43,013 bases of DNA from Desulfocapsa sulfexigens (lineage in GTDB: Bacteria > Desulfobacterota > Desulfobulbia > Desulfobulbales > Desulfocapsaceae). The notes beneath the pieces are model-generated. The model worked only from the letters and a program-made list of their open reading frames with translations, made no database searches and was not told where the DNA came from. The translations under genes were made by a program, and so were the position numbers. This document shows, piece after piece, positions 1-43,013 of the stretch. The DNA lies in the NCBI GenBank assembly GCA_015662865.1, contig DQTH01000024.1, forward strand, positions 1-43,013. The letters are read 5' to 3'. How positions within the stretch are numbered: the stretch's first letter is position 1; each line of letters begins with the position of its first letter.

Positions 1-291
1 CAGAAAGTGAAAGGCTTTTCACGTTAATATGTCATTATTTTAATTGGTTGGCTATGTTTTCTATTGTGTTTTGGTCAACCCCGAAACTTGAGTTTATTAT
101 AAATAGGTTGAATACCAAAATTGGGCGATTATAATAACCATTATCCAGGGCTCGCACGGCAGTTAAAATGATTGGCGTAATGTTTCGTTTTAATCATTTT
201 TGCTGCTGTTGCTGGGGCCCTTCTGTTGTTTGTTTATACAATAATGGGAACTCCGCACGAGTGGTGAATTATGTCTCGTGGAAGATAAAAA

Positions 292-3030
292 ATGAATGAG
301 GATCTTATGACCCCACATGACCAGGTACACTCCAGCAGTAGCAAAACAGACTGGCACTCAGGTTCAACAACCTTTACAAAAATCTCTGGAGTGCTGCTCC
401 TCAGTCTCATTTTTATGTTTCCAGCAGCGGCATGGAGCAGTGAAAATCTTGTACCTATTTATCAGTTGTTACTCTCCTCTTCCAATGACCAACCGAAAAG
501 AATTTTTATATTAGGCTCTTCCACTGTACATGCAGCGTGGTTTCGCAGTGCTTCTTTTAATGATCCCTATGGCGACAACAGGGTACTTGAAGGGTGGGGC
601 GAACAACTTGATAAATATATGAAAGATCCCAGTAAGGTATATAACAGGGCCCGTTCAGGTTCTGACTCTGTTTCGTACAGAAGCCCAGATAACAACAGGC
701 CGGGAACTGTTGATAGACACTGGGCCAATACAGAAGCTTTAATCAACGCAACTGCCGACGGAAACGGCGGGTTTATCCTGATTCAGTTTGGTGCCAACGA
801 CTCCCATCCACTGGTTGCTGGCGGGCCTCCTCGCGTGAGTGTTGAAGATTTTGAAAATGAATTAAGAACCTATGTCGATGATGCCAGAATACTTGGCCTC
901 ACCCCTGTACTTGTCAGCCCTCCAGGGGCCAGAAGCCATGGAGTAAATACAAGGCCTTATGCTCAATACATAGAACCAATAGCGATTGAAAAGGATGCTT
1001 TGTTTATCGACCTTTACGAGAAGAGCAAAACGCAGTGGCTCACTTATGATGCGGATGGTAATGGGGATCTTCCGGAAGCAGATAAACTGTTCAGTTATGT
1101 GCAACGCCACTCCGGTATTAATAATACCCATTATGGCCGAATAGGAGCAAAGATTGTTTCAGGATGGTTCAGAGAGCTTGCATGTGGAACATTTGATGAT
1201 AGAAGCCAGGCAGTACAAACTGCAGCAGCACAGTTATGTGAGCAATTTGTTCAGGGGGAATTGGAACATGATATTACCATGCGTGAAGATGCAGAAGATG
1301 GTGACACTGCTCATTGGGAGACCTATGACACCACAGATGGCTCGACTGTGACGAATGTGTATGATGCCACAAAGCGCAGTAATGTGATAGTGCTGCAGGG
1401 AAATGATGGCCTTGCCAATGGTTTTAGATATGACAACAGTAATCCCTGGGGAGAGACACTAAAACGTGTTGTCTCATGGCAGATGCAATACAGCGAGGAT
1501 TTTACCTTTTTTGTAGCTGTAGATACTGAGGACGGATACAAAACATTTGAGTATCAGCCTACAAGTAATCCGGGAGAAATTACAGCTTCCGGGCGTTACA
1601 ATTTTGGTTTAGGAACTGATGCCAATGACGGTACATGGCATACCTTTACCCGTGACTTACAGGCGGATTTACAATTTTTAGCGCCTGGCAAACATATTCT
1701 TGAGATACATAGAATCGCCATTCGTGGTTCTGGTAGAGTTGATAACATACGAACAATGAGCAGCATAGATACTGTGAGTCGTGACATTGCACCAACAGTG
1801 GCTGTAGTGGGTGAAGCCGAAATTACCATCACTAAAGATTCGGATTATGCTGATCAGGGTGTAACCGTTGTTGATGACAAGGATGGCGATATCGTTACAC
1901 AGCTTGAAATCATCGGTTTGGTGGATGCCGGCACGGTGGGGACATATACAATACATTACAAGGTACATGACAGTGCAGGCAACGGTGGCTATGCCACGCG
2001 TACTGTACACGTTGTGGAGGCCGGTGCCGAGACGGTAGTTGTCCATGAGGATGCAGAGGATGGAGACACGCAGGGATGGAATACTTATGCAACAACAGAA
2101 GGTTCTACCGTAACAAATGTTGAGGATAACGGTAATCGTGTCATCCGCTTGCAAGGCAACAATGGATTGAATAATGGATTTAGTTTCACTAATTTGAATA
2201 TCGACTCTGGCTTTGTTGTTTCGTGGAGATTGAATTATAGTGAAGCTTTTAGATTTTTCGTCCAGGTCAACACGGCCGATACCGATGGTCTTGTGTACAT
2301 GGAATATACACCGGACAATATAAGTACAGGACTGAATAATAATTTTATTCATCATGGCCTGGGGACAGATGCCATGGATGGAACATGGCATACATACACA
2401 AGAGACATAGAAGCTGATCTTAATGTTATCTATCCCAATGATCATATAACCCGAATAGTCGGCTTTTCCATCAGAGGTTCAGGCTTGATAGATGATATCA
2501 GTACATCAACCAGAGCCGCGCGGGAAACCTTCTCCTACAACGGGCATACTTACACAATCGTCAAAACTGCCCTCTCCTGGCAGGATGCCCGGATTGCAGC
2601 AAATGAAGATGGCGGCGGATATCTGGCCAATATCAGCAGTATCGCGGAAAACCATGAGATATATTCACGGCTCTATAGATATATCACCCAGGGTGAATAT
2701 CCCAATACCGTTGCATCAAATGGCGGGAACGCATCGTATGTCTGGATAGGTGGCAATGATCTTGAGATTGAGGGTACCTGGAGGTGGCAGAACAACAATA
2801 GCCATTTTTGGACGGGAACCCAGGGGGGCAACGCAGAGGGAGGATTATTTAGCAACTGGGGGCGAAATACCAATGAGGTGCAAAGTGAACCTGACGATAC
2901 CGATGGGCAGGACGCCGCAGGCATCGCTCTTACCCGTTGGCCAATTAATTCAGGTAGCTTGGGACAAGCCTCCCAGTGGAATGATTTAATTGCTGAGGAT
3001 ATGCTTTATTATATTGTTGAGCATGATTAG
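292..3030 (+). CDS. Secreted SGNH/GDSL hydrolase with duplicated beta modules, Ig-like domain and C-type lectin domain
   Basis: A 912-residue exported multidomain protein. Residues 31-50 form a hydrophobic signal segment after a long polar N-terminus; an in-frame ATG at 307 behind GAGGA would shorten that leader and is a plausible alternative start. Residues ~68-295 resemble rhamnogalacturonan-acetylesterase-type SGNH hydrolases: nucleophile Ser77 in ILGSST, block-II Gly123, block-III GAND at 167-170 and block-V His280. Two copies of a ~160-residue module follow (~331-490 and ~585-745, both opening EDAEDGDT and holding a DGTWHT/TRD motif). A DUF5011/HYR-like Ig domain lies between them (~500-577). 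The C-terminus (~755-912) looks like a C-type lectin fold (SWQDAR, WIGGND, WND). The likely role is carbohydrate binding with deacetylation of an extracellular polysaccharide, which is inference. The block-V acidic residue appears to be Asn277 instead of Asp. No operon partner is visible. Confidence 0.8.
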   Translation: MNEDLMTPHDQVHSSSSKTDWHSGSTTFTKISGVLLLSLIFMFPAAAWSSENLVPIYQLLLSSSNDQPKRIFILGSSTVHAAWFRSASFNDPYGDNRVLEGWGEQLDKYMKDPSKVYNRARSGSDSVSYRSPDNNRPGTVDRHWANTEALINATADGNGGFILIQFGANDSHPLVAGGPPRVSVEDFENELRTYVDDARILGLTPVLVSPPGARSHGVNTRPYAQYIEPIAIEKDALFIDLYEKSKTQWLTYDADGNGDLPEADKLFSYVQRHSGINNTHYGRIGAKIVSGWFRELACGTFDDRSQAVQTAAAQLCEQFVQGELEHDITMREDAEDGDTAHWETYDTTDGSTVTNVYDATKRSNVIVLQGNDGLANGFRYDNSNPWGETLKRVVSWQMQYSEDFTFFVAVDTEDGYKTFEYQPTSNPGEITASGRYNFGLGTDANDGTWHTFTRDLQADLQFLAPGKHILEIHRIAIRGSGRVDNIRTMSSIDTVSRDIAPTVAVVGEAEITITKDSDYADQGVTVVDDKDGDIVTQLEIIGLVDAGTVGTYTIHYKVHDSAGNGGYATRTVHVVEAGAETVVVHEDAEDGDTQGWNTYATTEGSTVTNVEDNGNRVIRLQGNNGLNNGFSFTNLNIDSGFVVSWRLNYSEAFRFFVQVNTADTDGLVYMEYTPDNISTGLNNNFIHHGLGTDAMDGTWHTYTRDIEADLNVIYPNDHITRIVGFSIRGSGLIDDISTSTRAARETFSYNGHTYTIVKTALSWQDARIAANEDGGGYLANISSIAENHEIYSRLYRYITQGEYPNTVASNGGNASYVWIGGNDLEIEGTWRWQNNNSHFWTGTQGGNAEGGLFSNWGRNTNEVQSEPDDTDGQDAAGIALTRWPINSGSLGQASQWNDLIAEDMLYYIVEHD

Positions 3031-3301
3031 AAGGTGTCAACACAATCGATTTGAGTGGCTCCCTTCCTTTTGCTATCAGTCAGGGGCGTTAAAAATGGTT
3101 GTTGGAAGAGAAAAACCTGCTTAATGCAAAGAATCTGAAAGTAATTGGCGAATGCTGGTATTCTGTTGTTATATTTTCGGTATATTCACGGACTCTTGAT
3201 AGGTTGCAACAGAATATGGGCTTTTGGAATACTTTCGTGATTACTGGTGGTCGGGATTGTGACTCGGTAACAGAATATTATTTAGTGTGTCAGTTCAATA
3301 A
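3031..3301. other. Intergenic stretch with a 10-bp inverted repeat
   Basis: No convincing gene is seen here in any frame. A perfect 10-bp inverted repeat (TATTCTGTTG at 3159-3168 and CAACAGAATA at 3207-3216) brackets 38 bases. No T-tract follows, so a terminator is not supported. Confidence 0.4.
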
Positions 3302-3632
3302 TCAGGAGAAAGAGAGCAATTGTTTACGCTGGGCCGGAGAGAGTTTACCAAACTGAACTCCGATTTTTTTTGTAGACCATTCCTGATATAGTGGAAAAAG
3401 AGACATCTTTATTCCAGATAATTTTTCAAGGTATCTGTCTTGCGTCAATACGCCTCTCGTTGCACAGGAGATCAAGGGAAAATTCTCCTGTTATGTCAGT
3501 GATAGCACCATCCAGTATAATCAGGGATAGGCCTCCCCTGCTGATGTCAACGACCTTGCCTATCTTGCCGCAGGCAAGGGCTCGGGTTCCGTCAGGTGCT
3601 TGGAATCTCTTATGTTTCCTTTGCTCTAACAT
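3302..3632 (-). pseudogene. PilZ-domain (c-di-GMP binding) protein, broken by a stop codon and a frameshift
   Basis: The intact 5' part encodes 68 residues with the PilZ hallmarks: RKHKR near the N-terminus and DISRGG (DxSxxG type) about 25 residues later. These are the c-di-GMP-contacting motifs of the family. The frame then meets TGA at 3426-3428. Reading through it gives KIIWN, matching the usual PilZ strand with Trp, and a Gly codon changed by one base (GGA to TGA) would fit the stop. Further on, an A8 run (plus-strand T8 at 3364-3371) puts the last part in another frame. Dropping one A gives KKIGVQFGKLSPAQRKQLL, the typical PilZ C-terminus, ending at TGA 3302-3304. The repaired protein would be 109 residues, normal for a single-domain PilZ protein. 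Two independent lesions make this a decayed gene. Selenocysteine at the TGA is unlikely given the second lesion. Confidence 0.75.
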
Positions 3633-3805
3633 AAATTACTCCACCCGTATGATTGATACAGAAAAATGTTCTTCTCTTAAATCATATGTGAATAATTAGT
3701 GGTCTGTCAAGGCCCATGTTGTGGTATGCCTGGAGAGGGGTAGGAGAGAGATTAGCTTTTTTTGCTGATCCATCAGAGCAGGATCTTCCAGGCCTGTTAC
3801 AGAAT

Positions 3806-4402
3806 TTACAGCCTGAAATCTGAGTAATCGCGAGAGTCAACAGCTTCTCGGAGTTCATCTGTTTTCATCCCAATCGAGATGAAAAGAAAGGTCTCAAGTT
3901 GCTGGCATTTGGCAAAATTTTCCCGAATTAATGCGTGACGTTCGGGGTCATTATTGCCGTATCGTTCCAGAATGTATTCCAGCCGTTCTTCCAGTGAAAC
4001 AATCTCTTCATGTCGAACGCGTTTATCGGCGTAATAAACCAGTTCTTTGGCTAGAAAATGGCCATTATCATAACGGCTGGAAGAAAATTCTGTGAGAATG
4101 ACATGTTCCCGCACGATTTCTGCCACTTCCGGAAAGCCAAGTTGCAGACAGATATCTCTTCCGTGCCTGGCGTGGTCACACTGGTTTTTCAGACACTGGG
4201 TCTTGGCAATATCATGGAGTAGAGCACCCGCCAGGACGAGATCACTGGATGGAAGGGGGACGTTTTTATTCGGGGAGTTGGTGAGGGCTCGGAGCAGGAC
4301 ATGGGATACCCGGGCCACCACAAGGGAATGGGCCCGGATATTGTCTAGCATAGCATACTCGTCCATAAGTGAGTAGCATTGTTGAATGGATGGGATGTGC
4401 AT
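3806..4402 (-). CDS. HD-domain phosphohydrolase-like protein
   Basis: A 198-residue cytosolic protein with a metal-binding HD domain. His25 (NIRAHS), the His63-Asp64 pair in LLHDIAKT, and Asp126 in YYADKRV are the expected H...HD...D ligands. The rest is helical, with a charged C-terminal helix region. The substrate cannot be told from the sequence; HD proteins of this size are often nucleotidases or phosphatases. It starts 14 bases after the hemE stop on the same strand, so it is the last gene of the ahbD-hemE-HD transcript. A link to heme synthesis is suggested only by that position. Confidence 0.8.
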   Translation of the reverse strand: MHIPSIQQCYSLMDEYAMLDNIRAHSLVVARVSHVLLRALTNSPNKNVPLPSSDLVLAGALLHDIAKTQCLKNQCDHARHGRDICLQLGFPEVAEIVREHVILTEFSSSRYDNGHFLAKELVYYADKRVRHEEIVSLEERLEYILERYGNNDPERHALIRENFAKCQQLETFLFISIGMKTDELREAVDSRDYSDFRL

Positions 4403-4416
4403 TCTTTGAAATGCTT

Positions 4417-5436
4417 CTATTTCCTGCTCAGCTCATGGACGAATTCAACTACTGCTTTCGCCTGATCAGGCGGAGTAAACTGATGGATACCATGGCCAAG
4501 GTTAAAGATGTGACCTTTGGCATCTTTTGCATCATCAAGGACACGGCCGATACGTTTTTTGAGCTCTTCTTTTGGCAGGAGCAGCGAGAATGGATCAAGA
4601 TTTCCCTGGACAGCCACATTGCCAATGCGTTTTACCGCATCGCCGATATTAATACGCCAGTCCAGCCCGAGAACATCAGCGCCTGAAGATTCTGACAGCT
4701 CCAGAAGTGTTGCCCCGTTATTTGCAAAGTAGATGATCGGCAGACCGGTGTCCTGAAGGTTACGAATAATTTCCTGCACGTAGGGAAGGGCAAAGGTTTC
4801 AAAGTCACAGGGAGCCAGAACGCCGGCCCATGAATCAAATATCTGCAGTGCCTGGGCACCTGCTCTTGCCTGAGCCTGAAGATAGAGAATGGTTGTGGCT
4901 GTGAGCTTTTTCATCATATTGTGAAAAAGTTCCGGATTGGTGTACATCATTTTTTTTGTTTCCCAGAATACCTTGGACGAACCTCCTTCAATAAGATAGG
5001 TGGCACAGGTAAAGGGTGCTCCGGAAAATCCGATGAGAGGAACGTCCAGCTCTTTTCGCAGGAGACGGATGGTCTCCATGACAAAGCCGGTATGTTCATC
5101 GGCATCTGGGATGATGAGTTTGTCCAGATCAGCCTGGTTTCTGATCGGTTCAGGAAATACCGGGCCACGCCCTTCATGGAACTCAAGGGGTGTACCCATG
5201 GCCTCAAGAGGGATGAGGATATCTGAGAAAAGGATAGCTGCATCCACGCCAAGAATATCAATGGGCTGCAGGGTCACCTCAACACACAATTCCGGTGTTT
5301 TACATAACTCGAGGAACGTTACATTGCCGCGGACTGCCTGGTATTCAGGGAGGTAGCGCCCAGCCTGACGCATGATCCAGATTGGAGTGTAGTCGGTTTT
5401 TTCACCTCGGCAGGCTTTCAAAAAAGTATCATTCAT
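4417..5436 (-). CDS. hemE: Uroporphyrinogen III decarboxylase
   Basis: HemE removes the four acetate carboxyl groups of uroporphyrinogen III to give coproporphyrinogen III in the cytosol. The 339-residue length is normal. The N-terminal signature PIWIMRQAGRYLPEY holds the substrate arginines (Arg23, Arg27), and the ILFSDILIPLEAMG segment carries the catalytic-site Asp. The C-terminal FNLGHGI motif is also present. It lies 51 bases downstream of the ahbD-type gene and 14 bases upstream of the HD gene, in one minus-strand operon. The upstream spacer contains a threefold 7-mer repeat and a weak ribosome site. HemE beside AhbD is notable, because the siroheme-dependent route that normally feeds AhbD does not need HemE. 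Confidence 0.96.
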   Translation of the reverse strand: MNDTFLKACRGEKTDYTPIWIMRQAGRYLPEYQAVRGNVTFLELCKTPELCVEVTLQPIDILGVDAAILFSDILIPLEAMGTPLEFHEGRGPVFPEPIRNQADLDKLIIPDADEHTGFVMETIRLLRKELDVPLIGFSGAPFTCATYLIEGGSSKVFWETKKMMYTNPELFHNMMKKLTATTILYLQAQARAGAQALQIFDSWAGVLAPCDFETFALPYVQEIIRNLQDTGLPIIYFANNGATLLELSESSGADVLGLDWRINIGDAVKRIGNVAVQGNLDPFSLLLPKEELKKRIGRVLDDAKDAKGHIFNLGHGIHQFTPPDQAKAVVEFVHELSRK

Positions 5437-5444
5437 AATATTTG

Positions 5445-5465
5445 ACCAGGAACCAGGAACCAGGA
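5445..5465. repeat. Threefold 7-bp tandem repeat upstream of hemE
   Basis: Three exact copies of ACCAGGA sit in the ahbD-hemE spacer, about 9 bases upstream of the hemE start codon. Copy-number slippage here would change the leader length before hemE. No effect can be read directly from the sequence. Confidence 0.8.
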
Positions 5466-5487
5466 AAGCTGCCTGTCCATTTTTCCT

Positions 5488-6555
5488 TTATTGTTTTTCT
5501 TTAATCTTACGGGGAATATAATTACAAAACGGTTCCTGTGCCAGGTAGTCGCCTGTCATGGCATAGGCACGTGCTCTGCAGCCGCCGCAGACATTTACGT
5601 ATTCACAGGCCCCGCAGTTGTCCTTGTATCCTTTGAAATCTCGCATTTCAGCAAAGAGTTTGGAGTCTTCCCACACCTCTTTAAATGGCTGTTCCTTAAG
5701 ATTTCCTGCTGATTTTGGAAAGTAGCTGCAGGGGAGCACATTCAGATCCACATCAATGAGACAGATGAGCTGACCGGCAAGACAGCCCTTGGAGCCGCCC
5801 GTGGAAAACTGCAGGTTTCTGCGCTTGAATGAGCTGTTTTCCTCTTTGGCTTTCTGGCGTACTATTCGATAATAGTGTGGTGCACAGGTCGGGCGAGTGA
5901 GGAGCTCGTCATCGTTTTTCTCTATCTCGTAATGCCATTCCAGAATTTCATCGTAGAGATCAATTGGGATGAGTTCATCCATGATATCTTCACCCCGGCC
6001 GGTTGGTACAATCATGAACATGTACCAGGCTTTTGCTCCGAGTCCTTTAACCAGTTTGTAGATTTCAGGAATTTCTTTCCGGTTGCGAATGGTAAAAGAG
6101 GAGTTGATGAGAAATGGAATGTCATGCTCATTGAAAAGTTTGATGGCATTCATGGTCCCGTCAAAGGCACCGGGCTGGTTACGGAAATTGTCATGGGTGG
6201 AGGCCTTTGCCCCATCCAGACTGAGTGAAACCATCTTGATTCCGGCATCTTTTATTTTTTTACAGATTTCTGGTGTCACCAGAGTCCCGTTGGTGGCAAG
6301 ACACATCCGGAGGCCCTTTGAGTCACCATATTTGGCAATATCAAAGACATCTTCACGTAGCAGGGGTTCGCCACCGGAGAGGACAATCACCGGGGAGGCA
6401 TATGAAGCAATATCATCAATAATACGCTTGGCCTCCTCAAGGGAAAAATCGGGATGCCCTTTAATTGCAAGTTCTGAAGAGGATCTGCAGTGTACACATT
6501 TGAGGTTGCAGCGTCTGGTAATTTCCCAGGCAATCCATTTTGGTTCAAAATCCAT
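5488..6555 (-). CDS. ahbD: AhbD-type radical SAM/SPASM heme b synthase
   Basis: AhbD oxidatively decarboxylates two propionates of Fe-coproporphyrin III to make heme b in the alternative heme pathway of sulfate reducers and archaea. From the chosen start the protein is 355 residues. It carries the radical SAM motif CNLKCVHC (Cys16, Cys20, Cys23), LSGGEPL for SAM binding, the TCAPHYYRI segment typical of AhbD, and a C-terminal SPASM set including [18 protein letters not shown] and a final Cys in EEPFC-like context. The ATG at 6555 is preferred over one 63 bases upstream: it has a GGAG site, and homology begins there ([12 protein letters not shown]). Paralogues AhbC/NirJ share much of this, so the exact reaction is less certain than the family. 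It leads the ahbD-hemE-HD operon under a repeated operator. Confidence 0.78.
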
Positions 6556-6572
6556 TGAGTTTTTTCTCCATG

Positions 6573-6638
6573 AGCTATTAGTCAAGTTAAAAGTGACTAT
6601 TATATAGCTATTAGTCAAGTTAAGAGTGACTACTATAT
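6573..6638 (-). promoter_or_regulatory. Two tandem 33-bp operator-like repeats over the ahbD promoter
   Basis: Two adjacent 33-bp copies (6573-6605, 6606-6638) differ at two positions. Each holds an inverted repeat TAGTCA-N9-TGACTA (6579-6599 and 6612-6632). On the minus strand a perfect TATAAT -10 hexamer (6599-6604) overlaps the end of the first inverted repeat, and a TATAGT lies at the matching place in the second copy. Transcription would start about 36 bases before the ahbD ATG. This looks like a dimeric repressor binding twice over the promoter. The regulator is unknown; the half-site is not the FNR, Fur or HcpR consensus. Confidence 0.7.
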
Positions 6639-6684
6639 TGTCTTTTCAAGCAAGATGAAAGGCAAAAAGAGGCATTTGTGCCAC

Positions 6685-6713
6685 TTGACAAGGAAAATAG
6701 TGCTACTTATTGT
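6685..6713 (+). promoter_or_regulatory. Sigma-70-type promoter for grpE-dnaK
   Basis: A perfect -35 TTGACA (6685-6690) is followed after 17 bases by TATTGT (6708-6713), about 95 bases before grpE. It faces away from the ahbD operon. No CIRCE operator (TTAGCACTC-N9-GAGTGCTAA) was found near it. Confidence 0.5.
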
Positions 6714-6807
6714 TGATGGCGTTGAAAACAATAATAAATCTGAGTGCAACTGGTAACCGGCAGGTTGTCGTGTCGGGTGTTGCTTTTTACTATATACGGA
6801 GGAAAGG

Positions 6808-7389
6808 GTGAGCGAAGAAAAGAAGCAGGAGGAAGCCATTGAAGAAGTTGTTGAATCCATCGGTGAAGATCTTCCTGAAGTTGGAGAAGCGCAGGAAGAG
6901 GATAGCCTGGAAAAACAACTGGCTGATGCATTGGCCGATGCAGCGGAGCAGGAAGACCATTTTTTGCGCGTTGCTGCCGAGTTTGAAAATTATAAAAAAC
7001 GGATGATACGGGAAAAAGCCGCAGCCTTGAAATATGCCGGTGAACCGATTTTTCGTGAAATTCTTCCCACAATAGATAACCTGGAACGCGCTATTGCTCA
7101 GGGAGATATAAATGGACTTGACCCACAACAGGAGCTGTTATCTCTTCTTGAAGGAGTAAAGTTGACTTTAAAGAGTTTGCTCACTGCCCTTGAAAAGTTT
7201 GAAGTGACACCCATGGATAGTGTGGGGGAACCATTCGACCCTTCAAATCACGAAGCATTAACCATGGAACCCAGCGACACGGTACCTGCCAATCATGTGA
7301 TAAATGAGTTTGAAAAGGGGTATCAGTATAAAGATCGCCTTCTTCGGGCTGCTAAAGTGATTGTCTCTGCAGGTGAGCAGTCGTCCTGA
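6808..7389 (+). CDS. grpE: Nucleotide exchange factor GrpE
   Basis: GrpE releases ADP from DnaK and so drives the chaperone cycle. The 193-residue protein has an acidic, coiled-coil N-terminus (residues 1-60, rich in E/Q/A), then RVAAEFENYKKRM and the beta-domain motifs GEPFDPSNHEAL and GYQYKDRLLRAAKVIVS. Translation starts at GTG 6808, with GGAGG five bases upstream. It is followed by dnaK after 186 bases. hrcA and dnaJ are absent next to the pair. Confidence 0.95.
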   Translation: MSEEKKQEEAIEEVVESIGEDLPEVGEAQEEDSLEKQLADALADAAEQEDHFLRVAAEFENYKKRMIREKAAALKYAGEPIFREILPTIDNLERAIAQGDINGLDPQQELLSLLEGVKLTLKSLLTALEKFEVTPMDSVGEPFDPSNHEALTMEPSDTVPANHVINEFEKGYQYKDRLLRAAKVIVSAGEQSS

Positions 7390-7575
7390 TGAAAATCTGC
7401 ATGGAAGGTTGCTTCATGTGCTTGACAATTGCAGGATAATGCGCACTGTAGCAAGTGTTGTTAGGGGCAAAATAAAATGTATAATAAATACGAAATTAAC
7501 CAATATAAAAAAGTCAAAAGAAAACGTCTGGCGAGAAAGCAGGCGGTTTATATTTCGATATAAGGAGAGAACGTT

Positions 7576-9501
7576 ATGGGAAAGATTATTGGAATAGATT
7601 TAGGAACCACAAATTCATGTGTGGCTGTAATGGAAGGTGGGGATCCCACCGTTATTGCCAATGTGGAGGGCAACCGTACCACGCCTTCCATCGTTGCGTT
7701 TGCAGACAATAATGAACGTCTGGTTGGACAGGTTGCAAAGCGTCAGGCTGTAACCAACCCGGAACGTACACTGTATGCCATCAAACGTCTTATCGGTCGT
7801 AATTTTAAAGATGCCGAGGTACAGAAATCAGTTGAGATCAGCCCCTTTAAGATTGTCGAAGGGAAGGGTGGAAGTGCTGCCATCGAAGTTGAGGGCAAGA
7901 GCTATACCCCGGCTGAGATTTCAGCTATGATTCTTGGCAAAATGAAGCAGACTGCTGAAGAGTATCTCGGTGAGGAAGTGACTGATGCAGTTGTTACCGT
8001 GCCTGCATATTTCAATGATGCCCAGCGTCAGGCCACTAAAGATGCCGGAAAGATCGCCGGACTCAATGTTCAGCGTATCATCAACGAGCCAACTGCAGCA
8101 TCTCTTGCCTATGGACTGGACAAAAAAGGTGAAGAGAAAATCGCTGTTTTTGATCTTGGTGGTGGTACTTTTGATGTTTCCATCCTTGAGATTGGTGATG
8201 GTGTTTTTGAGGTGAAATCCACCAATGGTGATACGTTCCTTGGTGGTGAAGATTTTGATATGCGCATCGTTAACTGGCTCTCTGACGAGTTCAAACGTGA
8301 GCAGGGTATTGATCTTCGTAATGATAAAATGGCTCTTCAGCGTCTGAAAGAAGAGGGTGAAAAGGCCAAAATGGAGCTTTCCACCACCACAGAAACTGAG
8401 ATTAACCTGCCATTTATTACAGCAGACGCGTCCGGTCCCAAACATCTTAATATCAAACTGACCCGTGCCAAATATGAGGCGCTGGTGGATGATCTGGTAG
8501 ATCGAACTGTTGGTCCCTGTAAGACAGCACTGAAAGATGCCGGACTTTCCGCGTCAGATATCGATGAGGTGATTCTTGTCGGTGGAATGAGCAGGATGCC
8601 CAAGGTTCAGGAAAAAGTAAAAGAGATTTTTGGCAAGGAACCCCATAAAGGCGTGAATCCTGATGAAGTTGTGGCCATTGGTGCAGCCATTCAGGGTGGT
8701 GTCCTTCAGGGTGATGTGAAAGATGTCCTGTTGCTTGATGTTACACCGCTGTCACTTGGTATTGAAACACTTGGTGGTGTGACCACAAAACTGATTGAGA
8801 AGAATACAACAGTGCCAACCAAAAAGGGCCAGATCTTTTCAACAGCCGCGGATAACCAGCCTGCAGTTTCCATTCACGTACTCCAGGGTGAGCGTGAAAT
8901 GGCACAGGATAATAAAACAATCGGTCGCTTTGAGCTGACTGATATTCCACCTTCGCCACGCGGTGTTCCGCAGATTGAGGTCTCCTTTGACCTTGATGCC
9001 AATGGTATTCTTAATGTTTCTGCCAAGGACCTTGGAACAAACAAGGAACAGTCCATCCGCATCACTGCCTCTTCCGGTTTGTCCGAGGAAGAGATTGAGA
9101 AGATGAAACAGGATGCCGAGGAGCATGCTGAGGAAGATAAGAAACGTAAAGAACTGGTGGATGCCCGCAATAATGCTGATGGCTTGATGCACGCCTCCCA
9201 GAAATCGCTGAAAGACCTTGGTGATAAAGTGGATGCTGAGACCAAAGGCAATGTGGAAAAAGAAATCGAGAATGTGAAAAAAGCGGTTGAAGGTGACGAT
9301 ACTGCTGCCATTAACACTGCCATTGAAGCACTGACCAAGGCCTCACATAAGCTTGCTGAACTCATGTATGCCCAGGCTTCTCAGGAAGGACCTGAGGGTG
9401 CAGCGGAAGCTGGTGCAGCCGGTGCTGGAGAGGCGCCTCAGGACGACGACGATGTTGTTGATGCGGACTTTGAAGAAGTAAAAGATGACGACAAAAAGTA
9501 A
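7576..9501 (+). CDS. dnaK: Chaperone DnaK (Hsp70)
   Basis: A full-length 641-residue Hsp70. The N-terminal ATPase domain opens with [15 protein letters not shown] and carries [32 protein letters not shown] and [13 protein letters not shown]. The substrate-binding domain follows ([14 protein letters not shown]), then a helical lid and an acidic tail ending in [12 protein letters not shown]. It acts in the cytosol with GrpE, encoded just upstream. An AAGGAGA ribosome site precedes the ATG. A strong intrinsic terminator follows about 45 bases after the stop. Confidence 0.98.
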
Positions 9502-9544
9502 TTTCGTCAGCTGATCATCTGTCTGCAGTAACAGACAGGAAGTG

Positions 9545-9584
9545 AAAAGGGGAATCCGATGAATTTCGGATTCCCCTTTTTTTT
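9545..9584 (+). terminator. Rho-independent terminator of dnaK
   Basis: A perfect 15-bp stem (AAAAGGGGAATCCGA, 9545-9559, paired with 9566-9580) closes a 6-base loop. Its right arm runs into a T8 tract (9577-9584). Confidence 0.92.
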
Positions 9585-9618
9585 CGTTTTGACCTGGAGT
9601 AGTATGGCTTGCGAATTG

Positions 9619-9806
9619 TGATGGGTCCGTAAAAACTCTCCATCTTCTTCGTTGCTACTAAAAAACAAATCATTGCAACGTACTTGAGTACGCTGCAATG
9701 ATTTGTTTTTTAGCACCCAAGGGCATAAACGCGTCTCGAATATGAAGTTTTTTACGAATCCATCAATCGTAACCATCTTAAATTTTAACTTTTTACGGGT
9801 CTATCA
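9619..9806. repeat. Palindromic repeat element, long form, with a 27-bp internal hairpin
   Basis: A 188-bp non-coding element has imperfect 17-bp terminal inverted repeats (TGATGGGTCCGTAAAAA at 9619-9635; complement at 9790-9806, three mismatches). Inside, 9658-9684 and 9687-9713 form a 27-bp hairpin arm pair with one mismatch and a TG loop. A second inverted copy of the end sequence lies at 9748-9765. The ends match the short element at 25661-25713. The extra internal part is flanked by CCATCTT (9640-9646 and 9773-9779), as if a ~126-bp piece had inserted into a short element. Confidence 0.75.
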
Positions 9807-9838
9807 CTTATAAACAGCAAACCTATATATTTATTATT

Positions 9839-10804
9839 ATGAAAATCTTATCAGGTATCCAGCCCTCAGGCCAACTGCACATCGGTAATTATTTCGGAAT
9901 GATGAAAACCATGATCGCCAACATGGAAAAATCCGATCTCTATGTTTTTATCGTTAATCTTCATGCGCTGACATCTGTCCATGACAAAGAGAAACTTGCC
10001 ACAGGCACACTTGAGGCTGCTGCTGATTTTCTGGCCCTTGGTCTGGATCCTGAGAAATGTACTTTCTGGGTACAATCTGATGTCCCGGAAGTGTGTGAAC
10101 TGGCGTGGATTCTTTCCACTCTCGCTCCCATGGGGCTCATGGAGCGCTGCCATTCCTACAAGGACAAGGTGGCCAAAGGCATTGATGCAAGCCATGGCCT
10201 GTTTTCCTATCCTGTACTTATGGCAGCTGACATTCTTCTCTACCAGGCAGACCAGGTTCCGGTTGGCAAGGATCAGAAACAGCATCTGGAAGTGGCCAGA
10301 GATCTTGCCCAGAAGTTTAACAATACCTTTGGTGAAACTTTTGTGGTGCCAGAGCCTGCCATAAGTAACACTACGGCAACGGTTCCTGGCCTTGACGGAC
10401 AGAAAATGTCTAAATCATACGGCAATACCATTCCCATCTTTCTGGAAGGAAAGAAACTGAAGAAAAAGGTGATGGCCATTGCCACTGATGCAACACCCGT
10501 TGAAGACCCCAAAGATCCCGACAATTGCAATCTGTACGCCATGTTTAAACTCTTTGCTTCTCCTGAAAGACTTCAGGAGGTAAGAGACTTATATGTCAAT
10601 GGCGGGGCAGCTTACGGTTATATAAAATTGGAACTGCTTGATCTGATCAGTGATTATTATGCTGATGCTCGGCAGAAAAAAGCTGAATATCTGGCCGATC
10701 CTGAGATGCTTCGAGCCATTTTGCGAAAGGGTGCAGACCGGGCACGGGAGAAAGCCGCTGTGACCCTTGATCTGGTGCGTGAACGAGTGGGCTTGAAGTA
10801 TTAA
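9839..10804 (+). CDS. trpS: Tryptophanyl-tRNA synthetase
   Basis: A class I aminoacyl-tRNA synthetase that charges tRNA-Trp in the cytosol. The 321-residue length is typical of bacterial TrpRS. The HIGH-type motif is HIGN at residues 14-17 after GIQPSGQL, and the KMSKS loop is GQKMSKSYGNTI near residue 189. The DQVPVGKDQKQHLE segment for Trp/ATP binding is also present. It stands alone between the palindromic element and a hairpin shared with the convergent PPIase gene. The ribosome site is weak. Confidence 0.97.
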   Translation: MKILSGIQPSGQLHIGNYFGMMKTMIANMEKSDLYVFIVNLHALTSVHDKEKLATGTLEAAADFLALGLDPEKCTFWVQSDVPEVCELAWILSTLAPMGLMERCHSYKDKVAKGIDASHGLFSYPVLMAADILLYQADQVPVGKDQKQHLEVARDLAQKFNNTFGETFVVPEPAISNTTATVPGLDGQKMSKSYGNTIPIFLEGKKLKKKVMAIATDATPVEDPKDPDNCNLYAMFKLFASPERLQEVRDLYVNGGAAYGYIKLELLDLISDYYADARQKKAEYLADPEMLRAILRKGADRAREKAAVTLDLVRERVGLKY

Positions 10805-10825
10805 ACCGGCGGCAGCCTCTATCAA

Positions 10826-10862
10826 AATGCCTGCCAGGAAATAAGATTCCAGGCAGGCATTT
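10826..10862. terminator. Hairpin between convergent trpS and PPIase genes
   Basis: A 15-bp stem with one mismatch (AATGCCTGCCAGGAA, 10826-10840, with 10847/8-10862) and a 6-base loop lies 22 bases after trpS. The T-run is poor on both sides, so it is a likely but not textbook bidirectional terminator. Confidence 0.6.
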
Positions 10863-10908
10863 ATTGTGTACTGCTGTTTGAATGGTACAAGCATCCCCTT
10901 GGGGGATG

Positions 10909-11940
<1,032 letters not shown>

Positions 11941-12103
11941 GATTTCTCCTTCTGGAAAGGGGGGAAGTGCCAAAAGTCGTAATAGTGAAAAATGTAGCGT
12001 TTATCAATACTAAATTGAAGGAAAAATCCAAGAAGAAAAAGCATGAGAAAGGCAGTGTGGAAATTTTGTTTCTCGGGTTTTAGCGTACTGTTCCCGATTC
12101 CTG

Positions 12104-12132
12104 TTGACGCCAGCGAAAAATTTAAGTTTAAT
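12104..12132 (+). promoter_or_regulatory. Putative promoter of carAB
   Basis: TTGACG (12104-12109), a 17-base spacer and TTTAAT (12127-12132) lie about 77 bases before carA in the divergent spacer with the PPIase gene. No PyrR, ArgR or attenuator structure was recognised. Confidence 0.4.
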
Positions 12133-12208
12133 ATTACGATTTTTTTTGTAAAATTGCTAATTTGTCAGAAAACTGTTTACCCCAGGAAGTAAAGAACAAG
12201 GGAAATAT

Positions 12209-13330
12209 ATGAAAGCATTGATTGCCCTGGAAGATGGAACCATATTTGAGGGTCGCTCGTTTACCGGATCCGGTGAGGCTGTCGGTGAGATCGTCTTCAA
12301 CACCTCAATGAGCGGATATCAGGAAATTCTCACCGATCCTTCCTATACCGGCCAGATTGTTACCATGACCTACCCGTTGATTGGGAATTACGGCACAAAT
12401 ACAGCGGATATGGAGTCAGCTTCAATTCATCCGAGAGCTTTTTTAGTTAAAGAGTACAATCAGTTTCCTTCCAACTACCGATCTGAGAAGCCCCTTGCTG
12501 AATTTTTGAAGGAATACAATGTGCTCGGGATTGAGGGTTTTGATACCCGTGCCCTTGTAAGACATATCCGTACAAAAGGAGCCATGAAAGGTATTGTCTC
12601 CACTGAAGACCTTGATCATGAATCACTGGTAAAACGTGCCAGTGAATGGACCGGACTTGTGGGCCAGGACATGGTGAGCAGAGTAACATGCAATGAGCCT
12701 TATGGATGGGCAGATAACAGTGTGGTTCCCGGTACTGATTTTTCCACAAGCCAGCCTGGTCTGGACAATCCTCTGAAGATTGTGGCCTTTGATTTTGGTT
12801 TGAAATATAATCAGTGCCGGATTCTTACTGAAAAGGGCTGTCAGGTTCAGGTTGTTCCAGCCTCTACAGATGCCGAAACAGTACTTGCCATGAACCCCGA
12901 TGGTATCTTTCTTTCCAATGGCCCGGGCGATCCTGAAGGGGTTCCTGATGTTGTAAATACCATTAGGGCATTGCTTGGCAAAAAACCCATGTTCGGCATT
13001 TGTCTTGGCCATCAGCTTCTTGGTCTTGCCTATGGCGGATCGACCTTCAAACTAAAATTTGGTCACCGGGGTGGAAATCAGCCGGTGAAGGATCTCCTGA
13101 CTGGAAAGGTGGAGATTACCTCACAGAACCATGGCTTTTGTGTGGATATGGATAGTCTGAACCCGGATGAAGTGGAACTCACTCATATTAATCTGAATGA
13201 TGATTCTGTTGAGGGAATGCGTCATAAGAAATACCCGGCCTTCTCTGTTCAATATCATCCGGAGCATGCACCGGGCCCCCATGACGCCATGTACCTTTTT
13301 GACCGTTTTATTGATATGATACGAAAATAG
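12209..13330 (+). CDS. carA: Carbamoyl-phosphate synthase small subunit (glutaminase)
   Basis: CarA hydrolyses glutamine and channels ammonia to CarB to make carbamoyl phosphate for pyrimidines and arginine. The 373-residue protein has the N-terminal CPSase domain (LEDGTIFEGRSFTG, TYPLIGNYG) and a class I glutamine amidotransferase domain with the triad Cys265 (GICLGHQLLG), His350 and Glu352 (QYHPEHAPGP). It is followed by carB after 43 bases in the same direction. Confidence 0.97.
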   Translation: MKALIALEDGTIFEGRSFTGSGEAVGEIVFNTSMSGYQEILTDPSYTGQIVTMTYPLIGNYGTNTADMESASIHPRAFLVKEYNQFPSNYRSEKPLAEFLKEYNVLGIEGFDTRALVRHIRTKGAMKGIVSTEDLDHESLVKRASEWTGLVGQDMVSRVTCNEPYGWADNSVVPGTDFSTSQPGLDNPLKIVAFDFGLKYNQCRILTEKGCQVQVVPASTDAETVLAMNPDGIFLSNGPGDPEGVPDVVNTIRALLGKKPMFGICLGHQLLGLAYGGSTFKLKFGHRGGNQPVKDLLTGKVEITSQNHGFCVDMDSLNPDEVELTHINLNDDSVEGMRHKKYPAFSVQYHPEHAPGPHDAMYLFDRFIDMIRK

Positions 13331-13373
13331 CCGGAATACCAATCAACGAAAATAATAATAAAAACTGTATCTC

Positions 13374-16300
13374 ATGCCAAAACGAACAGATATAAAAAAG
13401 ATTCTTATCATAGGTTCTGGCCCCATTATTATCAGTCAGGCCTGTGAGTTTGATTATTCAGGCGCTCAGGCCGTTAAGGCCCTGAAGGAAGAGGGCTACG
13501 AGGTTGTGCTCATAAACTCCAATCCGGCCACCATCATGACAGATCCGGAGCTAGCTGATTTTACCTATATCGAGCCCATAACTCCTGAAATGGTGATCAA
13601 GGTTATTGCAAAGGAGCGCCCGGATGCTCTGCTGCCGACCCTTGGTGGCCAGACAGCGCTTAATACGGCCATAAAGGTGGCAGAGGCCGGGGCACTTAAA
13701 AGATATAATGTGGAGATGCTTGCCGCAAATATCGATGTTATTAAAAAGGCAGAAGGCAGGGAAGAGTTTAAAGCTGCCATGGAAGCCATTGGCCTGAATG
13801 TGCCCAAGTCTTACATTGTTCATACGCTGGAAGATGCCGTGAAAGCAGGGGATGATATCGGATTTCCGATTATTGTACGTCCTAGTTTCACACTCGGTGG
13901 CACTGGTGGCGGTGTTGCCTACAACCGTCAGGAGCTGAAAGAACTGTCTTCCTCCGGTCTTGATCTTTCCATGACCACAGAAGTCATGCTTGAACGCAGT
14001 CTGCTTGGCTGGAAGGAATACGAGCTTGAGCTGATGCGTGATTCCAAGGACAATGTTGTTGTCATCTGCTCCATTGAAAACATTGATGCCATGGGAGTGC
14101 ATACCGGCGATTCAATAACTGTTGCACCTGCCCAGACACTCACCGACCGTGAGTACCAGGATATGCGTGATGCCGCAATTGCTATTATTCGTGAGATTGG
14201 TGTGGAAACCGGGGGATCAAATGTGCAGTTTGCTGTGAATCCGGAAGACGGGGAACTCATGGTGATTGAAATGAACCCCAGGGTTTCCAGAAGCTCGGCT
14301 CTGGCCTCCAAGGCAACGGGCTTTCCCATTGCCAAGATTGCAGCAAAACTGGCCGTTGGCTTCACACTCGATGAAATAAAAAATGATATCACCAGGGAAA
14401 CATACGCCTCCTTTGAACCAACCATTGACTATTGTGTGGTGAAAATTCCCCGCTGGACTTTTGAAAAGTTCCCTGAAGCAGAAGACGTTCTGACAACTGC
14501 CATGAAGTCTGTGGGTGAGACCATGGCCATGGGACGAACATTCAAAGAGGCCTTTCAAAAAGGTATGCGGTCCCTTGAAACCGGAAGATTCGGTTTTGGT
14601 GGTGACGGCAAGGAAGAACTCATGCATCTGGACCCGGAAGATCTGGAAACCGGACTGCGTAAACCAAGCTCTAAACGACTCTGTTTTATTTATGAAGCCT
14701 TAAAACGGGAGATGCCCATCGATGAACTCTTTGAGCTGACCCAGATTGATCCATGGTTTCTTTATAACTTCAAGCAGATTGTTGAAAAAGAGAATATCAT
14801 TCGCGAGCAGGGTTTTCAGGGACTGACACCGAAATTCCTTCGCAGTTGCAAAGAATACGGTTTTTCCGACTATCAGCTTGCCTTTCTCACCGGAACATCA
14901 GCTAAAGATGTTCGTGATTTACGGAAAAAACTGAATGTTGTGCCGGTTTACAAACTTGTTGATACCTGTGCGGCTGAATTTGAGTCCTACACACCCTATT
15001 ATTATTCCAGCTACGAACAGGAAAATGAGGCATCCGCCACTGGCAATAAGAAAATTATCATCCTGGGCGGCGGGCCCAATCGTATCGGCCAGGGTATTGA
15101 ATTTGATTACTGTTGCGTTCATGCCTCTTTTGCCCTTGCTGAAATCGGAGTGGAATCCATCATGGTGAATTCCAATCCCGAAACTGTTTCAACAGATTAT
15201 GATACTTCAGATAAACTCTATTTTGAGCCGTTGACCCTTGAGGATGTTCTGAGCATCATTGACCTTGAAAAACCGGATGGTGTCATAGTCCAGTTTGGCG
15301 GGCAGACTCCTCTAAACCTTGCAGTTGCCCTTGAAGAAGAGGGGGTTACCATTGTCGGTACTCCTCCTGACTCCATTGACCGCGCAGAGGATCGGAAGCG
15401 TTTTCAGCAATTCCTGCAGAAACTGGGTCTTCGTCAGCCGGAAAATGATACAGTTTACACTTTGGAAGAGGCCCTTTCCGTAGCCAAGAGAATCGGATAT
15501 CCGGTTGTGGTTCGTCCTTCTTATGTGCTGGGTGGCCGCGACATGCGTATTGTGTACAATGATGCCGAGATTAGGGATTTTATGGCCATCCCCGGTATTG
15601 CAGGAGCAGATCATCCGGTACTGATTGATAAGTTTTTGAAGGATGCCATTGAGGTGGATGTGGATGCGCTGTGTGATGGTCAAAATACGATCATCGGCGG
15701 GATCATGCAGCACATTGAAGAGGCTGGGATTCATTCCGGCGATTCCGCCTGTGTGTTACCGCCTCACACTCTCTCTCCAGAATTGATTGAAGAAATTAAA
15801 CGTGCCAGCAGAGCCATGGCTGAGGAGCTTGGCGTCATAGGGCTTATGAATGTGCAGTATGCAGTAAAGGATGAGGATCTTTATATCCTGGAGGTCAATC
15901 CCCGCGCGTCAAGAACAGTGCCTTTTGTCTCAAAGGCAACGGGCGTCCCCCTGGCTAAAATGGCAACAAAGATCATGATGGGTAAAACACTAGCTGAGCT
16001 TGGGGTGACAAAGGAAGTAGAGATTAATCACTGGGCAGTGAAAGAGGCCGTCTTTCCCTTTGATCGTTTTGATAATGTGGATACCCTCCTCGGTCCTGAA
16101 ATGAAATCCACTGGTGAAGTCATGGGGATCGATGATAATCTCGGTCTTGCTCTTGCCAAGGGACAACTAGCTGCCGGATCTGCTATCCCTAAGTCAGGAA
16201 CAGTTTTTATCAGTGTGCGGGACAGTGACAAGCAGGCGATCCTTGGGCTTGCAGAAAGTCTTGTGGAAATGGATTTTGATATCATTGCTACCCGCGGCAC

Positions 16301-16601
16301 AGCCAAATTTCTTCAATCAAATGACATCCCCTGCAAGCAGGTGAATAAAATTTCCCAGGGCCGACCCCATATCATGGATAAACTTCAGGATAATCAGGTG
16401 AACTGGGTTGTGAACACTTCCATGGGACGGCGTGCCACTGAAGATTCCTATACCATTCGACGGGCGGCTCTTGAACTGCATGTTCCCTATACAACAACAG
16501 CTACAGGGGCAATTGGTGTTGGTATGGCGATGAAGGCCATGCGGGAAAAAGAGATCGGGGTTCAGCCTGTACAGTATTTCACAAAAAACATACAAAACTG
16601 A
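13374..16601 (+). CDS. carB: Carbamoyl-phosphate synthase large subunit
   Basis: CarB makes carbamoyl phosphate from bicarbonate, ATP and ammonia delivered by CarA. The 1075-residue chain is full length, with two homologous ATP-grasp halves. The first opens with [20 protein letters not shown] and has [13 protein letters not shown]. The second opens with [17 protein letters not shown] and has [13 protein letters not shown]. Both carry EVNPR/EMNPR metal-binding loops. A C-terminal methylglyoxal-synthase-like allosteric domain follows (from ~940, ending near [13 protein letters not shown]). It probably forms an operon with carA. Confidence 0.98.
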
Positions 16602-16746
16602 TTTAATTTGCTCTGTTTGCAGAAAAAAACAGTGTTGGCCTCGACATAGACACATATTGCTCTTAATATAGAATATTGCCGTACGAAAAATTTTAAGCGT
16701 TGAGTGCTAACGTTTGTTTGCATAATACGGAGTTGCGGAGGACTCT

Positions 16747-18723
16747 TTGAATACATTTTATAAAAATCTTTCCATGTGGCTGGTGATTGGTCTCACCATG
16801 ATCCTGCTCTTTAATCTTTTTAACAAGCCTCAGGGGCAGATAAGCTCCCTGACATACAGCCAGTTTGTGGCAGCTGTTGAAAGTCATGAAATCTCGCAGG
16901 TGCAGATTGCCGGTGATATCGTTTCCGGTACCACGCGGGATGGCAAAGCTTTTCGCGCTGTTTATCCTGCAAACGATAAGGAAATGATAACCATACTTCG
17001 CAACAGCGGAGTGGATATTTCTGTGAAGGAAGTGCAGAAAGAATCCTGGCTGATGACCATTTTTGTCTCCTGGTTTCCCATGCTGCTTCTTATCGGCGTC
17101 TGGGTCTTTTTTATGCGCCAGATGCAGATGGGCGGCGGAAAAGGTGGGGCACTTTCCTTTGGGAAAACCCGTGCCAAGCTCATGGAACAGGGTGAAAACA
17201 AAGTCACCTTTGACGATGTCGCGGGTATTGATGAGGCCAAGGAGGAGCTTGAAGAGATTATTGATTTTTTAAAGGATCCTCAGAAATTCACCAAGCTCGG
17301 TGGCCGTATTCCCAAGGGTGTCTTGCTGGCCGGTGCACCCGGTACCGGAAAAACTCTCCTTGCCAAAGCCATTGCCGGCGAAGCTGATGTTCCGTTTTTC
17401 ACCATTTCCGGTTCTGATTTTGTTGAAATGTTTGTTGGTGTTGGAGCATCCCGTGTCCGTGATCTTTTTATCCAGGGCAAGAAAAATGCTCCATGTATTA
17501 TATTTATTGATGAAATTGATGCTGTGGGACGTCACCGTGGTGCCGGACTTGGTGGTGGGCATGATGAGCGCGAACAGACCCTTAATCAGTTATTGGTCGA
17601 AATGGATGGTTTTGAGGCCAATGAAGGTGTGATTATCGTAGCGGCTACCAACAGACCGGATGTCCTTGATCCTGCTCTTCTGCGTCCGGGACGTTTTGAT
17701 CGCCAGGTAATAGTACCAATTCCCGATGTTCTGGGTAGGCAGAAAATCCTTGAGATCTATGCCAAAAAGACCAAGATGGAAGAAGATGTGGACATGGCAA
17801 TCGTTGCCCGTGGAACCCCTGGCTTTTCTGGCGCAGATCTTGAAAATCTTGTCAACGAAGCTGCACTTATGGCTGCCCGGGAAGGCGCCAATAAAATCGA
17901 TACGGATATGATCGACAGGGCCAAGGACAAGATAATGATGGGCGCGGAGCGACGCTCCATGATCATCACTGATAAGGAAAAAGAAGTCACTGCCTATCAT
18001 GAAGCAGGGCATGCTATCGTTGCACGTATGCTTCCTGATACGGATCCAATTCATAAGGTATCAATTATTCCCCGTGGGCGTGCCCTTGGTGTGACCATGC
18101 AGCTGCCCACTGATGAGCGTCACACTCATTCGAAAAAGTTTCTGGAGCACTCTCTCTGTATTCTTTTCGGTGGACGTGTGGCTGAAAAATTAATCTTTGA
18201 CGAGATTACCTCAGGTGCTGGAAATGATATTGAGCGGGCCTCTGGAATGGCCCGTAAGATGGTCTGTGAGTGGGGAATGAGTGAGACACTTGGACCTCTT
18301 GCATACGGAAAGAAGGAGGAACAGATCTTTCTCGGCAGGGAGATCAGTCAACATCGGGATTTCAGTGAAGATACGGCTCGCAAGATTGATGAAGAAGTAT
18401 TTAAAATAATCAAGATCGCCAATGATAAAGTAAATAAAATGCTCTCTGAAAATCTGGATATTCTTAAGCGTGTGGCCGATGAGTTGCTGGAGAAAGAGAC
18501 TATTGTCCTCGAAGATATCGAAGATATCCTGGAGGAACTTCGCCCCGGTCAGTATGAACGCACGCAAAAAGATCATGCACCGGTTAAGAAGGCGAAAAAA
18601 AAGACGGCAAAAAAAGCTCCCCAACCTCCTGTTGAAGAAGTTGATGAAGAACCGGAAGAACCAGAGGTGGCTGAAGAAGTTGAGGCGGATCCTGCAGGAT
18701 CTGAAGATACACCTCAGGAGTAA
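16747..18723 (+). CDS. ftsH: ATP-dependent zinc metalloprotease FtsH
   Basis: A membrane-anchored AAA+ protease that degrades misfolded membrane and regulatory proteins. Of 658 residues, 8-25 and ~98-118 are membrane segments flanking a periplasmic loop. The AAA domain has Walker A GAPGTGKT (~196-203), Walker [12 protein letters not shown] and the second region of homology ([19 protein letters not shown]). The zinc site HEAGH lies near residue 418. The C-terminal tail is lysine-rich, then strongly acidic. Translation starts at TTG 16747 behind GGAGG. folP begins two bases after the stop, the common ftsH-folP pairing. Confidence 0.97.
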
Positions 18724-18725
18724 AT

Positions 18726-19529
18726 ATGATTGGACCCATCAGAATAATGGGCATTTTAAATGTAACGCCCGATTCCTTTTCCGATGGTGGTCAGTTTGAT
18801 TCAGAGGCCTCTGCCTGTTCCCAGGTAGAGGCCCTTGTTGCTTCTGGCGCTGATATCATTGATGTCGGTGGTGAGTCAACCCGGCCCTTTGCAGAACCAG
18901 TATCCTTGCAGGAAGAGCTGAACCGGGTTCTTCCTGCAATTCGTTCCATTCGTTCCAGGCATGCCATCCCCATCTCCATTGATACCACAAAGGCTGAAGT
19001 CGCCCGCCAGGCTCTTGAAGCGGGAGCTGATATAATCAATGATATATCAGCTATCAGAAAAGATTCTGATATGCTTAAGCTCGTTCAGAAAACTGCTGTC
19101 CCTGTTATTATCATGCATATGCGGGGAACGCCCGGCGACATGCAGGTCAAACCGGAATATAAAGATGTCGTTGCAGAGATACTGGATTTCTTTCAGGAGC
19201 GTTTATCCTGGCTTGAAAATAATGGGGTTGACCTCAAGCGTATCACCCTTGACCCGGGAATAGGGTTTGGCAAAACACTGTCCCATAATCTCTCCATCAT
19301 CAAGCATCTTGCCGAGTTTAAGAAGTTTGGCTGTCCTGTGCTGCTTGGACATTCCCGGAAGCGGTTCATAGAAGATATTACCGGTCTTGAAGTGTCGGAA
19401 CGTGATTTGCCCACTGCCGTGGTTTCAGCATTAGCTGTTGATTCCGGAGTTGATATTATAAGGGTTCATGATGTGGCTGCCACACGCCACGCATTGCAGA
19501 TGGCTATGGCTGTCCAAGGGGCGAACTGA
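18726..19529 (+). CDS. folP: Dihydropteroate synthase
   Basis: FolP condenses p-aminobenzoate with dihydropterin pyrophosphate in folate synthesis and is the sulfonamide target. The 267-residue protein is of normal length. It has IMGILNVTPDSFSDGG at the N-terminus, VGGESTRP, SIDTTKAEVA, INDISA and LDPGIGFGKT. It lies two bases after ftsH and its stop abuts the ackA start codon, so the three genes are probably cotranscribed. Confidence 0.96.
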   Translation: MIGPIRIMGILNVTPDSFSDGGQFDSEASACSQVEALVASGADIIDVGGESTRPFAEPVSLQEELNRVLPAIRSIRSRHAIPISIDTTKAEVARQALEAGADIINDISAIRKDSDMLKLVQKTAVPVIIMHMRGTPGDMQVKPEYKDVVAEILDFFQERLSWLENNGVDLKRITLDPGIGFGKTLSHNLSIIKHLAEFKKFGCPVLLGHSRKRFIEDITGLEVSERDLPTAVVSALAVDSGVDIIRVHDVAATRHALQMAMAVQGAN

Positions 19530-20729
19530 ATGAAAATAATGGTGTTGAACGCAGGAAGTTCATCGCTGAAATTTAAACTTTTCAATAAGCAGGACCTCTC
19601 TGTTCTGGCCTCGGGAGTGATTGAAAAGATTGGCGAGCCCCAGAGCCATGCCAGGGTTGAATATATTGACGGCAGCGGAGAGGAGCTGTCAGAAGAGGTT
19701 TATCAGTCCATGCCCGATCATCGAAGTGCGGTCAGGCTCATGGAAAAGCTGTTTCGTGAAAAAGAAATCCTTGGCCATGTGAACGAGCTTGCAGGCATAG
19801 GCCACCGGGTGGTTCATGGAGGGGAATCCTTCCACGAGCCTGTCCTTATCAATGATGAAATCCTCCACGCCATAAAAGAACTGGTGCCACTTGCTCCACT
19901 GCACAATCCAGCCAATATTACCGGAATTGAAGCAGCCATGGAAAGGACACCTGATATTCCCCAGGTAGCTGTTTTTGATACAGCTTTTCATCAGTCCATC
20001 CCCGAACATGCCTATTTGTATGCTCTCCCGTATCATCTTTATGAAGAACAGAAAGTACGGCGTTACGGCTTTCATGGAACCTCCCATTCTTATGTTTCGA
20101 AAATGGCAGCTGAATATCTGAATCTGCCATATAACGAGTTGAAATTTATTAGTCTGCATCTGGGCAATGGTGCCAGTGCTGCTGCCATTGATCGTGGCAG
20201 GTGTGTGGACACCTCCATGGGCTTGACGCCACTGGAAGGGCTTGTCATGGGAACCCGCAGCGGAGACCTTGACCCGGCCATTCTTTTCTATCTGGCCCGT
20301 GAAACCGGCATGGATATCCAGGAGCTTGATAATCTTCTTAATAAAGAGAGCGGGCTCAAAGGAATCTGCGGGAACAATGATATGCGCTCCATCGGCAGGA
20401 TGGCTGATACCGGAGACAGCCACGCCCAGCTGGCCATAGAAATTTTCTGTTATCGAATCAAGAAATATGTCGGGGCATATCTGGCGGCGCTTAGCGGTGC
20501 TGACTGCCTGATTTTTACCGGCGGTATCGGAGAAAATGATATCAGAGTACGGGAAAAATGCCTTGCCGGCCTTGATACATTGGGTGTCGCCCTTGATTCT
20601 CAGAAAAACAGCAATCGAAAAGACGGAATCATGGAGATCCAGAAAGAAGGTGGATCCTGTAAAATTTTAGTTGTTCCAACTGATGAAGAGTTTGAGATCG
20701 CCAGCCAGACTCTGAAGCTCCTCCGTTGA
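19530..20729 (+). CDS. ackA: Acetate kinase
   Basis: AckA interconverts acetyl phosphate + ADP and acetate + ATP, giving substrate-level ATP during lactate or pyruvate oxidation. The 399-residue protein opens with MVLNAGSSSLKFKLF and carries GHRVVHGG, DTAFHQSIPEHAYLYALP, RRYGFHGTSH, LGNGAS and FTGGIGEND. It begins on the base after the folP stop. The usual partner pta is not in the window. A D-lactate dehydrogenase gene follows after 42 bases, a sensible pairing for lactate-to-acetate metabolism. Confidence 0.97.
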   Translation: MKIMVLNAGSSSLKFKLFNKQDLSVLASGVIEKIGEPQSHARVEYIDGSGEELSEEVYQSMPDHRSAVRLMEKLFREKEILGHVNELAGIGHRVVHGGESFHEPVLINDEILHAIKELVPLAPLHNPANITGIEAAMERTPDIPQVAVFDTAFHQSIPEHAYLYALPYHLYEEQKVRRYGFHGTSHSYVSKMAAEYLNLPYNELKFISLHLGNGASAAAIDRGRCVDTSMGLTPLEGLVMGTRSGDLDPAILFYLARETGMDIQELDNLLNKESGLKGICGNNDMRSIGRMADTGDSHAQLAIEIFCYRIKKYVGAYLAALSGADCLIFTGGIGENDIRVREKCLAGLDTLGVALDSQKNSNRKDGIMEIQKEGGSCKILVVPTDEEFEIASQTLKLLR

Positions 20730-20771
20730 TCCCTCGGAACACCACTCCCATCCTTTTTTAGGAGTTCACAA

Positions 20772-23609
20772 ATGGCCCGGGAACGTTATACAGCTTTTGT
20801 CGAGGCCATTTCTTCTGTAATTCCCGAAGAGCAAATCTTTACCGATACACTTCGCTGCCTGGCCCATGGTACCGATGGTGGATTTTATCGCCTGGAACCA
20901 AAAGTTGTGGTGCGGGTACTTACTGAAGAGGAGATGATTCGCTGTTTGCAGGAAGCACATTCTCGCGGCTTACCTGTGACATTTAAGGCTGCCGGTACAT
21001 CGCTCTCTGGTCAAACAATTTCCGATTCCATCCTGCTCATGGCAAGTGAAGGCTGGGAAAGGTATGACGTGCTGGAAAACGGCGCTAAAATTCGCTTACA
21101 GCCTGGCATAATCGGTTCACGGGTAAATACGATTCTTGCACCTTACGGCCGAAAATTCGGGCCTGATCCTGCCTCCATAAATTCCGCCATGGTGGGCGGC
21201 ATCATCATAAACAATGGCAGTGGGATGAACTGTGGGACACACGCAAATTCTTACAAAACCATTGTATCAGCCAGGATTGTTTTTGCTGATGGTACACTGC
21301 TTGACACCGGAAATACGAAAAGCCGGAATAATTTCAGGAAACAGCGACCAGAGTTTATAAGGAAAATTGAAAAATTTCGTGATCAGGTACGGAGAGACAC
21401 AGCGTTCGCAGCACGCATTCGCAAAAAATATTCAATCAAGAATACAACCGGATTCTCCATCAATTCTTTCATCGATTACGATGATCCTTTTCATATCATT
21501 TTAAATCTGCTTGTTGGCTCAGAAGGTACCCTTGCCTTTATTTCCGAAGTTGTGATGCGTTCGGTGAAAAGTCATTCGTGCAAGGCCAGTTCAATGGTCT
21601 ATTTCCCTGATATCAATACAGCCTGTGAGGCTGTGGTTGCCCTGAAAGACGGCCCTGTTGAAGGTGCTGAACTCCTTGATCGCGGTGCTCTTAGAGCTGT
21701 TGAAAACATGGATGGTATCCCTTCTTTTATTAAGGACTTTGATGAAACAACCACAGCTGTTTTGCTGGAAAGCATGGCTGCAGATCCGGTAGCTCTCGAA
21801 AAGAATATCAAAGAAATCACAACAACACTAAATAGCTTTGCAACGATTCTGCCGGTGGAGTTTACCTCTGATCCCCAAAAGTACGAAAAACTCTGGAATA
21901 TCCGCAAAGGGGTTTTCCCTGCGGTTGGCGGCATGCGAGATATTGGCACTACCTGTCTCATTGAAGATGTGGCTTATCATATGGAAACACTGCCTGCAGC
22001 AACCAAAGAATTGCAGGAAATTATTGCCAGACACGGCTATCAGGAAAGCGTGATTTATGGCCACGCCCTTGAAGGAAATTTTCATTTTATTATCAATCAG
22101 GATTTTTCCGATCCTGCGGAAGTTGCGCGTTACGATGAGATGATGCATGATGTCGTAGCTATGACTGTCGACAAGTACGATGGATCGCTCAAAGCAGAAC
22201 ACGGTACCGGCAGAAACATGGCTCCTTTTGTGAAAAAAGAGTGGGGTGAAAAAGGCTATGGACTCATGCAGGAAATCAAACAGCTTTTTGATCCTGATGG
22301 AATTTTAAATCCCGGGGTCATTATCAATGATGATCCTCAGTGCCACCTGAAAAATCTTAAACCTCTGCCAAAATGTGATCCTCTGGTGGATAAGTGTATT
22401 GAATGCGGTTTCTGTGAGGTTGGCTGTGTTTCCAATGGGTTCAGCCTGTCAGCCCGCCAGCGCATAGTGATTCAGCGTGAAATAGCTCGCCTTACAGAAA
22501 CCGGGGAAGATCCGGGCAGGAAAATGGAGCTTGAAAGAGATTTTATTTTTTTGGGAGTTGAAACCTGTGCAGCAGATGGGCTTTGTGCAACCTCCTGCCC
22601 GGTGGGAATTGACACCGGGAAGTATATTAAACAGATTCGCGGCCGACAGCTCAGCCACGCAGGAATGAAGCTCGGACAGTGGGCAGCCAATCACCTGGAA
22701 GCAGTTACCACCACTGCTTCCTTTATGCTTGATGCGGTAAACATCGGCCATGGCCTGCTCGGTACCCATGCGTTTGGACGACTGAGTAATCTGGCACGAT
22801 CGCTCAGCATTGGACGCCTTCCTGAATGGACTCCTGCAATGCCAAAAGGGGCAACGGTTTCAGGGCTGATCAGTAGAAACAGTGATACGGCTGATAAAGT
22901 TGTGTATTTCCCTTCCTGCATCGCAAGAACTATGGGGCCAGGAAGGGACGATCCTGTGACGGAATCCATCCCTGAAGTCACAGTGAGGCTGTTTGAAAAA
23001 GCAGGATACGAAGTCATTTTTCCAGAGGCGATGAAAAAACTTTGTTGCGGGACTCCCTGGGAGTCAAAGGGTTTTGCGGATATTGCTGATCAGAAATCAG
23101 CAGAACTTGAACATGCTCTTCTTGCAGCTTCTAATAACGGAAAATATCCGGTTCTCTGTGATACTTCGCCCTGTTTGTATCGCATGCGAAAGGTGATGAC
23201 TGAAAAGTTGAAACTCTTTGAACCGGTGGAATTTGTCCACACCTTTCTTGTTGATCGATTACAGTTCAGGAAAAAGAAAAATATTGTCGCCGTGCACCCT
23301 ACCTGTTCCACCAGAAAAATGGGTCTTGCCGAACTTCTTGAAGATGTAGCAGGCATGTGTGCGAAAAAAGTCGTGGTACCACAGGATCTCAACTGTTGCG
23401 GCTTTGCAGGGGACAAAGGCTTTACTCTGCCGGATCTCAACCGGCACGGTTTGCGTAAGTCTATACCTATGGTGCAGCAGAGTGGGGCAGAGGCGGGTTA
23501 TTCAAACAGCCGTACCTGTGAAATTGGCTGCGCGTCTCACACTGGAATCCCTTATATGTCCATCATGTATCTGGTGGATGAAGTCAGTCAGCCAAAGGAA
23601 GAAATATAA
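20772..23609 (+). CDS. dld: FAD-binding/iron-sulfur D-lactate dehydrogenase (GlcD-GlcF type fusion)
   Basis: This 945-residue enzyme probably oxidises D-lactate (or another 2-hydroxyacid) to pyruvate and passes electrons through iron-sulfur clusters to the membrane pool. Residues ~40-270 form a PCMH-type FAD domain (FKAAGTSLSGQTIS, GGIIINNGSGMNCG), then a GlcD-like C-terminal FAD domain with VIYGHALEGNFHF and EHGTGRNMAPFVK. Two 4Fe-4S motifs sit near 541-550 (CIECGFCEVGC) and ~597-608 (CAADGLCATSCPVG). Two CCG-type segments end the protein (LCCGTPWESKG, LNCCGFAGDKG). A GGAG ribosome site precedes the ATG. Just downstream lies a ruined lutA-lutC remnant, showing that the locus once held more lactate genes. 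Glycolate as substrate cannot be excluded. Confidence 0.88.
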   Translation: MARERYTAFVEAISSVIPEEQIFTDTLRCLAHGTDGGFYRLEPKVVVRVLTEEEMIRCLQEAHSRGLPVTFKAAGTSLSGQTISDSILLMASEGWERYDVLENGAKIRLQPGIIGSRVNTILAPYGRKFGPDPASINSAMVGGIIINNGSGMNCGTHANSYKTIVSARIVFADGTLLDTGNTKSRNNFRKQRPEFIRKIEKFRDQVRRDTAFAARIRKKYSIKNTTGFSINSFIDYDDPFHIILNLLVGSEGTLAFISEVVMRSVKSHSCKASSMVYFPDINTACEAVVALKDGPVEGAELLDRGALRAVENMDGIPSFIKDFDETTTAVLLESMAADPVALEKNIKEITTTLNSFATILPVEFTSDPQKYEKLWNIRKGVFPAVGGMRDIGTTCLIEDVAYHMETLPAATKELQEIIARHGYQESVIYGHALEGNFHFIINQDFSDPAEVARYDEMMHDVVAMTVDKYDGSLKAEHGTGRNMAPFVKKEWGEKGYGLMQEIKQLFDPDGILNPGVIINDDPQCHLKNLKPLPKCDPLVDKCIECGFCEVGCVSNGFSLSARQRIVIQREIARLTETGEDPGRKMELERDFIFLGVETCAADGLCATSCPVGIDTGKYIKQIRGRQLSHAGMKLGQWAANHLEAVTTTASFMLDAVNIGHGLLGTHAFGRLSNLARSLSIGRLPEWTPAMPKGATVSGLISRNSDTADKVVYFPSCIARTMGPGRDDPVTESIPEVTVRLFEKAGYEVIFPEAMKKLCCGTPWESKGFADIADQKSAELEHALLAASNNGKYPVLCDTSPCLYRMRKVMTEKLKLFEPVEFVHTFLVDRLQFRKKKNIVAVHPTCSTRKMGLAELLEDVAGMCAKKVVVPQDLNCCGFAGDKGFTLPDLNRHGLRKSIPMVQQSGAEAGYSNSRTCEIGCASHTGIPYMSIMYLVDEVSQPKEEI

Positions 23610-23626
23610 ACGGAGAAATTCCAACG

Positions 23627-23709
23627 ATGACGTATTGTGTATCCTTTTTTTTCACCTGCCTTGCAGATACGGTTTTTCCAAATATCTCCATACAGTCTGT
23701 TAAGCTGCT
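23627..23709 (+). pseudogene. lutA: lutA remnant (5' end of the lactate-utilisation Fe-S protein)
   Basis: A ribosome site (CGGAG) and ATG open a frame reading MTYCVSFFFTCLADTV followed by FPNISIQSVKLL. This is the start of LutA/YkgE-type CCG-domain proteins (pattern FFxTCLxDxxFP...SVxLLExLGC). Similarity stops at about codon 28; the frame then runs on to a stop at 23755 with unrelated residues. The CCG domains are missing. It follows dld by 17 bases on the same strand, so it was the next gene of a dld-lut operon. The join to lutC sequence at about 23704-23710 marks a deletion. Confidence 0.72.
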
Positions 23710-23933
23710 GGTCGTTCAGTTTCTCTGCTGCCCATCTATTCCATTACTGTGGTAAAGGCATGTGACCTGCGCTCCCGGCTTACTCAAGGGATGGAGTTTC
23801 TGCAAAATCTGCAAGCTCCCCTGCCACCATTCATTAACTTTGTCTCCGGTGCCAGTTCCACGCTGATATTGAACTGGTACATGTGAAAGGTGTGCATGGT
23901 CCCCTGAGAATAGCCTATGGTATAGTTTTTTAA
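23710..23933 (+). pseudogene. lutC: lutC remnant (3' end of LUD-domain protein) with a one-base frameshift
   Basis: From 23710 another frame reads GRSVSLLPIYSITVVKA, DLRSRLTQGMEFL, PPFINFVSGASST. Then, after losing one base near 23857-23863, it reads ADIELVHVKGVHGPL up to TAA at 23931. This is the C-terminal end of LutC/YkgG (LUD domain), where SGxSxTADIExxxVxGVHGP is the hallmark. About 75 codons remain of the usual ~200-240. The N-terminus is gone, along with all of lutB and most of lutA, so a deletion of a few kilobases fused lutA to lutC. Neither piece can make a working protein. Confidence 0.75.
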
Positions 23934-23996
23934 CTATTTTATCGAATTTTTATTCATAATCTCCAGTAGATTACTTAACAAAAGAGGAGTCAACTG

Positions 23997-24230
23997 ATGC
24001 CCCATATTATCGTTAAATTATATCCTGGAAGATCGGAGGAACAGAAGACACAACTCGCTGCCGAGATAGTCAGAAATGTTGTTGGAATTGCGAAGTGTGA
24101 GGAAAAAGTTGTTTCTGTGGCCTTTGAGGAGGTCGACCAAGAGGCATGGCCGGAAAAGGTGTACAGGCCTGAAATCATGGATAAGAAAGAAAACCTTTAC
24201 GTGAAACCTGGCTATAATCCGTTTAAATAA
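23997..24230 (+). CDS. 4-oxalocrotonate tautomerase-family protein (PptA-like)
   Basis: A 77-residue small tautomerase. Met is followed by Pro, the N-terminal catalytic base after Met removal (MPHIIVKLYPGRSEEQK). The beta-alpha-beta pattern and a conserved EEVDQEAWPEKVY segment fit the PptA/YdcE subgroup. The ATG has a strong AGAGGAG site. The physiological substrate is unknown. It lies just after the lut remnant, and a PNPOx-like gene follows after 43 bases. Confidence 0.85.
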   Translation: MPHIIVKLYPGRSEEQKTQLAAEIVRNVVGIAKCEEKVVSVAFEEVDQEAWPEKVYRPEIMDKKENLYVKPGYNPFK

Positions 24231-24273
24231 GAACTGTGTGGTGAGCAGATTACTGTTGAATTAAGGAGTAAAA

Positions 24274-24804
24274 ATGGGAACACAACATAAGAGTCTGTCA
24301 GATGCGGATGTTCAATTTATAAAAAACCAGAAGCTTTTTTATCTCGCGAGTTCATCGGGTAAGGAAGTTAACCTCTCCCCCAAGGGCTATGATTGTATAA
24401 GGGTGCTTGATGCGAACACTCTATTGTTCATGAGTTATCCCGGAAGTGGTAACAGAACGCACACGGATGCCGTCAACAATGGTGAGTTCACAATTGTGTT
24501 TAATTCTTTTGAAAAGAAAGCAAAAATTTTAAGGATTTTCTGCAGGGCAAAGATTGTTGGTCCGGGCATGCCCAGGTTCGATAACTATCTGGAGCTGTTT
24601 GATGAGAGAAGGGAGCTTGTCAGGGATTTTTTTGAGTTTTCAGTTTATGCAGTGGAAACCAGTTGTGGCGGGTCCGTTCCCTTCATGGAATATAAAGGTG
24701 AAAGGCCTTCTCTGAAAAAATGGGTGGTGAAGATGGATAAAAATCATAAGCTTGAAGATTATAAAGAAGATCATTTTCAACCGCCTGACCTGCACAAACT
24801 CTAG
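24274..24804 (+). CDS. Pyridoxamine 5'-phosphate oxidase-family flavoprotein
   Basis: A 176-residue split-barrel FMN-type protein. The N-terminus (FIKNQKLFYLASSSGKEVNLSPKG) matches the PNPOx-like family with the conserved NLSPKG turn. TLLFMSYPGSGNRTHTDAVNNGEFTIVF and the cysteine-containing AVETSCGGSVPFMEY segment also fit. It is not the vitamin B6 oxidase PdxH, whose C-terminal motif is absent. Substrate and role are unknown. It has an AAGGAG ribosome site and may be cotranscribed with the tautomerase and yaaA. Confidence 0.82.
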   Translation: MGTQHKSLSDADVQFIKNQKLFYLASSSGKEVNLSPKGYDCIRVLDANTLLFMSYPGSGNRTHTDAVNNGEFTIVFNSFEKKAKILRIFCRAKIVGPGMPRFDNYLELFDERRELVRDFFEFSVYAVETSCGGSVPFMEYKGERPSLKKWVVKMDKNHKLEDYKEDHFQPPDLHKL

Positions 24805-24882
24805 GTACCCTCTAAACTTGATGCCCATAAAAGGAGATGCTGGACATCTCACCTATTTAATCCAGGAGAACATCGGTAAGTT

Positions 24883-25647
24883 ATGTTAATGATTATTGCC
24901 CCGTCAAAAACGCAGGATTTTAACCATTCTTTTACAGTCAACGTCACGCAACCGCCACTGCTGCAAGACAGCGTGTTACTGATAGAGGAACTGAAGAAAC
25001 TATCTGTTTCAGATCTTGGCAAACTGATGAAAATGAGTGACCGCTTGGCTGTTCAGACACATGAGCGAATCCAGGATTTTCATACACCATTTACCGCAGA
25101 GAACGCTCATCCTGCCATTGCGGTTTTTCAAGGAGATGTGTATTCAGGGATTGCTGTTGACGATTATGGAAAAGAGGAATTGGTCTATGTGCAGGATCGT
25201 CTGCGTATTCTTTCCGGTCTGTATGGCATTCTGCGTCCACTTGATCTCATGCAGAAATATCGTCTGGAAATGGGATGTAAGCTGGCCAGCAAAAGAGGAA
25301 AGAATCTTTATGAGTTCTGGGGAAACAAGGTCACAGATGAACTGAATCTGGCTTTGAAGGATCAAAAAGAAGCCGTTATCGTAAACCTTGCCTCGGCAGA
25401 ATACAGTCGTGTGATCAAAAAGAAAAACCTGCAGGGTTCAATACTGCAGATTGATTTTAAGGAACGCAAAGAAGACTCCTACAGAACAGTTGCCATCCAT
25501 GCCAAACGGGCCAGGGGAATGATGGTGAACTTTGCTGTGAAAAACCGATTGCAGACTGTGACGGAATTAAAAACTTTTCAGGAGGCTGGTTATTCCTTTC
25601 AACCCGAGATGTCCCGTGAGGATCTGTATTGCTTTGCAAGGGAGTAA
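24883..25647 (+). CDS. yaaA: Peroxide stress protein YaaA (DUF328/UPF0246)
   Basis: The 254-residue length and motifs match YaaA: MLMIIAPSKTQDF at the start, IAVFQGDVYSGI, LSGLYGILRPLDLMQKYRLEMG, FWGNKVTDELN and NLASAEYSRVI. The E. coli homologue limits free iron and oxidative DNA damage during peroxide stress. That role is plausible in an anaerobe facing oxygen, but it is only inferred here. It is the last gene before a short palindromic repeat. Confidence 0.92.
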   Translation: MLMIIAPSKTQDFNHSFTVNVTQPPLLQDSVLLIEELKKLSVSDLGKLMKMSDRLAVQTHERIQDFHTPFTAENAHPAIAVFQGDVYSGIAVDDYGKEELVYVQDRLRILSGLYGILRPLDLMQKYRLEMGCKLASKRGKNLYEFWGNKVTDELNLALKDQKEAVIVNLASAEYSRVIKKKNLQGSILQIDFKERKEDSYRTVAIHAKRARGMMVNFAVKNRLQTVTELKTFQEAGYSFQPEMSREDLYCFARE

Positions 25648-25660
25648 TCAGAATTATATT

Positions 25661-25713
25661 TGATGGATTCGTAAAAACTCTCCATCTTAGATTTTAACTT
25701 TTTACGAGTTTAT
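25661..25713. repeat. Short palindromic repeat element
   Basis: A 53-bp element lies 13 bases after yaaA, with inner inverted repeats TCGTAAAAA (25669-25677) and TTTTTACGA (25699-25707). Its two halves match the two outer ends of the long element at 9619-9806, so it looks like the uninterrupted form of the same family. It may also act as a transcript-end hairpin. Confidence 0.7.
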
Positions 25714-25884
25714 TATATTTGGTGATCCCCAGCAGAATGTTTATCCTCTACTTTATCCATGAAACTGTTTCAGTTTTTATGTGATAAGCCTGTCGGTAAC
25801 GCCATGTCAATGATATTTCTATTTTTGTAAGTTCTATCCCTGGCCACGGCGTGTCATCTGAACTTCAATGTTGAGGAGAATGTT

Positions 25885-26283
25885 ATGGATGAGCAGTACA
25901 AACAACACGGTGCTTTTAGCTGGTGTGAGTTGATAACTCCGGATGTCGCTGAAGCAAAGGCTTTTTACGAAAAGTTGTTTGGCTGGGTTCTGGAAGACAT
26001 GCCCATGGAAGGGATGACATATACCATTGTGAAGGCTGGTGGCCGGGAAGTGGGTGGCATCATGACCACACCCCCGGAAGCTGAAGGAAAGCCTCCTGCA
26101 TGGGGAACGTATGTGACTGTTGATGATGTGGATGAGCTTGCAGGCAGGGTGGCCGGGCTGGGCGGCAATGTTCTAGTTGGACCACAGGATATTCCGGAAG
26201 TGGGCCGGTTTTGTGTGATCCAGGACCCGCAGGGAGCGTTTATCTCGGCAATTACTTATATTGACAAGATCAAGAACGCCTAA
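25885..26283 (+). CDS. VOC (glyoxalase/bleomycin resistance-fold) protein
   Basis: A 132-residue single-chain VOC protein with the two beta-alpha-beta-beta-beta repeats: FSWCELITPDVAEAKAFYEKLFGW and GTYVTVDDVDELAGRVAGLGG, ending FCVIQDPQGAFISAIT. Such proteins bind metals or small hydrophobic ligands, and the substrate here is unknown. It has a GAGGAG ribosome site. Its 3' end overlaps the convergent Cdd1-like gene by 14 bases. Confidence 0.88.
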   Translation: MDEQYKQHGAFSWCELITPDVAEAKAFYEKLFGWVLEDMPMEGMTYTIVKAGGREVGGIMTTPPEAEGKPPAWGTYVTVDDVDELAGRVAGLGGNVLVGPQDIPEVGRFCVIQDPQGAFISAITYIDKIKNA

Positions 26284-26587
26284 GCTTTCCCGGCAGAGTC
26301 GCTGCCAGATGCTGTTTCCTTTCTTCTGTGAAGTGGTACCAGGGAATAGGATCTCCACCTTCCATGAAACTGACAGCGGCAAGGAATACATCAATCACGC
26401 ATGGGTCGTGTTCTTTGCCGCTCAGCTTGCAAAGCTCCCTGTGCATCTGATAGGCATCTTTTCCTATCAGATGCACAGGTTTGGAAATACCAAGGAGACG
26501 AAGATCCTTGGCCATTGCCGGACCAATATTGGGCAGGTCTTCAAGCTGCACGACTGGCTCTCTATCCGGATTTTTCTTCGTTGTCAC
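26270..26587 (-). CDS. Cdd1-like helix-hairpin-helix protein
   Basis: A 105-residue protein of the Cdd1 family (often labelled pathogenicity locus or mitomycin resistance). It has a helix-hairpin-helix motif LEDLPNIGPAMAKDLRLLGI near residues 16-35 and the family C-terminus DPCVIDVFLAAVSFMEGG with PWYHFTEERK. HhH motifs usually bind DNA without sequence preference; a DNA role is inferred. It starts 4 bases after the stop of the M1-ChaN gene, so the two are cotranscribed. Its coding sequence contains a perfect 17-bp inverted repeat. Confidence 0.85.
   Translation of the reverse strand: MTTKKNPDREPVVQLEDLPNIGPAMAKDLRLLGISKPVHLIGKDAYQMHRELCKLSGKEHDPCVIDVFLAAVSFMEGGDPIPWYHFTEERKQHLAATLPGKLRRS
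26438..26479. repeat. Perfect 17-bp inverted repeat inside the Cdd1-like gene
   Basis: The arms at 26438-26454 (CCTGTGCATCTGATAGG) and 26463-26479 are exact reverse complements around an 8-base loop. In protein terms the minus strand reads PVHLIG, then K-D-A, then YQMHR. Such a strong mRNA hairpin within a coding region is unusual. It lies 155 bases past the VOC stop and could halt read-through from that side. Confidence 0.85.
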
Positions 26588-26591
26588 AGCA

Positions 26592-29500
26592 TCATGGATA
26601 ATTGGGTGGTTTTGTCATATCAGAGAGTTCCACACTGATCTCTATTTCCTGCAGTTCTCCATCTTTGTCTTTCCTTTGAACAGTCATTTTAAGAATATCT
26701 CCAGCCTTTGCATCCATCATCAGTATACCAATATCTTCCATGTTCTTAGCAGGCTGACCATTGATGGTGGCAATGATATCTTTTTCCTTGATTCCTGCTT
26801 CCTTGGCTTTTCCGGCATGGCTGAGTCCACTGATTCTTAAATATTCTTCGCCATCTTCTTTTTTTACAGGATCCAGGATAATACCTATTTTTCCTTTGGC
26901 TTCAAGGATCAGAGGTTCGCTCAGAAAAAAGTAATCGGCCTGTATGGCGGGATCCGCAGGAGAGTTACTTGCATATAAGTTTAGAACAGATGCCTGGGAA
27001 ACTTTAATGCGGCGTGCAACCCTTGGTGGAATCCCGGAGTCCTTTCTGGTGTGCTGAGAACCGGCGATGACCACCACGGTTTTTCCAGGGTTCTGCGCTA
27101 GGATATCAGCGATATTCTCAGCCATGGATTCATCCCAGATGGCCTGAGACTGAACAAAGCCTGCTATTCCCTTGTCTTTCCCATGGGGAGATTCCGCATG
27201 AAACCCGTGGACAGTGCTCAAACGTTCAACATAACCCTCCATTGAGAGATCTCTTTCCGGCGCAACGGTTTTCAGCTGCTCTTCACTGAGTTCATCGGTG
27301 TTGCCTTCACTGAATACGGAACTCACGATTTTTCTGTCAACGTTGATTCCATAGACAGGAATGTTTTCACGGCGACAGAAGTTGAAAATCGGCCTGAACA
27401 GCCGCCAGTCATAGCGCCAGATCTCGAACCATTTTGAAGCACGAAGAAAAGTTGCTTCAGCCATATCTGATTGTTTTTTGAGATAATCATCAAGGGCCTG
27501 CTGGCTGCTCTCCGGAAACATCTCCATAGCAATAGCAATATCCAGTCCTTTTTTCTTCAGGCTTTGCACGATCCGCATTTGCAGAAGATGGTCAGCCATG
27601 GAATCATGGGTTTCACCAAGATAAATGACACGATTTTTTGCAAGTTCGGTGATGATCTGCTCAAAACTGTTTATGGCTGTGGTGGATCCACCATTGGGCA
27701 GGTTCTCAACCTGGTACATCATACCATTGGCTTTTGGGAGTATCTCTTTAGTCTGAACTCTTCCCTTACTGAATGAGAGGGATGAGTATTTCCCATAATG
27801 ACTCAGTTTGTATAGGGCGGCTCGCGTCTCTTCAGTGCTGCTGCCTGAGAGAAGTACAGCGACTTCTGCACTGTTCAGTGGATTGTTTTTGACGCGTAAA
27901 TGGAAACCATCCTCTGCTGTGGTTGAGTTACCAAAAAGGGAGCGAAAGGCTGCACTGCCAGAGCCAAGAAATAGAAGCGAATTTTCAGAAAGTTGCTGGT
28001 TGGTGACGGATTGATCATCAACAACTGTCCAGCCCTGCTTCTCTGCCCACTTTATAAATGGTGCAAGCGAAGATGTTTCCTGTTCAGTTCCTGGAATAAG
28101 CAGTTTGTTTTTCGCACCAAGGAAGGCAGACCAGACGGGAGGGTACTCTGATGGAGCCAGTGTCCTGAACAGGTCGTATTCCGGGTCAATGGTGAAAGAA
28201 AGCGGCGATTCGGTGAGCGTGATGCTGATTTCGGTTTCTTTTTCCGTGATTTCACGGATGAAATCCTGTTCACCCGATGCTGTTGTTACCCGAATCGGAA
28301 CATTGAGACTATACGGTTCTTCTGTTGTCTGATGAAGACGGAAGAAAAGGGTGGTGTAATCCTGACTGTCATCGGTGTGGGTATTGCTCACTTTAAACCC
28401 AGGAATATCTGTTCGTGTGAGCTGCTGGCTGAAAAAGTTTTTCAGGTCTTTATCAGATACAGCTTCAAAGGAAGTCTGGATATCCATCCAGGAGGCATCA
28501 TGGCCTTTATGTAAAGAGATGAGATGACGGAGGCCCTGGAAGAAGTCTTCAGGTCCCAGGAGACCGCGAAGCTGGTGAAAGAGCATGGCCGCACGGCTGT
28601 AGCCAACGGCCCGGATCGCTTTGGCCATGGGTTGATTGTGACTGGCAGAATGAAAGTCCTGCAGGGGAAAGGCGGTTTCAGTATGCACATAATTCTGGTA
28701 GTTGATGAGTGCTGCTTTACGATGTGCAGCACCTTCACCCTTGTCCGCGGCAAAGCTGAAGTCAGCAAGATAGCTGGTCAATCCTTCACACCAGTTGCCG
28801 GAGTTGTCTGCCACATCAACACTGTTGCCAAACCATGAATGGAGGATTTCATGCCCCAGTGAAGTCTCTTTGATGAACGGCAGCCTAAGTACCATTTGTC
28901 CTAAAAGGGTATATGTGGGCATGCCAAATCCGCTTGGTAAGCGATTGGCGACAATTGCATAATGTTTGTAGGGGAATGGACCGATTTCTTCCTCATAGCG
29001 AAGCACATAGGCTCTTGCGGCATCAAGATATTCCCGGCTTAACTGAGTATCTTCTTCAAAAAACCAGGTTGAAAGAGTGAGTCCTTTACGAATGTTTTCT
29101 TTCCTGACCTGGTACGGCCCGGCAACAAAGTGAATTGATCGAACCGGCTGAGAGAAGGAGGTGGTCATCACTCCGTTTGGCAATTGTTGAGGCAGATTGT
29201 CAGATTCGGAAATTCCTGCAAATCCCTGGGGCAGGGTGGCAGTGACTGAAAAGAGCATGTCCTGCTCCGGCAGGGGATGCCAGCCATCAGTAAGAGCGAT
29301 TCCGTCTGTGCTAATTCGATTATTGACAGCCCCGGGTGGAACGGTCAGGGAGTAACTGATTGTCACCTGCTGACTGTTTCTGCTACCGTACATGTGGATA
29401 ATATTGCTTTGCGGCATGGGCATGGAAAAAGGTTTTTTTCCTTTTTCCTGAAGAATTATTTCTTGAATATTCAGATCCCCGGTATATAACTGCCATTCTT

Positions 29501-29684
29501 CTCCTGGAGGAAAAGAGATGGTGGCCGTTGCCTGCATGGAGTGTCGGGTTGGTTGGAAGCTGATATCAAGGTGATAGGCGGGAGTATCTGCAAAGCTTGA
29601 GCTGGCGCAAAAAATGCCCAGAAACAAGACTCCCCAGAATGTAATGGCTAAAGGGGAAAACCGAAATTTATAATTTGTGTTCAC
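26592..29684 (-). CDS. Exported M1-like peptidase fused to ChaN and PDZ domains
   Basis: A 1030-residue exported protein with a signal peptide (residues ~10-32, cut near SFA-DT). The first half is an M1-type gluzincin: HEILH at 278-282, downstream Glu300 in NWCEG, and Tyr362 in AVGYSRAAM at the expected catalytic tyrosine place. The GAMEN exopeptidase motif is not recognisable; the equivalent stretch reads SGFGMPTYTLLG. The spacing from the second His to Glu300 is 17 residues against the usual 18. Residues ~671-905 are a ChaN (TIKI/TraB-like) domain, with LGETHDS (His693), AMEMFPE and AGSQHTR (His878). A PDZ domain (~935-1020) ends the protein. ChaN proteins are linked to heme/iron handling in some bacteria; what the fusion does is unknown. 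It is cotranscribed with the Cdd1-like gene. Confidence 0.85.
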   Translation of the reverse strand: MNTNYKFRFSPLAITFWGVLFLGIFCASSSFADTPAYHLDISFQPTRHSMQATATISFPPGEEWQLYTGDLNIQEIILQEKGKKPFSMPMPQSNIIHMYGSRNSQQVTISYSLTVPPGAVNNRISTDGIALTDGWHPLPEQDMLFSVTATLPQGFAGISESDNLPQQLPNGVMTTSFSQPVRSIHFVAGPYQVRKENIRKGLTLSTWFFEEDTQLSREYLDAARAYVLRYEEEIGPFPYKHYAIVANRLPSGFGMPTYTLLGQMVLRLPFIKETSLGHEILHSWFGNSVDVADNSGNWCEGLTSYLADFSFAADKGEGAAHRKAALINYQNYVHTETAFPLQDFHSASHNQPMAKAIRAVGYSRAAMLFHQLRGLLGPEDFFQGLRHLISLHKGHDASWMDIQTSFEAVSDKDLKNFFSQQLTRTDIPGFKVSNTHTDDSQDYTTLFFRLHQTTEEPYSLNVPIRVTTASGEQDFIREITEKETEISITLTESPLSFTIDPEYDLFRTLAPSEYPPVWSAFLGAKNKLLIPGTEQETSSLAPFIKWAEKQGWTVVDDQSVTNQQLSENSLLFLGSGSAAFRSLFGNSTTAEDGFHLRVKNNPLNSAEVAVLLSGSSTEETRAALYKLSHYGKYSSLSFSKGRVQTKEILPKANGMMYQVENLPNGGSTTAINSFEQIITELAKNRVIYLGETHDSMADHLLQMRIVQSLKKKGLDIAIAMEMFPESSQQALDDYLKKQSDMAEATFLRASKWFEIWRYDWRLFRPIFNFCRRENIPVYGINVDRKIVSSVFSEGNTDELSEEQLKTVAPERDLSMEGYVERLSTVHGFHAESPHGKDKGIAGFVQSQAIWDESMAENIADILAQNPGKTVVVIAGSQHTRKDSGIPPRVARRIKVSQASVLNLYASNSPADPAIQADYFFLSEPLILEAKGKIGIILDPVKKEDGEEYLRISGLSHAGKAKEAGIKEKDIIATINGQPAKNMEDIGILMMDAKAGDILKMTVQRKDKDGELQEIEISVELSDMTKPPNYP

Positions 29685-29784
29685 ATCTTTCTCCGTGGAA
29701 AGGAATATGGTAGCATTAGAAAACTGCTCATCATTGTATCATATCGTTCTCTTTCCCTCACAAAAAAATGATTGATTCCCATTC

Positions 29785-31464
29785 ATGCATATTAAACTTG
29801 TTGCCATAAACGGACGTTTTACCCATTCCTCCCTTGCCCTGTTTCATGTCCGAAACGAGCTGGAATCCAATTGTCCGGATATCAGTAGTGAAATTCTGCA
29901 ACTGACTATCCGCGATCCATACTACGAAGTTTTGCTGCAACTCAGCCGGAACACACCCGATGCAGTATTCTTTTCTGCATCGGTCTGGAACTCGGAAAAA
30001 GTGGAGAACCTGATTACTGATCTGAAATCACTGCTGCCTTCCTGCATGTTAGTGGTGGGTGGACCTCAGGCAGAGGTTGTGGGAAGCAACCTGGGGGAGG
30101 ATACCTGTACTGTTGTTCGAGGGGCTGTCGAAACAGTGGAAAAAAGTTTTTACAGTGATCTGCTGGAAAGCAGTTTGTGTTCTCATTACGGAAGATCATT
30201 TTTTCATGAAAAGAATGCACCTTTTGCCTCTCCCTATCGGGAAAGCGATTTTGATACCCATCTGAAAAATAGAAATATCTATTACGAAAGCTCCCGTGGC
30301 TGTCCATTTTCCTGCACCTATTGCCTTTCCTCTGCTGAAAACGGAACTGTCCACAAGGACCTGACGCAGGTGCGACAGGAACTGGATCAGATCATGGCCC
30401 ATGATACAAAAGTGCTGCGTTTTGTGGATCGAACTTTCAATGACCGGCCTGAGAGAGCCCTGGCAATCTGGCAGCTTGTGCTGGAGTATGAATCTGAAAC
30501 ACTTTTTCATTTTGAGATTGCACCGGATCGTATCAGTGAAGAGATGTTTGCCTTCCTGGCCACTGTTCCCCCTGGAAGATTCCAGTTTGAGATAGGTATC
30601 CAATCCACCCATGAGCCAACTCTAAAAGCGATCAATCGACGGATTGACCCGGCTGTTGCCCATGATACTGTTTCGCGGCTTGCAGCTTTAGACAACATCC
30701 ACCTCCATGCGGATTTGATTCTGGGACTTCCCTTTGAGACAGAGGGTAGTTTTTTGAAATCATTCGCTGATATTTTTGCAATGGGTCCTCACTATATCCA
30801 GATGGGCCTGCTGAAACTGCTTCCTGATACAGAGATAAGCCATGATGCCGAAGTATACAGCTACCGCTACTGCAGTAAGCCGCCCTATTCTGTGCTGGCC
30901 AGTAAATGGCTGGATGCAGAGAGTCTGCAGGATTTATACTGGTTTTGCGAGTGTGTGGAAAAGTTTTATAATAATCGCTACTTCCCGTCTCTGTGGAGTT
31001 ATCTGCGCAGGAGTAATGAAGACATCAGTGGATTTTTTATGGGACTTTTGAAACTTGCCCATGAGCACAGGCTTTTTCAGCTGGCTGCGACACAGGAACT
31101 GTTGTGCATTCTTTTAGTGAAATCCCTGGCAGCCAGAAAAGATGGGCAGCTTATTCGTGAACTGCTTGTTTTTGACTGGCTTTCATGTGGCCTGAAAAAG
31201 CTTCCTTCCTGCCTTGCAACTGGGGATGAAAAGGCACGGCTTTTAAAAGACAGGCTTTACCGGGAGCTGCCAATGGATATTCCTGCGCTCTATTCCAGAA
31301 AAGAGAGGAACAGATTTTTTAAACAAACGGTTTTTTATCAGTTCTCCGCTGAATGCCTCAAGGAATTGGGTTATCCGGGAGTTGGAGCAGGATGTTTTTC
31401 TTTTTTGCAGGAAAGAGAAAAAAGCCTCACGCAATTACAAAAAACTGTTCTTCTTCCCGTTTGA
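29785..31464 (+). CDS. B12-binding-domain radical SAM protein (DUF4080-type)
   Basis: A 559-residue enzyme. The N-terminal ~140 residues form a cobalamin-binding Rossmann-like domain (VAINGRFTHSSLALFHVRNEL, VFFSASVWNSE, VVGGPQAE). The radical SAM core follows with SSRGCPFSCTYCLSS (CxxxCxxC) near residue 175. A C-terminal helical part resembles DUF4080. These enzymes use methylcobalamin or adenosyl radicals for methylation or rearrangement, and the substrate is unknown. It is divergent from the M1-ChaN gene across a 100-base spacer and stands alone on its strand. Confidence 0.88.
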   Translation: MHIKLVAINGRFTHSSLALFHVRNELESNCPDISSEILQLTIRDPYYEVLLQLSRNTPDAVFFSASVWNSEKVENLITDLKSLLPSCMLVVGGPQAEVVGSNLGEDTCTVVRGAVETVEKSFYSDLLESSLCSHYGRSFFHEKNAPFASPYRESDFDTHLKNRNIYYESSRGCPFSCTYCLSSAENGTVHKDLTQVRQELDQIMAHDTKVLRFVDRTFNDRPERALAIWQLVLEYESETLFHFEIAPDRISEEMFAFLATVPPGRFQFEIGIQSTHEPTLKAINRRIDPAVAHDTVSRLAALDNIHLHADLILGLPFETEGSFLKSFADIFAMGPHYIQMGLLKLLPDTEISHDAEVYSYRYCSKPPYSVLASKWLDAESLQDLYWFCECVEKFYNNRYFPSLWSYLRRSNEDISGFFMGLLKLAHEHRLFQLAATQELLCILLVKSLAARKDGQLIRELLVFDWLSCGLKKLPSCLATGDEKARLLKDRLYRELPMDIPALYSRKERNRFFKQTVFYQFSAECLKELGYPGVGAGCFSFLQEREKSLTQLQKTVLLPV

Positions 31465-31592
31465 ACCCCGTAGAATAAAAAGCATTTGTGTTAGAGAACG
31501 AAATGCGATACAAAAAGGTAGGGTTCTTTAATTTTACTCCTTAAAGTACTTCCTGCAAGATGCCTGTTGTGTAAGGTTCGCGGCTTGAATTT

Positions 31593-31776
31593 GGGCCGAA
31601 TTTCTTAAGGCCACCTTAAAATCGGGTAAAATAGCAATTTTTTTGTTCCTGACAGCCTTGTTGAAACTGGATTCCCGCCTTCGCGGGAATGACACATAGC
31701 CGAGCCCGTGTTACTCCCACGAATGCGGGAGTCCAGAATGTTACGGGCTGAATTTCATTAATAGCCACTTAAATTT
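31593..31776. repeat. Imperfect direct repeats flanking an inverted-repeat element
   Basis: A ~30-base sequence occurs twice in the spacer before the dehydrogenase gene: 31593-31622 (GGGCCGAATTTCTTAA then GGCCACCTTAAA) and 31745-31776 (GGGCTGAATTTCATTAA then AGCCACTTAAA). The second copy sits ~65 bases before the start codon. The pair brackets the inverted-repeat element at 31667-31736. Nothing gene-like is seen elsewhere in the 376-base gap. Confidence 0.5.
31667..31736. repeat. 70-bp inverted-repeat element (REP/MITE-like)
   Basis: Two 27-base arms (31667-31693 beginning CTGGATTCCCGCCTTCGCGG; 31710-31736) are near-exact reverse complements separated by 16 bases. Each arm is itself partly palindromic (CCCGCCTTCGCGGG). 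This TTCCCGC...GCGGGAA type is a common dispersed non-coding repeat in proteobacteria and relatives. Confidence 0.8.
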
Positions 31777-31840
31777 TTAATATATTCATACCAGCATATT
31801 GATACCGTAAACGCAGATTTGCGATCAAAGAGAGGACAAG

Positions 31841-33022
31841 ATGACTTCGTTTAGAATTAAAACCATTAATGCCATAGCCCCTGAAGGACTAGAGCTTCTC
31901 GGGGATGATTATTCTGTGAATCCTGATGATGACAATCCCCATGGAATTGTTGTTCGCAGTTCTCAGGTGGATGTTGATGACTTTCCCGAACTGCTTGCTC
32001 TGGCAAGAGCTGGAGCCGGAGTAAATAATATTACTGTGGGCAAGGCCACTGAAAAAGGAATTTGCGTGTTCAATACTCCCGGAGCCAATGCCAATGCTGT
32101 TGTTGACCTGGTCTTTCCCATGATCGGAATCTGGCTGCGGAATATTTATCAGGGAATTGCTTTCTGCAAGTCACTTGCCGATGTGCCACCGGATCAGGTG
32201 AATGGTGAAGTTGAGAGTCGTAAAGCCGCCTTTCGCGGGGTGGAAATTGCCGGAAAAACACTTGGAGTTGTCGGTCTGGGACAGATTGGCGTGAGGTTGG
32301 CCAATGGCGGCATTCAACGATTTATGAAAGTGTATGGTTTTGATCCTTTCCCAAGCCTTGACAATATTCATAATCTTATGCCTGAAGTAACAGTAACCCG
32401 TGCCGTGCGCGATACTCTGGTTCATTCTGATATTGTCAGTCTGCACTTACCGGTTAATGAGAAAACCATAGGAATGGTCAATGCAGAATTTATTGCCGAG
32501 ATGAAACCCGGCGCAATTCTTGTTAATTATGCAAGGGGGCCGATTGTTGATGAAGAAGCGGTACTTGCAGCGCTGGACTCCGGCCAACTGGCGGCTTTTA
32601 TTTCTGATTTTCCCACACCCGGTGTTATCGGGCATCCTAAAATTTTGACCACCCCCCATCTCGGGGCCTCAACTGCGGAATCTGAAGAAAACTGCTCCCG
32701 CATGGCTGTGGGAGAGTTGTCGGCATATTTGCGCTACGGTAATATCACCCATAGTGTCAATTTCCCGAATATTGAATCTATTCCTGCCTCCACAGTACGC
32801 ACTCGTTTGATTGTCATTAACAGGGATGTCCCTGGAATGATCGGTTTTGCTACAAATGTTCTGGGCAACCACGGCATTAATATTGTGAGTTTCAATAACG
32901 AATCCAATGGCAATGTTGGCTATAATATCATTGATCTTGAATCCCCGGTTGATGAGAAGATTATCGCTGAATTGGAGGCTAATGAAGATGTAGTACGAAC
33001 CAGGCAGATAATGTTTGCATGA
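31841..33022 (+). CDS. serA: D-3-phosphoglycerate dehydrogenase-like protein with ACT domain
   Basis: A 393-residue NAD-dependent 2-hydroxyacid dehydrogenase, the short SerA type. It has the nucleotide-binding motif GVVGLGQIG near residue 145, catalytic Arg in NYARGPIVDEEA, the Glu-containing ISDFPTPGV segment and His in TTPHLGAST. The C-terminal ACT-like domain (~315-393; VINRDVPGMIGFATNVLGNHGINI) probably senses serine. It would convert 3-phosphoglycerate to phosphohydroxypyruvate, the first step to serine; another 2-hydroxyacid is possible. GAGAGGA precedes the ATG. The broken sensor gene starts 20 bases downstream. Confidence 0.87.
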   Translation: MTSFRIKTINAIAPEGLELLGDDYSVNPDDDNPHGIVVRSSQVDVDDFPELLALARAGAGVNNITVGKATEKGICVFNTPGANANAVVDLVFPMIGIWLRNIYQGIAFCKSLADVPPDQVNGEVESRKAAFRGVEIAGKTLGVVGLGQIGVRLANGGIQRFMKVYGFDPFPSLDNIHNLMPEVTVTRAVRDTLVHSDIVSLHLPVNEKTIGMVNAEFIAEMKPGAILVNYARGPIVDEEAVLAALDSGQLAAFISDFPTPGVIGHPKILTTPHLGASTAESEENCSRMAVGELSAYLRYGNITHSVNFPNIESIPASTVRTRLIVINRDVPGMIGFATNVLGNHGINIVSFNNESNGNVGYNIIDLESPVDEKIIAELEANEDVVRTRQIMFA

Positions 33023-33041
33023 CAGGGAAAAAGGAGAAGAG

Positions 33042-33924
33042 ATGAGTATTAGGGTACGTTTTATTGTTATTATCGGAGCACTCAGTCTGCTGGCCAGTGT
33101 TGTACTGGCCTATGCCAGTTATCAGTTCAGCATAAAAAATGCAATGGCCGAAGCGAGGAATCAGGGTGATATAGTTTTTAAAATGATTGATTCTGTAAGG
33201 GATAATTTTCTAGAAACTCAAAGACCTTTGATACGTGAACTGGTAGAGGATGATCGATTTTATCCGGAGATTATGTCCGGTTTTGCAATTACACGTAATG
33301 TTTGGGAAGTATTTGAGAAGACTTTTCCAACATATAAATATAAACCTGCAACTCTTAATCCCCGATACCCTGCACACACAGCTGATGATGATGAAAAGAA
33401 ATTGATAGCTTCATTTGAAGCTGATAAATCAATGAAAAATATTGAAGGCCTTATGGAGAAAAAAAGGACAACAATATTACTATTTTGCCAAACCCGTTGT
33501 CGCCGGTGGAAAGTGTTTGCGTTGTCACTCTACTCCTGATCGTGCCCCTAAAGATATCGTTGAAATTTATGGAACTGACAACGGTTACAACTGGCAGAAA
33601 GGACAGGTGATTGCAACGGCCATTGTCTATATTCCAATGGATAATGCCCTGGCAGTGGCAAAGAAAACAGCCACAACCCTGTTTACCATTGGAAGTGCTG
33701 GAATTATCCTTCTTATGGGAATAATCTGGCTCTTTTTGAGTAACGGAGTTGTTGCACCACTGACCAAGCTTCAGAAGAAAACCACTCAGATCAGTCTTGG
33801 CAAGGAACTTGACGAAGACATCGGAGTAAGTAGCAAAGATGAAATTGGTGATTTGGCAAAAGCGATTGACAGGCTGCGAATAAGTACTGCTAAACTTCTG
33901 GAACGTTGCGCAGGAAGGAAATAA
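33042..33924 (+). pseudogene. DUF3365 (Tll0287-like) heme-c sensor with HAMP domain, split by a frameshift
   Basis: Two overlapping frames together encode one 293-residue membrane sensor. Frame one starts at ATG 33042 (GGAG upstream) with a membrane helix (residues ~5-25) and a periplasmic DUF3365 domain (FAITRNVWEVF, PRYPAHTADD). At an A7 run (33459-33465) the sense frame shifts by one. Removing one A gives EKKGQQYYYFAKPVV, the CLRCH heme-c site (CxxCH), a second membrane helix (~210-232) and a HAMP domain ending KDEIGDLAKAIDRLR. As written, the first frame ends at 33539 without heme site, second helix or HAMP. This is either a real mutation, a slip-prone phase-variable tract, or a sequence error in the homopolymer. 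It lacks its own kinase or receptor output domain. Confidence 0.82.
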
Positions 33925-33958
33925 TGTCTGGTGTAGATTGAGCTATTAAAAATCTTAT

Positions 33959-33980
33959 GGAGCCTGTTTTTACAGGCTCC
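33959..33980. terminator. Hairpin downstream of the sensor gene
   Basis: A perfect 8-bp stem GGAGCCTG / CAGGCTCC with a 6-base loop lies 34 bases after the stop. No T-tract follows, so the terminator call is tentative. The remaining ~230 bases up to the roadblock gene hold no convincing gene. Confidence 0.4.
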
Positions 33981-34214
33981 TGAAAAAGCACCATGACAAT
34001 CTGTTATCTGTTGTAAAAGAACATAAAAAGACAGATTAAAGTGGTTTTGTTTGTCGTTATTATTCAATGGCCAGGGTGATATTTCTCCAATGCTGATTTG
34101 ATTTTCAGCTTTGTCACCTTGGCTTTTTTTCCTTTCAGGCATCGTGTCAATATGATCGGGATTAATTGCCAGCATTCGCCCCACAGGACGGTGGAGAGCC
34201 TGGATAATAAGTTG

Positions 34215-34865
34215 TCAGGCGGTAAATTTATTGACTTCTGCCATAAATTTCTGTTCTAGGATTTTGTCGTCGATTTCAGAACATAAAAGCTTTGCCAGTG
34301 CCGGCAATGAAGAGAGTGAGGGTGTATTCTGTTTTGACCAGATTTCAATGTTGTCTTTCATGACAGGGCCGGCAATGGGACCAATAGTCATTGCAAGTGC
34401 TTCTTTGATCTGTTCGAGAACAGGAGCGATCTTTTCATCGATTTCAGCTTCTTCGACTTGACTTGCCTGAATTGTTTCAGCAGGACGGGAAGGTGGACTG
34501 CTGATTGGATGTGCTTTTATGGCTTGCGCCATGGCAATTTCAATATCACCGGCCAGCATTCCAGCTGTCATGGCGATTAGAGATTTGTTGGCATTGGGTT
34601 CGCAGATGAGGACCAATAGAGCTTCATTTTCTAAAGGCTTGATCATGAGCAATGATTCATTGTATTTGATTTCTATCTTTTTGAAGCCAAGCTGAGCCAT
34701 GCGACCGGTCTGAACAGTCCTGGCGAGAAGGCTACCAATAGCTTTGATATTATCTTTACGAAATATGGGTGGCATTTTACTGCCAACTACCTGCCGCTCT
34801 CCACTATAAACGAAGCAGCCGAAAACCCCGGGTAGAGCTGTTATTTCCTGAAGCAATGAATCCAT
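34215..34865 (-). CDS. Roadblock/LC7-domain protein with C-terminal DUF8082-like domain
   Basis: A 216-residue cytosolic protein. Residues 1-110 resemble the roadblock/LC7 fold of MglB-type regulators: start MDSLLQEITALPGVFGCFVY, core GFKKIEIKYNESLLMIKPL, then a hydrophobic LVLICEPNANKSLIAMTAGML. A proline-rich linker (~115-130) leads to a C-terminal helical domain with IGPIAGPVMKDNIEIW and LPALAKLLCSEI, resembling the domain now called DUF8082. Roadblock proteins dimerise and regulate small GTPases or serve as signalling scaffolds. It lies downstream of the response regulator on the same strand, and both end products share the roadblock fold. Confidence 0.7.
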   Translation of the reverse strand: MDSLLQEITALPGVFGCFVYSGERQVVGSKMPPIFRKDNIKAIGSLLARTVQTGRMAQLGFKKIEIKYNESLLMIKPLENEALLVLICEPNANKSLIAMTAGMLAGDIEIAMAQAIKAHPISSPPSRPAETIQASQVEEAEIDEKIAPVLEQIKEALAMTIGPIAGPVMKDNIEIWSKQNTPSLSSLPALAKLLCSEIDDKILEQKFMAEVNKFTA

Positions 34866-35236
34866 GATTGGTCATCCTGAAGTTGTGAAGTTTATTGTTC
34901 CATAAAAAGGTAAGCCTTCACATGCACCTCATCTTTTCACGGTCATGCCCGCCCGCATAGAGGGGCTATAGCATCCGGACGTGCCTGCAAAAATATGAGG
35001 CACCTGTGAGGAATTGAGGAACTGAGTATGTGAAAGTGAAAGCACATAGTTACAAACCCTGTGTGTGGTTCCATAAAAAGTCTTCTTTGGCGATTCAATT
35101 GTTTTCCGTTCCTTAACCGACGTTTCCCTGAGTCTCTGTTAAGCTTTTTTGGTAGAAGAATGGTTTGAGTGGAATACCATGTTCTTCAAAGGGATAACCA
35201 TGGGGTTCTGGTCGGCTGATTGTCGATCGCCGGTTC
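34866..35236. other. 371-base spacer between roadblock and response-regulator genes
   Basis: No supported gene. A 13-base direct repeat GTTCCATAAAAAG occurs twice (about 34899 and 35069). A 46-codon open minus-strand stretch next to the response-regulator stop has no start codon and no recognised similarity. Confidence 0.4.
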
Positions 35237-36406
35237 TTATATACTGATTCTGTTCAGCACAGGACGTAAGCCATCTGCAATGGGCTCGGGAGCTGTTGTG
35301 CCGCCCAGATTAAGACCAACAACAATATCCTTGCCATACAGGATCAGGAGCCTGGAATCGTTTAAAAGGGTGAAGATTGAGTACTGATCACCTGAGGCGC
35401 CTATGGCTGATCCGATTTGTTTGCTTGCCGCTGCCGCATAAGTTATAAAGCTGCCTATCTTTCCATCTGAATGGCCAGCCTGATGCAGAATGGTACCTTC
35501 CCTGGTACTGATAATGGTGCTGTTGATTTCCGGGAAGGAACTCAACAAACTGATAAACTGGGTAATTCCCGGATTTGTATTAACAATTTTGGGCTGTGAC
35601 TGAGGAGTTTTGTTCAGGCCGCCGCCTGTTTCCCCGGGGGAGGAAGCTTTCGTGGAAAGATCCAGATCCAGATCTTCCATGTTGAGAGATTCCAGGCTTC
35701 CTGTTCTATCAGAACTTGAATATAAGCCAGCTGATGTGTTGCTCTCATCTTTCCTTCGGCTTCCCTCAAGAAGGATAAAGCCAAGGGGTTTTTCAATATT
35801 CTGTTCCGTTTCCAGGCAACTGCTTTCAATCTCGATTTCTACATTCTTCCAACTGACAATGGTATAGGCAGCGTCACTTCCATTGAGATTGCGAAAACTT
35901 GCATCAAGAAGATTGCCATCCCGGAAATACAGGATACCGCTTTTGCTTCCGGCATGGATGGTAAGTGTGCATGTTTTCTTATCAATTTCTATGAGTTGGA
36001 GAAATGATGAGAGAGAAACACCTGTGATGTATCCTTTTGAGGGTCCGGCCAAACCTGTGATAATCTTTTCGACGAGTATAGCAAAATCAATGGGTTTTTC
36101 AATGTATTGGAATGTACCCATGTCTCGAAGGTTGTCTTCCATTTCCGGAGTACCAAAGGCTGTCATGACAATTACAGGAACGTTTGAGTAATCACGAGTC
36201 AGGAGGGCCAGGAGTTCAAAACCATCCATGCGTGGCATTTTCAGATCAGTGAGCACCAGGCTGATCTTTTCTGTTTGCAGGATTTCCATCGCTTCCAGTC
36301 CATCACCTGCAGTGGCGATGGTGAAATTGTCTTCATAGGCTTTAAATCCGTCAATCAGACTGTGCAGGAAACTTTCGTCATCATCAACGATTAAAACTCT
36401 TTTCAT
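35237..36406 (-). CDS. Response regulator with DUF4388 and C-terminal roadblock-like domain
   Basis: A 389-residue signalling protein. The receiver domain (1-120) has the acidic pocket Asp9-Asp10, phosphorylation site Asp54 (VLTDLKMP), Thr83 and Lys105 (IEKPID). Residues ~125-225 match DUF4388 (PATAN; GVSLSSFLQLIEIDKKTCTL, GILYFRDGNLLDA). An acidic, Ser-rich linker follows (~230-275). The C-terminus (~278-389) looks roadblock/LC7-like (FISLLSSFPEINSTIISTREG, LLILYGKDIVVGLNLGG). There is no DNA-binding domain, so output is probably protein-protein. It lies 177 bases downstream of the histidine kinase gene, its likely phosphodonor. Confidence 0.85.
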   Translation of the reverse strand: MKRVLIVDDDESFLHSLIDGFKAYEDNFTIATAGDGLEAMEILQTEKISLVLTDLKMPRMDGFELLALLTRDYSNVPVIVMTAFGTPEMEDNLRDMGTFQYIEKPIDFAILVEKIITGLAGPSKGYITGVSLSSFLQLIEIDKKTCTLTIHAGSKSGILYFRDGNLLDASFRNLNGSDAAYTIVSWKNVEIEIESSCLETEQNIEKPLGFILLEGSRRKDESNTSAGLYSSSDRTGSLESLNMEDLDLDLSTKASSPGETGGGLNKTPQSQPKIVNTNPGITQFISLLSSFPEINSTIISTREGTILHQAGHSDGKIGSFITYAAAASKQIGSAIGASGDQYSIFTLLNDSRLLILYGKDIVVGLNLGGTTAPEPIADGLRPVLNRISI

Positions 36407-36583
36407 GGGATACTCCGTTTTTGATCAATCGCTTATTCAATCAGTGTTAACTAACCAGCACATGTGGGACAATTGTTAGTTTGGTATGTGACTTTCGAGA
36501 GTACCTGTAACAATACCGGCAGGCACGAAAGAACACTTAAAAATACCATGGAAGCTTGCGGAATGTCCAGTGAAATTAACCTG

Positions 36584-38614
36584 TCAGGCCGTTGGGATGA
36601 TAATTTCCATCCGGGTTCCTTTACCCTTGCGTGAGGTGGCTGTGATGGAACAGTTCATTTTTGATAACATTTTTTTTACAATGACCAGTCCTAACCCCGT
36701 GCCTTCAGGTTTTGTGGTGAAAAATGGGCGAAACAGGTTGTTTACTGTTTCCTCCTCCATACCGCAGCCGTTATCCTCCAGTGTAAACGTGAGCTGACTC
36801 TGTTTCTTCTGTCTCAAAGAGATGGTTATCTTTTTGTTGTCGGTTTTGTCAAGCGCAGCAACAGCATTAGTTATCAGGTTCAGGAGTACTTGCAGAAATG
36901 CCCTCGGGTCAATCATTCCGATAAGAGGGTTCGGAGGATATATAATCGCCAGCATGACATACTGTTTTGCGAGGTCTTTTTCTGTAAGTTGAATGAGTTT
37001 TTCAAGAAGCGCACTCATATCTGTTGCTTTAACATCAGGCCGCTCAAAGATAGAAAAGTTTTTCAGTGTTTTTAGCAGATATTCCACCCGTCTGATGTCA
37101 GACAGACTTCGATGAATAAAGCGGGTGATGGCTTCTGTATCATATTTGTCAATATTGGATTCCAGAACAGAGAGCGATACTTTGATTGAATTTGTCGGGT
37201 TTCCCAGCTCATGCCTGATGCTGGAAAAAATAAACCCAATGTTGTCCATGAGGTTGGCTGCTTCGGCGATGGATTCCAGCCGTTTGTCCTCTGTTATGTC
37301 ACGTTTGATTATAACCTGGTTGGCAACATTACCTTCATGATCATATACCGGATAGAGAAGCATTTCTTCTTTATATAATGTCCGGTTTTTTCGGTAATTT
37401 TCAAATTGTCCGCTCCATGTTTCCCCTTGTTCAAGGGCGTTTTTTAACTGGTGCCATACTTTTTTTCGTATCGAGTGAGTGTAGAGACGTTTAATGGATC
37501 TTCCAATGATTTCTTCCGGAAGAAATCCTGTAACCTGTTTGCAGGCCGGGTTCGCGTAGAGAATTGATCCATTGACATTGATGATGATAATACAGTCTGA
37601 TGACTGTTCAACTACAGTTGCCAGCCGATCACGTTCCGAGCGATCATGCTGATTGCTGATGGCCATGGCCAGGATATTAGCAATGAACCGAAGACTGTTT
37701 ATCTGCACCCTGCTGAAAAGAGAAGAGTTGTTAAATTTACTGAGTCCAATAACGCCCAGCAGTTCATCGTTGACAATAAGCGGGATCAGAAGCAGGGTCT
37801 GGATACCCTGCTTTTTCAGAATTTCTTTTTCTTCCGGATCGAAATTGTCTGTACTGTTCTGGATGGTATTCCCTTTTTTGAGCAGATTCATCCATACTGG
37901 GATCGACAGTATCCAGTTATGGCTGAAAATTTCGGCCCGATCTTTTCCTGGAGGTAATAGTGGTGTTCGTCCTGTGGGATTATTATCGAGGAGAAACAGC
38001 TCGTCAGCTCCAAACGACTCACAGAGTTCCGGAAGGATTGCCTTGAAGCAGTTATACCAGTCCGAATGAAGTGAAACCGGGTTTGTGAGCTTGAGTATGG
38101 ACTTCCAGGTTGCATCATCTGCCGAAACACAATGGTGGGGCATTGCCGGGGAAGAGAGCTCTTTACAAAAAAGAACAATCAGGGAATGGTCACCTGTTTC
38201 TTCATTAGCTGGAGAAAAGGTGAAAAGAAAATGTTTTTCATTGATGGAAAATTCATTGTTTATCTTTTTATTTTGCAGCTTGCTTTGCGACAATCCTTCC
38301 TGCAGCATGAACCACATTTTTTCAGGGAAGAAATCATATATTACCGGCGTGCTATCCTGCTGGCGCGGGCCTGGAAATTTTTCTTTAAACAGGTCATTTG
38401 AAAGGATGAGTGTTCCGTTGTTGTTAATGATGGCTATGGCTTCGTGCGGAGATTTAAAACATTTGTCCTGCACAAGAAAAAGTTTTTCGGTATCGCTGCT
38501 GAGAATATCCGGGAGTCTGTTTTTTTGTTTTTCAATGTGGAGGAGAAGCTGGAGCCAGGCAATGTAGAGTCCTGCAAAGAAAATAACTGTCAGGCTTAAG
38601 TGTAGAGATGTCAT
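36584..38614 (-). CDS. PAS-GAF-PAS sensor histidine kinase
   Basis: A 676-residue kinase with one N-terminal membrane helix (~7-25) and no obvious periplasmic sensor. A PAS-like region (~50-150) precedes a GAF domain (~170-320; LLIPLIVNDELLGVIGLSKF) and a PAS domain (~325-445; DCIIIINVNGSILYANPACK). The transmitter has His468 in IRHELGNPTNSIK, the N-box near 579-583 (LLNLITNAV), the G1 box DNGCGME and the G2 box GTGLGLVIV. The signal is probably cytosolic or membrane-derived. It is encoded upstream of the response regulator on the same strand. Confidence 0.93.
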   Translation of the reverse strand: MTSLHLSLTVIFFAGLYIAWLQLLLHIEKQKNRLPDILSSDTEKLFLVQDKCFKSPHEAIAIINNNGTLILSNDLFKEKFPGPRQQDSTPVIYDFFPEKMWFMLQEGLSQSKLQNKKINNEFSINEKHFLFTFSPANEETGDHSLIVLFCKELSSPAMPHHCVSADDATWKSILKLTNPVSLHSDWYNCFKAILPELCESFGADELFLLDNNPTGRTPLLPPGKDRAEIFSHNWILSIPVWMNLLKKGNTIQNSTDNFDPEEKEILKKQGIQTLLLIPLIVNDELLGVIGLSKFNNSSLFSRVQINSLRFIANILAMAISNQHDRSERDRLATVVEQSSDCIIIINVNGSILYANPACKQVTGFLPEEIIGRSIKRLYTHSIRKKVWHQLKNALEQGETWSGQFENYRKNRTLYKEEMLLYPVYDHEGNVANQVIIKRDITEDKRLESIAEAANLMDNIGFIFSSIRHELGNPTNSIKVSLSVLESNIDKYDTEAITRFIHRSLSDIRRVEYLLKTLKNFSIFERPDVKATDMSALLEKLIQLTEKDLAKQYVMLAIIYPPNPLIGMIDPRAFLQVLLNLITNAVAALDKTDNKKITISLRQKKQSQLTFTLEDNGCGMEEETVNNLFRPFFTTKPEGTGLGLVIVKKMLSKMNCSITATSRKGKGTRMEIIIPTA

Positions 38615-39065
38615 AATACGGCACCTGAGATCGCTTGCAGCTTTGAGTGCATCATATCGTAGAGTTACATGCCCTGTGACGGCTTACGTTTCAGCATTTT
38701 ACCAAGATAGGCCCGGAATAGCAAAAAAACAGAGTTAAAGAAACATCTTTGTTGTTCTTTAATTCAATTTTTTTTACATTTAAAGCAATACGTTTTTTAT
38801 GAAAAAGAATGAGTACAGGCATGTATCCCCCTGGTTATTTGCCTGGCGCAAAGAATAGTCAAAAAAACTAATTCCATAGCATGTTGATTATAGGTGTGAA
38901 TTTACTGTTTGTTGAGCTGAGTATAAAAAATTTGATTATTTTCTCTGCTGTCGAAGCATATGGATATCTGTAACATGGCGATATTCAATAGCTTTTTTGT
39001 TTTTTCTTTTTATGGTATAGATAATGCATTGGTTATTGTGTTTTATCTCTTCTCTCCTTTCTCCT
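38615..39065. other. AT-rich spacer between divergent kinase and DUF362 genes
   Basis: About 450 bases without a supported gene. A 19-codon ATG frame (MKKNEYRHVSPWLFAWRKE) begins near 38799 and has no recognised match. Promoters for both divergent genes must lie here, but none is clear enough to place. Confidence 0.4.
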
Positions 39066-39103
39066 GGAAAAGCCGGTTTCGTTTAAACGATCCCGGCTTT
39101 TCC
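39066..39103. repeat. 38-bp near-perfect palindrome upstream of the DUF362 gene
   Basis: Arms GGAAAAGCCGG (39066-39076) and CCGGCTTTTCC (39093-39103) enclose a second perfect palindrome TCGTTTAAACGA (39079-39090), with 2-base bulges between. It ends 17 bases before the GTG start at 39121. It may be a terminator relic, an operator, or a leader hairpin over the translation start. Confidence 0.7.
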
Positions 39104-39120
39104 TATTTGGTCAATAATAA

Positions 39121-40050
39121 GTGATTCCAGATCCGAATAATTCAGTCTGTTTTTCCCGTTGTTTTTCCTATAGTATTAATACTTTACAGTCATTAATGCA
39201 GGATCAGCTGGATATGTTGAAAATTCCTGAAGACCTTTCCAACAGAAGAATTCTCTTGAAACCCAACCTGATCAGTGCAAGTGCCCCCCCACTTGCCTGC
39301 TCAAATCCTTTTTTTGTCAAGGCTGCTGCATCCAGCTTTCTTTCTCGAGGTGCAAGGGTGCTCATTGGTGATTCTCCTGCGTTTGGAAAGGCTGCGACAG
39401 TTCTCAGGCGACAGGGATTTACCAGGGCATTTTCAGGGATGGCTGTGGAGCCTGTTACTTTTAAAACACGTGTACTTAAAACTTTGGACTGCGGTATTAC
39501 TGTTGGAGTGGCGACTGAAGCACTGGATTGCGATTATTTTATTAACCTGCCCAGGATCAAAGCACATGATCAGATGGGAATAACCATGGCTGTAAAGAAT
39601 GTTTTCGGCATTGTGCTTGGTGCACGTAAGGCTTGGCTGCATATGCGTCATGGTGAGTCATGGCAGGATTTTTCCAGAATGATTCTTGATCTTCATCAGC
39701 TCCTCCCACCTTCTCTGGTTCTTGCCGATGGAATTGAAGTGATGAATAGAAGAGGACCGATGAGGGGCCCCTCTCTTGCCCTTGGTTGTCTTGCTGCATC
39801 AAGAAACGCTGTTGCTCTTGATCGGGCCATGCTTGAAGTACTTGAAATTAAAAACGAGAGAGTTCCTCTTGTGCAAACTGCCTGGGAGCGAAATCTTACC
39901 GGAGCATCTCTTCGCGATATTGATTTTCCGCAATTGTTACCTCAGGCCTTTCACGGTTCCGGCTTTCAAGTGCCTGCAACATTAATTCCTGTTCGCTTTA
40001 AAGTTGTTCGCTATCTGCGCAGTTCCATAAAAAGGATGTTTTCTCCCTGA
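39121..40050 (+). CDS. DUF362 family protein
   Basis: A 309-residue protein with the DUF362 pattern: RRILLKPNLIS, a conserved SRGARVLIGDSPAFGKA, INLPRIKAHDQMGITMAVKNVFG, and LVLADGIEVMNRRGPMRGP. The family is widespread in anaerobes, often with ferredoxin-type domains; here no cysteine cluster is fused. The function is unknown. A GTG start at 39121 is chosen because family similarity (SVCFSRCFSYSINTLQSL) begins near residue 8. The ribosome site is weak, and an ATG at 39196 is the fallback. A strong palindrome sits just upstream. Confidence 0.8.
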   Translation: MIPDPNNSVCFSRCFSYSINTLQSLMQDQLDMLKIPEDLSNRRILLKPNLISASAPPLACSNPFFVKAAASSFLSRGARVLIGDSPAFGKAATVLRRQGFTRAFSGMAVEPVTFKTRVLKTLDCGITVGVATEALDCDYFINLPRIKAHDQMGITMAVKNVFGIVLGARKAWLHMRHGESWQDFSRMILDLHQLLPPSLVLADGIEVMNRRGPMRGPSLALGCLAASRNAVALDRAMLEVLEIKNERVPLVQTAWERNLTGASLRDIDFPQLLPQAFHGSGFQVPATLIPVRFKVVRYLRSSIKRMFSP

Positions 40051-40066
40051 AATTAATACGTTCAAC

Positions 40067-41170
40067 TCAGGCCTGGGGTTTTACCAGGGAAAGTCCAGGG
40101 ATGAGTGTCTGAGTAGAGAGTATCCCTTTCATACAGCGCAGGGATGATTGGGTGAACTGAGAAATTACTTCAGCATCTGAGGTCAGAAGATCCCTTGTCA
40201 GTATCGCCTTCACCACAAGATCGATTGAGCCGTGTACAGAATGAAGCTCAACCACTTCAGGTAATGCAAAAAGCTTGTCAAGAAGCCGTTGTTCCTGTGT
40301 GCCATCAACATTAATCAGTATAAAAATAGTGATATCCCGTTTCATTTCCGGATATTCGGCGATTTTCTTGTTGGCCATTTTTTTTCGAAAAGTCTCCATG
40401 TCACGGGGGATGAGTTTATCCACTCCTATTCCATACTGTCTTTTAGTCTCTTTCTGCCACTGATGAGTGGAGATGTAGAGGTAAAGGTCATCCATTGTCC
40501 TGTCTGGAAACGAACGGAGCAGGCCACTGTTCTTGATCAGTGTCCTGAGCGGCAGGTAGATACTCCTGTACCAGTCTTTTCCTGCCTCTTTCAGGCTGAC
40601 GTCAGCCTGTTTTTCTTCTGCGAGAAACTGCTGGTGTTTGTTAATCTGCTCAAACAGATATTCGCTCTGACCCGGTTCAGTGAAATCGATCAGCTTGGGG
40701 ATGCCGACTTTGTCCCGAAAATTGATTTTTTCAAGATAGAGCCTGTTTTCCACTGTTTCGCCGGATGGCAGAAGCTCTAGAATTTTTGCCTGAATATGAC
40801 TCTGTTTCAGATTTCTTGCTGCGCGAACGCGGTGATGTCCATCTACAACATAGTAGTTGTCTTTTATCTGATAGAGGGAAATCGGCGGAATGGAGCGTCC
40901 TTCCTGCATTGCTTTGGTCAGGGACGCCAGACGTTCTTCATTGCCTGCCCCTTCAAGGCGGAACTGCTGATCAAAATCTGTGTATCGTCCGACAGATCCT
41001 TTGATTTTGTCCAGTGGAATTGTGGCTATGCCCCGTTTGACGGTCTCATAGGCCTTTTCTGTCTGTCGAACCTGGTCAAAATTGCTCTCATGAAGGGATG
41101 ATGTGCTGTTTGCTGATGTTGCATCATCCTTATTCTTCCACCAGTTTTGTTTCAAAGAAAAAAAAGCCAT
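40067..41170 (-). CDS. ParB-like nuclease-fold protein with C-terminal Lrp/AsnC ligand-binding domain
   Basis: A 367-residue fusion. Residues ~48-135 form a ParB/sulfiredoxin-like domain (IPLDKIKGSVGRYTDFDQQF; IPPISLYQIKDNYYVVDGHH then RVRAAR). The middle (~150-275) is helical and resembles DUF4032-type companions of this ParB subgroup (WYRSIYLPL, DLYLYISTHQW). The C-terminus (~278-362) looks like the Lrp/AsnC RAM domain (ITIFILINVDGTQEQRLLDK, GSIDLVVKAI). No helix-turn-helix is evident. It could be a ligand-controlled regulator or a ParB-fold nucleotide enzyme; the role is unknown. Its first 41 bases overlap the 3' end of the metallophosphoesterase gene, suggesting translational coupling. 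Confidence 0.75.
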   Translation of the reverse strand: MAFFSLKQNWWKNKDDATSANSTSSLHESNFDQVRQTEKAYETVKRGIATIPLDKIKGSVGRYTDFDQQFRLEGAGNEERLASLTKAMQEGRSIPPISLYQIKDNYYVVDGHHRVRAARNLKQSHIQAKILELLPSGETVENRLYLEKINFRDKVGIPKLIDFTEPGQSEYLFEQINKHQQFLAEEKQADVSLKEAGKDWYRSIYLPLRTLIKNSGLLRSFPDRTMDDLYLYISTHQWQKETKRQYGIGVDKLIPRDMETFRKKMANKKIAEYPEMKRDITIFILINVDGTQEQRLLDKLFALPEVVELHSVHGSIDLVVKAILTRDLLTSDAEVISQFTQSSLRCMKGILSTQTLIPGLSLVKPQA

Positions 41171-41735
41171 AGCTGTTTATTACCTTTGTTTCGTAGAAGG
41201 TGCTGATACGTTCTGCTGGTTCATTGAACAGTGCGTGTATATGACCATGGATAAACCAGGTCGGTTTTTGTTTTTCGATGAGGGGGACAAAACTTTTGAA
41301 TCCTTTATGACAGGGGTCTTCCTTATCATGAATAAATCTTGGTGGGGCATGGGTGATGATAATATCAATATTCCGGTGTTGTAAAAGCCGGAACCAGAGG
41401 CTGCGCACAAGTTTTTTCATTTGCGGTTCGGTGTATTGATTGATTCCTCCATTATACCACCGGGAGCCGGAGAATCCCATAATGTTCAGGCCCTGCTCTG
41501 TAACAAGTCTTGCATGAAGATTAGTGCAGCCGATCGGCGGTGATTTGCCATGGCGGAGGTCATGATTGCCTTCAACAAAAAAAAGAGGAACTGCGTAGAA
41601 ATCCCGAAGGTCGGATAGATACTCTGGCGGGAGATCCCCGCAGGCAAGAACAAGGTCTGGCTTATCTGGAAGGCAGTTTTCTGCCTTTATTAGAAGTCTG
41701 TTTTCAACCCGGTCTGAGACTGAAAGGATTTTCAT
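41130..41735 (-). CDS. Calcineurin-like metallophosphoesterase
   Basis: A 201-residue two-metal phosphoesterase. It has VSDRVE with Asp8, CGDLPPEYL with Asp34, GNHD at 56-59, ITHAPP and HGHIH. The usual DxH first motif reads DRV here; lack of that histidine seems normal for this GDLPxEYL subgroup. The substrate is unknown, and such proteins act on phosphodiesters or nucleotides. It is followed by, and overlaps, the ParB-Lrp gene. Confidence 0.85.
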   Translation of the reverse strand: MKILSVSDRVENRLLIKAENCLPDKPDLVLACGDLPPEYLSDLRDFYAVPLFFVEGNHDLRHGKSPPIGCTNLHARLVTEQGLNIMGFSGSRWYNGGINQYTEPQMKKLVRSLWFRLLQHRNIDIIITHAPPRFIHDKEDPCHKGFKSFVPLIEKQKPTWFIHGHIHALFNEPAERISTFYETKVINSYGFFFFETKLVEE

Positions 41736-41856
41736 TGCGCTTATAAGCTGACAGGCACTGATGCCAGTGAATAATGATTGGCCGGCACAGGAGCCTTATT
41801 AGATGATTTCCTTTTGAGGGGTACCTTGAAAGAAAAGGAAAATAATATGTAAGGCA

Positions 41857-42306
41857 TTAATGTTCTTCAGTCGATTCATACTGAAGCAGACGTTTTTTCA
41901 GCATGTCTGCTTCTTTTCTCATTTTGTTGAATTTTCTTCGATAATAGGTTGCCTGCTGTTCAGCTTCTTTAAAACGAAGGGTCAGCTGGCTGGTAAGGGG
42001 TTTTAAAATCGGCAGGTCATTGTTGAGTAAGGCCAGACGCAGTGTCCGATCCCTGACCATTATAACTCTGGTCGGCTCAACAGCGACACCACTTGCACAA
42101 CGGGGCTCGTCGGTAAGAACTGCCATCTCTCCAAGGATGTCTCCACTAGATAATCGGGCAACTATTTCTTTTTTACCGTCCAGGTCTTTGCTGACATCGA
42201 CAGAACCGGTGACAATAATATAAATGAAGTCACCTGCGTCTCCTTGTTCGAAGAGAGTTTCTCCGACTGCAAAATCTTTGGTTATAAACGTTGCGTTGTT
42301 TTGCAT
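41857..42306 (-). CDS. Cyclic-nucleotide-binding domain protein
   Basis: A 149-residue protein made of one cNMP-binding beta-roll (residues ~8-115). It has GETLFEQGDAGDFIYIIVTG and the phosphate-binding cassette GDILGEMAVLTDEPRCA. A charged coiled-coil tail follows (~115-149; EAEQQATYYRRKFNKMRKEA). There is no helix-turn-helix, so it is not a CRP/FNR transcription factor. The Glu and Arg of the cassette (GEMAVL...PRC) are present, so cAMP or cGMP binding is possible. Partner and output are unknown. Confidence 0.85.
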   Translation of the reverse strand: MQNNATFITKDFAVGETLFEQGDAGDFIYIIVTGSVDVSKDLDGKKEIVARLSSGDILGEMAVLTDEPRCASGVAVEPTRVIMVRDRTLRLALLNNDLPILKPLTSQLTLRFKEAEQQATYYRRKFNKMRKEADMLKKRLLQYESTEEH

Positions 42307-42516
42307 ATTTTAATGAGCAGGGTGAAAAAACAGACTTATTTAAATACGATTAATTTCCCAAAATCTAATATCATTTAGACAAGAATACTAAAATGAGTAT
42401 ACGATGGAAAGAGATTTTTCTTTTTGTTTAATGTTCAGAGGGAAATGTAAGCGCTGAAATCGTTGTAGGCTTTGCTGTCGGGAAAGAATGGGAACCATCA
42501 TTATTAAATAGTCATT

Positions 42517-42954
42517 ATGAAATATTTATTCAAAAGTGCAGAAGAAGTAATCCTGGCATCGGGGTCTCCGAGGCGGCGTGCATACCTTGAAGACCTTGGG
42601 ATTAATTTTCGTGTAATTGCTGCAGATATCATAGAATCAGTACTACCAACAGAATCTCCAATAACATATGTTGAGCGCATGGCCAGGGAAAAGGCTGAGA
42701 GTGTGGGTGGAAAGTATCCTGGTCGCTGGGTTGTTGCTGCAGATACAGCGGTTTGTTTTGATGATATGATACTTGGAAAGCCCATTGATAAAAATGACGC
42801 GGTTGAAATGCTGTTGCGTTTGTCCGGACAGGAACATATGGTACACACTGGTATCTGTTTGCTGAATAAGGCGCTCACTGTTTGTGACATCCGTGTCGTG
42901 AGCAGTAGAGTGATTTTCTGGGACTATAAAAGGGTGTTGCAAAGAATAGTGTAA
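42517..42954 (+). pseudogene. maf: Maf-family nucleotide pyrophosphatase, truncated
   Basis: Maf proteins hydrolyse non-canonical or modified NTPs. The frame starts well (VILASGSPRRRAYLEDLGI, MAREKA, VVAADTAV, ILGKPIDKNDAVEMLLRLSG) but stops after 145 residues at 42952-42954, where the family runs to ~190-200. The second conserved block (DKAGAY...QG, then NVVGLPL) is missing. Past the stop, the same frame shows weak traces (E, stop, SIKATIIAG) that could be a decayed EPxDKAGAYAxQG. The gene is close to the window end, so the rest cannot be examined. A truncated but still folded protein cannot be excluded. Confidence 0.65.
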
Positions 42955-43013
42955 AATTCAATTAAAACAATAGAATAAAGCATAAAAGCCACTATAATAG
43001 CGGGTGTCCTTAC

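Follow-up and report, generated by a model that had tools for sequence, protein, structure and literature searches.

The window (the whole 43,013-nucleotide stretch of Desulfocapsa sulfexigens DNA analysed here) carries an intact lactate dehydrogenase gene, dld, which is followed by two ends of a lactate-utilization operon. The 390 bases between the stop of dld (23609) and a tautomerase gene (23997) had been read, from the letters alone, as the start of lutA joined to the end of lutC, and both forward-frame translation and tblastn agree with this, three coding pieces being found in three frames. The features are as follows.

20772..23609, + strand: dld, intact FAD/4Fe-4S lactate dehydrogenase of Dld-II architecture, 945 amino acids (Pfam domains, identity to L067, tree, dN/dS)
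23627..23710, + strand: lutA 5' stump, codons 1-28, with start codon and upstream GGAG retained (75-82% amino-acid identity to LutA, tblastn E 1e-8)
23710..23711, + strand: deletion junction, GG common to both sides (pairwise alignment to L067 DNA on either side)
23710..23933, + strand: lutC 3' stump, last 74 codons and stop, in a different frame from the lutA stump (LUD_dom, tblastn)
23860..23861, + strand: one-base deletion, ACC to AC, after which the lutC stump continues in frame 2 instead of frame 3 (alignment with L067 lutC; tblastn pieces meet at 23862)
23997-24230: tautomerase-family protein, 77 amino acids, PF01361, between the scar and yaaA
24274-24804: protein of 176 amino acids, likewise between scar and yaaA; PNPOx_N match weak and under the cut-off

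The LutA start is seen in frame 1, where translation from 23627 gives MTYCVSFFFTCLADTVFPNISIQSVKLL. Part of the LutC end is read in frame 3 from 23710 as GRSVSLLPIYSITVVKACDLRSRLTQGMEFLQNLQAPLPPFINFVSGASST, which includes GRSVSLLPIYSITVV...FVSGASST, and the remainder in frame 2 from 23862 as ADIELVHVKGVHGPLRIAYGIVF, closed by a stop, so that the LutC stump comprises 23710-23862 plus 23862-23930. Using intact relatives as tblastn queries, LutA residues 5-28 were placed at 23639-23710 (92% identity, 46 bits), LutC residues 154-205 at 23707-23862 (81% identity) and LutC residues 206-227 at 23862-23927 (77%), with E 2e-25 for the LutC match. The LutA stump is 75-82% identical in amino acids to the intact LutA of G010, G181 and L067 (tblastn E 1e-8), and the LutC stump is 77-81% identical to the LutC of L067, whereas the top scores from 1000 shuffles of the region were only 22.7 and 23.5 bits. 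The sizes predicted earlier, about 27 LutA codons and about 75 LutC codons with a one-base frameshift, are thus close to the 28 and 74 found, the frameshift being the one-base deletion at 23860-23861.

Profile searches, which had been proposed for both pieces, succeeded for one of them. The LutC piece, taken across the frameshift, matches Pfam LUD_dom PF02589 with E 3.6e-10 and 40 bits (cut-off 22.6 bits) over profile positions 115-186 of 189. No Pfam or NCBIfam profile matched the LutA stump, its 28 residues being too short and retaining no complete CCG domain; the assignment of this piece as a putative LutA start rests on alignment and synteny. Sequence of lutB is absent from both the window and the genome according to profile and tblastn searches. 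Since no lutB lies between lutA and lutC, the locus was classed as a LutABC/LldEFG remnant and not as a working LutABC system.

Deletion junction and intact relatives

The most informative relative is L067 (Desulfobulbaceae MAG S015_9, contig WFRY01000415.1), in which lctP-dld-lutA-lutB-lutC are contiguous and in the same direction (lctP 8308-9987, dld from 10001, lutA at 12856, lutB at 13599, lutC to 15685). LutB of L067 scores above the TIGR00273 cut-off, CCG is present in its LutA and LUD in its LutC. A tree of 18 dld proteins joins the window dld and that of L067 as sisters (support 97/96), the L067 Dld being the closest relative of the window Dld at 76% identity. An intact lutABC thus stands behind dld in L067, as the sequence-only reading had anticipated for relatives, and dld-lutA-lutB is present up to the contig end in G181 (L059/L068).

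Alignment of the DNA with both sides of L067 shows that the lutA side tracks L067 as far as ...AAGCTGCTGG, the lutC side does so starting at GG(T)CG..., and the GG at 23710-23711 fits either. The junction, previously put near 23704-23710, is thus found at 23710/23711, on the margin of that range. In terms of L067, whose dld is 76% identical to that of the window, about 2525 bp are missing (L067 12939-15464), namely lutA from codon 29 on, all of lutB and two thirds of lutC (to about codon 154). A direct repeat, CTGCTG at 23705-23710 and 23725-23730, had also been pointed out; it is real, and it was considered as the deletion mechanism and rejected, because recombination between two copies leaves one, yet both survive here, each aligning to its own gene (the first as KLL of lutA, the second as SLLP of lutC).

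That the operon was lost in a single deletion, as first proposed, is consistent with the intact order in L067 and with a remnant that consists of the two ends only. Several successive deletions could have given the same stump, and the second lesion, the one-base frameshift, represents decay beyond the one deletion; however, on either side the match to intact genes runs right up to one common GG, the stumps have no leftover of lutB or of the lutA interior between them, and one event is the simpler account. We regard successive deletions as improbable, though they are the most credible of the alternatives.

The timing of the loss can be approached through substitution rates. Alignment of the stump with L067 over 100 codons gives 81% identity, dN 0.12, dS 1.16 and dN/dS of about 0.10; for the intact dld against L067, the values are dN 0.15, dS 1.50 and the same dN/dS of about 0.10. 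Because the stump ratio is low and equal to that of dld, the stump still bears the imprint of purifying selection, and its function was lost recently relative to the split from L067.

A point against the scar reading is that lutA and lutB follow dld in only two of the eight related Desulfobulbales dld loci scanned, no lut remnants having been detected at E 0.1 behind the other six dld genes. The scar has no copy among 92 other family genomes, in which a relative with the same short intact gene would have spoken against a remnant; the better matches in this search were short and fell on lut genes (G010, G206) or in other places (G211, G212). In the same-genus genome G010 (L015, G010:C302:1-4508), lutA and the first part of lutB come directly after lctP without an intervening dld. 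This arrangement is the complement of the dld without lut seen in the window, and the short contig could be contamination. LUD genes occur in three of the 20 genus genomes searched (the window's own genome counted in the 20), as a LutC and LdhH pair, which adjoins ackA in G003, where its location was checked; at G003:C7 (L002), 3-3453, a second ackA precedes lutC and the gene for a large subunit of fused LdhH type, which together make up another kind of lactate oxidation set. In Desulfofustis sp. PB-SRB1 (L099, 399-3232), dld matches fall in three overlapping pieces, which suggests that this dld is frameshifted or misassembled.

Gene neighbourhood and remaining lactate genes

Membership of ackA in the lactate operon was rejected, since two genomes of the same genus (G001 and G016) keep the order ftsH-folP-ackA-yaaA, with yaaA directly after ackA and neither dld or lut genes nor a tautomerase or PNPOx-like gene. 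On this synteny, ackA is an old neighbour, and the dld-lut block would have been either inserted in the window lineage or lost in G001 and G016. The tautomerase and PNPOx-like genes are likewise both absent at the matching place in those two genomes. Foreign composition was considered for dld and the remnant and rejected: with GC of 0.45-0.47 against 0.454 for the window, there is no compositional sign of recent foreign origin.

The upstream gene encodes a single chain bearing FAD_binding_4, FAD-oxidase_C, Fer4_8 (4Fe-4S) and CCG domains, a Pfam set by which it can be assigned to the Dld-II type. Searches of the genome (a 3.5 Mb draft assembly of 307 contigs, 98.8% complete) revealed no LUD domain elsewhere, no LctP-type lactate permease (Lactate_perm) and no LarA-type lactate racemase. 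No FMN_dh match above cut-off indicated an FMN L-lactate dehydrogenase, one partial match being below it; the sole Ldh_1_N protein is malate dehydrogenase. Other CCG-domain proteins are present in the genome, and none of the families tested supplies a replacement for LutABC.

These searches also bear on the possibility that a short-read assembler or a binning error fused lutA to lutC while the true genome has the full operon. The 307 contigs of the draft would allow for such an artefact, and the base missing from a CC pair could reflect a sequencing error. However, lutB or most of lutC, if misjoined away, would be expected on another contig of this 98.8% complete genome, where no LUD or lactate permease match was found; joins at a 2 bp overlap are rare for assemblers, and two independent defects are present. 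An artefact is thus very unlikely. Least credible of all is that the fused 42-codon frame from 23627 encodes a functional small protein: it keeps the start codon of lutA together with GGAG upstream and is open to 23755, but the final 14 of its codons are an out-of-frame reading of lutC, and it has neither a family match (Pfam, NCBIfam) nor a second copy among the 92 other family genomes.

Interpretation and comparison with known systems

We are highly confident that a dld-lutABC operon once stood here and left this scar, LutABC having been lost, probably in a single deletion, and the Dld-II enzyme kept. In the ancestor, lutA, lutB and lutC would have stood behind dld, with all four genes placed between ackA and the genes downstream of it. 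About 2.5 kb, from lutA codon 29 to about lutC codon 154, would then have been cut out by a single illegitimate recombination at the 2 bp GG match. What remained of lutA, its start signals and 28 codons, would thereby have been joined out of frame to the final 74 codons of lutC, and a separate one-base deletion also struck this second stump. The iron-sulfur LutABC complex for L-lactate oxidation is therefore gone, with the Dld-II type enzyme left intact.

The physiological consequence is less certain. It had been proposed that the lineage lost L-lactate oxidation while keeping the D-lactate enzyme and AckA; the lack of another LUD gene is in line with the loss, whereas AckA does not belong to the operon, and D-lactate is a likely substrate of the remaining enzyme only by analogy with its family. 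Since a Campylobacter jejuni Dld-II orthologue acts on L-lactate (PMC4117512), we only infer the loss of L-lactate oxidation, and with it lost growth on L-lactate and retained D-lactate oxidation, in the window lineage; the stereospecificity of the Dld-II type is disputed, so this outcome is likely rather than proven. An adaptive stereochemical specialization, in which L-lactate oxidation was dropped and oxidation of the D-isomer or another 2-hydroxy acid kept via Dld-II, perhaps with a shift to other electron donors, is a speculative extension that we consider doubtful; such a shift is conceivable because the LctP-type permease is also missing.

The gene loss itself is recent, clear and ordinary, breaking no rule and requiring no new mechanism. 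It offers a snapshot of operon decay in a lactate-using group, with direct access to the junction, the size and the relative age of the loss, and for annotators it means that an intact dld in such genomes does not imply growth on L-lactate.

LutABC/LldEFG has been tied by genetics to L-lactate use in Propionibacterium (PMC12285252) and to lactate use in Helicobacter (PMC4117512). Dld-II is paired with LldEFG in Shewanella oneidensis (Pinchuk et al., 2009, as cited in PMC4117512 and PMC4481167), and L067 likewise combines Dld-II, an LldEFG/LutABC set and a lactate permease. Compared with the Shewanella set, the window retains Dld-II, with lutA and lutC stumps, but has lost lutB and the greater part of lutA and lutC, and LctP was not found in the genome. 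The organic acid oxidation region of Desulfovibrio vulgaris (PMC4481167) also belongs to a sulfur-metabolizing host and has Dld-II and LUD-domain L-lactate genes near ackA; however, that operon is intact and also has por, pta, ack and lldG/lldH, whereas ackA of the window belongs to the ftsH-folP-ackA-yaaA neighbourhood. In Propionibacterium freudenreichii, lutABC function has likewise been lost in lutB mutants, which were tested and are unable to use L-lactate (PMC12285252); the lesion there is a revertible single-base change in lutB, whereas in the window most of the operon has been deleted.
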